The notes below the pieces were generated by a model, which was given only the letters and a program-made list of their open reading frames with translations, had not been told where the DNA came from and did not search any database. A stretch of DNA of 64,000 bases, taken from the NCBI RefSeq assembly GCF_016756495.1, contig NZ_AP023243.1, positions 2,298,501-2,362,500 on the forward strand, read 5' to 3'. The stretch comes from Mesorhizobium sp. 113-3-3. Its GTDB lineage: Bacteria > Pseudomonadota > Alphaproteobacteria > Rhizobiales > Rhizobiaceae. Both the position numbers and the translations under genes were made by a program. The number at the start of each line of letters is the position of its first letter. Positions within the stretch are counted from its first letter, which is position 1. Below are positions 1-64,000 of this stretch, piece by piece.

Positions 1-141
1 CGCGCCCCGGCGCGAGTTCAAGCCATCGACATAGGCGTCGATCGCACCCGCATAGGGCCGGTCGTGGCGCTCGCGCGTAATGGTGATGCCACCCGCGGTC
101 ACGAAGCTTTCAGCGCCGTTTTCCAGAACCTTCATCGTCAT
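1..141 (-). CDS. trpE: Anthranilate synthase TrpE(G), 5' end only
   Basis: The first 47 codons of a leftward gene that continues outside the window. The peptide begins MTMKVLENGAESFVTAGG and continues to GLNSRRGA, which matches my recollection of the N-terminus of the fused rhizobial TrpE-TrpG protein (chorismate plus glutamine to anthranilate, first step of tryptophan synthesis). The ATG at 141 has GGAG six bases upstream; an in-frame ATG at 153 lacks a ribosome site. The Trp-rich leader and attenuator immediately upstream support the identification. The fused glutamine amidotransferase half lies outside the window, so the fusion itself is inferred. Confidence 0.82.
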   Translation of the reverse strand, partial: MTMKVLENGAESFVTAGGITITRERHDRPYAGAIDAYVDGLNSRRGA

Positions 142-190
142 TGCCGTCTCCATCAGCTTGTTGGGGCAACGGACCCGGGACTGGCTTTGG

Positions 191-227
191 AAAAACAAAT
201 GGCCGCCCGGACTTTCCGTTGCGGCCA
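191..227 (-). terminator. trp attenuator terminator hairpin
   Basis: Read leftward, the transcript has GGCCGC (221-226) and GCGGCC (201-206) able to pair around a loop, followed by ATTTGTTTTT (191-200), an intrinsic terminator. It lies between the trp leader peptide and trpE. An alternative pairing uses GCGGCC (259-264) with GGCCGC (221-226) as antiterminator, and an early hairpin pairs 268-276 with 259-266. This is the classic 1:2 / 2:3 / 3:4 arrangement of a ribosome-controlled attenuator. Confidence 0.85.
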
Positions 228-266
228 CCCTCTCTTTTCACGCACGCGCGTTCGAACAGGCCGCTG

Positions 267-305
267 TCAGCAGGCCCACCACCAAACGGTCTTGGTCGAA
301 CGCAT
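267..305 (-). CDS. trpL: trp leader peptide (TrpL) with Trp-Trp-Trp
   Basis: A 12-codon frame reading MRSTKTVWWWAC and then TGA. An in-frame ATG two codons upstream (311) would give 14 residues. Three consecutive tryptophan codons next to the stop are the hallmark of rhizobial trp leader peptides: when charged Trp-tRNA is scarce the ribosome stalls there and the downstream antiterminator forms. In Sinorhizobium the released leader RNA (rnTrpL) also acts in trans and the peptide has its own role; whether that holds here is inference. No strong Shine-Dalgarno is visible. Confidence 0.85.
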   Translation of the reverse strand: MRSTKTVWWWAC

Positions 306-462
306 GTTCATGGGCGAAATCCATAGCGGCGAAAAACCGGATGCGCAACAGGTTTGAAACGTCTGCCCGGTGGCTGCCGCTTCCCGGGCTCATGGCACAT
401 CGCCAGCGCCGGTGGCGTTGCCTAGACTGCACATCCGACATCCAGAGAACGGGAAGACACCA

Positions 463-1233
463 ATGACCGATCAGGCCGAGCGCGCGCGGACGTTCCATTC
501 CCTTCACGTCAAGGGCAATCCGATCGTTCTCTACAATGCCTGGGATCCAGGCTCGGCCAAGATCGTCGAGAAAGCCGGCGCCAAGGCGATCGCCACCGGG
601 AGTTGGCCGGTCGCGGCCGCCTTCGGCTATGCCGACGGCGAGAAAATCCCGCTGGACCTGGCGCTCGACAACATCAAGCGAATCGTCGCGGCGGTCGACC
701 TGCCGGTGACCATGGATCTTGAAGGCGGCTACGGCATCGAGCCGGAAGTCGTCGCCCAGACCGTGACACGCGCATTGCAGGCCGGCGCCATCGGCTTCAA
801 TTTCGAGGACCAGATCGTCGGTGGCACCGGCCTGCACGACATCGCCGTTCAGGTGAAGCGGGTCGAAGCCGCCGCGGCGGCCGTCAAGGCGTCGGGCATA
901 CCGGCCTTCCTCAACGCTCGCACCGACATTTTCCTCAAGGCGAAGCCCGATGCGCATGACAGGGGACTGCTCGACCAGGCGATCGAGCGGGCGCATGCCT
1001 ATGAAAAGGCCGGAGCAAGCGGCTTCTTTGCGGCAGGCCTGGGTGACGAGGGCCTCATCGAGGCGCTGTGCAAGGCCACGGCGCTGCCGGTCAACATCAT
1101 CGCATTGGCGCATGTGCCGCCGCGCCAGCGGCTGGCCGAACTCGGCGTCGCCCGCATCAGCCACGGCCCGGTGCCTTACCGGCAGATGGCGGAGTGGCTG
1201 GAGGCCAAGGCGCGGCAAGCGATCTCGGGTTAA
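463..1233 (+). CDS. Isocitrate lyase / PEP mutase family protein
   Basis: A 256-residue member of the PEP mutase / isocitrate lyase superfamily, whose members make or cleave C-C or P-C bonds in small oxoacids. The family core is visible: LYNAWDPGSA near residues 23-32, ATGSWPVAAAFGYADGE at 44-60, the metal-binding DLEGGYG at 85-91 and NARTD further on. It lacks the long insert of true isocitrate lyase and the lyase KKCGH motif, so it probably belongs to the short oxaloacetate-decarboxylase or phosphonomutase-like branch; the substrate cannot be told. The ATG at 463 has GGGAAG upstream; a GTG at 370 would add 31 non-family residues. It is divergent from trpL. Confidence 0.8.
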   Translation: MTDQAERARTFHSLHVKGNPIVLYNAWDPGSAKIVEKAGAKAIATGSWPVAAAFGYADGEKIPLDLALDNIKRIVAAVDLPVTMDLEGGYGIEPEVVAQTVTRALQAGAIGFNFEDQIVGGTGLHDIAVQVKRVEAAAAAVKASGIPAFLNARTDIFLKAKPDAHDRGLLDQAIERAHAYEKAGASGFFAAGLGDEGLIEALCKATALPVNIIALAHVPPRQRLAELGVARISHGPVPYRQMAEWLEAKARQAISG

Positions 1234-1234
1234 G

Positions 1235-2290
1235 TCAATCCTCCAGCGTACCTGACCTGGCGTCGGCGCTCTTCCTGTCGCCGACCAGCTTCAGCAGGTC
1301 CTCGCCGGCGCGGATGATGCGGCGCGAGCGGCGGGTCAGGATGATGCCGTCCTGCGGCGCGAACACTTCCGCGCGGCCATCGGCCTCGCCCGGGGCATGG
1401 ACAATGGTGGCAAGGCGATCGCCCCTGGCGACGCGGTCGCCGGGCTTCACGTCATAGAGCACAGCGCCAGCCCGGGGAGCGGGCATCATGTCGATGTTTT
1501 CCAACGGGGCGACAACGCCCTTGAAAGGGCCGGGTTCGGAAAGCGCGCCGTCGGTGATCACGCCGCGCGCCACCAGCAGCCGGTAGAGGCCTTCGGCGTC
1601 GGCTTTGGCGAGGGCGCCATCGACGTCGAGGATGCCGCGATATTCGACCGTGGTGGCGACACGGCGGTCGAACTTCGCCACGTCGGCGGGAACGTTCTGG
1701 TAGGGCATGATCGAGGCGCCCTCGAAGGTGCCGTCGGTGTCCTCGCTCCACAACACGACCGCATCGACGCCCATGGCGGCGGCGCAATCGGCCATGGCAG
1801 GCCACAGGCTGGTGTGGATGTAGAGATAGGCAAGGCCCTCGTCGTCGCAGTGCAGGTCGAGCACGATGTCATGGCCGAGCGACAACTGCACCAGGCGTGA
1901 CTTCAGCCGCTGGTCGGCGCCGCCAAAGGAGGTGTCGGGCAACAGCCTGGCGTCGGGCGCGGCAAGCAGCGGGAAGGCGCGGTTGAAATTGGTGCGGGTG
2001 CCCAGGTGAAAGCGGCCCTGGTGCTCGCCGAAATGATACTGCGCGCGGCCGATCGGGTTGGCCCAGGGCACGATGGTGATGTCGCCCTTGATACGGCCTT
2101 CGGCCTCGGCCTTGCTCAGCGCCGGCATCAGCGCGTCGATGGCGACGACCCCTGGCAGTTCGCCGGCATGGAGGGCGGCCTGCAGATAGGCCGAGGGCGC
2201 CGCCTTGTCGGCGCCCGTGAAGCGGAACACGGGAAATTCGTAGGAAACGCCTTCGCTGTCACCGGCGATGCGTTCGATCGATTTCTGCAT
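1235..2290 (-). CDS. Succinylglutamate desuccinylase / aspartoacylase family protein
   Basis: A 351-residue zinc hydrolase of the M14-like AstE/ASPA family, which removes acyl groups from N-acyl amino acids. Metal ligands are visible as HAGE (H41, E44) and LDLHCD (H147), with the NFNR substrate-binding motif at 101-104. The C-terminal 90 residues form a barrel-sandwich domain (VKPGDRVARGDRLATIV), as in the larger members of this family. The ATG at 2290 is chosen because GGAGGA lies just upstream; that same sequence overlaps an ATG four codons earlier. The gene ends 2 bases from the end of the convergent PEP-mutase-like gene. The substrate is unknown; it may deacylate an ectoine-like or N-acetyl amino acid. 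Confidence 0.82.
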   Translation of the reverse strand: MQKSIERIAGDSEGVSYEFPVFRFTGADKAAPSAYLQAALHAGELPGVVAIDALMPALSKAEAEGRIKGDITIVPWANPIGRAQYHFGEHQGRFHLGTRTNFNRAFPLLAAPDARLLPDTSFGGADQRLKSRLVQLSLGHDIVLDLHCDDEGLAYLYIHTSLWPAMADCAAAMGVDAVVLWSEDTDGTFEGASIMPYQNVPADVAKFDRRVATTVEYRGILDVDGALAKADAEGLYRLLVARGVITDGALSEPGPFKGVVAPLENIDMMPAPRAGAVLYDVKPGDRVARGDRLATIVHAPGEADGRAEVFAPQDGIILTRRSRRIIRAGEDLLKLVGDRKSADARSGTLED

Positions 2291-2399
2291 GGCTTCCTCC
2301 ATTAGAGCGATGAGACATGCCCATTTGAGGTATCGCTGTCGATTGGTCCAGCCTGCCGCGCTATGGGCGCAAGATTTCCGTCCCTCTGGCGATGGACGT

Positions 2400-3575
2400 C
2401 TATTCCGCGGCAGCCTGGAGCGGGACGGGCGCGCGCCGGTCCAGTGCTTGCGACAGCACCGCGACGGTGACCGCCAGCAGCGCGAGCACCGCGCCGACCA
2501 ATGGCAGGTGGGCGTAGGAAACGCCGGCGGACAGGGCCACGCCGCCGATCCAGGCGCCGCCGGCATTGCCGACATTGAACGCGCCCTGGTTCAGCGTGGC
2601 GGCAAGGTTGGGCCCTTCGGAAGCCGCCTCGACGACGCGGATCTGCAGCGGCGGCACCACGACGAAGATGAGCAGGCCCCAGAGGAAGACAATGCCGATG
2701 GCGACGCTTGCAATGGCGCCGAACTGCATGAAGCCGACGAACAGCACCGCCATCAGAAGCAGCGTACCGATCACCGTCGGCATCAGCTTCCAGTCCGCCA
2801 GCCGCCCACCAATGATGTTGCCGATCGTCATGCCGGCGCCGAACAGCAGGAGCACCCAGGTGACTGCCGATGTGGACAGGCCGGACACGTCGGTCAGATA
2901 TGGCTTGATGTAGGTGAACACGGCAAACAGGCTGGCCGAGGCCAGCGAGGCGATCAGCATCGCCAGCCAGACCTGCAGCCTGCCCAGCACCCGCAACTCG
3001 CCACGCAGGCCGCCGCCGCTCGGCTCCGTGACATCCGACGGCACCAGCCAGGCGATCGCCGCGACCGAGATCAGGCCGATGCCGACCACGGCGATGAATG
3101 TGGAGCGCCAGCCGAAGGCTTCGCCAAGGGCCGTGCCGGCGGGAACGCCGAGGATGTTGGACAGCGTGAGGCCGGCAAACATCAGCGCCATGGCGCTGGC
3201 GCGCTTGTTGCGCGGCACCAGGCTGGCGGCGACGACCGAGCCGATGCCGAAGAAGGCACCGTGGCCAAAAGCGGTGAAGACACGCGCCGCCATCAGCGTC
3301 CAATAGTCGGGCGCGATGGCGCAGAACAGATTGCCGATGACAAATGAAGCCGTCAGCCCGACCAGCACCGGCTTGCGCGGCAAATGCGCGGTGGCCATCG
3401 CCACGATCGGCGCGCCGAAGACGACGCCGAGCGCATAGCCGGTGACCAGCAGCCCGGCCGAAGGGATCGACACGCGAAGGTCGGCGGCGACCTCCGGCAG
3501 CAGGCCCATGATGACGAATTCGGTGGTGCCGATGCAGAAGGACGCAATGGCAAGCGCAAGGATCGGCAAAGGCAT
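2400..3575 (-). CDS. MFS transporter, DHA1 family
   Basis: A 391-residue inner-membrane protein with twelve predicted membrane helices. The N-terminal stretch FCIGTTEFVIMGLLPEVA is characteristic of the AraJ / YdhP / NepI-type DHA1 exporters, proton-driven efflux permeases for sugars, nucleosides or drugs. The loop after helix 2 has the usual basic residues (HLPRKPVLVG). It stands alone, 109 bases upstream of the desuccinylase-like gene and read in the same direction, so co-transcription is possible. No clear Shine-Dalgarno precedes the ATG at 3575. The substrate cannot be inferred. Confidence 0.85.
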   Translation of the reverse strand: MPLPILALAIASFCIGTTEFVIMGLLPEVAADLRVSIPSAGLLVTGYALGVVFGAPIVAMATAHLPRKPVLVGLTASFVIGNLFCAIAPDYWTLMAARVFTAFGHGAFFGIGSVVAASLVPRNKRASAMALMFAGLTLSNILGVPAGTALGEAFGWRSTFIAVVGIGLISVAAIAWLVPSDVTEPSGGGLRGELRVLGRLQVWLAMLIASLASASLFAVFTYIKPYLTDVSGLSTSAVTWVLLLFGAGMTIGNIIGGRLADWKLMPTVIGTLLLMAVLFVGFMQFGAIASVAIGIVFLWGLLIFVVVPPLQIRVVEAASEGPNLAATLNQGAFNVGNAGGAWIGGVALSAGVSYAHLPLVGAVLALLAVTVAVLSQALDRRAPVPLQAAAE

Positions 3576-3677
3576 GGGGCGTCCAGACTGAATCGGTTCA
3601 ATTTCCAGACTGCGCGAGTATCCATATCAGACGCAATGTCTATCGCTGCAATGGAGCAATGCAGAAAGCGGGGGGCA

Positions 3678-3717
3678 GATCGACAAACGGGGCGCCGAGG
3701 CGTCCCGTTTGTCGATC
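3678..3717. terminator. 14-bp perfect inverted repeat downstream of gcd
   Basis: GATCGACAAACGGG (3678-3691) is mirrored exactly by CCCGTTTGTCGATC (3704-3717) around a 12-base GC-rich loop. It begins 22 bases past the gcd stop codon, the position of a transcription terminator, but no T-tract follows on the gcd strand. It may be a rho-independent terminator without a U run or simply an mRNA 3'-end hairpin. Confidence 0.5.
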
Positions 3718-3738
3718 ATCCGTGGAGGAACTTGCGGA

Positions 3739-6105
3739 TCATTGCGCCTTCGGCAAGGCATAGGCGATGATGTAGTCGCCACGGTCGGGCGACTGTCGTG
3801 CGCCGCCCGCCGAGACGACGACGAACTGGCGGCCGCTTTCGGGCGAGGTGTAGGTCATCGGTGTCGCCTGCGCGCCGACCGGCAGGCGGCCTTTCCAAAG
3901 CTCCTCGCCGGTGGCGACATCGATGGCACGCAGATAGTAGTCCTGCGTGCCGGCATAGAAGACGAGGCCGCCCGCCGTCGTCACCGGGCCGCCGAGCGAC
4001 GGCATGCCAATCGGGATCTGCAGGCCGGTCTTCATGCCGAGCGGGCCGGTGTCCTGCAGCGTGCCGGCCGGCACCTGCCAGACGAGTTTTCGCGTGTTCA
4101 GGTCGATGGCGCTGATCGTGCCGTAGGGCGGCTGATGGCAAGGCACGCCGAGCGGCGACATGAAGCCGTTCTTCAGCGCGCCATAAGGCGTGCCAAGCTG
4201 GGTGCCGAGGCCGTCATGCGCCGCCGAGGGACCATAATTGTCGGCCACGGCGCGCGGCAGCAACTCGACGAATTGCGGCATTCGGATATCGTTGACGATG
4301 AGATAGCCATTGGCCTCGTCGATCGAGGCGCTGCCCCAGTTCATGCCGCCATAATAGCCGGGAAACTGCAGCGAGCGTGTCGGGCCGGGCGGCGTGAACT
4401 CGCCCTCATAGCGCAGCCTCTTGAAGCCGATGCGGCAGTAGAGCTGGTCGAACGGCGTGGCGCCCCACATGCTGGCTTCGGTGAACGGCTGATCGCCGAT
4501 CGAAGGCATGCCGACCGAATAGGGCTGGGTCGGCGACAGGAAATCCTCCTTGGCGCCGCCATCCTGAGGCACCGGCTTTTCCTGCACCTCGGCGATCGGC
4601 TTGCCGTCGCGGCGGTCGAGCATGAAGATCTGGCCGCGCTTGGTCACCTGGATCAGCGCCGGCACCTTGCCGCCCTTGCCGTCGGGCACATCATAGAGCG
4701 CCGGCTGAGAGGGAAGGTCATAGTCCCACAGATCGTGATGCACGGTCTGGAATTTCCATCGCTCGCGGCCGGTGGCGATATCGAGCGCGACGACCGAAGC
4801 GGTGTAATCCTCCGCCGCCTTGCTGCGCTCGGCGCCGAAGAAGTCTGGGGTGGCGTTGCCGGTCGGCAGATAGACGAGGCCGAGCGCATCGTCATAGCTC
4901 GGCGTCGACCAGACATTGGGCGTGCCGCGCGTGTAGCTCTCGCCTTCCGGCGGCATTTTGGTGATGGCGGGGTTGCCGAGGTCCCAGGCCCAGACCAGTT
5001 CGCCTGTCCTGGCGCTGAAGGCACGGATGGCGCCGGAGGGCTCGCCGGTCTCGACATTGTCCCAGACCCAGCCGCCGACCATGATCAGGTCGCGCATGAC
5101 TGTCGGTGCCGAGGTCTGGAAATAGAAACCGGCCTTGACCTCGCCCATGCCTTGCTTGAGGTCGACAGTGCCGCCCTGGCCGAAATCCGCGCAGGGCTGG
5201 CCGGTCCTGGCATCGATCTCGATCAGCCGCGCGTCGATGGTGGTCATGACGATGCGGCCGGCACAGGCGGCTGGAGCGCCGCTGGCCACCGCATCGGCTG
5301 TGGGCTGGTAGTAGCTGACACCGCGGCAGCGCTGCCATAGTGGCGCCGAGGCCTTCGGGTCGAATTTCCAGCGCGGCTCGCCGGTCTCGGCGTTGAGTGC
5401 ATTGACGATGTTTGTCGAAGAGCAGGTGTAGACGGTGTCGCCGATCTGCAGCGGCGTGTTCTGGTCCTCGGCGCCCTTGGCCGGGACGTCGCCGGTGCGG
5501 AAGGTCCAGGCGACCTTGAGGCCCTTCACATTGTCCTTGTTGATCTGGCCGATCGGCGCATAGCGGGTGCCGGCGGGCGTGCGGCCGTAGTGGCGCCAGT
5601 CGGTGCTGGAGGCCATCGCGGCGGCAGGCGCCGGCGCTTCGCTGGCGGGAGCGATGTTGCGGATGACGCCATGCGGCTGGAAGGCGTAGGCGGCGGTGGC
5701 GACCAGGCCGAGCACGAGGATGCCGGCAAGGGTGAAGGGTTCACGCTTGCCGCCACTGGAGGACGGGAACAGCGGCGCCAGCAGGAGGGCGATCACCGCA
5801 AGCACTGCCGGCGCGACCAGTCGCGGCACCAGCGGCCAGAAATTCAGCCCGGTCTCCCATAGAGCCCAGGCAATGGTGGCGAGGAAAATGAGGATGTACA
5901 GCCAGAAGCCGGCGCGACGGCGCAAGGCAAAGAGGAAACCGGAGACAATGATGCCGGCGCCGGCCAGCGCGTAATACCAGGAGCCGCCAAGCCCGATGAG
6001 CTGGACGCCGCCATAGAGCAGCGGCAGGCCGATGATCATCTGCACCAGGCCGAAAAGGACAAGCAGCCAGATGCCGCCGGAGCTGTTGGAATCTTGGTTC
6101 GCCAT
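3739..6105 (-). CDS. gcd: Membrane-bound PQQ-dependent glucose/quinate dehydrogenase
   Basis: A 788-residue quinoprotein. Residues 1-140 hold about five membrane helices, followed by a periplasmic eight-bladed beta-propeller that binds PQQ and Ca2+ (DWRHYGRTPAGTRYAPIGQI, QNTPLQIGDTVYTCSSTN, WGSASIDEANGYLIVND). This is the glucose/quinate/shikimate dehydrogenase family, which oxidises sugars or polyols in the periplasm and passes electrons to ubiquinone. Sequence alone does not separate glucose from quinate use. The ATG at 6105 has GAGGAC just upstream and is preferred over one four codons earlier. It is divergent from a MarR regulator whose likely operator sits in the shared promoter region. 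No PQQ synthesis genes are in the window. Confidence 0.88.
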   Translation of the reverse strand: MANQDSNSSGGIWLLVLFGLVQMIIGLPLLYGGVQLIGLGGSWYYALAGAGIIVSGFLFALRRRAGFWLYILIFLATIAWALWETGLNFWPLVPRLVAPAVLAVIALLLAPLFPSSSGGKREPFTLAGILVLGLVATAAYAFQPHGVIRNIAPASEAPAPAAAMASSTDWRHYGRTPAGTRYAPIGQINKDNVKGLKVAWTFRTGDVPAKGAEDQNTPLQIGDTVYTCSSTNIVNALNAETGEPRWKFDPKASAPLWQRCRGVSYYQPTADAVASGAPAACAGRIVMTTIDARLIEIDARTGQPCADFGQGGTVDLKQGMGEVKAGFYFQTSAPTVMRDLIMVGGWVWDNVETGEPSGAIRAFSARTGELVWAWDLGNPAITKMPPEGESYTRGTPNVWSTPSYDDALGLVYLPTGNATPDFFGAERSKAAEDYTASVVALDIATGRERWKFQTVHHDLWDYDLPSQPALYDVPDGKGGKVPALIQVTKRGQIFMLDRRDGKPIAEVQEKPVPQDGGAKEDFLSPTQPYSVGMPSIGDQPFTEASMWGATPFDQLYCRIGFKRLRYEGEFTPPGPTRSLQFPGYYGGMNWGSASIDEANGYLIVNDIRMPQFVELLPRAVADNYGPSAAHDGLGTQLGTPYGALKNGFMSPLGVPCHQPPYGTISAIDLNTRKLVWQVPAGTLQDTGPLGMKTGLQIPIGMPSLGGPVTTAGGLVFYAGTQDYYLRAIDVATGEELWKGRLPVGAQATPMTYTSPESGRQFVVVSAGGARQSPDRGDYIIAYALPKAQ

Positions 6106-6254
6106 GTCGGTCCTCACGCTTTTCCGGTCGCGGTGCCTCGCGGTCGCGGCGGCCGAAAAGGGCCGTCAGGGCGATCTTTGGAGCTCGGTCGTCGGCTTCC
6201 GGTTTTTTGGCGACGGGGGCTTCGCCAGGGAAAAGAATTTTATCGCAACCTAAT

Positions 6255-6270
6255 AGATAGCATGTTATCT
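6255..6270. promoter_or_regulatory. Candidate MarR operator palindrome
   Basis: AGATAGCATGTTATCT is a 16-bp near-perfect palindrome with one mismatched pair. It ends 8 bases before the marR start codon and about 150 bases upstream of divergent gcd. Its size and position fit an autoregulatory MarR-family operator that could also control gcd. It is inferred from symmetry and position only. Confidence 0.55.
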
Positions 6271-6278
6271 TTTTCGCC

Positions 6279-6731
6279 ATGCCCAAGCAAGACCTGGATC
6301 GAGCCAGATTTGGCCAACTCGTTATATCAGTCGCCAGGTTGTGGCGGCGCGCGGCCGACAAGGCACTCGACGATTGCGGGCTGTCGCATGCCACCGCCAT
6401 GCCATTGGTGATGCTGTCGCGGTTGGGCGACAATCAGCGCCAGGGTGTGCTCGCCGATCATCTCGGCTTCGAGGGGCCGTCGCTGGTGCGCATCGTCGAT
6501 CTGCTGGTCGAGGAAGGGCTGGTGACGCGCGCGGAGGACGCGGCCGACAGACGCGCCAAAATCCTGTCGCTCACCGATGCCGGGCGCAGCCGCGTGACCG
6601 AGATCGAGCGGTTGCTGGCGGTGCTGCGCGCCGATCTGTTGAGCGATGTAGGCGACGCCGAACTGAGCGGCGCCATGCTTCTGCTCGGCCGACTGGAAGC
6701 GAAGCTGACCGGACCGGATGCGGGGGACTAG
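6279..6731 (+). CDS. MarR family transcriptional regulator
   Basis: A 150-residue winged-helix repressor. The recognition helix region VLADHLGFEGPSLVRIVDLL (about 51-70) and wing EDAADRRAKILSLTDAGR are typical MarR features; the DRR...L.LT.AGR wing is nearly diagnostic. Proteins of this family usually dimerise, bind a 16-20 bp palindrome and are released by small phenolic or lipophilic ligands or by oxidation. No cysteine-based switch is obvious. It is divergent from gcd with a palindrome in between, suggesting autoregulation and possibly control of gcd. It ends 3 bases before the convergent flavoprotein gene. Confidence 0.85.
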   Translation: MPKQDLDRARFGQLVISVARLWRRAADKALDDCGLSHATAMPLVMLSRLGDNQRQGVLADHLGFEGPSLVRIVDLLVEEGLVTRAEDAADRRAKILSLTDAGRSRVTEIERLLAVLRADLLSDVGDAELSGAMLLLGRLEAKLTGPDAGD

Positions 6732-6734
6732 ACT

Positions 6735-8111
6735 TCAGGCCAGCGGCTTCAGCTCCTGGGCGATGGTGGGCAGCAGTTCCGAGACTGTGGGGTGGATGTG
6801 CGTCGCGCGCGCCAGCGTGTCGACCGGCGCCTTGGCGTACATCAAATCGAGCACGCAATGCACCGCCTCGTCGCCGCCGGGACCAAGCACGGAACAGCCG
6901 AGGATTTCCCTGGTGTCGGCATCGACGAGAATCTTCATGAAGCCTTGCGTCTCGCCTTTTTCGACGGCGCGGCCGACGCGGGTCATCGGCCGCTGGCCGA
7001 CCAGCGCGCGGCGTCCGGATTTCCTCACCGCCGCCTCGGTCATGCCGCAGCGGCCGAGCGGCGGGTCGATATAGAGCGCATAGGCCTCGATGCGGTCGCT
7101 GACCTTGCGCGGATCATTGTCGAGCAGATTGGCGGCGACGATCTCGTAGTCATTGTAGGAGGTGTGGGTGAAGGCTCCCTTGCCGTTGCAGTCGCCCATC
7201 GCCCAGATGCCCGGCACGCTGGTGCGCAGCTGGTCGTCGACCGCGACGAAGCCGCGCTTGTCGACTTCGACGCCGGCTTTGTCGAGGCCGAGATCGTCGG
7301 TGTTTGGGGTGCGTCCCAGCGCCAGCAGCACGTGAGAACCGACAGCTGGCGGCTTGCCGGCAGAGAAGGTCACGGCGATATCGTTGCCCTGTTTGGCGAA
7401 GCCGATGTCGTCGGCGCCGACATGGACCGCGATGCCTTCGTTTTCGAGGATGGACAGGATGGTGGCCGAGACGTCCTCGTCCTCGCGGCCGGTCAGGCGC
7501 GGGCTCTTCTCGACGACGGTGACTTCCGAGCCGAAACGGCGGAACATCTGCGCGAATTCGAGCGAGATATAGCTGCCGCCGACGACGATCAGATGGCGCG
7601 GCAGGACCTCGAGATCCATCATCGAGGAATTGGTCAAATAGTCGATGTCGTGGATGCCGGGCAAATCAGGCACTGAGGCACGGCCGCCGGTGTTGAGGAA
7701 GATCTTGCCGGCGGTCAGAAGGTCGTCGCCGACGCGCACCGTATTGGCGGATTCGAAGCGCGCATGGCCGCGATAGAGCGTGCATTTGTCCATGCTGGCG
7801 ATCCAGCTTTCCAGCCCGGTGCGGGAGGCGCCGGAAACCTTGTCCTTGCGCGCCTTGATCTTGGCATAGTCGACGCCGACAGGGCCACTGATCGTGACGC
7901 CATAATCGGCCGCGCGCCGCGCCAGATGCGCGGCATAGGCGCTCGCCACCATCGTCTTGGTCGGGATGCAGCCGGTGTTGACGCAGGTGCCGCCGACCAG
8001 CTTGCGCTCGATCAGCGCCACGCTCATGCCGGCTGCGTTCAGCCTGCCGGCGAGCGGTGTGCCGGCCTGGCCGGCGCCAATGATGATGGCGTCGAAATTT
8101 TTTGCCGTCAT
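6735..8111 (-). CDS. FAD-dependent pyridine nucleotide-disulfide oxidoreductase, mercuric-reductase-like
   Basis: A 458-residue flavoprotein of the dihydrolipoamide dehydrogenase / mercuric reductase family. Seen in order: FAD-binding AIIIGAGQAG (9-18), redox-active disulfide C43-VNTG-C48, an NAD(P)-binding VVGGSYISLEFAQMF segment, the second FAD motif GIWAMGDC, and the C-terminal HIHPTVSE catalytic base. Mercuric reductase hallmarks (N-terminal heavy-metal domain, C-terminal vicinal cysteines) are absent and there is no mer operon, so the annotation name is misleading. It resembles RclA-like or orphan NAD(P)H oxidoreductases. It overlaps the upstream DUF4126 gene by 4 bases, indicating translational coupling. 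Confidence 0.85.
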   Translation of the reverse strand: MTAKNFDAIIIGAGQAGTPLAGRLNAAGMSVALIERKLVGGTCVNTGCIPTKTMVASAYAAHLARRAADYGVTISGPVGVDYAKIKARKDKVSGASRTGLESWIASMDKCTLYRGHARFESANTVRVGDDLLTAGKIFLNTGGRASVPDLPGIHDIDYLTNSSMMDLEVLPRHLIVVGGSYISLEFAQMFRRFGSEVTVVEKSPRLTGREDEDVSATILSILENEGIAVHVGADDIGFAKQGNDIAVTFSAGKPPAVGSHVLLALGRTPNTDDLGLDKAGVEVDKRGFVAVDDQLRTSVPGIWAMGDCNGKGAFTHTSYNDYEIVAANLLDNDPRKVSDRIEAYALYIDPPLGRCGMTEAAVRKSGRRALVGQRPMTRVGRAVEKGETQGFMKILVDADTREILGCSVLGPGGDEAVHCVLDLMYAKAPVDTLARATHIHPTVSELLPTIAQELKPLA

Positions 8112-8569
8112 GCCACCGCCGCCACGATCAGCAGGCCGCCGATGATCGCGACCGCGTCCTCGATGAAGGCGGCGGGCGGATCCTTGCCGAAAGCGGCTGC
8201 CAGCCGGCCGCGCGCTTCGGCGCCGCCCAGCGTGCCGATGACCGCGCCGATGGCGCCGGCGATCAGGCAGACGATGGTGGCGCCACCGGTCGCGCCGATC
8301 ACTGCGCCGGTGAAGGCGCCCATGATAATGCGGGCGCCGAACTGTTGCGGCACTTTACGGCTTGGCGTCGACGGCAGCTGGTCGGTGACGAGTTCGACGA
8401 TGGCCAGGATCGTGAAGATGCCGACAGCGGCCCAATGGCTCATGAAGCTTGCCCAGGTGCCGGCAACCGGCAGCCAGCCCAGATACGCGCCCCAGGCGAC
8501 CGCGGCCGGCGCGGTCATGGCGCGCAGACCGGCAATGACGCCGATCAGAAGTGCAAGAAGATAGAGCAT
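8108..8569 (-). CDS. DUF4126 family membrane protein
   Basis: A 153-residue, very hydrophobic protein with about four membrane segments (LYLLALLIGVIAGLRAMTAP at the N-terminus; glycine-rich helices around 85-115). The pattern matches the DUF4126 family of small inner-membrane proteins, whose function is unknown. The ATG at 8569 has AGGGGA upstream; the frame extends further upstream but that part is not hydrophobic and is antisense to the acetyltransferase gene. It overlaps the following flavoprotein gene by the 4-base ATGA, so the two are probably one operon. Confidence 0.72.
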   Translation of the reverse strand: MLYLLALLIGVIAGLRAMTAPAAVAWGAYLGWLPVAGTWASFMSHWAAVGIFTILAIVELVTDQLPSTPSRKVPQQFGARIIMGAFTGAVIGATGGATIVCLIAGAIGAVIGTLGGAEARGRLAAAFGKDPPAAFIEDAVAIIGGLLIVAAVA

Positions 8570-8708
8570 GTTGATCCCCTCGATCACCGGGCCAGGACGG
8601 CCTTGAGACGGCAGGCTACCATAGGTCCAATATTTGACCAGTACTTGGATTGGCGCTTTTCTGCGGGACGCTACTATGCTCTGCAAAGACACCAATCGGA
8701 GATCCGCC

Positions 8709-9266
8709 ATGGCTGGAAGCGAGCGCGCGAAGATGGCGGCCGGCGAGTGGTACACTTGCCTCGATGACGAGCTGGAGGCGCTGCGTGTTGCCGCGCGCGA
8801 CGCGGTGTTCGAGCACAATTCGCTTCCGCCGCGGCAGCGCGGCAATCTCGGGCCGGGCCTGAAGGCATTGCTTGGCGGCGTCGGCGAGGGCGCCCGCATC
8901 GAGGCGCCGTTCCACTGCGCCTACGGCTTCAACATCTTTCTCGGCGACGGCGTCTTCCTCAACGCCGGCTGCACAATCCTCGACACGGCAAGGGTACGCA
9001 TCGGCAAGGGAACGCTGCTCGGCCCCAATGTGCAGATCTACTGCGCCGAGCACCATAAGGAAGCTGCGGGTCGACAGGCGGGACTGGAGATCGCCAGGCC
9101 GGTCGAGATCGGCGCCCATGCCTGGATGGGCGGCAGCGCAGTCATCCTTGGCGGCGTCAGCATCGGCGAGGGCGCCATCGTCGGCGCCGGCGCGGTGGTG
9201 ACGCGCGACGTGCCGGCAAACACGACGGTGGTCGGCAATCCGGCGCGGGCGGTCAAGCGCGGCTGA
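8709..9266 (+). CDS. Sugar O-acetyltransferase (maltose acetyltransferase family)
   Basis: A 185-residue left-handed beta-helix acetyltransferase of the Maa/NodL/LacA type, which transfers acetyl from acetyl-CoA to a sugar hydroxyl. The N-terminal Mac domain is visible (MAAGEWYTCLDDELEALRVA), followed by hexapeptide repeats (VRIGKGTLLGPNVQIY) with the catalytic histidine region CAEHH, and the terminal GAGAVVTRDVPANTTVVGNP. The length is normal. The ATG at 8709 has GGAG upstream. No nod genes are nearby, so a housekeeping role is more likely than Nod factor decoration. Confidence 0.87.
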   Translation: MAGSERAKMAAGEWYTCLDDELEALRVAARDAVFEHNSLPPRQRGNLGPGLKALLGGVGEGARIEAPFHCAYGFNIFLGDGVFLNAGCTILDTARVRIGKGTLLGPNVQIYCAEHHKEAAGRQAGLEIARPVEIGAHAWMGGSAVILGGVSIGEGAIVGAGAVVTRDVPANTTVVGNPARAVKRG

Positions 9267-9282
9267 GTCCCGTTGCAAGCAA

Positions 9283-10269
9283 TCAGGCACGCGCCATGCG
9301 TTCGCCCTGGTCTGCCTGTCTTGAGAATTCCCGCCGATACTGCGCCGGCGATGTCCGGAGCCTTGCGGCGAAATGCTGGCGCAGCGAGGTGGCGCTGCCG
9401 AAGCCGGCCTCGAAGGCGACGATGTCCATCGATTTCTCCGTGGCTTCCAGCAGGCGCTGCGCCAGTTCGATGCGCTGGCTGGTCAGCCAGTCGCCAAAAC
9501 TGGTGCCGATCGATTTCTGGAAGCGGCGGGTGAAGGTGCGCCGGGTCAGGCCGGCGGTTTCGGCGACGCTGTCGAGGCTGTGCGTTTCGCCGAGCGTCGC
9601 GCGCACTGCGTCGAGCGCCTGGGTGAAGCGGTCGGCGTCAGCGCTCTTTGCAACGGGACGTTCGATGAACTGCGCCTGCCCGCCCTGACGGTGGGGTGAG
9701 AGCACGATGTGGCGGGCGAGCCGCAGTGCCACTTCCGCGCCATAGCGGGCGCGCACAATGTGCAGGCAGCAATCCAGCCCGGCGGCGACGCCGGCCGAGG
9801 TGACGATGTCGCCGTCATCGACATAGAGCACATCCGCATCGATCGAAATGTCGGGGTGCAGGGCGCGCAGCTGGTCTGTATAGGCCCAGTGCGTGGTCGC
9901 GTTGCGGCCCGAAAGCAGGCCGGCGGCGGCGATGGCAAAGGTGCCGAGGCACAGGCCGACGATGAGTGCGCCGCGCCTATGCGCGCGGCCGAGCGCCTCG
10001 TGGAGCGGCCTGGCGAGAGGGGCTTCGAGATCCTTCCAACTCGGGATGATGACAATGTCGGCATCGTCGAGCGCTGACAGACCGTGCGGGACAAGGATGC
10101 TCAGCCCGGCATCCGTCCGGATCATGCCTTGCTCGACCCCGCAGACGCGAAAGTCGAAGCGCGGCAGGCCGAGCCTCGTGCGGTCGGCGCCGAACACCAG
10201 GCAAGGCACGGAGAGATGGAACGGGCTGATGCCGTCAAAGGCGAGCACGGCAATGATCGGGGCGGTCAT
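9283..10269 (-). CDS. GlxA family transcriptional regulator (DJ-1/PfpI plus AraC domain)
   Basis: A 328-residue two-domain regulator. Residues 1-190 are a DJ-1/PfpI-like amidotransferase fold (IIAVLAFDGISPFHLSVPCLV, nucleophile-elbow-like GLCLGTFAIAAAGLL). Residues 225-320 are an AraC DNA-binding domain (SLDSVAETAGLTRRTFTRRF; VAFEAGFGSATSLRQHF). Such proteins often control catabolism of quaternary amines or amino acid derivatives. The ATG at 10269 has GGAAG upstream. The gene is divergent from an isochorismatase-like hydrolase with a 127-bp shared intergenic region, so that hydrolase is the likely target. Confidence 0.86.
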   Translation of the reverse strand: MTAPIIAVLAFDGISPFHLSVPCLVFGADRTRLGLPRFDFRVCGVEQGMIRTDAGLSILVPHGLSALDDADIVIIPSWKDLEAPLARPLHEALGRAHRRGALIVGLCLGTFAIAAAGLLSGRNATTHWAYTDQLRALHPDISIDADVLYVDDGDIVTSAGVAAGLDCCLHIVRARYGAEVALRLARHIVLSPHRQGGQAQFIERPVAKSADADRFTQALDAVRATLGETHSLDSVAETAGLTRRTFTRRFQKSIGTSFGDWLTSQRIELAQRLLEATEKSMDIVAFEAGFGSATSLRQHFAARLRTSPAQYRREFSRQADQGERMARA

Positions 10270-10396
10270 GGGCAGCTTCCAGTTGGGAAAGATCATTGTC
10301 CCAATTCTTTCGAATGATGTCAATCGGGCCACTTTTGACTGATCACGAAGCCGCCTATTTTCCGCCCATCGCAGTCAAGCCGGAAAGGAAAACACC

Positions 10397-11041
10397 ATGT
10401 CTGTCTCAGCCAACACCACGCCGCGCCGCGCGCTCATCGTCGTCGACGTTCAGAACGATTATGACGGCGGCAATCTGGCCATCCAGCATCCGCCGTTCCG
10501 CGACAGCGTCGTCAATGTGGCGCGCGCCATGGATGCGGCTGCCGCTGCGGGCATCAAGGTGGTTGTCGTCAAGCAGATGGCGCCTGAGACCTCGCCGATC
10601 TTCGCCCGGGGCAGCCATGGCGGCGAACTGCATCCCGAAATCGCTCGGCGTGGCCGCGACCACTATGTCGAGAAAAATCTGCCCTCGGCCTTCACCGGTA
10701 CCGACCTTGAGGCTTGGCTGCGCGCCAACGCCATCGATACGATCACGGTGGTCGGCTACATGACGCATAATTGCGACCTGTCGACCATCATCCACGCCGT
10801 GCATACGGGTTTTGCCGTGGAGTTCCTGTCGGACGCGACCGGCTCGGTGCCTTACGCCAACAGCGCCGGCTATGCCTCGGCAGAGGAGATCCACCGCGTG
10901 GTCACTGTTATCCTGCAGTCGCGCTTCGCCGCGGTGCTGAAGACCGCCGAATGGGTCGAGTGCCTGAAGACCGGCGCCTTGCCGGAGCGCGACACGATCT
11001 ACGCCTCCAACCAGCGGGCGCTGGCGCGCAGCGCGGCTTAG
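10397..11041 (+). CDS. Cysteine hydrolase, isochorismatase family
   Basis: A 214-residue cysteine hydrolase of the isochorismatase-like fold (nicotinamidase, N-carbamoylsarcosine amidase, ureidoacrylate hydrolase and others). The catalytic Asp is in ALIVVDVQNDY (D17) and the nucleophilic Cys near residue 126 in GYMTHNCDLST. AGGA precedes the ATG. The substrate is unknown. The divergent GlxA-type regulator probably controls it. A strong hairpin terminator follows 18 bases past the stop. Confidence 0.85.
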   Translation: MSVSANTTPRRALIVVDVQNDYDGGNLAIQHPPFRDSVVNVARAMDAAAAAGIKVVVVKQMAPETSPIFARGSHGGELHPEIARRGRDHYVEKNLPSAFTGTDLEAWLRANAIDTITVVGYMTHNCDLSTIIHAVHTGFAVEFLSDATGSVPYANSAGYASAEEIHRVVTVILQSRFAAVLKTAEWVECLKTGALPERDTIYASNQRALARSAA

Positions 11042-11058
11042 GACCACTCCGCAAACAC

Positions 11059-11088
11059 AAAGGGCGCCGCATCGCTGCGGCGCCCTTT
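11059..11088. terminator. Bidirectional intrinsic terminator
   Basis: AAAGGGCGCCGC (11059-11070) and GCGGCGCCCTTT (11077-11088) form a 12-bp perfect stem with a 6-base loop. It lies between the convergent isochorismatase-like gene and fhs, so it can serve both. Confidence 0.85.
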
Positions 11089-11111
11089 GCCGTTTGGGAT
11101 TTTGAAGGATT

Positions 11112-12791
11112 CTAGAACAGGCCTTCGATCTGGCCGGCCTCGTTGAGGAAGATCTTTTCCGAGGACGGCGCCTTGGGCAGGCCGGGCATGGTCATGACCT
11201 CACCGCAGATGATGACGACGAAGCCGGCGCCCGCCGAAAGCCTGACCTCGCGCACCGGCACGGTGTGGCCGGTCGGCGCGCCGCGCAGGTTCGGGTCGGT
11301 CGAGAAGGAGTACTGGGTCTTGGCCATGCAGACCGGCAGATTGCCGTAGCCGGCGTCTTCCCAGGCCTTGAGCTGGTCGCGCACCGACTTGTCGGCGATC
11401 GCTTCCGAGCCGCGATAGATGCGCTGGACGATGGTGTTGATCTTCTCGAACAGCGGCATGGCGTCGGGATAGAGCGGCGCGAACTGCGAGGCGCCGGATT
11501 CGGCCAGCGCCACCACCTTGTTGGCGAGATCCTCGATGCCGGCCGAGCCCTTGGCCCAGTGCTTGCACAAGACCGCCTCTTCGCCCATCGAGGCGACATA
11601 GTCCTTCATCGCCTGGATTTCGGCGTCGGTGTCGGAATAGAAGTGGTTGATGGCAACCACCGCCGGCACGCCGAACTGGCGGATGTTCTCGATGTGGCGG
11701 CCAAGGTTGGCGCAGCCCTTCTTCACCGCTTCGACGTTTTCCTTGCCGAGGTCTTCCTTCTTGACGCCGCCGTTCATCTTCATGGCGCGCACGGTGGCGA
11801 CGATGACGGCGGCCGCCGGCTTGAGGCCCGCCTTGCGGCACTTAATGTCGAAGAACTTTTCAGCACCGAGATCGGCGCCGAAGCCGGCTTCGGTGACGAC
11901 ATAGTCGGCGAGCTTCAACGCGGTGGTGGTGGCGACGACCGAGTTGCAGCCATGCGCGATGTTGGCGAACGGGCCGCCATGGACGAAGGCCGGGTTGTTC
12001 TCCAGCGTCTGCACCAGGTTCGGCTGCATGGCGTCCTTCAGGAGCACGGCCATGGCGCCGTCGGCCTTGAGGTCGCGGGCATAGACCGGCGACTTGTCGC
12101 GGCGATAGGCGACGATGATGTCGCCGAGGCGCTTTTCCAGGTCCTTGAGGTCGGTCGACAGGCACAGGATGGCCATGACTTCCGAGGCGACGGTGATGTC
12201 GAAACCGGCTTCACGCGGAAAGCCGTTGGCGACGCCGCCGAGCGAGCAGATGATTTCGCGCAGTGCCCGGTCGTTCATGTCCATGACGCGGCGCCACACC
12301 ACGCGGCGTGTGTCGATGCCGAGCTCATTGCCCCAGTAGATGTGGTTGTCGATCAGTGCCGAAAGCAGATTGTGCGCCGTGGTGATGGCGTGGAAGTCGC
12401 CGGTGAAGTGGAGGTTCATGTCCTCCATCGGCACGACCTGCGCGTAACCGCCGCCGGCGGCACCGCCCTTGACGCCGAAATTCGGGCCGAGCGAAGCTTC
12501 GCGGATGCAGACGATCGCCTTCTTGCCGATGCGGTTGAGGCCGTCGCCGAGGCCGACCGTGGTGGTGGTCTTGCCTTCGCCGGCAGGCGTCGGGTTGATG
12601 GCGGTGACCAGGATCAGCTTGCCGTCCTTGTTGCCCTTCACCGATTTGATGAACTCGGCCGAGATCTTGGCCTTGTCGTGGCCATAGGGCAGCAGATGCT
12701 CGGTCGGGATGCCGATCTTCTGGCCGATCTCCTGGATCTGCTTTTTCTTGGCGGCGCGCGCGATCTCGATGTCGGACTTCACTTCGGCCAT
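11112..12791 (-). CDS. fhs: Formate--tetrahydrofolate ligase
   Basis: A 559-residue cytosolic enzyme that makes 10-formyl-tetrahydrofolate from formate, THF and ATP, feeding one-carbon metabolism. The ATP-binding segment [16 protein letters not shown] is at 66-81. Other strongly conserved stretches include [20 protein letters not shown] and the FTGDFHA motif. The length is as expected for the family. The ATG at 12791 is the first sensible start. It is monocistronic, with a terminator just downstream and a long upstream region containing a dispersed repeat. Confidence 0.97.
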
Positions 12792-13185
12792 GACGGCTTT
12801 CCTCTGGATTGAACGGTGGAGGGGACGGGGTTGATCTCACTCGCAAGCAGGTTGGAACCGGGCGCGCGGGCATGTTCTAACCCTGTCGCAGCCGTGGCGT
12901 CAACTTCCATGCAACTATGTTTCCTATAGAGAAAATTCTTCTGCGGCCGGCCGACCTGTCTTCGGTTCTTTCTGGCTCCGCTTGCCGTGCCGTATAGAAG
13001 CCAGAGCAGGGGCGCTTCCGCCGTCTCAAAACAGCCGCACAATGCACGGAATGCGACAGAGGCGACGGCGCAAATTCGCCATCGGTCGGCTAAAGCGCAT
13101 CGCGCTTTAGCCTTTTGTTTTCATGCATGTCGTTTTCCCAAAACCGGGACCACTTTTGGGCGACATGCATTGCGGGTAAGCAGCC
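12792..13185. other. Intergenic region upstream of fhs
   Basis: 394 bases between the fhs start and the end of the DUF2333 gene. It must contain the fhs promoter on the leftward strand, which I could not locate with confidence. The right part (13088-13172) is a structured dispersed repeat. No open frame with a ribosome site stands out. Confidence 0.6.
13088..13172. repeat. RIME-like dispersed repeat with two hairpins
   Basis: Two structured parts. GGCTAAAGCGC / GCGCTTTAGCC (13088-13112) is a short hairpin. A 49-bp near-palindrome (13122-13170) begins CATGCATGTCG and ends CGACATGCAT, with an inner CCCAAAA / TTTTGGG pairing. A second copy of the 49-bp part lies at 29548-29596. Elements of this type are common in rhizobial intergenic DNA. 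Confidence 0.75.
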
Positions 13186-14310
13186 TTACTGCGTCAGCAC
13201 GTTGCTGATTTCGACCATGTTGGAACGCACGCGCAGGATGTAGAAGCCCATCGTCGTCAGATGCGTCGGCAGCAGCCAGCCATCCTCACGGCCATTGGCG
13301 ATGATGAAGGGCTGGATGCGCAGGGCCGAGACGAACTGCGCGTCCATCGTGTCCCACAGGCTCTGCAGGTGCTTTTCCTTGATGACGTCCTCGAAGTCGG
13401 CCTGGGCGCCCTTCATCAGGCCGTAATAGGCATAGAGCTGGCCATAGGCGAACCAGTAGCGGTCGTCGGCGCGGGTGTCGAACCAGCCATTGTTATGGTT
13501 CTCGGCACGCTCCTTGAGGATGGCGGAGGTCGAGCCGATGTCCGATGCGATGCGGTCGATATACTGCTTCAGATTGTCGGCGCGGGCATCGAACGTGGCC
13601 TGGCAAGTGGCAAGGCGGGCATTGAACGAGCGCAGCTTGCGCACGGCGTCGCGATAATAGCTCGGGGTCGGCGTCTTCGGGCCGAACGGGCTCACGCCGA
13701 AATACCAGGTGTATTCGTCGAACTGCAGATTGCCGCGCGCATCCTGCAGATCGGCATCGATCTGCGAGGTCGTGCGCACGCGGCCGAGATTGTCGGCGAG
13801 CTCGGTTGCCGTGCGCCGCACCGCCTGGTTGATGCCGCGCTGGAAGGACGCCTTGTTGTCCATCCACGGCGTGTTGTCCCAGTCGATGCCGAACAGGCCG
13901 AGCTTGTAGAGGATCATCGACGAGATCCAGGCATTCTGATTGACGTTGAAGTCGGTCAGGTCCGCCGCGATCTGGGCAATGCCGGAATTGCCGCAGGTCT
14001 TTGCCGTGTCGGTACCGGTGCCGGCGGCCACCTGCTCGCCGGCGGAAACATTGCGCTTCTCGAACGTGTAGCCGTCTGGATAGTTCGGGTTGAAATTGTT
14101 CCACCACTGGGTGGCGTAGAAGAAGTTGGCGTAAAGGCCGATCAGCACCAGTAGCGCCAGGCCGAGCACGGCCTTGAGGATCCAGCCGCGCTGCGTGTAC
14201 CAGCGGCCCGCCCACAGGAACGGCCACAGGACGGCGCCGATCAAGAGGCCGATGCCGCGGCCGATCCACTGAAAGATCCGGGTGAAGAAATTGACGATCG
14301 GATCGAGCAT
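13186..14310 (-). CDS. DUF2333 family membrane-anchored protein
   Basis: A 374-residue protein with one or two N-terminal membrane segments (LLIGAVLWPFLW at about 22-33 and ILKAVLGLALLVLIGLYANF at about 44-63) and a large, probably periplasmic domain. It matches the DUF2333 pattern (WWNNFNPNYPDG, NAWISSMILYKLGLFGIDWDNTPWMDNKASFQRGI). Its function is unknown. It is the last gene of the leftward operon with the AAA+ ATPase, separated from the gene above by 162 bases holding tandem palindromic repeats. A role as the membrane or periplasmic partner of that ATPase is inference. Confidence 0.78.
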   Translation of the reverse strand: MLDPIVNFFTRIFQWIGRGIGLLIGAVLWPFLWAGRWYTQRGWILKAVLGLALLVLIGLYANFFYATQWWNNFNPNYPDGYTFEKRNVSAGEQVAAGTGTDTAKTCGNSGIAQIAADLTDFNVNQNAWISSMILYKLGLFGIDWDNTPWMDNKASFQRGINQAVRRTATELADNLGRVRTTSQIDADLQDARGNLQFDEYTWYFGVSPFGPKTPTPSYYRDAVRKLRSFNARLATCQATFDARADNLKQYIDRIASDIGSTSAILKERAENHNNGWFDTRADDRYWFAYGQLYAYYGLMKGAQADFEDVIKEKHLQSLWDTMDAQFVSALRIQPFIIANGREDGWLLPTHLTTMGFYILRVRSNMVEISNVLTQ

Positions 14311-14330
14311 GGCAGTGTCACCCCCTCAAA

Positions 14331-14442
14331 GCATGATGCCAAAAAGTTGCAGACTTTTTGGATAACATCATGCGCCAAAACAACTCAGCATGATGCCAAA
14401 AAGTTGCAGGCTTTTTGGATAACATCATGCGCCAAAACAACA
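14331..14442. repeat. Tandem pair of 54-55 bp nested palindromes
   Basis: Two nearly identical units, 14331-14384 and 14388-14442, differ by one substitution and one added A. Each contains outer arms GCATGATG / CATCATGC and inner arms AAAAAGT / ACTTTTT around a TGCAG loop, so each transcribed unit folds as a long hairpin. They sit in the operon gap between the DUF6638-like and DUF2333 genes. Confidence 0.85.
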
Positions 14443-14447
14443 AGTTA

Positions 14448-14474
14448 GAACGAAATGGCGGCTCATTTCGTTCT
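14448..14474. repeat. 10-bp-arm hairpin at the stop of the DUF6638-like gene
   Basis: AGAACGAAAT (14448-14457) pairs with ATTTCGTTCT (14465-14474) around a 7-base loop and overlaps the stop codon of the leftward gene at 14473. It may stabilise the upstream mRNA or terminate transcription; no T-run follows leftward. Confidence 0.6.
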
Positions 14475-15774
14475 AGTCAGTCAGGCCGTAGAGGCGTGTG
14501 CGAAACGCCACCTTGTCCTTCAAATATGTGGTTTTCAGAACGTCCACAACATGCGACCGCCAGGCGTCGCTGAAGCCGTCATAGTCCTTGTAGAAGCCCT
14601 GCTTGTTGAAGATGTAGCGCGAGACGAAGTCGGTCGGCACGAAATCCGAGATCAGCCGGTTGGTCAGCCAGGCGTCGGGATGGTCCGGCTTGGCGCGGAT
14701 CACCAGGAAGCGTTGCTGGGGGAAGACATCCTCGATCTTGAGATGGCCAAGCTGGGCGATCTCGCGCTTGGCGGCGTTGAGGAAGGGGAAATTGCCGTCC
14801 TTGGTGATCAGGTCGGCATGGCTCTGGATCCAGGTCTGCAGCCAGACCTTGTCGACATCGGTCAGATTGCGGTTCGGCTCGGCGTCGCGGATCAGCGCGC
14901 GCACCACCATCTCGGCCCGGTGCTCGAGATAGCCGGACGCTTCGATCCAGGAGGCACGGGGCAGTTCGATGCGGCCGGTGCTGGCCAGGAACTTGAACAC
15001 CTTGTCGGCGTCGTTGATCGAGAGATAGCTGACCTGCCACGGCCGCGAGCGGCGAAAGCCAGGCGCGGCCGGATCGCTGATCACCGTCGTCATGTCGGGA
15101 TCGACGAACACGTAGAGCCCGCCGAAATGGCTGGTCCAGTAGGCGTTGTGGCGGAAGATCACCTGGTCGGGGACCAGCGCGTTCTCTCTGATGTCGCCGC
15201 AGATCTTCGCCAGCTCCACCATGCGCGTCAGCATGGCGTTGTCGCGCCAGGCATCGGGCTCCTGCTTCAGCCGGTCGACCAGCTTGCCGAGTTCGGCGGC
15301 CTTGCCCAGAACGTCCTCGGCCGACAGCACCTTGAACTCGACCTGGTTGATCGACAGCAAGTCCTCGATGTCGTTGACCTTGGGAACGGAATCCTCGATC
15401 TCGCCGTAGATGACGTCCTTGATGGTCAGCGCGTCGATGGCGCGCTGGTTCTTGGACATGAACTCGAACATCAGCTGCGAGGTGTTGGAGAAGGCGGTGT
15501 GCACCACCGGCAGGTCGATCTGCGACGGCGTCAGGATGATGAAACGGCGGTTGACCTCGTTGGGATCGAGATAGTCAGGGTCGCCGCATTCGTCGGCGAT
15601 CTCGGGCGAAAACCCGGTGCGGTCGATCTGGAAGCTTTTCAGCTTGGTCGGCGCGAGACCGAAGGCGGCCAGCGCCTTGTTGTAGCGCTGGATGAGGTGT
15701 GGCTCGTCGACGGGGAGCAAACGACCGTAGATGAGTTCGTTGTCGCGCAGGAGGTCGGGTTTTTTGGCGTTCAT
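14473..15774 (-). CDS. Uncharacterised protein, DUF6638-like
   Basis: A 433-residue soluble protein with no signal peptide or membrane helix. I associate it with the DUF6638 family from its position beside DUF2333 and an AAA+ gene, but this is recollection, not a search. It is mixed alpha/beta with no catalytic motif I can name. The ATG at 15774 (MNAKKPDLLRDNELIYGRLL) is chosen because the frame upstream runs through a hairpin repeat (PSPLPSPREERGEG), a non-genuine N-terminus. It is the fourth gene of the leftward operon, now separated from the ATPase gene by the nuclease cassette. Confidence 0.65.
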   Translation of the reverse strand: MNAKKPDLLRDNELIYGRLLPVDEPHLIQRYNKALAAFGLAPTKLKSFQIDRTGFSPEIADECGDPDYLDPNEVNRRFIILTPSQIDLPVVHTAFSNTSQLMFEFMSKNQRAIDALTIKDVIYGEIEDSVPKVNDIEDLLSINQVEFKVLSAEDVLGKAAELGKLVDRLKQEPDAWRDNAMLTRMVELAKICGDIRENALVPDQVIFRHNAYWTSHFGGLYVFVDPDMTTVISDPAAPGFRRSRPWQVSYLSINDADKVFKFLASTGRIELPRASWIEASGYLEHRAEMVVRALIRDAEPNRNLTDVDKVWLQTWIQSHADLITKDGNFPFLNAAKREIAQLGHLKIEDVFPQQRFLVIRAKPDHPDAWLTNRLISDFVPTDFVSRYIFNKQGFYKDYDGFSDAWRSHVVDVLKTTYLKDKVAFRTRLYGLTD

Positions 15775-15810
15775 CTCGAAGAGTCCGAGAGGTCTTGCCT
15801 GACAGGTTGA

Positions 15811-15876
15811 AGCGCCAACGCTGACGTCCCCCTCTCCCCGTTCTTCACGGGGAGAGGGTAAGGGTGAGGGGCGGCA
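15811..15876 (+). repeat. Left inverted repeat of the DUF559 cassette
   Basis: About 65 bases starting AGCGCCAACGCTGACG, with an internal perfect hairpin CCCTCTCCCCG / CGGGGAGAGGG around TTCTTCA, and ending GGGTGAGGGGCGGCA. It is matched in inverted orientation at 16303-16365 with only a few differences. The GGTGAGGGG end faces the nuclease gene. Confidence 0.88.
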
Positions 15877-15883
15877 CCGACAG

Positions 15884-16300
15884 TCAAGGATATGTCTCCC
15901 CATAGCTTTTTGCGGCGATGAATCGAAGCTCACTCGTCTCAATATGACGATCGAGGCGCTGTTCTATTGCCGCCAATATCGTCTCAAGCACCGCGTCTCG
16001 CTCCTTTAATACGTCGACGTTCCAAAAGCGGAGTACAGACCAATCACTTGAGACCATGAGGCGATCTCTCGTTTGGTCGTACTTGCTGTCGACATGCTGA
16101 CTGCCGTCGACCTCGACAACCAACTGGCAGTCCCTGCAAGCGAAATCTGCAAAGTAGCGGCCTATTGGAAACTGTCTCACAAATTTGTGGCCGTTTAGTC
16201 TGCGGTCCCGCAACTCCATCCACAGTGCGTTCTCGGCGTCATTGTCTGACTGACGTAGACGTCGTGCTCGCCCTGTTGTTTCGATTTCTGGTCCACGCAT
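15884..16300 (-). CDS. DUF559 (Vsr-like) endonuclease-domain protein
   Basis: A 138-residue single-domain protein of the DUF559 / COG2852 group in the PD-(D/E)XK-like restriction endonuclease superfamily, related to Vsr. Visible features: DNDAENALWMELRDRRLNGHKF (E-containing N-terminal helix), VRQFPIGRYFADFAC with catalytic Asp, and LVVEVDGSQH giving the E-x-D part of the active site. No methylase or other partner is adjacent. It lies exactly between the inverted repeats and interrupts a compact operon, so it is probably an insertion cassette. Its activity and targets are unknown. Confidence 0.82.
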   Translation of the reverse strand: MRGPEIETTGRARRLRQSDNDAENALWMELRDRRLNGHKFVRQFPIGRYFADFACRDCQLVVEVDGSQHVDSKYDQTRDRLMVSSDWSVLRFWNVDVLKERDAVLETILAAIEQRLDRHIETSELRFIAAKSYGETYP

Positions 16301-16302
16301 GC

Positions 16303-16365
16303 GCTGCCCCTCACCCGTACCCTCTCCCCGTGAAGAACGGGGAGAGGGGGGCGTCAGCGCTGGCT
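16303..16365 (-). repeat. Right inverted repeat of the DUF559 cassette
   Basis: The reverse complement of the left repeat with a handful of substitutions: CTGCCCCTCACCC at the inner end, hairpin CCCTCTCCCCG / CGGGGAGAGGG, and GCGTCAGCGCTGGCT at the outer end. It begins 3 bases upstream of the nuclease start codon at 16300, so it also supplies the nuclease leader. Confidence 0.88.
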
Positions 16366-16416
16366 CCTTGTCCTTCTACGGCGCGAAGGATTGTCCATTG
16401 ACGTGGCGACGGAACC

Positions 16417-18327
16417 TTACGCATTCCAATTGCCCTTCTTCTTCATGTCCTCCATCTCGCGCGCCGCCCGCTCGCGAAGCCGCGCGTCGCGCAGCAGCTT
16501 TTCCACCGCGGCGTCGTCCGACTTGTCGGAATAGCGGAACTCGGAATCGGCGTAGCGGTTGATCTCCTGCATGACCATGTCCATCGAGAACGGACCGCGC
16601 AGATCCTCGATCATGGCTTTCTTCTCGTCATAGGTCTTGTGCATGAAGGCCTCCGGCTTCTCGAACCAGTCGTCGGGGAGTTCGATGTCCATGGCGCGCA
16701 TCTTGATGGCGTCGGTGACGTTCTTGATGGCGCGGCCGGTGAAGCGCGGTTCGGCGTCCTTGATCAGGTGCAGGTAGGTGCCGATGTCGGCCATGGTCTT
16801 GGGCGCGCCGTTCTCCTTCATGTAGCGTTCATAGACCTTCATCAGCCCGTCCTCTTGCGGCTTCTCATGCTCCTCATAGGCCTCGGTCACGGCGCGCTGG
16901 ATTTCCTGCGCGGCGTAGAGCTCGTGCTTGCCCAGAGGGATCTCGTGGTTCTTGCCGGCAAGCAGCACGAAGATGTCGATATAGTCGTCGCGGGTCTGCG
17001 GGCCGTCGACCAGCCAGCGGGCGCCGGCGCGCTGGCGCAGCGCGTCGTCGACATTTTCGGGATAGTTGGAGAACATGCCGAACGAGCAGTTGCCGCGCAC
17101 GACGGTTGAAGCGCCGGCGAAGGCATCCATCAAGACGCCGGTGATTTCCTGCTGGCCGGCCGAGGCGCGGTCGTCGGAACGTCTGGCGGCCACCTGGTCG
17201 ATGTCGTCGATGGTGCCGAAGCCGATGACGCGGGGATTGAGCACATTGTTGATGAACTGGCGGCAGTTCTGGCCCGACTTGCCCTGGTAGGACGAGATCT
17301 GGTCGACGCCGAAATTCTCGTAGGCGAAGGGATAGCCGGCGACCTGGCAGTAGCCGTTGACGAGGCCGGCGATCATCTGGATCAAAGTCGTCTTGCCGGT
17401 GCCGGGCGCGCCGTCGCCGATGAAGGTGAACAGGAAGCCGCCGAGCTCGACGAAGGGGTTCAGTTCGCGCTCGAAATCATAGGCCATCAGCATCTTGGCA
17501 AGCTTGACCGACTGGTATTTGGCGATGTGGTTGCCGACAACCTCTTCCGGCTTCTTGAAGGTCATCACCAGCGGCTTGGATCGCTTGCCCGGCGCGACGT
17601 CGAAGCCGTCGAGGGTGAAATCATCGGCATCGATGCGGATATGGGCGTTCTCGAACGGGCCGATGCCGTCGAAGCGGCCTTTTCTGGCCAGCAGCCCGTC
17701 GATGGCGACACGGGCAAAGGCGCGTGCCCGGATCATCAGGTCGGCGTCGTCCTTCGAGCCCGCTATCGCCTTGTCGAGGCCGGCGAGGATCGACTTCACC
17801 GCATCCTGCGGCGTGTCGAACAGGAAATCCGGCTCTGGCGTGTCGTTGGGCGCCTCGCCATCGCTGTCGATCAGCTGGAACAGATAGGAGGCGAGGCTGA
17901 AAGCCGAGGTGTAGGCGGAAGCGGAGAGAAGCCTCTTGAAGGCCGAGGCCTCGTCGCCCTCGAGCGGCGCGCGGGTGTTTTTCGCCTGCAGGCTTTCGAG
18001 GTCGGAGCCTTCGGCGAAGACATCCGATACTGCGAGCGCGATCGCCGTGCCGCGCCGGGCGCGAAACAGAAGCGTGTGCTGCGGGATGGTGAGCAACTGG
18101 TCGTCGGGATGGACGGCGCCGACGGTTTTCGTGAGCTCGACCTCGCGGGTGCGGCGCACCGAGCCGACCGAAACTGTCGAGACGAAGCGGCGGTTGGTGC
18201 CGGCCAAGGCCGTGCCGGATTCGCGTGAGGGATCCTCCAGCACGACGATGCGGGTGATGAAGCTCTGCGCGGTGGCGCGGTGCTTCTCGATCGCCGCTTC
18301 CGGGATGGTGGTCAGGCCGGTGTCCAT
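16417..18327 (-). CDS. AAA+ family ATPase of unknown function
   Basis: A 636-residue protein. The first 290 residues are a family-specific domain with no motif I recognise. The AAA+ module follows: Walker A GDGAPGTGKTT at 304-314, Walker B-like VIGFGTIDDIDQVAARRS, sensor region GNCSFGMFSNYPENVDD and an arginine-finger candidate DALRQRAGARW. The C-terminal 120 residues are helical and end in a charged coiled-coil-like tail. No membrane segment or signal peptide is seen, so it is cytosolic. It is the third gene of the leftward operon, 24 bases below the unknown gene above it. It is probably a remodelling ATPase working with the other operon products; the substrate is unknown. Confidence 0.8.
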   Translation of the reverse strand: MDTGLTTIPEAAIEKHRATAQSFITRIVVLEDPSRESGTALAGTNRRFVSTVSVGSVRRTREVELTKTVGAVHPDDQLLTIPQHTLLFRARRGTAIALAVSDVFAEGSDLESLQAKNTRAPLEGDEASAFKRLLSASAYTSAFSLASYLFQLIDSDGEAPNDTPEPDFLFDTPQDAVKSILAGLDKAIAGSKDDADLMIRARAFARVAIDGLLARKGRFDGIGPFENAHIRIDADDFTLDGFDVAPGKRSKPLVMTFKKPEEVVGNHIAKYQSVKLAKMLMAYDFERELNPFVELGGFLFTFIGDGAPGTGKTTLIQMIAGLVNGYCQVAGYPFAYENFGVDQISSYQGKSGQNCRQFINNVLNPRVIGFGTIDDIDQVAARRSDDRASAGQQEITGVLMDAFAGASTVVRGNCSFGMFSNYPENVDDALRQRAGARWLVDGPQTRDDYIDIFVLLAGKNHEIPLGKHELYAAQEIQRAVTEAYEEHEKPQEDGLMKVYERYMKENGAPKTMADIGTYLHLIKDAEPRFTGRAIKNVTDAIKMRAMDIELPDDWFEKPEAFMHKTYDEKKAMIEDLRGPFSMDMVMQEINRYADSEFRYSDKSDDAAVEKLLRDARLRERAAREMEDMKKKGNWNA

Positions 18328-18351
18328 GAAGGATGCTCCGTGGTGTTACGG

Positions 18352-19497
18352 TCAGACGTCCGAGATGACCTGTCCGTTGGACAGGATATGAACCTTGTAG
18401 CCGCCAAAGATCTTCTGTGCTTCGCCGGCGGCGTAGAGCGCCTGGTAGGCCTCGTGCGGGATCAGCGCGTGGTTTTCATAGCTCGACACGCCCTGGCGCG
18501 CGGCTTCCAGGTCGTCGGTGTTGATGAAGAATTCCTGCGTCGTCTTCTCGCTGGAAAACAACCCCTTGCGGCCGGGCTTCTCGCCCTTGGAATAGACCTC
18601 CTGGATGGTCCAGGTCAGGAGCCAGGCGTTTTCCGGCTTGCGCACCTTGGCCAGCACTTCTGTCACCGTCGAATTGTTGTCGGTAATGCCGGCCGAATAA
18701 AAGGGACCGAGCACGACACGGCGCAACTGCTTGGGGTGCAGCGGCTCGAAATCCTTGTCGAGGTTGACGGCAATGGTCGCCGGCGACAGCGTGTAGGCGG
18801 AATTCTTTTCGGTGAAATCGTCGAAACGGTGCGCAAGCTCGGGATTGAGCAGGCCGTCGACGGGCAGCGGGATGTCGACCTTGTCGTTGAGCTTGCCGTT
18901 CCGGTCGACGAGCTGGCGGACCATGTTCTCGGAGGAATCCTCCACGGTCACCATGTAGACCAAAGGCAGGTTGGCGCTGCCGTCGAAACTCGCCCAATGG
19001 ACGAGATAGTAGGGGAGTGCCGTCTTCGGATTAACCGAGACCTTGGCCGTCTGCGCCAGCGTGAACGGCCCGAAGGTCTGCTCGCTCTTGACGTCCTCGA
19101 GATAGAGCCGCTCGGCCATCGACTTCTGCAGCGCTTCGGGGAATTCCTTGTGGCGCAGGATGAAGTCGGCCATCTCCTCGCGCAGCTCGCCGGCCAGCGG
19201 GATGTTGGCGAGCCGGCTGTCGGCCTGGCGGCGGTCGTTTTCCAGTTCGAGCAGGTTCTGGAACACCGGAAAACCGCTTTCGGCGCGCGAAATGCGGAAC
19301 GTATCCATGAAGCCCAGCCGGTTGCGCCAGCAGCCAAAGGACTTGTCGAGCCGGGCGATGTATTCGGCAACGATCTTGGCGACGATGCCGTGCCGGTAAA
19401 GCGGCGAGCGGTCGTCGCGCATGAACACTTCAAGGCCGCTGAGCGCGGCCGTGATTGCCGAGAAATACCGCGCCGCCGCGTCGTTTTCGGGGGTCAT
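18352..19497 (-). CDS. Uncharacterised protein of the AAA+ operon
   Basis: A 381-residue soluble protein I do not recognise. It begins with a helical region (RYFSAITAALSGLEVFMRDD). The centre has a mixed region (TFGPFTLAQTAKVSVNPKTA; YYLVHWASFDGSANLPLVYM) and the C-terminus is LSNGQVISDV. There is no signal peptide, membrane helix or known active-site motif. It lies 24 bases upstream of the AAA+ gene and 40 bases downstream of the coiled-coil gene, so it is almost certainly co-transcribed with both. It may be an adaptor or scaffold for the ATPase; this is inferred from context only. Confidence 0.7.
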   Translation of the reverse strand: MTPENDAAARYFSAITAALSGLEVFMRDDRSPLYRHGIVAKIVAEYIARLDKSFGCWRNRLGFMDTFRISRAESGFPVFQNLLELENDRRQADSRLANIPLAGELREEMADFILRHKEFPEALQKSMAERLYLEDVKSEQTFGPFTLAQTAKVSVNPKTALPYYLVHWASFDGSANLPLVYMVTVEDSSENMVRQLVDRNGKLNDKVDIPLPVDGLLNPELAHRFDDFTEKNSAYTLSPATIAVNLDKDFEPLHPKQLRRVVLGPFYSAGITDNNSTVTEVLAKVRKPENAWLLTWTIQEVYSKGEKPGRKGLFSSEKTTQEFFINTDDLEAARQGVSSYENHALIPHEAYQALYAAGEAQKIFGGYKVHILSNGQVISDV

Positions 19498-19537
19498 TCT
19501 GTCAGTCCTGGGATTGTCGCACCGGTGCGCGCGGCAA

Positions 19538-20626
19538 TTATGACTGCACGTAGTTGGCCGAATTGTGCTTCTTCAGCACCTCGTCGAAGCGGCGGGCAAA
19601 GGCGTCGTCGGCCAGCTTCTTGCGGCGCTGGATATCGGCGCTGGCGACCATGTTCTTCTCGTGCATTTCGAGCAGGTCGCCAATGTGCTTCTGCGAGGCG
19701 GCGCCGATGCCGGCCATGGTTTCTTCCGCCGTGTTGTCGACCTGGCTGCCCAGCGTGTTGATCTTGTGGGCGACGTCCTGCTGCGCGGCGGTCTTCAGCG
19801 AATCTTCCAGCGCCTTGTAGAGCACGATGCGCTGCTCGGTATCGATGGTCAGCTTGTTGATCAGCGTCGACTGCGCGGCGATCTGGTTGTTGAGCGAATC
19901 GACGAAAGTCTGGAACATCGAGGTGTAGCGCTCCAGCGTCTGGCTTTCGGCCAGCAATTCCTGCTCCTTGGCCTGCTTTTCGTTGTATTCGGTGGCCAGT
20001 TTCGAGCGCTCGCCTTCGAGCTGCGTGCGGTCCTTCTGGCTGGTCGAGGCGGCGATCTTGTTTTCGATGTCGAGCAGCATCGGATTGAGCTCCTCGATGC
20101 GCTTCTGCACGGCTTCGAGGTTCGACATGGTGGTCTTGCGGCGCTCGATCACCTGCGACAGGCTGGTCTCGGAAGTCTTGTAGCGCTGGTCGAGCACCTC
20201 CTTCTGCGCCTTCAGGATGCCGACGATGGTGTCGGACTTGGCCAGAAGTTCCTGCAGATTGCCGGCCAGCGACATGTTGCGGACGCGGTCGGTGCGCATG
20301 CGCTGTTTGCTCTGGCTGGAGAAGATGCCGACGAAGTTTTCCCAGCCGGTGTAGTTCTTCATGCTCTCGAACTCGGCGCCGAAGACGTTGGTGGCGTCCT
20401 CCAGCCCGATGATCAGGTCGGCAATGTTGCCTTCCATCACCTTCTGCTGCTTCAGCACATCCTCGATGCGGGCGTTCTCGATGTCGAAATTGGCGTCGCC
20501 GATCTTCTTGTCGGCGGTGGCGAGCGTGTCGAGCACGGTGCCGGACTGCTCGATCTTGGTGCGCATGTCCTGGACGACCTGCTTGGTCTTGGCAATTTCG
20601 GCATCGAAATTCTGCAATGTCGCCAT
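19538..20626 (-). CDS. Coiled-coil protein, first gene of the AAA+ operon
   Basis: A 362-residue protein dominated by heptad-rich, charged, glutamine-rich helices from about residue 5 to 340 (AKTKQVVQDMRTKIEQSG; EERKTTMSNLEAVQKRIEEL-like segments; EGERSKLATEYNEKQAKEQE). It has no signal peptide or membrane anchor. The architecture recalls filament-like or TelA/PspA-like membrane-associated coiled coils, but I see no diagnostic motif for either. The ATG at 20626 has GGGAGG upstream and the frame above it is not helical. As the promoter-proximal gene it is probably the most abundant product of the operon. Confidence 0.78.
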   Translation of the reverse strand: MATLQNFDAEIAKTKQVVQDMRTKIEQSGTVLDTLATADKKIGDANFDIENARIEDVLKQQKVMEGNIADLIIGLEDATNVFGAEFESMKNYTGWENFVGIFSSQSKQRMRTDRVRNMSLAGNLQELLAKSDTIVGILKAQKEVLDQRYKTSETSLSQVIERRKTTMSNLEAVQKRIEELNPMLLDIENKIAASTSQKDRTQLEGERSKLATEYNEKQAKEQELLAESQTLERYTSMFQTFVDSLNNQIAAQSTLINKLTIDTEQRIVLYKALEDSLKTAAQQDVAHKINTLGSQVDNTAEETMAGIGAASQKHIGDLLEMHEKNMVASADIQRRKKLADDAFARRFDEVLKKHNSANYVQS

Positions 20627-20934
20627 AGGGGCCTCCCGCTTCGGCTTCCGGTCGCTGGCTGCGAACAGCGGCGAATATATGTGGGGCTTCCGGCGATTGA
20701 AAGACGTGAAGACAAGGGCGGCGTGAAAACAAAAGAATCCGCCAAGGCCTTGAAAGACAATCAAGGTGGGGTCATGGCGTGATTAGCCGGTCAGTCGGGA
20801 CTAGTTCAACTGTCATTGAACTTTCATGCCGGCAAAACAGTCCGCTCCCGCCGACGCGGAAATGCTGAATTCGAGAGGGAGTTGAACCGGTTGCAGGCGA
20901 GCATATCGATGCGGCGTGCCGCACCGGCGCGCCG
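20627..20934. other. Promoter region of the AAA+ operon
   Basis: 308 bases between the start of the coiled-coil gene and the end of a cytochrome c gene read in the same direction. It contains one clear symmetric element (20803-20822). I see no convincing -35/-10 pair and no small gene. Confidence 0.5.
20803..20822. promoter_or_regulatory. 7-bp-arm inverted repeat upstream of the AAA+ operon
   Basis: AGTTCAA (20803-20809) and TTGAACT (20816-20822) are perfect mirror arms around CTGTCA, about 180 bases upstream of the first gene of the AAA+ operon. It could be an operator or a short terminator stem for the cytochrome gene read toward it; function not established. Confidence 0.4.
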
Positions 20935-21324
20935 TCAAGGCTTCGGATCGGCCTTCAGATAGGCAATGACATTGGCGATGTCGTCATCATTGGTCAGGCC
21001 GCCAAAAGCCATTTTGTTGCCAGGAACCTTGAGCTTGGGGGCCCTGAGATATTCGGCAAGATTTGCCTCGTCCCAGACAAGACCGCCAGCGCCAGCGCCC
21101 TTCATTGCCTCCGAATAATGGCCAAGGAAGCTTTTTGCGGTGCCCGCGGTGCGGCCGACCACACCCATGAGATGCGGGCCGACCTTGTCGCGGTCGCTGG
21201 CCGCCTCATGGCAGGCGATGCAGCGGTTGAAGACTTTCTTTCCCAGCGCCGGATCGCCGCCGGCATGGGCGGCGATCGAGGTGGCCAAGAGAAGAAGACT
21301 GGCTGAGGAAATGGCGCGAAGCAT
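20935..21324 (-). CDS. Small periplasmic c-type cytochrome
   Basis: A 129-residue class I cytochrome c. A signal peptide (LRAISSASLLLLATSIAAHA, cleavage near 21-22) leads to the haem-binding CIACH (C35, C38, H39). The distal Met lies in PGNKMAFGG and the C-terminal helix NVIAYLKADPKP completes the fold. It is an electron carrier of cytochrome c2 / c552 type; the redox partner is unknown. The ATG at 21324 gives a proper signal peptide, while the longer frame does not. It is not adjacent to an oxidase or dehydrogenase. Confidence 0.88.
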   Translation of the reverse strand: MLRAISSASLLLLATSIAAHAGGDPALGKKVFNRCIACHEAASDRDKVGPHLMGVVGRTAGTAKSFLGHYSEAMKGAGAGGLVWDEANLAEYLRAPKLKVPGNKMAFGGLTNDDDIANVIAYLKADPKP

Positions 21325-21444
21325 GGCTGACCCCGGAGAGCTCTGGCTGACGGCCTTGTAGGACCGAGGCCTTAACAAACGCTGCATCATGGCGGATTGG
21401 CAAGGGCGGACCTTCGCCCAATCGCCCGCGGCCGGAAGTGGATC

Positions 21445-22302
21445 TCAGGCCTGCTGCGCGAGGTCGCGGCGCAGGAAATCATGCAGCCGATCGACCGCCG
21501 GTGTCGTCGACATCGGGTTGCGCAGGATGCCGACTTCGAGATCCGGCAGCGCGGGAAGCCCTTCATTGGCGCCAATGATGCGCAGCGACTGAGGCACGCT
21601 GCGCTGGGCGAGACCGGCGACGGCAAGCCCGGCCTGCACGACCGCGATCAGGCCAAGCAGGGAGGCGCTGGAATAAGTGCAGCGGTAGGAGCGGTCGGCA
21701 TCGCCAAGCGCTTGCAGGACATTCATCCTGGCGGCGCAGCCGGGCTCGAACAGGGCTACTGGCAAGGGATCGGCCTGCCAGGCGACATGGTTTGATGAAG
21801 CGACCCAGACGAAACGCTCCAGCCTGATCACGTCGAGCGGCTGGTCCGGCAGGCGGGTAACGATCGCCAGGTCGAGCCGCCCTTCCGCCAGGGTTTTCAC
21901 CAGCGCGGTCGACTGTTCGCAAATCAATTCCACCGTCACCAGCGGGTGGTCCTCGGCAAAGCGCGACAGAACCGGAGGCAGCAGGAAGGCGGCATAGTCG
22001 TCCGGCACGCCAAGGCGCACACTGCCCGTCTCCTTCGGCCGCGTGACGCTCGCCCAGGCCTCATCCGACAGCTTCAGCAGCCGGCGCGCGTAGACGAGAA
22101 AGTCCTCGCCGATGGCGTTGGGGGTGACCGTTCTTGGTCCGCGCACAAGAAGCTGGTTGCCCACCATCTCCTCCAGCCGCTGCATCTGCATGCTGACCGC
22201 CGACTGGCTGCGGCCGACCCGGGGCGCGGCATTGGACAGGCTGCCGCTTTCGACGACGGCGACGAAGGTTTTCAGGAGGTTGAGGTCAAGCGGAGCAGCC
22301 AT
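21445..22302 (-). CDS. LysR family transcriptional regulator
   Basis: A 285-residue LysR-type regulator. The N-terminal winged HTH is clear (LNLLKTFVAVVESGSLSNAA, GRSQSAVSMQMQRLEEMVG) and the effector domain begins near residue 90 (GSVRLGVPDDYAAFLLP). It is divergent from an EamA-type exporter with about 100 bases between the starts, the usual layout for a LysR regulator and its target. The ATG at 22302 places the HTH at residues 7-60, as in other members. The effector is unknown. Confidence 0.9.
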   Translation of the reverse strand: MAAPLDLNLLKTFVAVVESGSLSNAAPRVGRSQSAVSMQMQRLEEMVGNQLLVRGPRTVTPNAIGEDFLVYARRLLKLSDEAWASVTRPKETGSVRLGVPDDYAAFLLPPVLSRFAEDHPLVTVELICEQSTALVKTLAEGRLDLAIVTRLPDQPLDVIRLERFVWVASSNHVAWQADPLPVALFEPGCAARMNVLQALGDADRSYRCTYSSASLLGLIAVVQAGLAVAGLAQRSVPQSLRIIGANEGLPALPDLEVGILRNPMSTTPAVDRLHDFLRRDLAQQA

Positions 22303-22401
22303 GGTGCTATCAGCATATCGAATAGATCGCTCCAAATCTATTCGCTTGTTTGAAAGCTGTCCTCCTGGCCAGATGGGTCTTGTCCGTTTGAGGAGCCTTC
22401 G

Positions 22402-23298
22402 ATGAAGGAGCTGCCAACCTCCCGTTTTCCGGCCGCGAGCCTGGCCTTTGCGATGACGATTGCCGGCACGGTTGGCGCCTTCGTGACGGAAGCGGGGCTC
22501 CATCCCGTGACGATCGTGTTCTGGCGCTGCGTCTTCGGCGCCATGTTCCTCGGCGCATGGTGCCTGCTGCGCGGCTATCCGCCGGACAGGACGCTGTCGC
22601 CGTCCCGCCTCGCGCTGGCAGCACTTGCCGGCGCCTGCATGGTGCTGAGCTGGACCGCCTTCTTCGCCGGCTTCGCCATGACGTCGATCGCCACGACAAC
22701 GATCGTCTATCACGTGCAACCCTTCTTCGTGGTCATCATCGGCGTGGTCTTCCTCAAGGAGCGTATCTCGCTCGACCAGATCCTGTGGATGCTTGGCGCG
22801 TTCCTCGGCGTCGTGCTGGCCAGCGGGCTGGTGGTTTCACATGCGCAAGCCAGCGCGGCATGGGCGCTGGGCATCGCGCTGACGCTGGTCGCCGCGCTGC
22901 TCTATGCGGTGGCGACGATCCTGGCCAAGGGGCTCGGTCAGCAGCGCGCGGAGGTCACCGTGCTTTGCCAGACGATCGTCGGCATCGTCATGCTCGCGCC
23001 TTTCGCCGGCATCGGCCAGCCTATTCCCGCGCATTCATGGGGTTGGCTGGTCAGCATCGGCGTGCTGCACACCGGCATTGCCTATGTGCTGATGAACTCG
23101 GCCTTTCCGCGCCTGACGACGCCGGTGATCGGCATCATCACCTTCATCTATCCGGTCGTCGCCATCGTCATCGACTGGGCTCTCTACGGGCATCCGCTCG
23201 GGCCGGCGCAGGCCGCCGGCATGGCGCTGATCGCCATGGCGACGCTCGGTGTCCGGCTGGGCTGGCGGTTTCCGCTGAGGCGTGTCTTAGCGGCCTGA
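22402..23298 (+). CDS. EamA / DMT family transporter
   Basis: A 298-residue inner-membrane protein with ten predicted helices made of two EamA repeats, each about 130 residues (first around LAFAMTIAGTVGAFVTEAGL, second around GLGQQRAEVTVLCQTIVGIV). Members export amino acids or other metabolites. The conserved end-of-repeat segment PFFVVIIGVVFLKERISLDQ is present. GAGG precedes the ATG. It is divergently paired with the LysR regulator, which probably controls it. The substrate is unknown. Confidence 0.87.
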   Translation: MKELPTSRFPAASLAFAMTIAGTVGAFVTEAGLHPVTIVFWRCVFGAMFLGAWCLLRGYPPDRTLSPSRLALAALAGACMVLSWTAFFAGFAMTSIATTTIVYHVQPFFVVIIGVVFLKERISLDQILWMLGAFLGVVLASGLVVSHAQASAAWALGIALTLVAALLYAVATILAKGLGQQRAEVTVLCQTIVGIVMLAPFAGIGQPIPAHSWGWLVSIGVLHTGIAYVLMNSAFPRLTTPVIGIITFIYPVVAIVIDWALYGHPLGPAQAAGMALIAMATLGVRLGWRFPLRRVLAA

Positions 23299-23320
23299 CG
23301 CGGATCGCCGCGCAAGAGGG

Positions 23321-23932
23321 TCAGGATTTCATGAAGCCGATGAAATCGTCGGGCGCGGCGCGGCCCATTTCCTCTTCCCAGTGACGGCGGCAGAGCGAGA
23401 CATAGACATCCTTGCCGATCGCCACCTGCTCGCCCTGGCGGGCCACCTTGCCGTCCGGGCCGAGGCGCACGACCATCGTGGCCTTCCGGCCGCAGCGGCA
23501 GATGGTGCGCACTTCGCGCAAATCGTCGGCGATCGCCAACAGAGCGCGCGAGCCGGAAAACAGCTTGCCCTGGAAATCGGTGCGCAGGCCGTAGCACATG
23601 ACCGGTATGTTCAGCCGGTCGGCGATGCGGGCCAATTGCCAGACCTGCTCCTCCTCGAGGAACTGCGCCTCGTCGACGAAGACGCAATGCACCGTCGTGT
23701 GGTCGTGGTGCTCGGCGACGCGGGCGTAAAGGTCGTCGCCGTCGCGGAACATCTCGGCCTCGGTCTCCAGTCCGATGCGCGACGAGATCAGGCCGCTGTC
23801 GCCCTTGCGGTAATGGCCGGCGACGAACAGCATCGTCGTCATGCCGCGCTCGCGGTAATTGTAAGAGGCCTGCAAGAGCATCGTCGTCTTGCCGGCATTC
23901 ATCGTCGCATAGTGGAAGTAGAGTTTGGCCAT
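23321..23932 (-). CDS. tdk: Thymidine kinase
   Basis: A 203-residue type II thymidine kinase (ATP plus thymidine to dTMP), the nucleotide salvage enzyme. The P-loop is ATMNAGKTT at 9-17, the Walker B / catalytic region is HCVFVDEAQFL, the lasso region precedes VVRLGPDGKV, and the zinc-binding cysteines include TICRCGRKA and VSLCRRHW. The length is typical. It is convergent with the EamA gene (22-base gap) and divergent from choX. Confidence 0.96.
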   Translation of the reverse strand: MAKLYFHYATMNAGKTTMLLQASYNYRERGMTTMLFVAGHYRKGDSGLISSRIGLETEAEMFRDGDDLYARVAEHHDHTTVHCVFVDEAQFLEEEQVWQLARIADRLNIPVMCYGLRTDFQGKLFSGSRALLAIADDLREVRTICRCGRKATMVVRLGPDGKVARQGEQVAIGKDVYVSLCRRHWEEEMGRAAPDDFIGFMKS

Positions 23933-24164
23933 GGCTGCCTTTTAAGCCGACTTGCCGCCGCGCGGGGAGTGGGCGCAGGCTTCGTCCACCAAAAACTCCA
24001 TGTCGTTCAAAAACCTGTCATGTCGCGTAATGGCCAGCGCGCGCCGTTCATCGTGATGTTGCGCCGCTTGAAACAACATCAAAATGGTGTTTGGCTGACG
24101 AAACAAGGCGGGCGCAAGAACCGTGACTTCGCTTTGCCGCAAAATTTGCAATGGGAGAAAGTTC

Positions 24165-25100
24165 ATGTCGCGTATGAAATCTATCGTCGTCGGCCTCGGC
24201 CTGGCGGCCCTGCTGTCCACGACCGCCGCTTACGCCGGCGATCCGGCAAGCTGCAAGGCGGTGCGTCTCTCCGATGTCGGCTGGACCGATATTCAGGCTA
24301 CGACCGGCGTCGCCTCCGTTCTGCTCACCGCGCTCGGCTATGAGCCGCAGACGATCCAGCTGTCGGTGCCGGTCACCATGGCTTCGCTCAAGAACAAGGA
24401 CCTTGATGTCTTCCTCGGCAACTGGATGCCGTCGATGACCAACGACATCAAGGACTACACCGCCGACGGTTCGGTCGAGACGATCAGCACCAACCTGACC
24501 GGCGCGGGCTATGGCATCGTCGTGCCGACCTATGTCGCGGACGCCGGCGTCAAGTCGCTGACCGACATCGGCAAGTTCAAGGACAAGTTCGGCGGCAAGA
24601 TTTACGGCATCGAAGCCGGCAATGACGGCAACCGCATCATCCTCGACATGATCAAGAACCCGAAGGACAATCTCGAGGGCTTCGAGCTGGTCGAATCCTC
24701 GGAGGCCGGCATGCTGACGCAGGCCGAGCAGTCGATGAAGAACAATGAGTGGATCGCCTTCCTTGGCTGGACGCCGCATCCGGTGATGGGCGCCATGAAG
24801 ATCACCTATCTCGACGGCATGGGCGACAGCGGCTTCGGGGCCGCCACCGTGTTCACCAACGTGCGCAAGGGCTACACCACCGAATGCCCGAACGCCGGCA
24901 AGTTCATCGCCAATTTGAAGTTCAATCTGGACATGGAAGGCCAGATGATGGACGCGATCCTGAAGGGCGGCGACGCCAACACGGTGGCGAAAGATTGGCT
25001 GAAGAAGAACCCCGACGCGGTCAAGCCATGGATCGCCGGCGTGACCACCTTCGACGGCGGCGATGCCGCAGCGGCGATCAAGACCGCGCTCGGAAGCTGA
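24165..25100 (+). CDS. choX: Choline ABC transporter substrate-binding protein
   Basis: A 311-residue periplasmic binding protein, signal peptide 1-24 (cleavage AYA-GD). The four aromatic residues that form the choline cage in Sinorhizobium ChoX appear at the equivalent spacing: W40, W87, Y116 and W202. This supports choline rather than glycine betaine as ligand. The ATG at 24165 has GGGAG upstream. It heads choXWV. A strong intrinsic terminator follows at 25130, so choX is probably made in excess over the permease and ATPase, as is usual for binding proteins. Confidence 0.92.
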   Translation: MSRMKSIVVGLGLAALLSTTAAYAGDPASCKAVRLSDVGWTDIQATTGVASVLLTALGYEPQTIQLSVPVTMASLKNKDLDVFLGNWMPSMTNDIKDYTADGSVETISTNLTGAGYGIVVPTYVADAGVKSLTDIGKFKDKFGGKIYGIEAGNDGNRIILDMIKNPKDNLEGFELVESSEAGMLTQAEQSMKNNEWIAFLGWTPHPVMGAMKITYLDGMGDSGFGAATVFTNVRKGYTTECPNAGKFIANLKFNLDMEGQMMDAILKGGDANTVAKDWLKKNPDAVKPWIAGVTTFDGGDAAAAIKTALGS

Positions 25101-25129
25101 GCCGACTGTGATTTCGGCGTGACCGAAAT

Positions 25130-25165
25130 AAAAGGGCAGCCATTCTGGAAAAGGCTGCCCTTTTT
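25130..25165 (+). terminator. Intra-operon terminator between choX and choW
   Basis: AAAAGGGCAGCC (25130-25141) pairs with GGCTGCCCTTTTT (25153-25165), giving a 12-bp stem ending in a T-tract. It lies 30 bases after the choX stop and 69 bases before choW, so it should partly end transcription after choX. Confidence 0.88.
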
Positions 25166-25233
25166 CATATCGTGTGACAAGATGACGTTGCGCGAGCCGG
25201 GAGCGGGACGGCTCATGGACGAAGAGGGGTAAG

Positions 25234-26088
25234 ATGGATCCGATTTCGCAATTCATGGTCGATCACAAGATCCCGATAGGGGCCTGGGGAAAGGCGTTTT
25301 TCGGCTTTCTTACCGATAATTTCGACACCATCTTCAGGGCCTTCTCCAATGGCCTCAATTTCATCCTCAACGGGCTGGTCGACCTGCTGCTGATGGTGCC
25401 GCCGGTGCTGCTGGCGCTGGTCATCGCGATAATCGCCTGGCTGTTGCAGCGCTCGCGGCCGCTCGCCATCGGCGTCTTCCTCGGCCTGATCTTCATCATC
25501 AACCAGAACCTGTGGAAGCAGACCGTACAGACGCTGGTTCTGGTCGTCGCCGCTGCCGCCATGGCCATGGCCATCGGCGTGCCGCTCGGCATCTGGGCGG
25601 CGCACAAGCCGAAGGTCTACCGCATCATGTTGCCGGTGCTCGACCTGATGCAGACGCTGCCGACCTTCGTCTACCTGATCCCGGTGCTGACACTGTTCGG
25701 CCTCGGCAACGCGCCCGGCCTCATCGTCACCATCATCTTCGTCATCCCGACGGCCGTGCGGCTCACCCATCTTGGCGTCGTCTCGGTACCGAAGTCGATC
25801 ATCGAGGCCGGCGAGGCGTTCGGCGCCACCAAGAGCCAGCTTCTGTGGAAGGTGGAACTGCCTTCGGCGCTGCCCACCATCATGGCCGGCCTGACGCAAT
25901 CGATCATGCTGTCGCTGTCGATGGTGGTGTTCGCCGCTCTCATCGGCGCCGGCGGGTTGGGTACCGAGATCAACCGCGCGCTTGGCTCGCGCCGCATCGA
26001 TCTCGGGCTTGAGGCGGGCCTTGCCATCGTCGTGCTGGCCATTGTGCTCGACCGAATGACCCGCATTGGCGTTGGAGGCAAGAAATGA
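25234..26088 (+). CDS. choW: Choline ABC transporter permease
   Basis: A 284-residue inner-membrane permease of the OpuAB/ProW type with about six helices. The conserved EAA loop is EAGEAFGATKSQLLWKVELP, the contact to the ATPase. The N-terminal amphipathic segment (GKAFFGFLTDNFDTIFRAFS) is typical of glycine betaine / choline permeases. GAGGGG precedes the ATG. It overlaps choV by 4 bases (ATGA). With ChoX and ChoV it imports choline for conversion to glycine betaine. Confidence 0.92.
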   Translation: MDPISQFMVDHKIPIGAWGKAFFGFLTDNFDTIFRAFSNGLNFILNGLVDLLLMVPPVLLALVIAIIAWLLQRSRPLAIGVFLGLIFIINQNLWKQTVQTLVLVVAAAAMAMAIGVPLGIWAAHKPKVYRIMLPVLDLMQTLPTFVYLIPVLTLFGLGNAPGLIVTIIFVIPTAVRLTHLGVVSVPKSIIEAGEAFGATKSQLLWKVELPSALPTIMAGLTQSIMLSLSMVVFAALIGAGGLGTEINRALGSRRIDLGLEAGLAIVVLAIVLDRMTRIGVGGKK

Positions 26089-27266
26089 CCGTCGCCGTCG
26101 ATTTCAAGAACGTCGATATCGTCTTCGGCGCCGACCAGGCCGGCTCGCTGGCCATGATCGATAAGGGCGCGACGCGCGCCGAAATCCTGGAGAAGACCGG
26201 CAATGTGCTGGGCTGCGCCGGCGCCAGCCTCACCGTGCATGAGGGCGAGATCTCGGTGCTGATGGGTCTGTCGGGCTCCGGCAAGTCGACGCTGCTTCGA
26301 GCCGTCAACCGGCTCAACGTGGTGTCGCGCGGCCAGGTGCTGGTCAAGGACGGCGACAGAACCGTCGACGTCGTCACCTGCGACGAGCCGACCTTGCGGC
26401 GGCTGCGCCAGAAGCAGGTGGCGATGGTGTTCCAGCAGTTCGGCCTGCTGCCGTGGCGCACGGTGGAGGAAAATGTCGGGCTTGGCCTCGAACTCGCCGG
26501 CGTGCCGGACGCCGAGCGCAAGGAGCGCGTGCACAGGCAGCTCAAGCTGGTCAATCTCGACCAGTGGTCGAAAAAATACGCGCATGAGCTGTCGGGCGGC
26601 ATGCAGCAGCGCGTCGGCCTGGCGCGGGCCTTCGCCACCGAGGCGCCGATCCTGTTGATGGACGAGCCGTTCTCGGCGCTTGACCCGCTGATCCGCACCA
26701 AGCTGCAGGACGAATTACTGCAGCTGCAGGCCGAGCTGAAGAAGACCATCATCTTCGTCAGCCACGATCTGGAAGAGGCGCTGAAGATCGGCAGCCACAT
26801 CACCATCATGGAGGGCGGACGCATCGTGCAGACCGGCGCGCCGGAAGACATCGTGCTGCGCCCCGCCAACGATTATGTCCGCGACTTCATCGCCAATGTG
26901 AACCCGCTCTCGGTGCTCACCGCCTGGAACGTGATGCGCGACCGCCGCGACCTCGAAGAGGGCAAGGACGGCTGGGTGTGGCTCGACCGCCGCAAGACGA
27001 CGCGCTTCAAGATCGACGAGCACGGCCTGGTGGCGGCGGCCGAACGCGACGGCAAGCCGGCGGTGTGGGTGTCCTGCGCCGATGTCGAGGCCCAGTCGGA
27101 GGAGGCAGCGCAAGTGTTCTGGGCCAATCCCGGCACGTCGCTGAAAACGGTGATGCTGGCCATGCACCGTTCGCAGACCGCACCCGTGGCGCTGTTCGAT
27201 GACCAGTCCCGCTTTGTCGGCGCCATCGGCATCCGCGATGTGCTGAGCGCGGTGTTGCGAAGGTAG
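26085..27266 (+). CDS. choV: Choline ABC transporter ATP-binding protein
   Basis: A 393-residue ATPase. Walker A GLSGSGKST (61-69), Q-loop FQQFGLLPWRTV, signature LSGGMQQRVGLARA, Walker B ILLMDEPFSALDPL and the switch SHDLEEA are present. The N-terminal 55 residues and a C-terminal CBS-like region after about 270 make it the OpuAA/ProV type, whose C-terminal domain often senses osmotic state. It is translationally coupled to choW by a 4-base overlap, and its stop lies 3 bases from the convergent histidine kinase gene. Confidence 0.93.
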   Translation: MTVAVDFKNVDIVFGADQAGSLAMIDKGATRAEILEKTGNVLGCAGASLTVHEGEISVLMGLSGSGKSTLLRAVNRLNVVSRGQVLVKDGDRTVDVVTCDEPTLRRLRQKQVAMVFQQFGLLPWRTVEENVGLGLELAGVPDAERKERVHRQLKLVNLDQWSKKYAHELSGGMQQRVGLARAFATEAPILLMDEPFSALDPLIRTKLQDELLQLQAELKKTIIFVSHDLEEALKIGSHITIMEGGRIVQTGAPEDIVLRPANDYVRDFIANVNPLSVLTAWNVMRDRRDLEEGKDGWVWLDRRKTTRFKIDEHGLVAAAERDGKPAVWVSCADVEAQSEEAAQVFWANPGTSLKTVMLAMHRSQTAPVALFDDQSRFVGAIGIRDVLSAVLRR

Positions 27267-27269
27267 AGC

Positions 27270-28676
27270 TCAGGCTGCCAGCGGCAGCCGCAGCTCCGTC
27301 AGCAGCCCACCATCCGGATGGTTGGACAGGTGGATTTCGCCGCCGGCGGCGCGCGCGATGTTGCGGGCGATGGTGAGGCCGAGGCCAAGGCCGCCGGTCT
27401 GGCGGTTGCGCGACTGTTCCAGGCGCACGAAGGAGCCGAACACGGCATCGATCTGGGCCTGCGGTATACCTGGCCCTTCGTCGCGGATGGCGAGCGTGAT
27501 CGTGCCGTCCGAGCGATAAAGGCTGAGATGCGCCTTCTTGCCGTAAGTGACGGCGTTCTGCACCAGATTGGTGACGCAGCGTTTGAGCGCCACGGGCCGC
27601 GCCATGCAGATCAGGCCGCGCGAACGGGTGTCGTCATTGTCGAAGGAGACCTCCGGATAGGGGTCGGCGATCGATTCCACGAGCGACCAGAAGTCGATGC
27701 GCTCGGTCTTTTCCTCGTTCACCTCGAAAGTGGCGAAGTCGATCACTGAACTGGCGATGCTCTCGACATCGGCCAGATCATGCGCCAGCGCCTCGCGGAC
27801 CGCCGATTTGCGCAACAGTTCGAGCCGCAGCCGCATGCGCGTCATCGGCGTGCGCAAATCGTGCGCGAGTGCCGCGGCCAGATGTTCGCGGTCCTCGACA
27901 TATTCGCGCAGTCTCGTCTGCATGGCGTTGATCGCCCTGGCGGCGGCCCGGACCTCGCGGCTGCCCGATTCGGCGATCGGCGGGCTCTTCAAATCCTTGC
28001 CGATCCGGTTCACGGCGGTTTCCATCATCCGGTATGGTGCGGTCAGCCGGCGCAGCGACCAGATCGACATGATCACCACCAGGCCGGCGATCAGCGAATA
28101 GAGCGGCAGGCTGTCGAAACTCAGGATCGGGCCGACGGGCGTGATCGGCTCGGTGAAGTTCAGCCACTGGCCGTCGGCGAAGCGCAAGGAGGCCGTCAGC
28201 TTGTCGCTCTGGGCGAAGTCGGCGGCAAGTACCAGAAGGTCGCGCTCGACCTGGCCGATATCGGGGCCGGATACCGTGCTGGCGTCGTCGGCCTCGCGTG
28301 TCGCGGGATCGCGCCGGACGCGCGCGTCGGTGACGCCGAACTTCGTCAGCCGGCCAACGAGGATGTCCTCGAGTTCGGCCAGCTCGTCGTCGCCGGCGAT
28401 CGAGGAGGTGACGGCGGGCGTGTCGGAGACGGTAAGGGCGTAAGTCGAATTGAAGAGGCCTGCCGCCGTTGCCTTGCGCTCCTCAGGCGTGGCGCCGCTC
28501 ATCAGCTGCACCAAAGAGAAGGCGCGGTCGTTGAGACGGTAGAGGTCGACCACGTCGTTGGCCGCGGCGCGGTCGCGCGAGACGATGTAGAGGGTCGCGA
28601 CCTGGCTGATCAAAAGGCCGGCAATGACGATCAGCAGCACCCAGGCAGGCAAGGTCTGCGGCAGGAGACGTTTCAT
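27270..28676 (-). CDS. Sensor histidine kinase
   Basis: A 468-residue membrane sensor. TM1 (about 10-32) and TM2 (about 192-208) enclose a 160-residue periplasmic domain. A HAMP segment (208-260) follows, then a HisKA domain with phosphoacceptor H272 in ALAHDLRTPMTRMR and an ATPase domain with N-box NLVQNAVTYGKKA, G1 DEGPGIP and G2 GGLGLGLTIA. The signal is unknown. It overlaps the response regulator gene by 4 bases, so the pair is co-translated. The small exported proteins beyond the regulator are candidate targets. Confidence 0.92.
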   Translation of the reverse strand: MKRLLPQTLPAWVLLIVIAGLLISQVATLYIVSRDRAAANDVVDLYRLNDRAFSLVQLMSGATPEERKATAAGLFNSTYALTVSDTPAVTSSIAGDDELAELEDILVGRLTKFGVTDARVRRDPATREADDASTVSGPDIGQVERDLLVLAADFAQSDKLTASLRFADGQWLNFTEPITPVGPILSFDSLPLYSLIAGLVVIMSIWSLRRLTAPYRMMETAVNRIGKDLKSPPIAESGSREVRAAARAINAMQTRLREYVEDREHLAAALAHDLRTPMTRMRLRLELLRKSAVREALAHDLADVESIASSVIDFATFEVNEEKTERIDFWSLVESIADPYPEVSFDNDDTRSRGLICMARPVALKRCVTNLVQNAVTYGKKAHLSLYRSDGTITLAIRDEGPGIPQAQIDAVFGSFVRLEQSRNRQTGGLGLGLTIARNIARAAGGEIHLSNHPDGGLLTELRLPLAA

Positions 28677-29389
28677 TCGGAGGTCGTCTCGGGCAGGAAC
28701 TGGTAGCCGCCGCTGCGCACCGTCAGGATCAGTTTCGGTGTTTTCGGATCATCTTCCATCTTGCGCCGCAGCCGGCTGACGAGGATGTCGATGCTGCGGT
28801 CGAAGGAATAGTCGCTGTCGCCGCCGGAGAGTTCGATGAGCTGGTCGCGGGTGAGTACGCGCTGGGCGCTCTTGACGAAGGTCTGCAGCAGGTTGAACTC
28901 GGCCATGGTCAGCTCGACCCTGACATCGTCGGGCGCCGTCAGCCGGCGCCGCGAACAGTCCATCGTCCAGCCGGCGAAACGGTAGATCTGCTTGGTGGCG
29001 GCGCGCTTCGGCTCGGCGGCGCCGTTGCGCCGCAGCACGGCGCGGATGCGCGCCAGGAGTTCGCGCGGGTCGAAGGGTTTGGGCACATAGTCGTCGGCGC
29101 CCATCTCCAGGCCGACGACGCGGTCGGTGGTTTCGGTGACGGCGGTCAGCATGATGATCGGCGTCGAATACTGGGCGCGCAAGTCACGGCACAGTTCCAG
29201 CCCGCTCTTGCCGGGCAGCATCACGTCGAGCACGATGAGGTCCACCTGCGAGCGGCGCAGGACGGCCTCCATCTCGGTACCGTCGGCGGCAACCGACGTG
29301 TGCAGGCCCCGCTTCTGGAAGAACTCCTGGAGGAGGTCGCGGATGCCCTTGTCGTCGTCGACGATCAGTATGTGTGCGTCGGATTTCAC
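28673..29389 (-). CDS. OmpR-family response regulator
   Basis: A 238-residue two-domain regulator. The receiver has acidic pocket DDD (11-13), phosphoacceptor D55 in LIVLDVMLPGKSG, and the PKPF Lys. The winged-helix output domain is VELTMAEFNLLQTFVKSAQR through SRLRRKMEDDPKTPKLILTV. The start is taken as GTG at 29389, with AGGG upstream, because it gives the family-length receiver; an ATG at 29422 would add 11 residues. It is cotranscribed with the kinase. Confidence 0.9.
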   Translation of the reverse strand: MKSDAHILIVDDDKGIRDLLQEFFQKRGLHTSVAADGTEMEAVLRRSQVDLIVLDVMLPGKSGLELCRDLRAQYSTPIIMLTAVTETTDRVVGLEMGADDYVPKPFDPRELLARIRAVLRRNGAAEPKRAATKQIYRFAGWTMDCSRRRLTAPDDVRVELTMAEFNLLQTFVKSAQRVLTRDQLIELSGGDSDYSFDRSIDILVSRLRRKMEDDPKTPKLILTVRSGGYQFLPETTSE

Positions 29390-29735
29390 GAGGTGCCCTG
29401 TTTCGATTGCCAGCCAAGTCATTCCTGGCTGGTGAGCCACACGATAGAATTCGGGCCATATGTTGGCCAGTGCCTTGGATTTCAAGGGAGAACGAATTCA
29501 GTCTTCTCCACATGGAAAGCCACGGTCGTGCTGAAGCTGTTTGTTTCCATGCGTGTCGTTTTCCCAAAGCCGGGACCACTTTTGGGCGACACCCATCGCC
29601 CGGGCGGGCCAGACACAATCCAGAAACAAAATTCTACAATCGGGAAAAACTCCTGAAAAGGTAGGGCGGCATAACGGTGCCGTGGCGGTCAGATTACCGG
29701 CTGCGACGCAAAATCTCCGGGTTCACGGAAAAACC
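29390..29735. other. Promoter region of the two-component system, with a RIME-like repeat
   Basis: 346 bases between the divergent response-regulator gene and the small exported-protein gene at 29736. It contains a RIME-like element (29548-29596). Promoters for both directions must lie here; I could not assign -35/-10 boxes. No additional gene is evident. Confidence 0.55.
29548..29596. repeat. RIME-like 49-bp near-palindrome, second copy
   Basis: It differs from the 13122-13170 copy at only a few positions (starts CATGCGTGTCG, ends GGGCGACACCCAT) and keeps the CCCAAAG / TTTTGGG inner pairing. Confidence 0.75.
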
Positions 29736-30035
29736 ATGCCAAGCTTGTCGATCAGTTTGTTGGGTGCGTTGCTGGGCCTTGGCCTGGTCACTGCCGCTGT
29801 TGGACAATCGGATGCAAAGGCGCCGCTCACCCGGAGCGAACGGTGCGCCAATCTCAGCCACCAATTTGATGAAGCCCTCGAAACCCATGCCACGGCAACG
29901 CAGGTCACCGCGGCAAAGGCACTTCAGAGAAAGGGCAACCGGTACTGCGCCGCCAAGAAACAGGCGCAGGGCATCCGGATGCTCGCCAACGCTCTGAAGC
30001 TGCTTGGAGTGACACCGAACGACCCGGTCCAGTGA
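29736..30035 (+). CDS. Small exported protein of unknown function
   Basis: A 99-residue protein with a signal peptide (SLSISLLGALLGLGLVTAAVGQ). The mature part is about 75 residues, helical and charged, with two cysteines (ERCANLSHQF and NRYCAAKKQ) that could form a disulfide. I do not recognise a family. It lies between the two-component system and the Asr-like gene, 37 bases upstream of the latter, so the two small genes may be co-transcribed. A start upstream would run through the RIME-like repeat and is unlikely. Confidence 0.68.
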   Translation: MPSLSISLLGALLGLGLVTAAVGQSDAKAPLTRSERCANLSHQFDEALETHATATQVTAAKALQRKGNRYCAAKKQAQGIRMLANALKLLGVTPNDPVQ

Positions 30036-30072
30036 CACTCAACTTGACCAGCATAAAAAGGAAATGAAAGCC

Positions 30073-30327
30073 ATGAAAAAGTCCATCCTCTCCACCACCG
30101 GTCTGGCCGTCGCTCTCGCTTTCGCGATGCCGGCTCTCGGCAACGCCGCTGCCACCACGACCGCTGCTCCGGCTGCTGCCGCCACCACGACCACCCCGGC
30201 TCCGGCTGCTGACGCCACCGCCAAGCCCCCGGTGAAGAAGGTCGTCAAGAAGGTCAAGCACAAGAAGGCTCCGGCCAAGAAGGTCGTGAAGAAGGCGACG
30301 GACAAGGTTGCTCCGAAGAAGCCCTGA
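30073..30327 (+). CDS. Small exported Ala/Pro/Lys-rich protein, acid-shock Asr-like
   Basis: An 84-residue protein. A signal peptide (MKKSILSTTGLAVALAFAMP...) is followed by an alanine/threonine/proline-rich linker and a lysine-rich tail with repeated KKVVKK and APAKK motifs. This layout (exported, AT/P linker, KK/KH repeats) resembles the periplasmic acid-shock protein Asr of enterobacteria; the lysine repeats also look histone H1-like, but the signal peptide argues for export. The ATG at 30073 has AAGGAA at a proper distance; the ATG at 30064 is too close to it. Its nearness to the two-component system suggests stress regulation (inference). Confidence 0.68.
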   Translation: MKKSILSTTGLAVALAFAMPALGNAAATTTAAPAAAATTTTPAPAADATAKPPVKKVVKKVKHKKAPAKKVVKKATDKVAPKKP

Positions 30328-30353
30328 TCGGCTCTGAAGCCAGTTTCTATCGA

Positions 30354-30387
30354 GGCCGTTCCAGCCCTAGCCGGCTGGGGCGGCCTT
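30354..30387 (+). terminator. Candidate terminator after the Asr-like gene
   Basis: GGCCG and CCAGCC (30354-30366) pair with GGCTGG and CGGCC (30373-30385) with a 2-base internal bulge on each side. It is 27 bases past the stop; only two T residues follow, so termination strength is uncertain. Confidence 0.5.
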
Positions 30388-30489
30388 CTGCCAGGCACCC
30401 GATCGAGCGGCTGAACGCCGGCGGCCCACAGCCAGCCACCTCGATCCGACTTAACCCGTTTTCAACGCCGGCCGTGTAGGACAATCCGC

Positions 30490-30804
30490 ATGAAGAAGCG
30501 GCTTTCGTCCATTTTGCGTTCCATGGTGATTGGCGGCCTGGTTGCCACCGGTGTCGCCAGGGTGCTGATTCTGCTCACCGCCAGCCCCGTGCCCGACCCT
30601 GCCAGCGGCCGCACCGAGCCCTCGCTGTTCGCGCCGATAGTTTCCAGCAACTGGGACTACATCACGCCTGTCCAGGCATGGCTGCTGATCGTGCTTCTTG
30701 CCGTGACGCTGGTCTGCATTGCCGGATGGCCGATCGCGGCCTGGATGGAACGCCGGGCCGATGCCGATGCCAACCGCCGCATCTTCGGCCGCCAGGGCCG
30801 TTGA
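30490..30804 (+). CDS. Small membrane protein of unknown function
   Basis: A 104-residue protein with two membrane segments (about 10-30, SMVIGGLVATGVARVLILLT, and about 63-85, AWLLIVLLAVTLVCIAGWPI) and a basic C-terminus (WMERRADADANRRIFGRQGR). I do not recognise a family. AGGA lies 8 bases before the ATG. It sits alone between the Asr-like gene and clpS. Confidence 0.6.
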   Translation: MKKRLSSILRSMVIGGLVATGVARVLILLTASPVPDPASGRTEPSLFAPIVSSNWDYITPVQAWLLIVLLAVTLVCIAGWPIAAWMERRADADANRRIFGRQGR

Positions 30805-30942
30805 ACCGCGCCCGACAATTTCCCACATGGTTGTGAATGACCGGGCCGGCCCGCCGGCGGTCCGCATGCCAATCAAAATGGACGATCGCTGCCGCCCGTG
30901 GCAAAATACCGGGGCAGCCCGATCGCGAAACTGTCGGTTCCG

Positions 30943-31248
30943 ATGCCTGAAATCACCACAAAACCGCGAACCAAGGTCAAGCCGCAGACCGAGCGGCCGA
31001 AGCTCTACAAGGTCATTCTCATCAATGACGACTTCACACCGCGCGAATTCGTGGTGACGGTGCTGAAGGGCGAGTTCAAGCTCAGCGAGGACCAGGCGCA
31101 CCGCATCATGATTACCGCGCACCGGCGCGGCGTCTGCGTCGTCGCGGTCTTCACCAAGGACGTCGCCGAGACCAAGGCGACGCGCGCCACCGATGCCGGC
31201 AAGGCCAAGGGCTACCCGCTGCTGTTCACGACCGAGCCGGAAGAGTGA
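30943..31248 (+). CDS. clpS: ATP-dependent Clp protease adaptor ClpS
   Basis: A 101-residue N-degron adaptor that delivers substrates to ClpAP. The core YKVILINDDFTPREFVVTVL is the ClpS signature; the N-end-rule pocket residues (ND, the Met/Ile cluster and H in ITAHRRG) are retained. The short N-terminal extension MPEITTKPRTKVKPQTERP matches the ClpS2-type copy of rhizobia. The ATG at 30943 is preferred over GTG at 30898, though neither has a strong ribosome site. clpA is not next to it. Confidence 0.93.
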   Translation: MPEITTKPRTKVKPQTERPKLYKVILINDDFTPREFVVTVLKGEFKLSEDQAHRIMITAHRRGVCVVAVFTKDVAETKATRATDAGKAKGYPLLFTTEPEE

Positions 31249-31253
31249 GTGGC

Positions 31254-31306
31254 CGGTTCGCCGCAGGCGAATTCATCGTGCCAGTGGCACGATGAAAGGT
31301 CACGAA
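31254..31306. repeat. Dispersed palindrome family, copy 1
   Basis: Core TTCATCGTGCCA / TGGCACGATGAA (31272-31296), a perfect 12-bp palindrome around a single G. The flanks GGCCGGTTCGC and AAAGGTCACGAACGC match, in inverted orientation, the copy at 57812-57869. It lies just after clpS. Confidence 0.78.
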
Positions 31307-31428
31307 CGCTGGGGAGTTGCCGCAGGCAACGGGGCCCCGGCAGACGCCGTTTGACGTGGAGGGCCGACGGCTATGGTGCCAACGGCTGATTAGTATCGAA
31401 TCTCAGATCAATACTTCGGAGGCCAGCG

Positions 31429-31482
31429 CTGCCCCTCATCCGTCTGCTGGCACCTTCTCCTCGCATAGGGACGGGGAGAAGG
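31429..31482. repeat. CCTCATCC-type hairpin repeat, solo copy
   Basis: CTGCCCCTCATCCG followed by a hairpin CCTTCTCC (31453-31460) / GGGGAGAAGG (31473-31482). It is the same family as the paired copies at 44794-44916 and related to the cassette repeats at 15811 and 16303. It lies 3 bases beyond the stop of the leftward membrane protein gene. Confidence 0.7.
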
Positions 31483-31485
31483 GAA

Positions 31486-33564
31486 CTACCGCCCCTCGCG
31501 GTACCACATCGAGCCCATCGCCAGGAGCAGCAGGCCGAGGCCGAGGAAGCCGCCGAACAGCGGTACGCGCGAGACGGCCTTGAGCACGCTGTCGTCCGTG
31601 GTGCGCAGGCCGATCCAGTCGCTGCCGGAGGCCTCGCCGCTCGAGCGCACCGGCACGATGGACGGCAAGGTCACGTCGCTGCCAAGGGCAGAGGACGAGG
31701 CCAGCCGGCGCACGCTGCCGCCGGTGGCTTCCGCCGGCGCACTCAGCAGGTTTTCGGTGGAGATGACGTCGGCGAATTCCGGCGCATTGACCGGTCCGAC
31801 ATGGGCGAGCGCGGTGAGATCGCCATTGGCGACCTGGAAGAGGCCGATCTCGTTGGTCTGGACGCTGCCGAGGAAGACGCCGGGCTCGGATTTGTCGAGC
31901 TTGACGGTCACCGTCTTGCCGGAGGGCGTGATGATCTGCGCGGGGCCCGGGTCGTCGGCCATGGTCTGGCGGCGGATCTCCAGCACCATGCCGCGCCCCT
32001 CGGCGGTCAGCCGCTCTTCCTCGAGTTCGGGTTCCTTCATCAGCCAGTGGGCGATGCGCCGATAGAGCTGGACATGCGGGCCGCCGCCCTCGAAGCCGCG
32101 CGCCCACAGCCAGCCCTGGTCGGACAGAAGCATGCCGACGCGGCCTTCGCCCTTGCGGTCGAGCAGCAGCAGCGGCCGGTTATCGGCGCCCTTCATCACC
32201 ACTTCGCCTTGCGGATTCTGCACGCCGATGGTGCGGAACCAGCGGCTCCAGTGCGGCGGCTCGGTGGCCGAACCGTCGAGGCCGCGCGTCACCGGATGAC
32301 GCTGGCCGAGGTCGGTGAGCCGCGGATAGAAGGCCTTTTCGACCACTTCGCCGGTCGGCATGGCCGGCAAGGCCGACATCAGCGGCGTGCGTGCGATCGA
32401 AGCCTCGCCGGCATATTCGGGGCCGGCGGCGATCAGCAGCGCGCCGCCCTTTTCGACATATTCGGAGATGTAGTCGTAATAGAGGATCGGCAGCACGTCA
32501 CGGTGCTGGTAGCGGTCGAAGATGATGAGGTCGAAATCCTTGATCTTCTCGACGAACAGTTCGCGCGTCGGGAAGGCGATCAGCGACAATTCGTTGATCG
32601 GCGTGCCGTCCTGCTTTTCGGGCGGCCGCAGAATGGTGAAGTGGACGAGATCGACCGAGGCGTCGGACTTCAGCAGATTGCGCCAGGTACGCTCGCCCGC
32701 ATGCGGTTCGCCCGAAACGAGCAGCACGCGCAAATTCTCGCGGATGCCGTCGACCAGCGCGATGGCGCGGTTGTTGGTGTCGGTCAGCTCGCCCGGTTCG
32801 CGATCGATGGCGAGTTCGATGATGTTGCGCCCGGCGCCCGGAATGGTCACCTGCAGCGGCATGGCTTGGCCGACCGTGGCGTGCTCGACCGAGACCTGCT
32901 CGCCATTGACCGAGACGCGCACATCGACCGGGCCGGTTTCGTTTTCCGTCGAGATGACACGGTAGGTCATGTCGAGCGGCTTGCCGACGATGCCGAAACG
33001 CGGCGCATTCTCGAAGCGGATGCGGCGGTCCTTTTCGTGGTCGTTGCCGGTGATCAAGGCATGCAGCGGGGCGTTGAAGTCGGGCGCGCCGGGGGGCGCG
33101 TCATGCACCTCGCCGTCGGTGATCATGATGGCGCCGCCGATGCGCGAGGGCGGCACGTCGCGGAAGGCGCCTTCCAGCGCACCGAACAGCCGTGTTTCGG
33201 TACGCTCCTCGGCGGCATCGGACTTGCCGGCCTCGACGACGCGGACGTCGAACTGCTTGAAGCGGCCAAGACGCTGCTGCAGCCCGGCCAGCGCCTCGTC
33301 GGTCTGTTTGGTGCGGTCGCCAATGTCCTGGCTCTGGCTGCGGTCGACGATCAGCGCGACGACACTCTTCAGCGGCTCGCGCTCCTCGTTGAGGAACACC
33401 GGATTGAACAAAGCGGCGGCGAGCGCCAGCAGGGCGACGAAGCGCAGGACACCGCCGCGCTGGCGATACCACAGGCCGACGAGTGCCAGCAGCGCCAGCG
33501 GCACCAGCACCAAGGCCAGCAGAGGCCAGGCGATCAGCGGTTCGAAAGAGATCGACCAGTTCAT
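31486..33564 (-). CDS. Membrane protein with GATase-like domain, MoxR-operon component
   Basis: A 692-residue inner-membrane protein. Two N-terminal helices (WPLLALVLVPLALLALVGLW, RFVALLALAAALFNPVFL) are followed by a VWA-like segment (VALIVDRSQSQD) with GGAIMITDGEV, then a class I glutamine amidotransferase-like region (DLIIFDRYQHRDVLPILYYD, ALLIAAGPEYAGE) without a visible catalytic Cys-His pair, and a last C-terminal helix (VPLFGGFLGLGLLLLAMGSM). Such proteins close the MoxR / DUF58 / DUF4159 operon in many alphaproteobacteria; the function is unknown but envelope related. It lies 60 bases below DUF4159 in the same direction. Confidence 0.78.
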   Translation of the reverse strand: MNWSISFEPLIAWPLLALVLVPLALLALVGLWYRQRGGVLRFVALLALAAALFNPVFLNEEREPLKSVVALIVDRSQSQDIGDRTKQTDEALAGLQQRLGRFKQFDVRVVEAGKSDAAEERTETRLFGALEGAFRDVPPSRIGGAIMITDGEVHDAPPGAPDFNAPLHALITGNDHEKDRRIRFENAPRFGIVGKPLDMTYRVISTENETGPVDVRVSVNGEQVSVEHATVGQAMPLQVTIPGAGRNIIELAIDREPGELTDTNNRAIALVDGIRENLRVLLVSGEPHAGERTWRNLLKSDASVDLVHFTILRPPEKQDGTPINELSLIAFPTRELFVEKIKDFDLIIFDRYQHRDVLPILYYDYISEYVEKGGALLIAAGPEYAGEASIARTPLMSALPAMPTGEVVEKAFYPRLTDLGQRHPVTRGLDGSATEPPHWSRWFRTIGVQNPQGEVVMKGADNRPLLLLDRKGEGRVGMLLSDQGWLWARGFEGGGPHVQLYRRIAHWLMKEPELEEERLTAEGRGMVLEIRRQTMADDPGPAQIITPSGKTVTVKLDKSEPGVFLGSVQTNEIGLFQVANGDLTALAHVGPVNAPEFADVISTENLLSAPAEATGGSVRRLASSSALGSDVTLPSIVPVRSSGEASGSDWIGLRTTDDSVLKAVSRVPLFGGFLGLGLLLLAMGSMWYREGR

Positions 33565-33624
33565 GGCTTATCCTCCCGTTGTTGGGGAGGGTCGATCTGC
33601 GGAGGTGCAATAAAGAACCTCATC

Positions 33625-36444
33625 CTACTGCCCCAGCCGTTCGAGCAGGATGGGGACATGCACCTGGTCGGATTTGTAGTTGCCGGTCAGCATGTACATC
33701 ATGATGTTGACGCCGGCGCGCAGCGCGTAGACCCGCTGCATCGGGTCGGCCGGCACGGTCGGCAGCAACGGGTCGCCATTCTCGTCGACCGCCCAGGCGC
33801 CGGCGAAATCATTGGCGGTGATCATGATCGGCGAGACGCCGTCGCCTGTGCGCACCGGCCGGTTGTCGGCATTGCTGGCGTCGAGCGAGGCCTCGACCCA
33901 GAGCGGGCTGCCACTGAAGCGGCCGGGGAATTCCGGCAGGATGAAGAAGGATTTGGTCAGCACGTGGTCCGACGGCACCGGCTCCAGCGGCGGTACGTTG
34001 AGGTTGCCGAGGATGTCGCGCAGCCGCTCGGTCGCCGGGCTGGTGGAATCGGCGCCGATGCCGTTGGCGAACTGGTCGCGCGTGTCGAACAGCACCGTGC
34101 CGCCCTGCTGCATATAGGCGTCGATGCGGGCGATGGCGGCCTGGCTCGGCATGGGGGCGGCCGGATCGATCGGCCAGTAGATCAGCGGATAGAAGGACAA
34201 CTCGTCCTTGGCAATGTCGACGCCGGCCGGTGCGCCGGGTTCGAGCGCGGTCTTCTCGATCAGGAAGCGGGTCAGGCCCTCGAGCCCGGCGCGGCTGATC
34301 GAATCGTCGCCCGGCACGCCGGTCAGCACATAGGCGATGCGGGTCTTCGAAATCGCCGTGACGGCCGCTTCGTCGCCTGGCTTGGCATCGTCGGCGCGGG
34401 CGAAATCGGCGTGCCCGAAAAGCGCGCCAAGCGCGATCAGGACGGCCGCGGTGGTGGCCGCCGCGCCGGCACGGCGCCGCCGGCGCGAGAACAGCCCGCC
34501 CATCCAGAACACCGCCAGCGTGTCGAGCAGCATCAGCACCAGCGCGGCCGTGACCAGCGAACCCTTCAGATTTCGGGATTCATCGAAGGCGTACTGGATT
34601 GATGTCACCGGAACGGTCAGTTGCGGGCGGGCCAGCGGCACGAACGTGCTTGCGGCATCGAGCAGATTGTGGGCGAAGACGCCGGTCTCCGAGCCGTAAA
34701 GGCCAGGCGGGTTCTCGAAGGTCACCGGTACGCCGGCGCCCGGTACCAGTGGCCGCGCATCCGGCGTCGGCGGCACCAGCGAGCCGTCGGCGGCGATCAT
34801 GCGATAGGGCGCCAGCGACGTGGCGGCGGCTTCGGCATTGGCGATCGCCGCGCCCTGGTTGCGCGACAGCTGCACGATACGGCGCAGCATCTCGACGAAG
34901 CTGCCCGAGATCGGCAGGTTCGACCAGGTTGCCTCCGGCGTGACATGGAACAGCACCAGCGTGCCCTTGCCTTTCTTCAGCCCGGTGACCAGCGGCGTGC
35001 CGTCGGCAAGAGCGGCCCAGGTGCGTTCGACGATGTCGGGTGTCGGTTCGGCCAGCACCTGCCTGCTCACGGTGACTTCCGTAGGCGGCGCCAGATCGGC
35101 GAAGGGACCGGCCTTGGGAAATTCGGTGACCGGCTGCGGCGATGTCCAGGACAGCGCGCCGCCGAGCGAACGCTCGCCTGTGCGCAGGCGGACCGGCAGC
35201 AGATCGTCGTCATTGCCGGCGGCGGCCAGCCGCGAGCCGGCAAAACGCACCAGCGTCCCGCCATTGTCGACCCAGTCGACCAGCCTTTGCCGGACCTGTG
35301 CGGGAATGGTGCCGATATCGGCCATGATGATCATAGCCGGCTTCTGGTCGAGGATCTGCGGGATGGCGTCGGCGAGATCGGCGCTGGAGGGTTCAACCAG
35401 GTCGGCGAAGGGCTGCAGCGCGCGCCTGATGTAGTAGAGCGGCGACAGAAGCGGCTGCGCCTGGTCGGCCTCGGCCTGCGACAAGAGCCCGACGCGGCGG
35501 CGCTTGGAGCTTTCGTCGAGCACGCGCACCGCACCCGCCTGGCGCTCGCCGTCGAGCGCGATCGAGGCGAAGTCGTTGCGCAGCTCGAACGGCACCCCCA
35601 TGGTGCCGGTGGCGGTGGCTTCGCCGGGCGCGAAGGTCAGCGTCGCATCGGCGATACGGCGGCCCTTGTCGTCGAAGGCGCCGGCGGTGACCTGTGCGGG
35701 CGCCGGATCGCCCGGTGCGCGGATGGCGGTGAGCGCGAAACCGTCGACCTGGTTGTCGGCGGCGGTAAGCCCGGTCAGCGAAAGGCGGTCGGCCGTTGCC
35801 CACACCACGCGCGCGGCATTCTTCGACAAGAGCGTGTTGAAGGCGGCTTCGTCGCCTTTGGCCGCCAGGCCGTCGGCCAGCACGGCGACGCTGGCGCCGG
35901 GCAAATTCTCCAGCACGCCGGCGACGCGGGCATAGACGGCGGGCCGGTCGGTCGGGATCGGCCGCGGCTTGGCGGCGCGCAGCCGGTCGAGCGCGGCGGC
36001 GGCATCGAAGGGGCCGATCTCGGCGTTGGGTTTTTCGGCGGTGAAGGCGATGATGACGGGGACGCCGTTCGAGCCGGCGTCCTTGATCAGCCGCTCGGCG
36101 GTGGCGACGCGCTTGTTCCAGTCGGCCGCACTTGCCCAGTCATTGTCGATGACCAGCGCAAGGGCCGCACCCTCGGCCGGCAGTTTTTCGCGCGGGTTGA
36201 AGACCGGTTCGGCCAAAGCGGCGACGATGAGGCCGGCCATCAGCAGTCTGAGCAGCGTCAGCCACCAGGGGCTTTGATGCGGCGTCTCCTCGCGCTTCAG
36301 GACGCGCGCCAGGATCTTCAGCGGCGGGAAGATCTCGGCCTGCGGCTTGGGCGGCGTCAGCCTGAGCAGCCACCAGATCACCGGCAGCGCCAGCAGGCCC
36401 CACAGCACCATGGGAGCGCCAAAGGAGAGCGGCAGCCAGTTCAT
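33625..36444 (-). CDS. DUF4159 domain-containing membrane protein with BatA-like N-terminus
   Basis: A 939-residue protein. The N-terminus carries the BatA-like motif with two helices (FGAPMVLWGLLALPVIWWLL; LKILARVLKREETPH) and a third near 65-80. A long extracytoplasmic region follows. A membrane segment near 640 (LVTAALVLMLLDTLAVFWMG) precedes a second helix, and the C-terminal 200 residues are the DUF4159 domain (RIAYVLTGVPGDDSISRAGL; IYWPIDPAAPMPSQAAIARI). The start overlaps the DUF58 gene by 4 bases. Its role with MoxR chaperoning is inferred from the family, not shown. Confidence 0.82.
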   Translation of the reverse strand: MNWLPLSFGAPMVLWGLLALPVIWWLLRLTPPKPQAEIFPPLKILARVLKREETPHQSPWWLTLLRLLMAGLIVAALAEPVFNPREKLPAEGAALALVIDNDWASAADWNKRVATAERLIKDAGSNGVPVIIAFTAEKPNAEIGPFDAAAALDRLRAAKPRPIPTDRPAVYARVAGVLENLPGASVAVLADGLAAKGDEAAFNTLLSKNAARVVWATADRLSLTGLTAADNQVDGFALTAIRAPGDPAPAQVTAGAFDDKGRRIADATLTFAPGEATATGTMGVPFELRNDFASIALDGERQAGAVRVLDESSKRRRVGLLSQAEADQAQPLLSPLYYIRRALQPFADLVEPSSADLADAIPQILDQKPAMIIMADIGTIPAQVRQRLVDWVDNGGTLVRFAGSRLAAAGNDDDLLPVRLRTGERSLGGALSWTSPQPVTEFPKAGPFADLAPPTEVTVSRQVLAEPTPDIVERTWAALADGTPLVTGLKKGKGTLVLFHVTPEATWSNLPISGSFVEMLRRIVQLSRNQGAAIANAEAAATSLAPYRMIAADGSLVPPTPDARPLVPGAGVPVTFENPPGLYGSETGVFAHNLLDAASTFVPLARPQLTVPVTSIQYAFDESRNLKGSLVTAALVLMLLDTLAVFWMGGLFSRRRRRAGAAATTAAVLIALGALFGHADFARADDAKPGDEAAVTAISKTRIAYVLTGVPGDDSISRAGLEGLTRFLIEKTALEPGAPAGVDIAKDELSFYPLIYWPIDPAAPMPSQAAIARIDAYMQQGGTVLFDTRDQFANGIGADSTSPATERLRDILGNLNVPPLEPVPSDHVLTKSFFILPEFPGRFSGSPLWVEASLDASNADNRPVRTGDGVSPIMITANDFAGAWAVDENGDPLLPTVPADPMQRVYALRAGVNIMMYMLTGNYKSDQVHVPILLERLGQ

Positions 36445-37435
36445 GCGCCAACCACCTTTCCTGGCTGATCGCCAGTGGCGATCATGCCGGCACGAGCGCC
36501 AGCACCGGTCGGCCCGAATTGACCAGCACGACCGCTACCGGCATAGCCGCCATCGGCGGTCATCGCCATGTGGAGGCGCACCAGCGCGTCGGACGCCAGC
36601 CGATCGGTGTGGTTGACGGTAAAACTCCAGCCGAGCCGCTTGCACCATGCGGCCAGCTCCTGGCGGCGGGCGGCGTAGAGCAGGCGGTATTCGTCGCCCA
36701 GCATTTCGGCGCGTCCGGCGGTCAGCTTGTCTCCGGTCTCGGGATCGGTGAACTCGGTGCGGCCGGCATAAGGGAAGGTCTCCTCGGCCGGGTCGGCGAC
36801 CTCGATCAGATGGGCGCGCACGCCGTGGCGGGCGAGCACGTCGAGCCATTCCATCGTTTCCTCGACCGGATCGAGGAAATCGCTGGCAATGACGATGTCG
36901 CAGAAGCGCCTGATGTCGGAGAGGTCGGGCTTTGCCGGCAGGTCGCCGGCATGCATGAGCTGGGCGGCGATGCGCTCGGCGCCATTGCGGGCGGTGAAGG
37001 GGTCGGTCAGATCAGGCCAGGCGATGCGCTCGCCGCTGCGCGACAACAATTCGGCCATGGCCAGCGCCAGCACCAGCGCACGCGATTGCTTGGAGACGCT
37101 GGCGCCGGTCGATTTGTAAAGCATGGACGGCGAGGGGTCGGCCCACAGCCATACCGTATGGGCGGCCTCCCATTCGCGGTCGCGCACATAAGTGTGGTCG
37201 TCGCGGGCCGAGCGGCGCCAATCGATGCGCGAGGAATCGCCTTCGACATAGGGCCGAAACTGCCAGAAATTCTCACCGATGCCGCGCTTGCGGCGGCCAT
37301 GCCAGCCGGCGATCACGGTGTTGACGATGCGCCGTGCCTCGACCAGCAGGTCGGGCACAAGCGAAGCCCGCAACCGGCCACGGGCGAGCGCGTCGCGCGT
37401 CGCTGCCGGAGCCTGGACCTCGCCGATACGCGCCA

Positions 37436-37436
<1 letters not shown>
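36441..37436 (-). CDS. DUF58 domain-containing protein
   Basis: A 331-residue cytosolic protein. The DUF58 signature is clear: YVEGDSSRIDWRRSARDDHT followed by YVRDREWEAAH. A VWA-like fold follows (VWLWADPSPSMLYKS, a MIDAS-like D-x-S-x-S). The start at 37436 overlaps the moxR stop as TGATG, so it is translationally coupled, and its end overlaps the DUF4159 start by 4 bases. Its C-terminal codons run through a short palindrome (36466-36484). DUF58 proteins are the usual partners of MoxR ATPases. Confidence 0.88.
36466..36484. repeat. Short palindrome inside the DUF58 3' end
   Basis: TGATCGCCA / TGGCGATCA with a central G. The core CCA-G-TGG is like the dispersed palindromes at 31272 and 57827, but the outer arms differ, so membership of that family is uncertain. 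Confidence 0.45.
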
Positions 37437-38440
<1,004 letters not shown>

Positions 38441-38581
38441 TCGGCTCGATCCCTTTGGTTGGAAATACCGGCCCGCACCATATCATATGTCGCCGCGATT
38501 CGGCCTCGCGTAGCGCCTATGGTCGAACTTAAATCACAGACTTAGGCTGACAAGCGGAACAACAGTGACTATTTCGTGACG

Positions 38582-39211
38582 ATGACGGAACACGACGAAC
38601 ATCGCCAACAAAGCCTTACGCAGGCAACCGAGGCGCGCGGCCTGGAGGCGTTGATCTCGCGCGCGGCGCGTGCCGGCAAGGGCGCGGCGCCCGTCGAGCG
38701 CTGGAATCCCGACTTCTGCGGCGATCTCGACATGGAGATCAAGGCCGACGGCACCTGGTTTTATCTCGGCACCCCGATCGGCCGCATGCCGCTGGTGCAG
38801 CTTTTCTCCTCCGTGCTGCGCAAGGACGCCGACGGCAGGACCTATCTGGTGACGCCTGTGGAAAAGGTCGGCATCCGCGTCGCCGATGCGCCGTTCATCG
38901 CCGTCGAAATGGACGTTTCGGGCAGTGGCGACGAACAGATCATCACCTTCCGCACCAATGTCGGCGATGTGGTCGAGGCCGGGCCGGAACGGCCGCTGCG
39001 CTTCGTCGACGAGAACGAGACAGGCGGCCTGAAGCCCTATGTGCTGGTGCGCGGCCGGCTGGAAGCGCTGGTGGGGCGGCCTGTCATGTATGAACTGGTC
39101 GGGCATGGCGAGGAGATCGAGATCGGCGGCAAGACCATGTTTGCCGTGCGCTCCAAAGGCGCGGTGTTTCCGATCATGCCGGCGGACCAGTTGAAACGGC
39201 TGAGCGCATGA
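38582..39211 (+). CDS. DUF1285 domain-containing protein
   Basis: A 209-residue soluble protein matching DUF1285 (WNPDFCGDLDMEIKADGTWF, YLGTPIGRMPLVQLFSSVLR, YLVTPVEKVGIRVADAPFIA). Its function is unknown. ATG at 38582 is used; a GTG two codons upstream is also possible and neither has a good ribosome site. It overlaps the CoA pyrophosphatase start by 4 bases. The trio DUF1285 / NUDIX / CCA enzyme is a recurring alphaproteobacterial neighbourhood. Confidence 0.82.
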   Translation: MTEHDEHRQQSLTQATEARGLEALISRAARAGKGAAPVERWNPDFCGDLDMEIKADGTWFYLGTPIGRMPLVQLFSSVLRKDADGRTYLVTPVEKVGIRVADAPFIAVEMDVSGSGDEQIITFRTNVGDVVEAGPERPLRFVDENETGGLKPYVLVRGRLEALVGRPVMYELVGHGEEIEIGGKTMFAVRSKGAVFPIMPADQLKRLSA

Positions 39212-39843
39212 TGGACCAGCTGTCACGGGTGCCGTTCTCATCGGCTGATTTTCGCGCGCGCTTCGCCGCGCAGCCGGATGCGCATGCCGGCGACGACTAT
39301 GGCGACCATCGCTTCAATCCGGGTCATCCGCGGCTGAACCAGGGCAAGCCGCTGCGCAATGCGGCGGTGCTGATCCCGGTGGTCGATCATGACGGCGAGG
39401 CGACGGTTCTGTTGACCAAACGGGCCGAAAAGCTGCGCAGCCATTCGGGGCAGGTGGCCTTTCCCGGGGGCACCATCGATGCCACCGATGCCAGCCCGGA
39501 GGCGGCGGCGCTGCGTGAAACCTTCGAGGAGATCGGCCTCGACCAGGACCGCATCGAGATCATCGGCCGCATGCCCGACTACGTCGCCGGCAGCGGCTAC
39601 CGCATAGCGCCTGTCCTGGGCATCGTGCGGCCCGGCTTCGGGTTGACCTTGAACATCGACGAGGTCGATGCCGCGTTCGAAGTGCCGCTGCGCTTCCTGA
39701 TGGACCCTGCGAACCATATCAGGGACAGCCGCATGTGGAACGATCTCGAATGGTTCTTTTACGACATGCCCTATGGCGACCGGCGTATCTGGGGCGTCAC
39801 CGCCGGCATCATCCGCACGCTCTATGAAAGGCTCTATGCGTGA
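39208..39843 (+). CDS. NUDIX CoA pyrophosphatase
   Basis: A 211-residue NUDIX hydrolase. The NUDIX box spans 87-111 (begins GGTIDATDAS, ends RETFEEIGL, all catalytic Glu present). The preceding LLTKRAEKLRSHSGQVAFPG is the UPF0035 motif of CoA pyrophosphatases, which cleave CoA to 4'-phosphopantetheine and 3',5'-ADP. It starts inside the end of DUF1285 and its stop overlaps the GTG of the CCA enzyme, so the three genes are translationally coupled. Confidence 0.88.
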   Translation: MMDQLSRVPFSSADFRARFAAQPDAHAGDDYGDHRFNPGHPRLNQGKPLRNAAVLIPVVDHDGEATVLLTKRAEKLRSHSGQVAFPGGTIDATDASPEAAALRETFEEIGLDQDRIEIIGRMPDYVAGSGYRIAPVLGIVRPGFGLTLNIDEVDAAFEVPLRFLMDPANHIRDSRMWNDLEWFFYDMPYGDRRIWGVTAGIIRTLYERLYA

Positions 39844-41102
39844 GTGTTTCGATCGCTGGCAGGGCCAACTGGCTTGCCGACAAGCATTTGCAGCGCCTGC
39901 TTTCCGCCCTTTCGCAAGGCAGTGAAGAGGCGCGTATCGCCGGCGGCGCGGTGCGCAACACGCTGATGGGCCAGCCGGTCGCTGATGTCGACATCGCCAC
40001 GACCTGTTTGCCCGACGAAACCATCCGCCGCGCCGAGGCGGAAGGTTTCAAGCCGGTGCCGACCGGCATCGAGCACGGCACCATCACTGTGGTCGCCGGC
40101 GGCAAGCCCTATGAAATCACCACCTTGCGCGCCGATGTCGAGACCGACGGCCGCCGCGCCAAAGTGTCGTTCGGGCGCGACTGGAAGCTGGATGCCGAGC
40201 GGCGCGACTTCACCATCAACGCGCTCTATGCCGAGGCCGACGGCAGCATCGTCGACCTGGTCGGCGGTATCGCCGATATCGAGGCGCGGCGGCTGCGCTT
40301 CATCGGTGATGCGGAAGCACGCATCCGCGAGGATTATCTGCGCATCCTGCGCTTCTTCCGCTTCTTCGCCTGGTATGGCGAAGGCCGGCCGGATGCCGAG
40401 GGGCTGAAAGCCTGCGCCCGGCTAAAGGAGGGCCTGGCGCAACTTTCGGCGGAGCGCATCTGGTCCGAACTGAAGAAACTGCTTTCGGCGCCTGACCCCT
40501 CGCGGGCGCTGCTGTGGATGCGCCAGGCTGGTGTCCTGACCGCCGCGCTGCCGGAAAGCGAGAAATGGGGCATCGACGCCATCCACGGGCTGACCAAGGC
40601 CGAGAAAGATCTGGGCTGGCCGGCGGACCCGATGCTGCGGCTTGAGGCGATCGTGCCGCCGGATGCAGCGCGCATGAAGACGCTCGCCGAGCGGCTCCGG
40701 TTTTCGACCGCGGAATCCGACCGCTTGCGCCACTGGGCAGTGGCCACCGCCGTCGAGCCGAAGACGACCGAGGGCGAACTGGCGAAAAGGCTTTATCGCG
40801 GCGAGCGGCAAGGGTTTGTTGACCGCCTGCGGCTGTCGCTTGCCGGGGCCAGGGTGCGCGCTGTCGAGAACACTGACGCGCTGCTCGAAGCCGGCGGCTT
40901 TTCGCGCCTGCTGGCCTTCGCGCTCAAATGGGAAAAACCGGTGTTTCCGCTGAAAGGCGCCGATCTGACGGCGCTCGGCGCAACGCCTGGGCCAAAGCTC
41001 GGCGAAATCCTCAAGAACCTCGAGGCGGAATGGATCGAGGCCGGATTTGCCCCTGATCGCGGCGCGCTGCTCGACCGCGCCGCGAAGGCGCTCGAAACTT
41101 AG
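39840..41102 (+). CDS. cca: CCA tRNA nucleotidyltransferase
   Basis: A 420-residue class II nucleotidyltransferase, which adds or repairs the 3' CCA of tRNA. The nucleotide-binding GGAVRN is at 35-40 and the catalytic DxD is D49 and D51. The conserved RRDFTINALYAE and the flexible-loop region EARIREDYLRILRFFRF follow. The GTG start at 39840 overlaps the previous stop, which supports it. The C-terminal part is the usual helical neck, body and tail. A stop at 41102 is followed by 67 bases before the convergent protease gene. Confidence 0.93.
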   Translation: MSVSIAGRANWLADKHLQRLLSALSQGSEEARIAGGAVRNTLMGQPVADVDIATTCLPDETIRRAEAEGFKPVPTGIEHGTITVVAGGKPYEITTLRADVETDGRRAKVSFGRDWKLDAERRDFTINALYAEADGSIVDLVGGIADIEARRLRFIGDAEARIREDYLRILRFFRFFAWYGEGRPDAEGLKACARLKEGLAQLSAERIWSELKKLLSAPDPSRALLWMRQAGVLTAALPESEKWGIDAIHGLTKAEKDLGWPADPMLRLEAIVPPDAARMKTLAERLRFSTAESDRLRHWAVATAVEPKTTEGELAKRLYRGERQGFVDRLRLSLAGARVRAVENTDALLEAGGFSRLLAFALKWEKPVFPLKGADLTALGATPGPKLGEILKNLEAEWIEAGFAPDRGALLDRAAKALET

Positions 41103-41169
41103 ACTGGAGCCTGGCCGGACGGCCGCGCCTGCGGTTTGACGTCGCCGATCAAAAACCGATGTCGCTCTC

Positions 41170-42150
41170 CTACTTGATCGCCACGGGGGCCAGGGCGCGC
41201 GAAAGGCTTGCCTCGCCCTTGCCGTAGACGGAGGGGTTATAGTTGACCAGCGTGTCGGTACGTGCCGTGTTGAGCAGGTCGTTGGTGATCTGGGTCGCCG
41301 TGGCCTTGGTGAATTTGCTGCCGATGATCGCCGCGTATCCTGAAATGATCGGCGCGGCGAAGGAGGTGCCATAAAGGCCCGTCTTGCTGCCATCGACACC
41401 AACCACCAGGAAGTGGCTTTGCACCGCCGCATTGGAGCCGGCGGTGTTGGAATACCAGGCAAGCTGGGCCTTGCTGGACGTCGTGCCGTTGGTGGACAGT
41501 GCGCCGACGAAGATCGCGGATGGTTTTCCGATCAGGGCAAGGTCGAGATAGTCCTGCTGGCCGTTCGTGATCCCGCCCACGGCAACCGAATCGTTGCCCG
41601 CGGCTTTCGAAACGACTGCCGTTCCGTTGGTGGCATAAGAGATGATGGAGGCTTCCTCCTGGGCCCACCCGATCTGGTTCGAGCGGTAGCCCGCCTTGGC
41701 GTACATGCCGTAGCTCAGATTGAGCACATTCAGGCCGGGCGCCAGGCCGACGGCCGAGCCGGTTGAGAAATCCTTCGACCGGATGGTCGCCAAGGGCGCG
41801 ATCATGGCGGTTTCCTCACGCGTCCATTCGCCGTGGCGCTGGGTTTGAGCCCCAACACCGAAATTGCCGGAAAAGCGCGACGTACTGGAGAAATCGTCGA
41901 CGATCGTAATCGTGACGCCCTTGCCCTTGTATCCCGCGGCCCAGGCGGCGCCGACATCGGGGCTCATCCACCCCTGTACCACTTGCGTGCCCGCGGCCGG
42001 GATCGTTGCGCTGACGCAGGTGGACAGACCGCCGCCGTGGCACAACGCGGCCATCTCGTCCGCGTTGACCGCCTCCTGCGCCGACGCCATCGGTGCCGAC
42101 AGGATGGCGAGAGCCGTGGCGACGCCGAATTTCAAGCAACTCCGTGACAT
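41170..42150 (-). CDS. Secreted S8 (subtilase) serine peptidase
   Basis: A 326-residue exported protein, signal peptide 1-24 (cleavage ASA-QE). The catalytic triad is visible as D85 (ITIVDDFS), H106 (QRHGEW) and S263 (YGTSFAAP), with oxyanion-hole N186 (KAAGNDS). C37 and C45 may form a disulfide. The core is shorter than classical subtilisin and has no autotransporter domain or propeptide of usual length. The ATG at 42150 has GGAGTAAG upstream. It lies 87 bases downstream of the outer-membrane-type protein gene in the same direction. Confidence 0.87.
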   Translation of the reverse strand: MSRSCLKFGVATALAILSAPMASAQEAVNADEMAALCHGGGLSTCVSATIPAAGTQVVQGWMSPDVGAAWAAGYKGKGVTITIVDDFSSTSRFSGNFGVGAQTQRHGEWTREETAMIAPLATIRSKDFSTGSAVGLAPGLNVLNLSYGMYAKAGYRSNQIGWAQEEASIISYATNGTAVVSKAAGNDSVAVGGITNGQQDYLDLALIGKPSAIFVGALSTNGTTSSKAQLAWYSNTAGSNAAVQSHFLVVGVDGSKTGLYGTSFAAPIISGYAAIIGSKFTKATATQITNDLLNTARTDTLVNYNPSVYGKGEASLSRALAPVAIK

Positions 42151-42237
42151 GATCTTACTCCGTTCAAACAAGAACCACGACGGGTGATCGCGCATTTCGG
42201 GGCGGGATGATCTTCTCATTTTTCATCCTCCCGGCGA

Positions 42238-42816
42238 TCAGAAAGTTACACGGTAATTCAGCCAGATGTGCTGGCTCTCCGGTTTAGCGTTAACCAGATA
42301 TTTCAAGGTTTCCTCAGGCGCCAACTGGCTCGCCGCAAGCCGGCAATTGACGCTGTAGGTGCCAAAATCACCGTAGTCGGCTTCGCAGGCTTTTTCGGTA
42401 AGCTTGCCGCCGATGGTGGTGGTGAGCGAAAGGGAAAGCGTGCTGTTCGGGTTCGGATGCATCTGGGTGACGAACCCGAGCTTGAGGCTGGGCTCGATCC
42501 GATACTTCTCGCCCTCTTCGCCGGTTCCAAAGCCCCAAAGGATGCCGGTATCTTCGGTGATCTGGGTGAGCAGGTCCACATGCATGTCGACCCAGCGCGC
42601 GCGGTACCATTGGTTGAACGAAACAAAGGTCCCGTTCTGCAGTTCGTAGCCGCCATTGCCGAGGCTTCTCGCGCGATCGCTGAGTGGCGAGCCCTGATGT
42701 ATGTCGACCAGCGATGTCGTCATTTCCTGTGCTGCAGCCGGGAACGCCCCGATGAGCGCGCACAGCAGGAGCGCCACCGTGCGGAACCTCCTTCGACTGC
42801 CGGACTTTTCGCGCAT
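42238..42816 (-). CDS. Outer-membrane-type beta-barrel protein of unknown function
   Basis: A 192-residue exported protein: signal peptide VALLLCALIGAFPAAAQ, then alternating amphipathic strands (WVDMHVDLLTQ, TLSLSLTTTIGG, HIWLNYRVTF). It ends in F with the aromatic-x pattern recognised by the BAM machinery, so an outer-membrane barrel is likely. Two cysteines (EKACEADYGD, NCRLAA) may pair. I do not recognise a family. ATG at 42816 is used, with GAGG 9 bases upstream. It probably forms a unit with the subtilase gene downstream. Confidence 0.65.
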   Translation of the reverse strand: MREKSGSRRRFRTVALLLCALIGAFPAAAQEMTTSLVDIHQGSPLSDRARSLGNGGYELQNGTFVSFNQWYRARWVDMHVDLLTQITEDTGILWGFGTGEEGEKYRIEPSLKLGFVTQMHPNPNSTLSLSLTTTIGGKLTEKACEADYGDFGTYSVNCRLAASQLAPEETLKYLVNAKPESQHIWLNYRVTF

Positions 42817-43075
42817 GCGCGAAACACCTCGCCCCACCGGTCCGGATCAGTGCCCTGGTGGCGACGGGCTTCTCTGGCAGCCCACTGTAGCCGGATTATC
42901 CGCGCGACAGTGGCACGGGTTCGGTTACCGTGCGGTTTACTTTAGCTGAGGCAAATATAATTTTTTGACCCTGCGGGGTCCGGCTCGCCCGGCGTTCGCG
43001 ATGGCGCTTCCAGCCAATCTTGAAGCGCCAACGCGGCTGGTTTTCCGTTGCCGATGGCTCCTGTCAGGGCAAAGC

Positions 43076-43261
43076 CTACGCGGCGTCGCGAACCTTCTCG
43101 ATGCGCGAGCGGATCGCCTCGATCATGGTTTCGCGGATGGTCGTCTCGCCATGCGTCTCGCGCATATGTTCGACGGCACGGCGCATCACTTCGGCTTCCT
43201 CGTCGGCACGGGTGTGCCACTCACAGCCGGGAACAAGCGAGCCGCAGTGAAACTGCTTCAT
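43076..43261 (-). CDS. DUF1059 domain-containing protein
   Basis: A 61-residue protein that matches DUF1059: FHCGSLVPGCEWHTRADEEA with conserved cysteines C6 and C13, followed by a helix ending THGETT. It is small, cytosolic and of unknown function; the Cys/His arrangement may bind a metal. The ATG at 43261 has AAGGAG at optimal spacing. Confidence 0.8.
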   Translation of the reverse strand: MKQFHCGSLVPGCEWHTRADEEAEVMRRAVEHMRETHGETTIRETMIEAIRSRIEKVRDAA

Positions 43262-43453
43262 CGGATTTCTCCTTTTCCTCCAGGGAGCCGGTCGGGGCTC
43301 CGCCACATTTTTGGCCCACGGTCCATTCCCGGACGCGGGCAGGGCGAGGACTATAACACGGGAGGGGCGGTCTGGTTGCATCAAAGCATCGTGCACCGCC
43401 CTCCCTGCCTCGCTGGCTTGACGCAATTCCAGACGGAATTGCTCCGGCTGACC

Positions 43454-44368
43454 TTACGGCCAGCGCACCTCGGGCGGCAGGCTGGAGAGGATCGAGGCGA
43501 CATTGCCGCCGGTCTTCAGGCCGAAGATGGTGCCGCGGTCGTGAAGCAGGTTGAACTCGACATAGCGGCCACGGCGGATGAGCTGTTCATCGCGGTCGCC
43601 GTCCGTCCAGTTCTCGTTGAAATTGGCGCGCACGAGGTGGCCGTAGACGACGAGGAAGGAGCGTCCGACGTCCTGGACGAAGTTGAAGTCGGCGTTCCAG
43701 CCGCCCTTGTCTTCTGCGGAATGCAGCCAGTCGAAAAAGATGCCGCCAACGCCGCGCGGCTCGTTGCGGTGGGGCAGGAAGAAGTACTCGTCGCACCATG
43801 CCTTGAATTTCGGGTGGTCGGCGACGGCGGCGTTCTTTTCGCAAGCGAACTGCATGGCGCGGTGGAAGGCGACAGTGTCGGGGTCGTCCTGGGTGCGGCG
43901 GCGGTCGAGCACCGGCGTCAGATCGGCGCCGCCACCGAACCATTGCCTCGAGGTGACCACCATGCGCGTGTTCATGTGCACGGCCGGAACGTTGGGGTTC
44001 CAGGGGTGCGCGATCAGCGAGATGCCGGAGGCCCAGAAACGCGGGTCTTCCTCGGCGCCGGGCATCTGCTTCCTGAATTCGGGCGAGAACTCGCCGTAAA
44101 CGGTCGAGGTGTGGACGCCGATCTTCTCGAAGACGCGGCCATGCATCATCGACATGGTGCCGCCGCCACCCTTGCCGGCATCGCGTTCCCAAGGCGTCTT
44201 TTCGAAACGGCCCGGCGACCATGAGGCCAGCGGCCCCTGGAGATCCTGCTCGATCTGCTCGAAGGCACCGCAGATGCGTTCGCGCAGCGCCTCGAACCAC
44301 AGGCGCGCCTTCATCTTCTTCTCTTCGATGTCGGCGGGCAGGCCAGCTGGTATTTCAGGTCGTTCCAA
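43454..44368 (-). CDS. hemF: Oxygen-dependent coproporphyrinogen III oxidase
   Basis: A 304-residue enzyme that converts coproporphyrinogen III to protoporphyrinogen IX in haem synthesis, requiring O2. Family stretches: [43 protein letters not shown] [15 protein letters not shown], and [10 protein letters not shown]. The start is TTG at 44368 ([11 protein letters not shown]), because GGAGAAGG lies 8 bases upstream and the first residues match the family; the next Met is 18 residues in and would cut conserved sequence. Confidence 0.95.
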
Positions 44369-44470
44369 AGCGCCTTCTCCGGTTGCTGGGCGGTGAGTCG
44401 ACAAAAGACTCGTCTTTTCCGGGCGCGATCCCTAATCTCTTAAAGGACAGGGTCAAGTCACTTTGGTTTT

Positions 44471-44511
44471 GCGCATGATCCTTTCCGAAATCCGGTTTCG
44501 GGGTCATGCGC
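44471..44511. repeat. RIME-like hairpin upstream of a small gene
   Basis: Outer arms GCGCATGA (44471-44478) and TCATGCGC (44504-44511) with an inner CCGAAA / TTTCGG pairing. It has the same architecture as other rhizobial intergenic hairpins but a different sequence from the 13122 family. Confidence 0.65.
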
Positions 44512-44532
44512 TGCTGTGCAAGGAGTTGTTTC

Positions 44533-44790
44533 GTGCGCACGCCGGCAAGACCGCCGCTGGATGGCCTGAAGAAGAGGCTCGACCAAAGCCGGGCTGAACG
44601 CGCCCGCATGCCGCGCGACGGTTTTCTGCGCGAGACCTTCGTCCTGCCGCGCTCCGATGCCCGCCTCAAGGCCAAGGAATGGTTCGAGCGCTTTCCCAAG
44701 CAGGCCTACTGGACCGAGATCGAAAGCTGGTTCGAGCGGCCGGGTGATTTGATCGAATTCACCATCAGGCGGTTGCCGGTGGCGGACTAG
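44533..44790 (+). CDS. Small conserved-looking protein of unknown function
   Basis: An 85-residue basic, soluble protein (RTPARPPLDGLKKRLDQSRA; LKAKEWFERFPKQAYWTEIE). The GTG at 44533 is chosen because AAGGAG lies 7 bases upstream. No membrane helix or signal. The WFERFPKQAYWTEIESWFE segment looks like a folded helical core, but I recognise no family. It follows a RIME-like hairpin. Confidence 0.65.
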   Translation: MRTPARPPLDGLKKRLDQSRAERARMPRDGFLRETFVLPRSDARLKAKEWFERFPKQAYWTEIESWFERPGDLIEFTIRRLPVAD

Positions 44791-44793
44791 GAT

Positions 44794-44916
44794 TTCCTCG
44801 CGCCGCTTGCGGGAGAGGATACCGGCAGGCAGGTGAGGGCAGCGCGAATTTTTCAATGCTGGGGCTGGCCCGTCATCCGCCTTTCAGGCACCTTCTTCCC
44901 GTGAACGGGAAGAAGG
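44794..44916. repeat. Inverted pair of CCTCATCC-type hairpin repeats without a gene
   Basis: Copy A (44794-44842) is inverted relative to copy B (44870-44916). B has a perfect hairpin CCTTCTTCCCG / CGGGAAGAAGG (44891-44916). The CCTCA ends of both face inward with 27 bases between, the same layout as the pair around the DUF559 gene. Copy B supplies the last codons of soxR. Confidence 0.75.
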
Positions 44917-45354
44917 AAGAACCAGCCTGCGCGCCCCAGTTCCTTCCCTGGCCAGCCGGTCGCCCTTGTTCCTGAGCGGGCATTTGTCGATCGACATGCA
45001 GCCGCAGCCGATGCAGTCGGACAGCCCGTCGCGCAGTTTCTTCAGCTGGTCGATCTTGTGGTCGAGCGCGTCGCGCCAGGCGGTCGACAAGAGGCCCCAG
45101 TCGTCGCGGGTCGGCGTGCGGCCTTCGGGCAGGGAGGCCAGTGCCTCGCCGATCTCGGCCAGCGAGATGCCGACTTCCTGCGCGACCTTGATGATCGCCA
45201 CCCGCCGCAGCACGTCGCGGCCATAGCGGCGCTGGTTGCCGGACGTGCGGTGGCTGCGGATCAGCCCGCGCGCTTCATAGAAATGCAGTGCCGACACCGC
45301 GACGCCGCTGCGCATGGCCACCTGGCCGACCGTCAATTCCGTTACTGGAGCCAT
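44884..45354 (-). CDS. soxR: Redox-sensitive transcriptional activator SoxR
   Basis: A 156-residue MerR-family regulator with a [2Fe-2S] cluster. N-terminal [23 protein letters not shown], dimer helix, and cluster cysteines C114, C117, C119 and C125 in the [13 protein letters not shown] motif. It is activated by oxidation or redox-cycling compounds. The last 12 residues ([13 protein letters not shown] region) are encoded by a hairpin repeat, so the native tail was altered or extended. A SoxR-type operator lies just upstream at 45373. Confidence 0.95.
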
Positions 45355-45372
45355 TTCCGATTTTCCGCTTGA

Positions 45373-45390
45373 CCTCAAGTTAAGTTGAGC
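45373..45390 (+). promoter_or_regulatory. SoxR-box with overlapping rightward promoter
   Basis: CCTCAAGTTAAGTTGAGC matches the SoxR operator consensus CCTCAAGTTAACTTGAGG at 16 of 18 positions. TTGACC at 45369-45374 overlaps it as a -35 box, and a weak TAGCGA follows 19 bases on, the long spacer typical of MerR-type promoters. The layout directs transcription to the right, away from soxR, as for soxS. Confidence 0.8.
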
Positions 45391-45509
45391 TTGTAGCGAA
45401 GAAACATCGATTGGGCAAATGACAGGAGAAGGCGATGTGCGCCTGGGTGAGAATGGCCGGAGAAACCGCTGCCGTCGGCGACGGCAGGGCCGTCGACGGG
45501 CCGCGGATC

Positions 45510-45968
45510 CTATCCGAGCTGCCGAACGGCTTCGCCCGCCACCATGGCGACGGAGAGCGCGACATTGATGCTGCGCGCGCTGCCCTGCATGGGGATGGTC
45601 AGCCGCGCATCCGCGGCCTGATGGACAAGATCCGGCACGCCTGCGGATTCGCGGCCGAACAGGAGGATGTCGCCGTCCGCAAAGCTGAAGTTGGTGTAGG
45701 GGGCCGCAGCTTTGGTCGACAGAAGCACCAGCCGGTGCCTGTCCTTCCTGCGCCAGTCCTCGAAGGCGTTCCAGTCAATGTGCCGGGTCAGGGCAGCCAT
45801 TTCGAGGTAGTCCATGCCGGCGCGCTTGAGCGCCTTGTCGGAAAGCGGAAAGCCGGCCGGTTCGATGATATCGACGCCGAGGCCGAGGCACGCGGCGAAG
45901 CGCAGGATTGTCCCGGTATTGCCGGCAATGTCCGGCTGGTAGAGCGCGATGCGGAGACGACGGTTCAT
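45510..45968 (-). CDS. trmL: tRNA (cytidine(34)-2'-O)-methyltransferase TrmL
   Basis: A 152-residue SPOUT methyltransferase that 2'-O-methylates the wobble base of tRNA-Leu. [20 protein letters not shown] is the N-terminal signature; the trefoil-knot SAM site includes [12 protein letters not shown] and [17 protein letters not shown]. The length is typical for the minimal knot protein. Its stop is 75 bases from a short rightward frame with a good ribosome site that runs antisense into it from the SoxR-type promoter. Confidence 0.94.
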
Positions 45969-46414
45969 TTCCGCGTCCTTCTAATAAGTGGCAGATCGGC
46001 CACAGGAGCTTCCCGGTTTTGGAAATTGCTGGACCTGCGGGTGGCCATTTTCTGCGAAGTCGGGTATGTCAGTCGCATTGTCAACCCGAACCGATGGAGG
46101 GGACACTCATGATGACCATGCACATCCAGCGCCCCTCTCGTGGGCTTGTACGCCTGCCGGCGGCTTCGGTTCGACAATTCTCCTGAATCTCTAAGACTTG
46201 ATCGCACCGATTCCCGCCGAAACACCTTTTCGGTTGTCGAAGGAATCCTGCGATGTTTTTCAAAAAGCCAAAAGGGCTGAACGCCCCAGCTGAACACGTC
46301 CAGACCGGCGCCGAGCGTCGGTTGCGGACCGACGCAATCCGTGCCTCCGGCCGAATGCCGGCGGACGATGTTGCTTCGCCTTTCCATCTCTATTTTCATA
46401 CGGAGGACGGACCG
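45969..46414. other. Intergenic region with a small candidate frame
   Basis: 446 bases between trmL and the hypothetical gene at 46415. It holds the trmL promoter, a 25-codon frame with a strong ribosome site (46109-46186), and an alternative start for the next gene at 46253. Nothing else is recognisable. Confidence 0.5.
46109..46186 (+). CDS. Candidate small ORF, 25 codons
   Basis: MMTMHIQRPSRGLVRLPAAS followed by VRQFS and a stop. GGAGGGG lies 8 bases before the ATG, an optimal ribosome site. No hydrophobic segment. It could be a leader peptide for the downstream hypothetical gene or simply a chance frame; no codon run suggests attenuation. Confidence 0.3.
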   Translation: MMTMHIQRPSRGLVRLPAASVRQFS

Positions 46415-46804
46415 ATGTTCGATCCCTACAGAATACCGGGCTCGAGGAGCCTGCATATCCACCGGCTGCCGACCTGGGCGCTGCTGATCGGCGAGACCTA
46501 TTCGTCGGCGGTCCACGCCGAAGTCCGGCGCCGGCCGCATCGCGGCATGCTGCCGGATGTAGATTTCTCGCACGCTGTTCCGGACCCCAGCCGGCCTTCG
46601 CTGGTGCGCCGGATCATCCGGCTGATCCGGCCGGGCGCGAAAATCAGGCTTGTCGACACCGCCCCGTCAGGATCGTCAAGCGAGCCTGTCGGCGAAAAGC
46701 CCGCGAGCCCCTATATTGCGCGAAGCGGGGCCGACGGTCCGGATGATTCCGGACCGTCGGCCTTCGGCGCCGCCGGGGACTTCGTACGTCGCCAAGCCGC
46801 GTGA
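46415..46804 (+). CDS. Hypothetical protein
   Basis: A 129-residue frame. GGAGG lies at ideal distance from the ATG at 46415; an in-frame ATG at 46253 with GAAGGAA is an alternative that adds 54 residues. The first 80 residues look like a folded domain (SLHIHRLPTWALLIGETYSS, VRRIIRLIRPGAKIRLVD). The last 30 residues are low complexity and run through a perfect 14-bp hairpin (46729-46762) that may belong to the leader of the next gene, so the C-terminus is doubtful. No family recognised. Confidence 0.5.
   Translation: MFDPYRIPGSRSLHIHRLPTWALLIGETYSSAVHAEVRRRPHRGMLPDVDFSHAVPDPSRPSLVRRIIRLIRPGAKIRLVDTAPSGSSSEPVGEKPASPYIARSGADGPDDSGPSAFGAAGDFVRRQAA
46729..46762. promoter_or_regulatory. 14-bp perfect hairpin in the leader of the ABC exporter gene
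   Basis: GGCCGACGGTCCGG (46729-46742) and CCGGACCGTCGGCC (46749-46762) around ATGATT. A TATATT -10-like box lies at 46712-46717, so a transcript starting near 46725 would begin with this hairpin. It could be a 5'-stabilising or regulatory structure; no T-tract, so not an obvious terminator. Confidence 0.5.
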
Positions 46805-46832
46805 GCGGAAAACAGATTTAAGAGCATGACCC

Positions 46833-48719
46833 ATGTTGTTGTTTAACTGGTTTGAAAGAAGGCTCGATCCGTTCCCGGCAGCGGAACCGGTAGAGCCGCC
46901 CAAGACGCTGGTCGCCTTCTGCCTGCATTATACGCGCGGTGCATGGCCCTATATCCTCGTCGACGCGGTGCTGGTTGCGGCCATCGCCATAGCGGAAGTG
47001 TGGATGTTCGGCTTCCTCGGCAGCATCGTCGACTGGCTGTCGGGGCAGAATCGCGAAACCTTCCTGCAGACGGAGGGCTGGAAGCTCGCCGCAATGGCCT
47101 TCATCGTGCTGTTCGCGCTGCCGGGCACGGTATGGGTGCATTCGCTGCTCAACCAGCAGACGCTGATGGGCAATTATCCCATGCGCATCCGCTGGCAGGT
47201 GCACCGCTACCTGCTCAACCAGTCGATGAGCTTCTACCAGGACGAGTTCGCCGGCCGCATCGCCACCAAGCTGATGCAGACGGCGCTCGCCGTGCGCGAA
47301 TGCGTCATCAAGGTGATCGACGTGCTCAACTACGTCATCGTCTATTTCCTGGGCATGCTGTTGATCGTCGGCTCGGCCGACTGGCGGCTGGCCGCGCCTC
47401 TCGCGGTCTGGCTGGTCGGCTACGTCCTCTTGCTGCGCTACTTCATCCCGCGCCTGGGCAAGGTCGGCGAGGAGCAGGCCAATGCGCGCTCGGTCATGAC
47501 CGGCCGCGTCGTCGACAGCTACTCCAACATCCAGACGGTCAAGCTGTTCAGCCATGCCAAGCGCGAGGCGACTTTCGCCAGGGAAGGCATGATGGGCTTC
47601 CTCGACACGGTCTACCGGTCGATGCGGCTGGTGACGGTGCTTTTCGGCACGCTCTACATTCTGAACGCCCTGCTGCTGTTCTCCGTCACCGCCATCTCGC
47701 TGTGGCTGTGGATGGGGCAAGTGGTGACGATCGGTGCGGTTGCCGTGGTCATCGGCCTGGTGCTCAGGATGTGGGGCATGTCGCAGTGGATCATGTGGGA
47801 AATGTCGGGCCTGTTCGAGAATATCGGCACGGTGCAGGATGGAATCGCCTCGATCTCGCTGCCGCGGCTGGTCGAGGACAGGCCGGACGCGAGGGAGATC
47901 GCCGTTTCCAGGGGCGAGATCCGCTTCGAGGATATCCGCTTCCACTATGGCAAGCAGAAAGGCGTGATCGAAAACCTGTCGCTGACGGTGAAGCCGGGCG
48001 AGAAGGTCGGCATTGTCGGTCGATCGGGCGCCGGCAAGTCGACACTGGTCAATCTGCTGTTGCGCTTCTACGACCTGGAAAGCGGCAGGATCCTGATCGA
48101 CGGCCAGGAGATTGCCGGCGTGAAGCAGGATTCGCTGCGCGCCCAGATCGGCATGGTCACGCAGGACACCTCGCTGCTGCATCGTTCGGTGCGCGAGAAC
48201 ATCCTCTACGGCCGGCCCGATGCATCGGACGAGATGCTTGTCGAGGCGGCGCGGCGGGCCGAAGCGCTGGACTTCATTGGCGGCCTCGCGGATCACAAGG
48301 GCCGCAAGGGGTTTGACGCCTATGTCGGCGACCGTGGCGTCAAATTGTCCGGCGGCCAGCGGCAACGCATCGCCATTGCTCGCGTTATGTTGAAGGATGC
48401 GCCGATACTTATCCTTGACGAGGCGACGTCGGCGCTGGATTCCGAGGCGGAGGCGGCCATCCAGGAGAACCTCTACAAGCTCATGCAGGGCAAGACCGTC
48501 ATCGCCATCGCACACCGCCTGTCGACCATCGCGGCGATGGACAGGCTCGTGGTGATGGATCAGGGCCGTGTCATCGAGGAAGGTTCGCACGACGAACTGG
48601 TCGCCAGGGGCGGGCTCTACGCGCAGCTCTGGCAGCGCCAGTCGGGCGGGTTCCTGCTCGAGGACATACCGGCCGAGGTCGCCAACGACGTGATCGCGAA
48701 GGGGCAAGCCGCAGAATGA
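46833..48719 (+). CDS. ABC exporter half-transporter 1
   Basis: A 628-residue fused membrane/ATPase protein of the MsbA/HlyB-like exporter class. Six membrane helices in residues 30-330, then the ATPase: Walker A GRSGAGKST at about 395-403, signature LSGGQRQRIAIARV, Walker B ILILDEATSALD, and the AHRLST switch. It is about the same length as the next gene and shares most motifs, so the two form a duplicated pair likely to work as a heterodimer. The start ATG has only a weak ribosome site. Substrate (lipid, peptide or drug) unknown. Confidence 0.9.
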   Translation: MLLFNWFERRLDPFPAAEPVEPPKTLVAFCLHYTRGAWPYILVDAVLVAAIAIAEVWMFGFLGSIVDWLSGQNRETFLQTEGWKLAAMAFIVLFALPGTVWVHSLLNQQTLMGNYPMRIRWQVHRYLLNQSMSFYQDEFAGRIATKLMQTALAVRECVIKVIDVLNYVIVYFLGMLLIVGSADWRLAAPLAVWLVGYVLLLRYFIPRLGKVGEEQANARSVMTGRVVDSYSNIQTVKLFSHAKREATFAREGMMGFLDTVYRSMRLVTVLFGTLYILNALLLFSVTAISLWLWMGQVVTIGAVAVVIGLVLRMWGMSQWIMWEMSGLFENIGTVQDGIASISLPRLVEDRPDAREIAVSRGEIRFEDIRFHYGKQKGVIENLSLTVKPGEKVGIVGRSGAGKSTLVNLLLRFYDLESGRILIDGQEIAGVKQDSLRAQIGMVTQDTSLLHRSVRENILYGRPDASDEMLVEAARRAEALDFIGGLADHKGRKGFDAYVGDRGVKLSGGQRQRIAIARVMLKDAPILILDEATSALDSEAEAAIQENLYKLMQGKTVIAIAHRLSTIAAMDRLVVMDQGRVIEEGSHDELVARGGLYAQLWQRQSGGFLLEDIPAEVANDVIAKGQAAE

Positions 48720-48729
48720 TGGCCGCCGC

Positions 48730-50613
48730 ATGATGACAGCCATCTATCGCTGGTTCGAGAACTGGGTCTACCCGTTCAGGGAGCCGGCCAATCTTCGGCC
48801 GCCATCGAGCGTCGGCGGTTTTCTCTGGCACTATGTCGGCCAGGCGAAGTTCGCCTTTTTTGCCATGCTGGTGATCGGCGGCATCGCGCCGCTGGTCGAG
48901 GCCGGTCTGTTCTACTTCGTCGGGCGGCTGGTCGATATCCTCGACCAGCTTCCCGGCGAACGCAGCTGGCATGCACTGTGGGCCGCCGCCGGCCCCGAAC
49001 TGGTGTTCATGATCGCGGTCGTGCTGGTCATCCGCACCGTCGTCGTCGGCCTGTCGGCGCTGGTCGACGAGCAGACGATCACGCCCGGCTTCTACAATCT
49101 GGTGCGCTGGCAGGCGCATCGGCATGTCTCGCGCCAGTCCTACGCCTTCTTCCAGAACGATTTCGCCGGCCGCATCGCGACGAAAGTCTGGCAGGCGGGA
49201 CAAGCCACCGGCGACCTGATGGAAAGCTTCATCGAGGTCGTCTGGTTCATGCTCGTCTATACGGTGACGACGCTGGCCCTGGTCGCAGGGTTGGATCTGC
49301 GGCTGGCGGCGTTGGTGGTGGTCTGGATCGTGGCCTTCGGCTTGCTGGCAAGACTCTATCTGCCGGCGATCCGCAAGAATGCCGAGGCCACGGCCGAGGC
49401 AGGCTCGATGATCAATGGCCGCATCGTCGATTCCTATTCCAACGTGCAGACGTTGAAACTGTTCTCGGCCGATGGCGACGACCGTTACATCAGGAACGGT
49501 TTCGACATCTATCTCGACGCGCTGCGCCCCTTCACCCGCCGGCTGACCGGCGTGCGCATGGCGCTGACGACGCTGTCGGGCATCATGATCACGGCGATCG
49601 GCTGCTTTGCCGTCTATCTCTGGGTCGAGGGCTCGATCACCGTCGGCGCGGTCGCCTTCACCCTGTCGCTGGTGCTGCGGCTTAACATGCTGCTCGGCCG
49701 GTTGATGATGCAGCTCAACGGCATTCTGCGGAATCTCGGCGTGCTGGAGAACTCCAAGGCACTGATCTCGCAGCCGCTGGGCCTCGTCGATGCACCCGAC
49801 GCCAAGGAGCTTGTGGTGACCGGCGGACGCATCGAGGTGAAAAATGTCGAGTTCCACTACGGCAAGGGGTTCGGCGTGCTGAACGGCATCGACCTTGTCG
49901 TCAAGCCGGGCGAGAAGGTCGGGCTGGTCGGGCCATCGGGCGCCGGCAAGACCACGCTCGCCAATCTGATCCTGCGGCTCTACGACCTGGAAAGCGGGTC
50001 GATCGCCATTGATGGCCAGAGCGTTGCCGAGGTGACACAGAATTCGCTGCGCGCCAATATCGGCGTCGTCAGCCAGGATACGGCGCTCTTCCACCGTTCG
50101 CTGCGTGACAACATCAAGCTCGGCATGCCAGACGCCAGCGACGCCGAGGTGATCGCCGCGGCCAGGAAGGCCGAGGCGCATGACTTCATCCTGGGCCTGC
50201 GCGACAACCGGGATCGGGCCGGCTACGAGGCCTTTGTCGGCGAGCGCGGCGTGAAACTGTCAGGCGGCCAGCGCCAGCGCGTGGCAATCGCCCGTGTCTT
50301 CCTGAAGGACGCGCCGATCCTGATCCTCGACGAGGCGACGTCGGCGCTCGATTCCGACATCGAGGCGGCGATCCAGGAGAACCTCGCCCGGCTGATGGAG
50401 AACAAGACGGTTATCGCCATCGCCCACCGGCTGTCGACGATCGCCGCGCTCGACCGCCTGGTGGTGCTCGACGGCGGTCGCATCGTCGAGCAAGGCACGC
50501 ATGACGAGCTGGTGGCGCTTGACGGGCTCTATGCAAGGCTGTGGAAGCGGCAATCCGGCGGCTTCCTCTATCACGAGGAAAGCGTGCTCGAAGAGACGCG
50601 GCCGGCGGAGTAG
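48730..50613 (+). CDS. ABC exporter half-transporter 2
   Basis: A 627-residue paralogue of the preceding gene with the same layout: six-helix membrane domain, Walker A GPSGAGKTT at about 400-408, LSGGQRQRVAIARVF signature, ILILDEATSALDSD Walker B, and AHRLST. It starts 10 bases after the previous stop, so co-transcription is near certain. Both ATPase sites look intact (no degenerate site), unlike many asymmetric heterodimers, so homodimers remain possible. Confidence 0.9.
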   Translation: MMTAIYRWFENWVYPFREPANLRPPSSVGGFLWHYVGQAKFAFFAMLVIGGIAPLVEAGLFYFVGRLVDILDQLPGERSWHALWAAAGPELVFMIAVVLVIRTVVVGLSALVDEQTITPGFYNLVRWQAHRHVSRQSYAFFQNDFAGRIATKVWQAGQATGDLMESFIEVVWFMLVYTVTTLALVAGLDLRLAALVVVWIVAFGLLARLYLPAIRKNAEATAEAGSMINGRIVDSYSNVQTLKLFSADGDDRYIRNGFDIYLDALRPFTRRLTGVRMALTTLSGIMITAIGCFAVYLWVEGSITVGAVAFTLSLVLRLNMLLGRLMMQLNGILRNLGVLENSKALISQPLGLVDAPDAKELVVTGGRIEVKNVEFHYGKGFGVLNGIDLVVKPGEKVGLVGPSGAGKTTLANLILRLYDLESGSIAIDGQSVAEVTQNSLRANIGVVSQDTALFHRSLRDNIKLGMPDASDAEVIAAARKAEAHDFILGLRDNRDRAGYEAFVGERGVKLSGGQRQRVAIARVFLKDAPILILDEATSALDSDIEAAIQENLARLMENKTVIAIAHRLSTIAALDRLVVLDGGRIVEQGTHDELVALDGLYARLWKRQSGGFLYHEESVLEETRPAE

Positions 50614-50617
50614 GCGC

Positions 50618-51085
50618 ATGGGCGGGACGCCAGAAGTCGGCTACGTTCTCAAGCGGCTGCGGCCAACCACGCCGGCCTTCGACAGGCTGAAGGACGAGAG
50701 CCGGCTGGAAGGCTACTGGATGCTGGTGCGCCTGGCGGATGGCTGGGCAAGCGGCCGCAACAAGTTCCTGAAGCGCGGAGAGGCATTGTTCGGGGCGTGG
50801 CAGGGCGCCGACCTCGCCGGCATATGCGGGTTGAACATCGATCCTTACGCCGGGGGCAGGGACCAGGGCCGGGTCCGGCACCTGTTCGTCGGCGCGCCTC
50901 ACCGCCGCGCCGGCCTCGGCCGCATGCTGGTCGAGACCGTCATCGATCGGGCACGCCGCTATTTCACCGTGTTGAACACCCGCGCGCCGCCTGAGTCCTT
51001 CGGCTTCTATGAAAGGCTTGGCTTTCAGCGCGTGGAAGGCGAAGAATTCGTCACCCACCGCATGCTGTTCGGGAAGGGGAGCTGA
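50618..51085 (+). CDS. GNAT family N-acetyltransferase
   Basis: A 155-residue acetyltransferase. The acetyl-CoA-binding segment RVRHLFVGAPHRRAGLGRML (Q/RxxGxG/A-type) and the C-terminal NTRAPPESFGFYERLGFQRV are typical GNAT motifs. The substrate is unknown. It starts 4 bases after the exporter stop and ends 1 base before the next gene, suggesting one operon with the exporter pair and the DUF6665-like gene. Confidence 0.85.
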   Translation: MGGTPEVGYVLKRLRPTTPAFDRLKDESRLEGYWMLVRLADGWASGRNKFLKRGEALFGAWQGADLAGICGLNIDPYAGGRDQGRVRHLFVGAPHRRAGLGRMLVETVIDRARRYFTVLNTRAPPESFGFYERLGFQRVEGEEFVTHRMLFGKGS

Positions 51086-51086
51086 A

Positions 51087-51398
51087 ATGTCCTTGCGTCC
51101 GCCATCTCATCTTGCCGGCTCTTCGGCCGCTGAAGCGGCCTTCGACGCGCTTGGCCACGAAATCCTGGCCGAGAAGGCGGCGGCGCTCGGCCGTGCCGGC
51201 CAAAAGGTCGAGGAAACGCTGACCAGGCTGCGCGGCAATGCCGACGAACAGTTGCGCCCCAGGCTTCTCAAGGAGGCCGCCGAGGCGGTGCACGGCTATT
51301 TCATCCAGCGCGAGTTGTGCGGGCTGCGCAAGCACGACGGCGTCATCCGCGAATACGACATCCCCAGGGCTGTGCTGGTCAGGCTCGGCGCCAAATAG
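51087..51398 (+). CDS. Small DUF6665-like protein
   Basis: A 103-residue helical protein (SAAEAAFDALGHEILAEKAA, LRKHDGVIREYDIPRAVLVR) that I associate with the DUF6665 family of rhizobial small proteins, by recollection. No signal, membrane helix or catalytic motif. AGGGGAG precedes the ATG. Last gene of the exporter operon; a large branched hairpin follows. Confidence 0.65.
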   Translation: MSLRPPSHLAGSSAAEAAFDALGHEILAEKAAALGRAGQKVEETLTRLRGNADEQLRPRLLKEAAEAVHGYFIQRELCGLRKHDGVIREYDIPRAVLVRLGAK

Positions 51399-51410
51399 GG
51401 CGCTTTGTTT

Positions 51411-51481
51411 GACCAGGATCCCTGGACGAACAGGCTCCGTTTGTCCGGGAAAACCGGTATCCGGTTTTCGGGATCCTGGTC
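51411..51481. repeat. 71-bp branched palindrome (three-way-junction type)
   Basis: Outer arms GACCAGGATCCC (51411-51422) and GGGATCCTGGTC (51470-51481) are perfect. Inside are two separate hairpins, GGACGAA / TTTGTCC and GAAAACCGG / CCGGTTTTC. The element can fold as a three-way junction on either strand. It overlaps the last base of the convergent cupin gene stop and sits in terminator position for both genes. Confidence 0.8.
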
Positions 51482-51824
51482 ACTCCAGCCACTTTGTGAT
51501 GAACGTGGCGTTCTCGTGGATGTCGGTCGTTTCCAGCGGGCCCGGACCGAGATTGGTGAATTTGTGCGGCGTATGAGGTGGCACGATGACAATCTGGCCG
51601 GCGGATGCCTCGATTTCCTTGTCGCCCACGGTAAACAGGCCGGTGCCCTGGCGGATGATGAAGATCTCCGCATAGGGGTGGGAATGCAGCCGCGGGCCAC
51701 CGCCTTCATCAGGCAGGTAGTTGAAGATCAGGCAGGAGATGGAGCCGTAGGCGCCGCATTGCAACTCGCCCTTCCAGTGGTCGGAGCGAACCGCCCATTC
51801 CTCACGGTCTATGACGTGTGCCAT
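51480..51824 (-). CDS. Cupin domain-containing protein
   Basis: A 114-residue single-domain cupin. Metal ligands of motif 1 are H47, H49 and E53 (GPRLHSHPYAEIFII), and motif 2 has VPPHTPHKF near 81-89. Small cupins of this kind are isomerases, dioxygenases or binding proteins; function not determinable. It is convergent with the exporter operon and divergent from petABC. Confidence 0.82.
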   Translation of the reverse strand: MAHVIDREEWAVRSDHWKGELQCGAYGSISCLIFNYLPDEGGGPRLHSHPYAEIFIIRQGTGLFTVGDKEIEASAGQIVIVPPHTPHKFTNLGPGPLETTDIHENATFITKWLE

Positions 51825-52139
51825 GCCTGGGAGGATAGATCACACCGGCGCCCTGTGTCGAGGCAGGCTGGAGCCTCGGATTTTGCTGATATTTCCCGGT
51901 TGTTTAGCCGCCTTTCGCGGCCATTCGCCGTCCCGCCGGGCAATAGGGGATTTTGTCCCCGCGACAATCTGCCCTTGTGCCTTGACCCGTCTGGACAAAA
52001 ACGGGCTTCACGCATAAACCGAAGTCCAAATGCCGGAGGAATTCGCTAGCCTGTTCGCCATGCGCTGTCGGGTTGGCGTGATTGAGCGGGGAACAAGGCT
52101 CGGCCACCGGCGCGGAAGAGGCGAAAGGATCAGGCACCC
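51825..52139. other. Promoter region between the cupin gene and petABC
   Basis: 315 bases holding the promoters of petA (rightward) and the cupin gene (leftward). A TTGACC near 51978 could be a -35 box for petA but no matching -10 is convincing. No gene or repeat is evident. Confidence 0.5.
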
Positions 52140-52700
52140 GTGAGCGCAACCGACATCCACGATCCCAATCGTCGAGATTTTCTCTATGTCGCCACGGGCA
52201 TGGCCGCGGTGGTCGGGGCCGGCGCCGTCGCCTGGCCGTTCATCGACCAGATGCGCCCCGATGCCTCGACGCTGGCGCTCGCCTCGGTGGAAGTCGATGT
52301 CGCCTCGCTGACGCCCGGCATGTCGCTGATCGTCAAGTGGCGCGGCAAGCCGGTCGTGGTGCGCAACCGCACCGAAAAGGAAATGAAGGACGGCGAGGCC
52401 GTCAACCTCTCCGATCTCAAGGATCCGATCGCCCGCAACGCCAATCTGCCGGCCGACGCGCCGGCGACCGACGCCAACCGCACCACGCCCGGCAAGGAAG
52501 CCTGGATGGTGATGGTTCAGGTCTGCACGCATCTGGGCTGCATCCCGCTCGGCCAGGAAGGCGATTTCGGCGGCTGGTTCTGCCCGTGCCATGGTTCGCA
52601 GTACGACACCGCCGGCCGCATCCGCAAAGGCCCGGCGCCCGAGAACATGGCTGTGCCGGTATTCAAATTCATTTCCGATACCAAGATCCTTATCGGTTGA
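52140..52700 (+). CDS. petA: Ubiquinol-cytochrome c reductase Rieske iron-sulfur subunit
   Basis: A 186-residue Rieske protein of the bc1 complex. An N-terminal Tat-type signal anchor ([20 protein letters not shown]) is followed by the [2Fe-2S] ligands C129-T-H131-LGC134 and C148-PC150-H151. It takes electrons from ubiquinol to cytochrome c1. The GTG start has AAAGGA at proper distance. It is first gene of petABC, 16 bases before petB. Confidence 0.97.
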
Positions 52701-52716
52701 GGCAGGGGATATTTCG

Positions 52717-54018
52717 ATGAGCGAGGGACACTCGACCTATACGCCCAAGACCGGTATCGAACGCTGGTTCGACGCCCGCATGCCGCTGCCGCGGCTGGTT
52801 TACGACAGCTTCATCGCCTATCCGGTGCCGCGCAACCTCAACTATGCCTGGACCTTCGGCGGCATCCTGGCGATCATGCTGGTGGCGCAGATACTGACCG
52901 GCATCGTGCTGGCCATGCACTATACTGCCGACACCAATCTCGCCTTCGGCTCCGTCGAAAAGATCATGCGTGACGTCAATTCCGGCTGGCTGTTGCGCTA
53001 CATGCACGCCAACGGCGCCTCGTTCTTCTTCGTCGCCGTCTACATCCACATCTTCCGTGGCCTCTACTACGGCTCCTACAAGGCGCCGCGCGAGCTGCTG
53101 TGGATCCTCGGCTGCATCATCTACCTGCTGATGATGGCGACCGGCTTCATGGGCTATGTGCTGCCGTGGGGGCAGATGAGCTTCTGGGGCGCCACCGTCA
53201 TCACCGGCTTCTTCAGCGCCATCCCGCTGGTCGGCGACTGGATCCAGCAACTGCTGCTCGGCGGCTTCGCCGTCGATAATCCGACGCTGAACCGCTTCTT
53301 CGCGCTGCACTACCTCTTGCCGTTCATGATTGCCGGCGTCGTCGTGCTCCACGTCTGGGCGCTGCATGTGGTGGGCCAGTCGAACCCTACCGGCATCGAG
53401 GTCAAGTCGAAGACCGACACCGTCGCCTTCACGCCCTACGCGACCATCAAGGACGCGTTCGGCATGATCGTGTTCCTGTTCTTCTTCGCCTATTTCGTCT
53501 TCTACCTGCCGAACTATCTCGGCCATCCGGACAATTACACGGTCGCCAACCCGCTGAAGACCCCGGCCCATATCGTTCCGGAATGGTATTTCCTGCCGTT
53601 CTACGCGATCCTGCGCGCCATCACCTTCAACATCGGGCCGATCAATTCCAAGCTCGGCGGCGTGCTGTGCATGTTCGGCGCCATCGTCATGCTGTTCCTG
53701 GTGCCGTGGCTCGACACGTCCAAGGTGCGCTCGGCGGTCTACCGGCCCTGGTACAAGCTGTTCTTCTGGCTGTTCGTGGCCGACGCCATCCTGCTCGGCT
53801 GGCTGGGCTCGCAGCCGGCGGAAGGCAGCTATGTGTTCATGGCGCAGATGGCGACGCTGTTCTACTTCGCCTTCTTCCTGATCGCGCTGCCGGTGCTTGG
53901 CCTGATCGAGACACCGCGCAGGCTGCCGAACTCGATCACCGAAGCGGTGCTCGAAAAGAACAAGGGTGGCAGCGGGCATCCGGCGGGCGCCACGGCCGCG
54001 CCAGAGACCAAGGGCTGA
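52717..54018 (+). CDS. petB: Cytochrome b of the bc1 complex
   Basis: A 433-residue membrane protein with eight helices carrying hemes bL and bH. Conserved features include [20 protein letters not shown] and the Qo-site PEWYF ([18 protein letters not shown]). The C-terminal tail (about 20 residues, [15 protein letters not shown]) is a typical alphaproteobacterial extension. The ATG at 52717 has GGGGAT upstream and gives the family N-terminus. It lies between petA and petC. Confidence 0.97.
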
Positions 54019-54045
54019 GCGGTAGAGAATCTAAGGGGATTTGGC

Positions 54046-54903
54046 ATGAAAAAGATTCTCACCTCGCTGGCGCTGGTCGGCCTCGTGGCCGCCGGCACCG
54101 CAGCGTTCGCGGCCGAAGAGGCGCACAACGCGGCGGCGCCCACGCATTTCCCGATCAACGAACCGAAGGAAATGAACTGGAGCTTCACCGGCCCGTTCGG
54201 CACTTATGACAAGGCGCAGCTGCAGCGTGGCCTGAAGGTCTACAAGGAAGTCTGCTCGGCCTGCCATTCGATGAACCTGGTGGCGTTCCGCACCCTGTCG
54301 GACCTCGGCTACAACGAAGCCCAGATCAAGACGCTGGCCGCCGAATACACCATCCATGACGGTCCCAACGACGCCGGCGACATGTTCGACCGTCCCGGCA
54401 AGCCGTCCGACCACTTCCCGGCGCCGTTCGCCAATGAGGAGGCCGCGGCCGCCTCCAATGGTGGCGCGGCTCCGCCCGACATGTCGCTGCTGGCCAAGGC
54501 GCGTGGCGTCGAGCGCGGCTTCCCGCAGTTCGTCTTCGATATCTTCACCCAGTATGACGCGGGCGGCCCCGACTACATCCATTCGCTGCTGACCGGCTAC
54601 GACCAGACACCGCCGGCCGGAATGGTCATCCCGGAAGGCACACACTACAACCCGTACTTCATGTCCGGCGTGTCGCTGAAGATGCCCAAGCCCCTCTCCG
54701 ACGGCCAGGTGACCTATGATGACGGTTCGCCGCAGACCGTCGACCAGTATTCCCGCGACGTGGCTGCCTTCCTGACCTGGGCCGCCGAGCCGCACATGGA
54801 AGACCGCAAGAAGATGGGCTTCCGCGTGCTGGTGTTCCTGCTGCTCTTCGGGGCGCTGGTCTACCTCACCAAGCGCAAGGTGTGGGAAGGCGTCGCGCAC
54901 TAA
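54046..54903 (+). CDS. petC: Cytochrome c1 of the bc1 complex
   Basis: A 285-residue protein: signal peptide (ILTSLALVGLVAAGTAAFAA), heme c site C70-SAC73-H74, then a large periplasmic domain with Met ligand in the later GVSLKMPKP segment, and a C-terminal anchor (RVLVFLLLFGALVYLT) at 263-278. It passes electrons from the Rieske centre to soluble cytochrome c. In many rhizobia cytochrome b and c1 are made as one precursor; here they are separate genes, 27 bases apart. A strong terminator follows. Confidence 0.97.
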   Translation: MKKILTSLALVGLVAAGTAAFAAEEAHNAAAPTHFPINEPKEMNWSFTGPFGTYDKAQLQRGLKVYKEVCSACHSMNLVAFRTLSDLGYNEAQIKTLAAEYTIHDGPNDAGDMFDRPGKPSDHFPAPFANEEAAAASNGGAAPPDMSLLAKARGVERGFPQFVFDIFTQYDAGGPDYIHSLLTGYDQTPPAGMVIPEGTHYNPYFMSGVSLKMPKPLSDGQVTYDDGSPQTVDQYSRDVAAFLTWAAEPHMEDRKKMGFRVLVFLLLFGALVYLTKRKVWEGVAH

Positions 54904-54924
54904 GCAGCGCGCCCAACCGACCAC

Positions 54925-54949
54925 AAAAGGCGCCGAAAGGCGCCTTTTT
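54925..54949 (+). terminator. Intrinsic terminator of petABC
   Basis: AAAAGGCGCC (54925-54934), GAAA loop, GGCGCCTTTTT (54939-54949). It lies 21 bases after the petC stop. Confidence 0.9.
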
Positions 54950-55030
54950 GCATTTCAGGCGACAGGCTGTGTCACATGGCCGTCACCGCCAACAGCGATC
55001 CTGCGTCATTCCCACCAAAGGATCGCACCC

Positions 55031-55726
55031 ATGAAGAAATACGCATCGCTGACTGCTGGTCTGCTGTTGCTGGTCATCGGCTCGGCCGCCCAGGCCGAAG
55101 ACGCAAAGCCCTTCGTCACCAACAAGGACATCGACCTGACGATGATCCTGCCGCCGCCGCCGGCAAACGATTCGGCGCAGACCAAGGCCGAACTCGGCGC
55201 GGTGCTGACGCTGCAGGTGACGCGCACGCCCGAGATGATTGCCAGCGCCGTTGCCGACTCCGAAGAGAATGTCTGGCGCTTTGCAAACGTCATGGGGCCG
55301 AATTTCACCAAGGACAAGCTGCCGAAGTTCAGCGCCTTCTTCGACCGCGTGGTCGAGACCGAAGGCGCTGTCGTCGATCCGGCCAAGGATGTCTGGAAGC
55401 GCCCGCGTCCGCATCAGCTCAGCGACCTCGTCAAGCCGGTGGTCAAGCTGTCGAGCTCCGGCTCCTGGCCGTCCGGCCACGCCACGGTCGGCACCATGAT
55501 GGGCATCATCCTGGCCGACATGGTTCCGGAGAAGCGCGCCAAGATCATGGCGCGTGCGGCCGAATACGACCACAATCGTGAGGTTGGCGGCATCCACTAT
55601 GCGTCCGATGTCGAGATGGGCAAGATTTCCGGCAGCGTCATTGCCGCTGTCCTGCTCAACCGGGACGACTTCAAGGCCGAATACGAAGTGGCCAGGGCCG
55701 AGCTTCGTTCCGATCTCGGCATGTAA
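55031..55726 (+). CDS. Class A acid phosphatase, PAP2 superfamily
   Basis: A 231-residue periplasmic phosphatase: signal peptide (ASLTAGLLLLVIGSAAQA), then the PAP2 motifs K119-x6-R126-P127, PSGH (147-150) and R183-x5-H189-x3-D193. The third motif has N where the consensus has S before the Arg. It removes phosphate from non-specific organic esters. The ATG at 55031 gives the signal peptide. It is monocistronic with its own terminator. Confidence 0.88.
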   Translation: MKKYASLTAGLLLLVIGSAAQAEDAKPFVTNKDIDLTMILPPPPANDSAQTKAELGAVLTLQVTRTPEMIASAVADSEENVWRFANVMGPNFTKDKLPKFSAFFDRVVETEGAVVDPAKDVWKRPRPHQLSDLVKPVVKLSSSGSWPSGHATVGTMMGIILADMVPEKRAKIMARAAEYDHNREVGGIHYASDVEMGKISGSVIAAVLLNRDDFKAEYEVARAELRSDLGM

Positions 55727-55753
55727 TCTTCGCCGGCAGCCGGCTTCGATGCG

Positions 55754-55778
55754 AGGGGCGCTCCAGGCGCCCCTTTTT
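55754..55778 (+). terminator. Intrinsic terminator after the acid phosphatase gene
   Basis: GGGGCGC (55755-55761) and GCGCCCC (55767-55773) followed by TTTTT, 28 bases after the stop. Confidence 0.88.
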
Positions 55779-55896
55779 CTTTTCACGGCCATGCCCGGCG
55801 GGGTTCAGCAATTAGTCCGTTGGCATGGCGGCATCGGATTGATATTCGACGCATCGAAGGGCGGCAAAGGCTGGCCCGCCATGGCCTGGGAAATCG

Positions 55897-57045
55897 ATGA
55901 TGCGGCTCAACGACTGTCATAACTTTTCCGATTTCCGCCGCATGGCGCGGCGAAGGCTGCCGGGGCCGATCTTCAACTACATCGACGGTGCGGCCGACGA
56001 TGAGGTCACCTATCGCCGCAACACCGAAAGCTTCGAGACCTGCGATCTCGTTCCCAACGTGCTGCGTGGGGTAAGCGAGATCGACATGTCGGTGACGGTG
56101 ATGGGGCAAAAGCTGGCCATGCCGTTCTACTGCTCGCCGACCGCCCTGCAGCGGCTTTTCCATCATCAGGGCGAGCGCGCCGTGGCGAAGGCCGCCGCCA
56201 AATACGGCACCATGTTCGGGGTCTCCTCGCTGGGCACCGTCAGCCTCGAGGAGGCGCGCGGGATCAGCAGCAGTCCACAGGTCTACCAGTTCTATTTCCA
56301 CCGGGATCGCGGCCTCAACCGGGCGATGATGCAGCGGGCGAAGCAGGTTGGCGTCGAGGTGATGATGCTGACCGTCGACAGCATCACGGGGGGAAACCGC
56401 GAGCGCGACAAGCGCACCGGCTTTGCCATTCCCTTCAAGCTCAACCTTGCGGGAATGGCGCAGTTCGCGCTCAAGCCGGCCTGGGCGATCAATTATTTCA
56501 CGCATGAGGGGTTCAAGCTGCCGCAGCTCGACGAGCATGTGGACATGGGCGGCGGCACGATGTCGATCAGCCGCTATTTCACCGAAATGCTCGATCCGTC
56601 GATGACCTGGGACGATGTCGCCGAGATGGTCAGGCAGTGGTCGGGGCCGTTCTGCCTCAAAGGCGTCATGTCGGTCGAGGACGCCAAACGCGCCGTCGAG
56701 ATCGGCTGCAGCGGCATCGTGCTTTCCAACCATGGCGGGCGTCAGCTGGACGGTTCGCGGGCGGCATTCGACCAGTTGGCCGAGATCGTCGATGCCGTCG
56801 GCGACCGCATCGACGTCATCATGGACGGCGGCGTCCAGCGTGGCACCCATGTGTTGAAGGCGCTGTCGCTCGGTGCCAAGGCGGTGGGCCTTGGCCGCTA
56901 CTATCTGTTCCCGCTGGCGGCGGCCGGCCAGCCGGGTGTCGAACGGGCGCTTGAACAGATGCGCGTCGAGATCGAACGCGGCATGAAGCTGATGGGCTGC
57001 AGTTCGATCGGACAATTGTCACGCGAGAACCTGCGCTTCCGGTAA
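55897..57045 (+). CDS. lldD: FMN-dependent alpha-hydroxy acid dehydrogenase (L-lactate dehydrogenase type)
   Basis: A 382-residue FMN enzyme that oxidises L-lactate or a related 2-hydroxy acid, usually to the quinone pool. The catalytic segment [10 protein letters not shown] is at about 278-287 (His base, Arg for carboxylate), and FMN contacts include [12 protein letters not shown] and [13 protein letters not shown]. Adjacent ATG codons at 55897 and 55900 are both usable. No lldP permease or lldR regulator is next to it, so lactate is likely but glycolate or mandelate cannot be excluded. Confidence 0.87.
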
Positions 57046-57212
57046 CCGGCACAGCATCGGCGCGGACGATCGTGGCGCCGGCCAGGCCAACCCTTTGCCG
57101 GATGCGCTTGTCTCGGCCGCCACATCGCGCTAGCCGTTGTCGGTCGCGCCGGGTTACGATCGGTCTCCCGCGCCGTTGCAAACCTGTCAGCTGGATCATC
57201 CGGAGCCACTTC

Positions 57213-57758
57213 ATGAAACCTTCGCTCGAAGACACGCTGCTGGCGTCGATCCGCACCATCCCGGACTATCCCAGGCCCGGCATCCTGTTTCGCGACATCA
57301 CCACGCTGCTCGGCAATGCGCGCGCCTTCCGCCGCGCCATCGACGAACTGGTTCATCCCTATGCCGGGCAGAAGATCGACAAGATCGCCGGCATCGAGGC
57401 GCGCGGCTTCATCCTGGGCGGCGCCGTAGCCCACCAGCTTTCGGCCGGCTTCGTGCCGATCCGCAAGAAGGGCAAGCTGCCCTATGAGACGGTGCGCGTC
57501 GCCTACAGCCTGGAATACGGGCTGGACGAGATGGAGATGCACAAGGACGGCGTTGCCCCTGGCGAGAAGGTGATCCTGGTTGACGACCTGATCGCCACCG
57601 GCGGCACGGCTGAGGCGGCGGTCAAGCTGCTGCGCCAGATCGGCGCCGATATCCTCGCCGCCTGCTTCGTCATCGACCTGCCGGACCTCGGCGGTCGTGC
57701 CAAGCTCGAGGCGCTTGGCGTGCCGGTCAGGACGCTGATCGGGTTCGAGGGGCATTGA
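57213..57758 (+). CDS. apt: Adenine phosphoribosyltransferase
   Basis: A 181-residue purine salvage enzyme (adenine plus PRPP to AMP). The PRPP-binding [14 protein letters not shown] is typical; the N-terminal [16 protein letters not shown] and the [13 protein letters not shown] segment are diagnostic for Apt. The ATG at 57213 has CGGAG upstream. The length is normal. It stands alone between the lldD-type gene and a dispersed palindrome. Confidence 0.96.
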
Positions 57759-57811
57759 GGGGCGATTGATCACAACCGCCCGGCCGGGTCCCCGCTGCTT
57801 CGCAGCGTCCC

Positions 57812-57869
57812 GGCATTCGTCGGCCTTTCATCGTGCCACTGGCACGATGAATTCGCTTACGCGAACCGG
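57812..57869. repeat. Dispersed palindrome family, copy 2
   Basis: It is inverted relative to 31254-31306. Core TTCATCGTGCCA / TGGCACGATGAA (57827-57851) is identical; flanks CGAACCGG and CGGCATTCGTCGGCC match the other copy with a few changes. It abuts the stop codon of the MaoC-like gene. Confidence 0.78.
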
Positions 57870-58343
57870 CTACTCACCCACCTTCACCAGCACGGCGCTT
57901 TCAAACTCCAGCACCTTGTCGCCGGTCGAATCGAAGGCCTCCGCGCGCAGCGACAGCATTCGCCAGCCGGGACGCGAGACGATGGGACGGTGGGATAGCG
58001 CGGTGCGGCTGAAGGTGACGGTTTCGCCGGCAAAGACCGGTTTCAGCCACTTCAGGTTCTTGAAACCGGGCGAGGGGCCGAATTCCGGGACCGGGCCGGG
58101 GCCGTTCCAGTTGGCGCCCTCGGCATCCATGCTCGCTTCGAGGTTGAGCTTCATCCAGGTGGCGGCGGTGTGCCAGCCGGAGGCGCATAGCCCGCCGAGC
58201 ACGCTCTTCCTGGCGGCCTCTTCGTCGATGTGAAAGATCTGCGGGTCGTATTTGCGGGCGAACGCCTTGATCGCCTCGGGCTCGAATGTGTGCGAGCCCA
58301 GCGTCATCGTGGTGCCGATGCGGAAGAATTCATCCAGGGTCAT
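57870..58343 (-). CDS. MaoC family dehydratase 1
   Basis: A 157-residue hot-dog-fold protein of the MaoC / R-hydratase family. The catalytic motif is KYDPQIFHIDEEAA (Asp and His of the D-x5-H hydratase motif), followed by GGLCASGWHTAATWMKL. Such proteins hydrate enoyl-CoA in fatty acid, PHA or branched-acid metabolism. It is preceded by a second MaoC gene with a 4-base overlap, so the two products may form a heterodimer. Confidence 0.86.
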   Translation of the reverse strand: MTLDEFFRIGTTMTLGSHTFEPEAIKAFARKYDPQIFHIDEEAARKSVLGGLCASGWHTAATWMKLNLEASMDAEGANWNGPGPVPEFGPSPGFKNLKWLKPVFAGETVTFSRTALSHRPIVSRPGWRMLSLRAEAFDSTGDKVLEFESAVLVKVGE

Positions 58344-58810
58344 GCCTGATACCCCGCCGCATCGCGCGTCAGGAACATGACGGAATTCTCGAGCTCGAAG
58401 ACGCTTTCGCCGCGCTGGTTGACCAGCTCGCTGCGCATGGTGACGAAGCCGAGTTGCGGCTTCGATCGCGACAGGCGCTTGGCCAGCACGACCAGGTTGC
58501 CCCTGAGCGTATCGCCGGCCAGGACCGGTTTCTTCCACTTGACCTGATCGACGCCGGGCGAGCCCTGGCAGGTGGAGTCCAACAGGAAGGCATCGCACAG
58601 CATGCGCATGAACATGGCGCAGCTGTGCCAGCCGGAGGCCGAGAGGCCGCCCAGAATGCTGGCCTTGCCGGCGTCCTCGTCGAGATGCATCGGCTGGGCA
58701 TCGAATTCGCTGGCGAACTCGATGATCTCGGCGGCGCTCACCTGTTTCGTGCCGAGGTCGAACGAGGCGCCCTCGACGAAATCCTCATAGGCCCATGTTT
58801 TTCGGGTCAT
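58340..58810 (-). CDS. MaoC family dehydratase 2
   Basis: A 156-residue second MaoC-type protein. Its motif is EFASEFDAQPMHLDEDAGKA with the Asp and His conserved, then GGLSASGWHSCAMFMRML. It is clearly a paralogue of the gene it overlaps. The ATG at 58810 gives the family N-terminus (MTRKTWAYEDFVEG). The pair is not next to a CoA ligase or ketothiolase, so the pathway is unknown. Confidence 0.86.
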   Translation of the reverse strand: MTRKTWAYEDFVEGASFDLGTKQVSAAEIIEFASEFDAQPMHLDEDAGKASILGGLSASGWHSCAMFMRMLCDAFLLDSTCQGSPGVDQVKWKKPVLAGDTLRGNLVVLAKRLSRSKPQLGFVTMRSELVNQRGESVFELENSVMFLTRDAAGYQA

Positions 58811-58912
58811 GTCGGCAATCCGGTTAATTCCCAAGATCGGGCAACCCGGATGCAGGCCGGCAGCGATTTGGTCAAGTCCTTTCTGGTGAGCCAGCCTGCG
58901 GGGCGGCGGCGC

Positions 58913-59887
58913 TCAGAGCCAGCCGCGGCGGCGGAAGTACCAGAAGGGCAGGATTGCCGACAGGATCATCAGACCGATGGCGAAGGGATAACCGAAATGC
59001 CATTTCAGCTCGGGAATGACATCGAAATTCATGCCGTAGATCGAGGCGACCAGCGTCGGCGGCAGGAAGATGACGGCGGCGACCGAGAAGATCTTGATGA
59101 TGGCGTTCTGCTCGATCGAGATCATGCCGAGCGTGGCGTCGAGCAGGAAGGAGATCTTCTGCGACAGGAAGGTGGCGTGGTCGGCGAGCGACAGCACGTC
59201 GCGCGACAAGGTCTTGATGCGGGCACGGACATCCTTGCTCATCTTGGTCTGGGTCGCGACATGGGCGAGGAAGCCGGCCAGGCGCTGCAGCGAGATCAGG
59301 CTGTCGCGTACGGACGAGGCGATGTCCTCCTTGCGGCCGATGGCTTTCAAGAGTTCCTGGAAGTCGCGGTTGCGCTTCGACACCTTGGTCGAGCGCGCTT
59401 CGAAGATATCGCGCGAAATCCCCTCGATGTCGCGGCCGGCGCGTTCGAGGATGTCGGCGAGACGGTCGACGATCGCTTCCAGCAGGCCGATCAGGATGGT
59501 GTCGCCGCTGGTACAGCCTGTCGCCACCTTCTCGGCGCGCAGCGGAAAGGTCTTGAAGGCCTTCGGTTCATGATAGCGGATGGTGATCAGCCTTTTGCCG
59601 GCAAGCGCGAAGGTGACCGGCGACATCAGGGGATCGTCGACCTCGGTCTGGGCGGGCAAGGTGGCGGTCATGAAGTAGGCGCCATCCTCGATGTAGAGAC
59701 GGCTGGAAATCTCGATCTCCTCCATCTCCTCGCGGGTCGGGATGGCGACGCCAAGCCAGCTTTCGATGGCGGCTTCTTCTTCCTTGGTCGGACTGACCAG
59801 ATCGGCCCAGACAACCCTGTCGCCCTCGGCCAGCAGGTCATCGACGACGCGCAGGCGATCATTGTCCACGACAAATGCCTTGATCAT
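58913..59887 (-). CDS. CorA family Mg2+ / divalent metal channel
   Basis: A 324-residue pentameric channel. A cytosolic helical funnel is followed by two C-terminal helices (KIFSVAAVIFLPPTLVASIY; FAIGLMILSAILPFWYFRRR) joined by the loop with the selectivity motif YGMNF. The ATG at 59887 has AGGGGAGA upstream. No neighbour gives a regulatory hint. Confidence 0.94.
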   Translation of the reverse strand: MIKAFVVDNDRLRVVDDLLAEGDRVVWADLVSPTKEEEAAIESWLGVAIPTREEMEEIEISSRLYIEDGAYFMTATLPAQTEVDDPLMSPVTFALAGKRLITIRYHEPKAFKTFPLRAEKVATGCTSGDTILIGLLEAIVDRLADILERAGRDIEGISRDIFEARSTKVSKRNRDFQELLKAIGRKEDIASSVRDSLISLQRLAGFLAHVATQTKMSKDVRARIKTLSRDVLSLADHATFLSQKISFLLDATLGMISIEQNAIIKIFSVAAVIFLPPTLVASIYGMNFDVIPELKWHFGYPFAIGLMILSAILPFWYFRRRGWL

Positions 59888-60040
59888 CGCCAGATCTCCC
59901 CTGCGAAGGTGCGTTCGGATGCGCGTCGTGTCGGATTTCACGGCACTTCGTCGTGTGCGCGACCGTGTGCAAGCCGCTTAGACCTGTGGCATGACGAAAG
60001 CAAGACAAGGCCGGATCGGGCGGGGTCGACCCTCGGTTAC

Positions 60041-60832
60041 TCAGAAAAACTCGTCGAGCAGCCGGTACCAGGAACATTTCGCCGGCTCGGCTTCTGGCGG
60101 CCCGTAGCTTTCGAGAAAAGGCTCTACCCAGGCCGTGCCGATGTTGTAGCGGATGCTCCGGCAGGCGAGCGTCAGATCCTGGTGGCGATCCGCCACGCCC
60201 AGCCGGCCGCAATCGATGAACCCGCTGAAACGGCCTTCGGTCGCCATGACATTCGGCAGGCAGGCGTCGCCATGGGTGACGACAATATCCTCGGTCGCCG
60301 GCCGGAGCGCCTCAAGCTCGGCGAAGACCTCGGCGGCGGTCCGCCCTTGCCGTTCCTCGTCGAAATCACTCTCGTCGACTTCGCCGGCTTCCATGCGGGC
60401 CCGCGCCGCCGCGACCCGCCTGAAGAGGCGATGGTCGAAGGGGCAGGAGCGGATGTCGAGCGCATGCAGGCCGTGAAGCGCGCTGGCCATGATGGCGATG
60501 ACATCGGCCGGATCGACGGCAGCCGACGCCAGATCCTCGCCGGCGACGGCCGACATCAGCAGCCAGTCGTGACCGGCATGGCTTTCCAGGGCGATCACAT
60601 CGGGGCAAGCGATGCCTTGTCCGGCAAGCCAGCGCAGCCGCGCGGCCTCATCGGCGAGTTCGGCAAAGGGGCCGCTGCGCTCACATTTCAGAAACAGGGC
60701 CGGCTGGCCGTCAGCCGCCAGCCGGAACACGCCGGCCTGTGACTGGCCGATGGTCTGGGGGTGCCAGCGGTAGCCGGAAACCAGCTGGCGAAACCCGTTC
60801 GGCAGGTCGGTTTTCAGAGGACGGCTGGGCAT
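60041..60832 (-). CDS. Aminoglycoside 3'-phosphotransferase, APH(3')-II-like
   Basis: A 263-residue kinase-fold enzyme. The catalytic loop THGDACLPN is at 186-194, the metal-binding [15 protein letters not shown] near 205-219, and the protein ends YRLLDEFF as in APH(3')-II. The key Asp, Asn and second Asp are present, so activity on kanamycin-type aminoglycosides is plausible but unproven; chromosomal members may have another natural substrate. No transposon or integron sequence flanks it and the base composition looks like that of its neighbours, so it seems long resident. Confidence 0.9.
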
Positions 60833-60850
60833 CGTCTGCCGCCTGAGGCG

Positions 60851-61954
60851 TCAGGTGTTGAATTTGAACAGCATGATGTCGCCGTCCTGGACGACATATT
60901 CCTTGCCTTCGTCGCGCGCCTTGCCGGCTTCCTTGGCCGCCACTTCGCCGCCCAGCGTGACGAAGTCGTTATAGGCGATGGTCTGGGCGCGGATGAAGCC
61001 GCGTTCGAAGTCGGTGTGGATGACGCCGGCGGCCTGCGGGGCCTTGTCGCCCTTGTGGATGGTCCAGGCGCGCGTCTCCTTCGGACCGGCGGTGAAATAG
61101 GTGATGAGATGCAACAGATCGTAGCCGGCGCGGATGACCTTGTTCAGGCCCGGCTCGTCGAGGCCGAGCGAGGACAGGAATTCCATCTCTTCCTCGTCGG
61201 AAAGCTGGGCGACTTCGGCCTCGATCGCGGCCGAGATCACCACCGTGCCGGCGCCCTGTGCGGCGGCCATCTTTTCCACCGCCCTGGTGTGCTCGTTGCC
61301 GGTCGCGGCATCGGCCTCGGCGACGTTGCAGACATAGAGCACGGGGTGCGAGGTTAAAAGGTTCAGCCCCTGCAGGATGCGCAAATCCTCCGCCGAGATG
61401 CCCTTGAGCAGGACGCGGGTCGGCTTGCCGGCCTGCAGCAGTTCGAGCGCCGCCTCCATCATCGGCAGCACGGTGGTGGCTTCCTTGTCCTTGCTGCCGG
61501 CGCGCTTGCGGATCTGGACGATGCGGCGCTCCAGGCTGTCGAGGTCGGCGAGCATCAGCTCGGTCTCGACCGTCTCGGCGTCGGCGACGGGATCGATGCG
61601 GCCCTCGACATGGGTGATGTCGTCATCCTCGAAGCAGCGCAGCACATGCACGATGGCGTCGACCTCGCGGATGTTGGCGAGGAACTGGTTGCCCAGCCCT
61701 TCGCCTTTCGAGGCGCCGCGCACCAGGCCGGCAATGTCGACGAAGGAGATGCGGGTCGGGATGATCTCCTTCGACTTGGCGATCGAGGCGATCTTCTGCA
61801 GGCGCGGGTCGGGCACCGCCACCTCGCCAGTGTTCGGTTCGATGGTGCAGAACGGATAGTTGGCGGCCTGCGCCGCCGCCGTCCTGGTCAACGCGTTGAA
61901 GAGCGTCGACTTGCCGACGTTGGGCAAGCCAACGATGCCGCATTTGAAACCCAT
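60851..61954 (-). CDS. ychF: Redox-regulated P-loop ATPase YchF
   Basis: A 367-residue OBG-type protein that hydrolyses ATP rather than GTP and associates with ribosomes. G1 GLPNVGKST is at 9-17, G3 FVDIAGLVRGASKGEGLG, and the altered G4 CNVAEAD replaces NKxD, the hallmark of YchF. The C-terminal TGS domain ends VQDGDIMLFKFNT. It lies in the common order aph / ychF / pth / rplY here; ychF with pth and rplY is a frequent bacterial cluster. Confidence 0.97.
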   Translation of the reverse strand: MGFKCGIVGLPNVGKSTLFNALTRTAAAQAANYPFCTIEPNTGEVAVPDPRLQKIASIAKSKEIIPTRISFVDIAGLVRGASKGEGLGNQFLANIREVDAIVHVLRCFEDDDITHVEGRIDPVADAETVETELMLADLDSLERRIVQIRKRAGSKDKEATTVLPMMEAALELLQAGKPTRVLLKGISAEDLRILQGLNLLTSHPVLYVCNVAEADAATGNEHTRAVEKMAAAQGAGTVVISAAIEAEVAQLSDEEEMEFLSSLGLDEPGLNKVIRAGYDLLHLITYFTAGPKETRAWTIHKGDKAPQAAGVIHTDFERGFIRAQTIAYNDFVTLGGEVAAKEAGKARDEGKEYVVQDGDIMLFKFNT

Positions 61955-62049
61955 TGTGTCCAGTCCTATCGGAAAAGCGAAATTTGATGAGGGCTATGGG
62001 CGATAGGGGTGATCAACGTCAAGCCCTGTAAGGCCGCATGCGTGCCCGC

Positions 62050-62772
62050 TCAGTCCTTGTTGCCGAAGAGTTTCTTCAGCATGGCGGCCATCGGGCCGGT
62101 CTCCGGCAGTTTGGCGGGCGCCTGTTGCGACCGCGCCTGGCGGATGTGGCTCTGTTGTTTGGGCTGCTGCTTCTGCGCCGGCTTTTCCAGCTCGGCTATC
62201 GCCTTGCCCTGGACGGCAAGGGCGGCCTTGTTCATGAAGCCGGATTCGTCGCCCTTGACGATCATGGCGGCGTTGTCGGCGATCGCGTCGAGCAAGGGAT
62301 CGAGCCATTCGCGATCGGCCTTGGCGAAATCGCCGAGCACATGGTGCTGGACCATTTCCTTGACGCCGGGATGGCCGACGCCGATGCGCACGCGGCGATA
62401 GGCGTTGCCGACATGGCCGTCGATCGAGCGGATGCCGTTATGGCCGCCGGCGCCGCCGCCTGTCTTGATGCGCAGCTTGCCTTCGGCGAGGTCGATCTCG
62501 TCATAGAAGACGGTGAGCGCGGAAAGCTCGAGCTTGTAGAAGCGCAGGGCCTCGCCGACCGACTGGCCGGACAGGTTCATGAAGGTCTGCGGCTTGATCA
62601 GGATGATCTTTTCGCCGGCAATCGTCCCCTCGGCGATCAGGCCCTGGAATTTCTTCGACCAGGGCGAAAAGGAATGGCGGCGGGCGATAGCGTCCGCCGC
62701 CATGAAGCCGACATTGTGCCGGTTATGAGCGTATTTCGCGCCCGGATTGCCGAGGCCTGCAAAGACAAGCAT
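62050..62772 (-). CDS. pth: Peptidyl-tRNA hydrolase
   Basis: A 240-residue enzyme that recycles peptidyl-tRNA. The conserved N10, catalytic H19 ([11 protein letters not shown]), the Asp in [10 protein letters not shown], and [14 protein letters not shown] are present. It is longer than the 190-200 residue enterobacterial form by a low-complexity basic tail ([20 protein letters not shown]), a usual alphaproteobacterial feature. It lies 23 bases downstream of rplY, so they are probably co-transcribed. Confidence 0.96.
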
Positions 62773-62795
62773 CGTCTGCTCCGGGCGGGAAAGAG

Positions 62796-63437
62796 TTACT
62801 TCTCTTCGGCGGCAGGAGCCGCTTCAGGGGCAGCCGCTTCGACCGTCTCTTCGGCCTCCGGCTTCATCGCCGACGAACCGGCAATGGTCGCGATGGTGAA
62901 GTCGCGGTCGGAGATGACCGGCTTGACGCCGGCCGGCAGCTTGACCGCCGAGATGTGGATCGAATCGCCGATATTGGTGCCAGTGAGATCGATGGTGATG
63001 AATTCCGGGATCGCATTGGCCGGGCAGTGGAACTCGACTTCGTGACGCACGATGTTGAGCACGCCGCCGCGCTTGATGCCGGGCGACTTGTCCTCATTGA
63101 TGAAGTGGACAGGCACGTCGACATTGACTTCGGTGTCCTTGCCGATGCGCAGGAAGTCGACATGGACAGGGAAATCCTTGACCGGGTCGAGCTGGAAGTC
63201 CTTGGGCAGGACCTGGATCTTCTTGCCGTCGACATCGATCGTGGCGATCGTGGTCAAGAAACCACCGCCATGGATCTTGTAGTAGATGTCCTTGTAGGTG
63301 AGAGCGATAGCCAGGGGAGGCTGCTTGTCACCATAGATTACTGCAGGCACTTTACCGTTGCGGCGAACTGCACGGGCGGACCCCTTACCGACCTGTTCGC
63401 GCGCTTCGGCCTTGAGCTCGTAAGTATCGTGGCTCAT
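62796..63437 (-). CDS. rplY: 50S ribosomal protein L25 / general stress protein Ctc
   Basis: A 213-residue protein: an N-terminal L25 domain binding 5S rRNA ([37 protein letters not shown]) followed by the TL5/Ctc C-terminal domain and an acidic Ala/Glu tail. The ATG at 63437 has AAAGGAAAAGC upstream. It heads the leftward rplY-pth unit. Confidence 0.97.
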
Positions 63438-63697
63438 GGCTTTTCCTTTCGCGTGTTATGGAGCGTTTGCGGGAAGGCAAATTGCCCAAGCCGTAAACGT
63501 CGAAAGCCGCCGGACCTCGATGTCCGAATGAGGGCGCCGCTTCGAGACGGAGCTTTGTTCGGGATCACAAGGGAAGGCAGCCTTCCGCCGCGTTGCCTCC
63601 AAGGGTGTCTACGCGGGTGGCGGCTCTATAGCGGAAGGCAGCGAGAGGCGCAAGCGGTTGGGCTGGAAGGGTGAAAGGCATCCAGGGGAGGCAGTCT

Positions 63698-64000
63698 TCA
63701 TTGCCGCAACATATGTTTAGAGAACCAGCGGTGGAGCTTTTGGGTCCATGTGCGTTTGGGTCGCGCCCGAGAGCTGACTTGCACGCGCCAGTCCGGAATA
63801 TCATTCTCGGATTCCGTGCTCGCCGCCCGAACCCTCTGCGCCAGCCATGTCATGTCGACAAGCGCGCATCCATTGGCCAGCAACCGGTTGGAGAGCATCA
63901 GCTCATTGAGAATAGCCCTGGCCTTCTTTTCGAAAAACGGCAGCGTTTCAGGCGTAAGATCGAACCTTGAATGCCAGATCACCTCCTTGCCAGCTCTGTC
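63698..64000 (-). CDS. 3' end of a gene truncated by the window edge
   Basis: A leftward frame, open to the right border, encoding at least 100 residues. The frame upstream of the apparent GTG at 63982 is still open (DRAGKE), so the true start is outside. The visible part is helical and basic (FFEKKARAILNELMLSNRLL, RPKRTWTQKLHRWFSKHMLR) and has no motif I recognise. Confidence 0.5.
   Translation of the reverse strand, partial: DRAGKEVIWHSRFDLTPETLPFFEKKARAILNELMLSNRLLANGCALVDMTWLAQRVRAASTESENDIPDWRVQVSSRARPKRTWTQKLHRWFSKHMLRQ

Follow-up and report, generated by a model that had tools for sequence, protein, structure and literature searches.

A Vsr-like DUF559 nuclease gene bracketed by triplex-type repeats in Mesorhizobium, and its probable partnership with a dispersed repeat population

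The window, the whole 64,000-nt stretch of Mesorhizobium DNA that was analysed, contains a short DUF559 gene in the middle of three genes that all lie on one strand, flanked by an AAA ATPase gene on one side and a DUF6638 gene on the other. The locus comprises the following features.

14473..15774, minus strand: DUF6638 gene, right-hand junction partner, outside the system (PF20343, E 2e-71).
15814..15875, plus strand: downstream (3′) repeat arm, orientation opposite to the DUF559 gene (inverted repeat of 62 nt, 94%).
15830..15871, plus strand: 42-nt triplex-type unit of the 3′ arm, with the hairpin at 15830-15858 and the third strand GGGTGAGGGG at 15862-15871.
15884..16300, minus strand: DUF559 gene, 138 aa, type 1, predicted Vsr-like with a PD-(D/E)XK-type fold (PF04480, E 1.3e-35).
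16303..16364, minus strand: upstream (5′) repeat arm, oriented as the DUF559 gene (inverted repeat of 62 nt, 94%).
16307..16348, minus strand: 42-nt triplex-type unit of the 5′ arm, with the hairpin at 16320-16348 and the third strand GGGTGAGGGG at 16307-16316.
16417..18327, minus strand: AAA ATPase gene, the other junction partner, outside the system (PF00004, E 2.6e-11).

The original prediction described a DUF559 gene tightly bracketed by inverted repeats with hairpins, and this is what the locus contains: the two 62-nt arms are 94% complementary, are spaced 427 nt apart and each carry a perfect 12-bp hairpin. The 3′ arm lies 8 nt past the DUF559 stop codon and the 5′ arm lies 2 nt ahead of the ATG, with both units facing the gene, the upstream one in the orientation of the gene and the downstream one in reverse. 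The 42-nt unit within each arm is laid out as CCCTCTCCCC-loop-GGGGAGAGGG-TAN-GGGTGAGGGG. When the half-site CGGGGAGAGGGNNNGGGTGAGGGG was searched for with up to 3 mismatches, the two arms were the only matches within the window, against 0.00 expected from 100 shuffles. No cytosine methyltransferase was found among the five ORFs profiled at the locus, where the four neighbours of the gene are DUF6638, AAA and two ORFs without a Pfam match, and no Y1/HUH transposase was found in the cassette, the Pfam matches of which are DUF559 and MTES_1575, the latter below its cut-off. Of 146 genomes searched from the genus, 144 have a relative of the AAA ATPase.

The product of 15884-16300 is probably a DNA-cutting enzyme. 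It scores 122 bits on PF04480, for which the gathering score is 20.6, and is therefore a member of the DUF559 family. Its predicted structure (pLDDT 86.8) matches 3hrl, I-Bth0305I and Vsr in comparisons by VIA-align and Foldseek, which are informative on fold only, among the matches listed; these are PD-(D/E)XK-like nucleases, consistent with a Vsr-like fold. The nearest solved structure among the matches listed is N. gonorrhoeae NGO0050 (PDB 3hrl), which belongs to the same Pfam family. Nine residues (E23, R42, Q43, D52, F53, C55, H69, D75, and R91) are identical in all 122 DUF559 domains compared, and E63, D65, and G66 are conserved in 99% of them; D52 and E63 are candidate active-site residues. 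The dN/dS ratio is 0.09 over 28 type-1 pairs, with a further value of 0.08, and the gene is kept by strong purifying selection.

Profiles of the long anti-phage proteins Hhe, ProA, and PDC-S37 also match the product, weakly and in their end parts. An anti-phage role was rejected: the matches are weak, and what they align to in these very long proteins is the nuclease end. Defence proteins probably use the same nuclease domain.

When GGGTGAGGGG is reversed and compared with the purine strand of the hairpin, nine of the ten positions match, the tenth being a T next to an A-T pair. A T beside an A-T pair is permitted by the triad rules of the antiparallel purine triplex. In 407 distinct copies of the repeat, a T-A pair in the hairpin is accompanied by A in the third strand in 238 and by G in 2, and a C-G pair by G in 149 and by A in 1, with other combinations in 17; the matched classes number 109 and 89 in 216 distinct element sequences. 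The p value of this covariation (9e-106) is too strong because the copies are related and hence not independent, and both states are found in several subfamilies. The unit thus combines a mirror-order match with third-strand covariation that follows the purine strand, the two features sought in a purine-motif triplex, and the covariation points to selection on the triplex fold, a fold previously known from in-vitro work only. For BoxC/PIT/TMECO, the E. coli intrastrand-triplex repeats described by Holder et al. 2015 (PMC4666352), the excerpted text reports triplex formation in vitro and in-vivo footprinting that gives no support. One relative (L277) has the type-1 third strand expanded to a slippage-like tandem of about ten GGGTGAGGG/GGGTAAGGG blocks.

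The association of gene and repeat was followed across a non-random choice of loci, comprising the 30 best-scoring of the genus, 50 named loci similar to the window protein, 40 hand-picked loci and those of the own genome. A score of at least 18 for enclosing inverted repeats was reached at 64 of 86 DUF559 domains and at none of the 65 other ORFs of those loci, a count made before the 40 hand-picked loci joined and with the profile-matched domain as gene position. A first version, which took the longest ORF for the gene and counted scores of at least 15, gave 44 of 78 against 3 of 99 controls, as false upstream starts hid overlapped arms. A unit lay within 400 bp of 109 of 121 DUF559 domains compared with 15 of 67 other ORFs in loci of the genus and its relatives, the corresponding figures being 39 of 41 domains and 15 of 49 control ORFs in the hand-picked set (L182-L221) and 20 of 25 domains beyond the genus, a set without a qualifying control ORF. 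Units occur at 1.3-1.6 per kb near DUF559 compared with 0.07-0.18 per kb elsewhere in the loci. An enclosing inverted repeat was absent from 46 of 122 domains and a unit within 400 bp from 12 of 121. Among 27 loci from the phylum search, a gene-oriented unit ended no more than 40 nt from the domain start in 10, an opposite unit began no more than 15 nt past the domain end in 13, and both arrangements were seen in 6. With its cognate dispersed palindrome on either side, the gene shares this part of its layout with REPIN/RAYT loci.

Two further loci of the own genome lie on contig C1. One, near 835 kb (L003, 1379-1669), holds a truncated DUF559 fragment within an inverted repeat of a different type (47 nt, 91%); the other, near 3.645 Mb (L002, 1860-2000), holds a second full DUF559 gene with C/T-rich palindromes upstream only.

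Six repeat types (T1-T6) were distinguished by sequence among the 122 full domains that remained when 7 fragments were removed from 129. Many forks of the protein tree have weak support (8 of 118 inner branches are starred); placed on this tree, the types require 18 label changes against a shuffled mean of 67.4, with a value as low in 0 of 200 shuffles. Repeat type thus follows protein clade. The genomic position of the gene is largely constant: 12 of 14 T1 loci and 16 of 16 T2 loci are at the AAA/DUF6638 junction, 25 of 29 T3 loci share a second context, and 29 of 46 domains without enclosing repeats share a third.

The junction itself is polymorphic. In 89 typed genomes (one contig-end locus was left out), 18 carry T1, 15 carry T2, 2 carry degenerate remnants and 54 have no DUF559 gene, so that the empty sites anticipated by the original prediction do exist; the DUF559-less alleles include 13 free of repeats and others with a bare repeat or a doublet. 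A gap of about 87 bp between the AAA and DUF6638 genes had been predicted for an allele without the cassette, a figure that is sound as arithmetic, but the repeat-free alleles of relatives are tighter, with spacings of 9-12 nt in nine loci and 25-28 nt in four (79 of 90 loci measured; the other 11 lacked a recognisable AAA gene end). The proposal of a small mobile unit with an endonuclease holds in that nuclease and repeats belong together and lacks support as regards the carrying around of the gene, and a jumping cassette was dropped because the genomic contexts of the gene turned out to be fixed. Neither of the two outcomes named as refuting the prediction was encountered, namely that all relatives carry the gene with diverged repeats or that the repeats are placed randomly with respect to DUF559 genes.

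Several other arrangements were noted at these loci. Same-strand DUF559 pairs about 1,085 bp apart occur in five genomes (G004, G071, G124, G127, and G128), with two such pairs in L018 and L033, whereas a REPIN/RAYT arrangement would have a single gene of each type per genome. In eight loci (L048, L055, L154, L159, L160, L161, L167, and L175) the AAA protein is two residues shorter, ending in KKGxW and a stop where the type-2 repeat or remnant starts, and in L047 a 1.37-kb DUF559-free insert lies within a repeat at the AAA/DUF6638 junction.

Repeat copies without the gene exist elsewhere in the genome, another expectation that was borne out. The own genome has 82 copies of the wider repeat class, of which 42 are single, and all 20 neighbour pairs within 200 nt are inverted, with 0 on the same strand, giving inverted doublets as in REPIN/RAYT. 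Three copies in the own genome are of type 1, two of them being the cassette arms, and most of the 82 belong to other subfamilies. On the 7.1-Mb contig C1, 70 of the 82 copies fall in the first half (binomial p 4e-11). The pattern used for the wider motif has 0 matches in the window because its first gap is too short for the type-1 loop, and counts made with it, including those of the phylum search, omit type-1 copies.

The third type-1 copy lies between two conserved genes, where the unit is present in 26 of 30 aligned relatives and absent from 4. The commonest lengths of this site are 183 versus 141 and 186 versus 144, that is, exactly 42 bp apart; 20 more genomes, picked for split matches, have no repeat whatever there, and presence and absence correspond to 3 changes on a weakly supported tree. 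The target duplications that the original prediction had looked to were not seen by eye at this one polymorphic site. The dispersed item is the 42-bp repeat, and not the gene.

Copy number is related to the presence of the gene. The median number of type-1 repeat copies is 8 in the 18 genomes with T1 at the junction, compared with 0 in the 15 with T2 and 0 in the 54 with none, an excess with p 3.5e-6 after subtraction of the two arms and with kinship ignored. Across the genus, the number of DUF559 genes and the number of motifs are weakly correlated (rho 0.31, p 1e-4).

Co-occurrence of gene and motif was found in a set of 299 genomes from 70 families of the phylum (Pseudomonadota, to judge by the named loci), in which a strong DUF559 match was taken as E up to 1e-10. 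DUF559 and motif occur together in 65 genomes, while 15 have DUF559 only, 18 the motif only and 201 neither, giving an odds ratio of 48 (p 2.7e-34); within families, the Cochran-Mantel-Haenszel p is 5e-13 over 11 informative families. With one point per family, p is 9e-10. As a control, Y1_Tnp was compared with the motif in the same genomes and gave an odds ratio of 0.84 (p 0.51), with a weak, non-significant trend within families (p 0.06-0.14 depending on the cut-off), and the reversed motif had 0 matches among the genomes listed. Eight of the 18 motif-only genomes have at least 10 copies and one has 131. The genome profile search can miss genes, PF04480 having gone undetected in E. coli despite the match of ycjD (E 1.4e-49), and some motif-only genomes may be cases of a missed DUF559 gene. 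The pairing of gene and repeat is general across many related bacteria. Plasmid records of Cyanobacteria and Deinococcus also contain relatives.

Taken together, these data suggest that the DUF559 enzyme is the missing partner of the scattered repeats. In REPIN/RAYT systems, according to the excerpted accounts (PMC8049555, PMC3116915), RAYT genes are vertically kept in a stable place with their own flanking repeats, and the repeats are scattered as singlets and inverted doublets that are more numerous where the gene is present. On balance, the cassette is probably the home locus of a REPIN/RAYT-like partnership of gene and repeat, in which a Vsr-like nuclease replaces the transposase and spreads or maintains the repeats. 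We infer active nuclease function, with binding and cutting of the repeat as the means by which the repeat is spread or maintained. The small nuclease gene would stay at its fixed place, bracketed by two inward-facing 42-nt units, and its product would recognise the unit folded into a hairpin or an intrastrand triplex in single-stranded DNA, such as that of the lagging strand, and cut there; host replication or repair would then copy or re-insert the freed 42-nt unit elsewhere. Cutting at a folded single-stranded unit is proposed from the parallels with REPIN/RAYT and from a hydrolytic nuclease fold being present instead of Y1.

The main rival is that a structure-specific nuclease cuts or resolves folded repeats and so keeps replication going, with no spreading at all, gene and repeats co-occurring because repeat-bearing cells need the nuclease. 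Co-occurrence and type specificity also fit this explanation, as does the strong purifying selection on the DUF559 gene; PIT elements stall DNA polymerase in vitro (excerpted text of PMC4666352), and the third-strand expansion in L277 hints at replication slippage. It is nonetheless judged unlikely, as it accounts neither for the fixed spacing and orientation with which units of the gene's own type bracket it nor for the existence of repeat-rich genomes in which no DUF559 was detected.

A lesser rival, and an improbable one, is a free-standing homing gene, the nuclease of which would cut empty junction alleles that are then repaired by copying the gene in, leaving the repeats as mere ends of the element. 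The filled and empty alleles at one fixed site in the 89 genomes are as such a gene would have them, and the predicted fold resembles that of I-Bth0305I, an EDxHD-type homing endonuclease. Neither the scattered gene-free repeats of matching type nor the co-occurrence of motif and gene across the phylum is predicted by homing, however.

Very improbable is a role in mismatch repair, in which DUF559 would be a repair nuclease of the Vsr type and the repeats, gathered nearby, would be common ornaments of intergenic DNA or terminators of transcription. A Caulobacter DUF559 protein has been credited with mismatch repair, at least in the excerpted text (PMC12907096), which counts against the repeat-partner reading, but ornaments of this kind should be as frequent beside other genes, which the repeats are not, type-matching and co-occurrence would be unexplained, and no cytosine methyltransferase was identified among the five ORFs profiled around the gene. 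A transposable element of the MITE or insertion-sequence type, carrying the DUF559 gene as a passenger, is hardly tenable: the terminal arms are inverted and gene-free inverted doublets exist, but DUF559 is the sole gene of the cassette and belongs to no known transposase family, its position is fixed, one site shows no target duplication and the link to Y1 is non-significant.

The partnership of nuclease and repeat can be set beside several known systems. Vsr and I-Bth0305I differ from the window gene in that no linked cytosine methyltransferase, intron or intein was seen with it and it has repeats associated with it. The CGTC-tagged REPs are dispersed palindromes, mainly of alphaproteobacteria, described in the excerpted text without a dedicated transposase (Di Nocera et al. 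2013, PMC3733652). In the same text their stems are 8-9 bp long, have A and T in the first positions and are accompanied by a CCA tail, compared with a C/T-rich stem and a G-rich third strand here, and they were set aside as the identity of the repeats because stem and tail differ.

The closest likeness in the repeat itself is to BoxC/PIT/TMECO, for which the excerpted text of PMC4666352 gives the consensus CCCTCNCCCN3-6GGGNGAGGGN3GGGNGAGGG, 23 copies in MG1655 with five inverted pairs, instability and a greater variability between strains. The order of parts, CCCTCNCCC-loop-GGGNGAGGG-N3-GGGNGAGGG, is shared with the type-1 unit, and both are intergenic and form inverted pairs. The type-1 unit does not fit the strict consensus, with a longer stem of 12 bp and, because the stem is longer, an N of 11 in the first loop compared with 3-6 in E. 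coli; repeats of the other types have an extra small hairpin in the second loop, unlike the BoxC consensus. According to the same excerpted text, its authors saw no mobility gene, transposase or integrase remnants near these repeats, whereas the repeats in the present analysis are linked to a DUF559 gene. In E. coli, the product of ycjD (117 residues) is itself a DUF559 protein; TMECO no. 9 sits 167 bp past the ycjD stop, a second BoxC-like hairpin overlaps the 3′ end of the gene, and between these two units lies a 39-nt, 90% copy of that 3′ end. Both units are 3′ of ycjD, with none on its 5′ side, and E. coli is a partial example for this reason.

A broader and more tentative proposal is that DUF559 provides a second route, free of transposases, to populations of tiny repeats, in which the nuclease would recognise a folded single-stranded triplex of about 42 nt that is copied through host replication and repair. 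BoxC/PIT and the C/T-rich repeats known from rhizobia, pseudomonads and other bacteria may then form one superfamily served by DUF559. BoxC/PIT repeats occur in hundreds of bacterial genomes and are tied to instability, with no known enzyme, and the widespread DUF559 family has no assigned function; a link between them, for which no paper was found in open-licence PubMed Central texts, would give both family and repeats an address. If the nuclease spreads the repeats, REPIN/RAYT-like partnerships would have arisen at least twice from unrelated enzymes.

Relative to REPIN/RAYT, the gene here encodes DUF559 and not a Y1/HUH transposase, Y1 does not track the repeat, and the repeat consists of a hairpin with a third strand. 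The likeness lies in the arrangement, with a DUF559 gene in a largely fixed place, flanked by its own repeat type, which is scattered as singlets and inverted doublets and rises in copy number with the gene.
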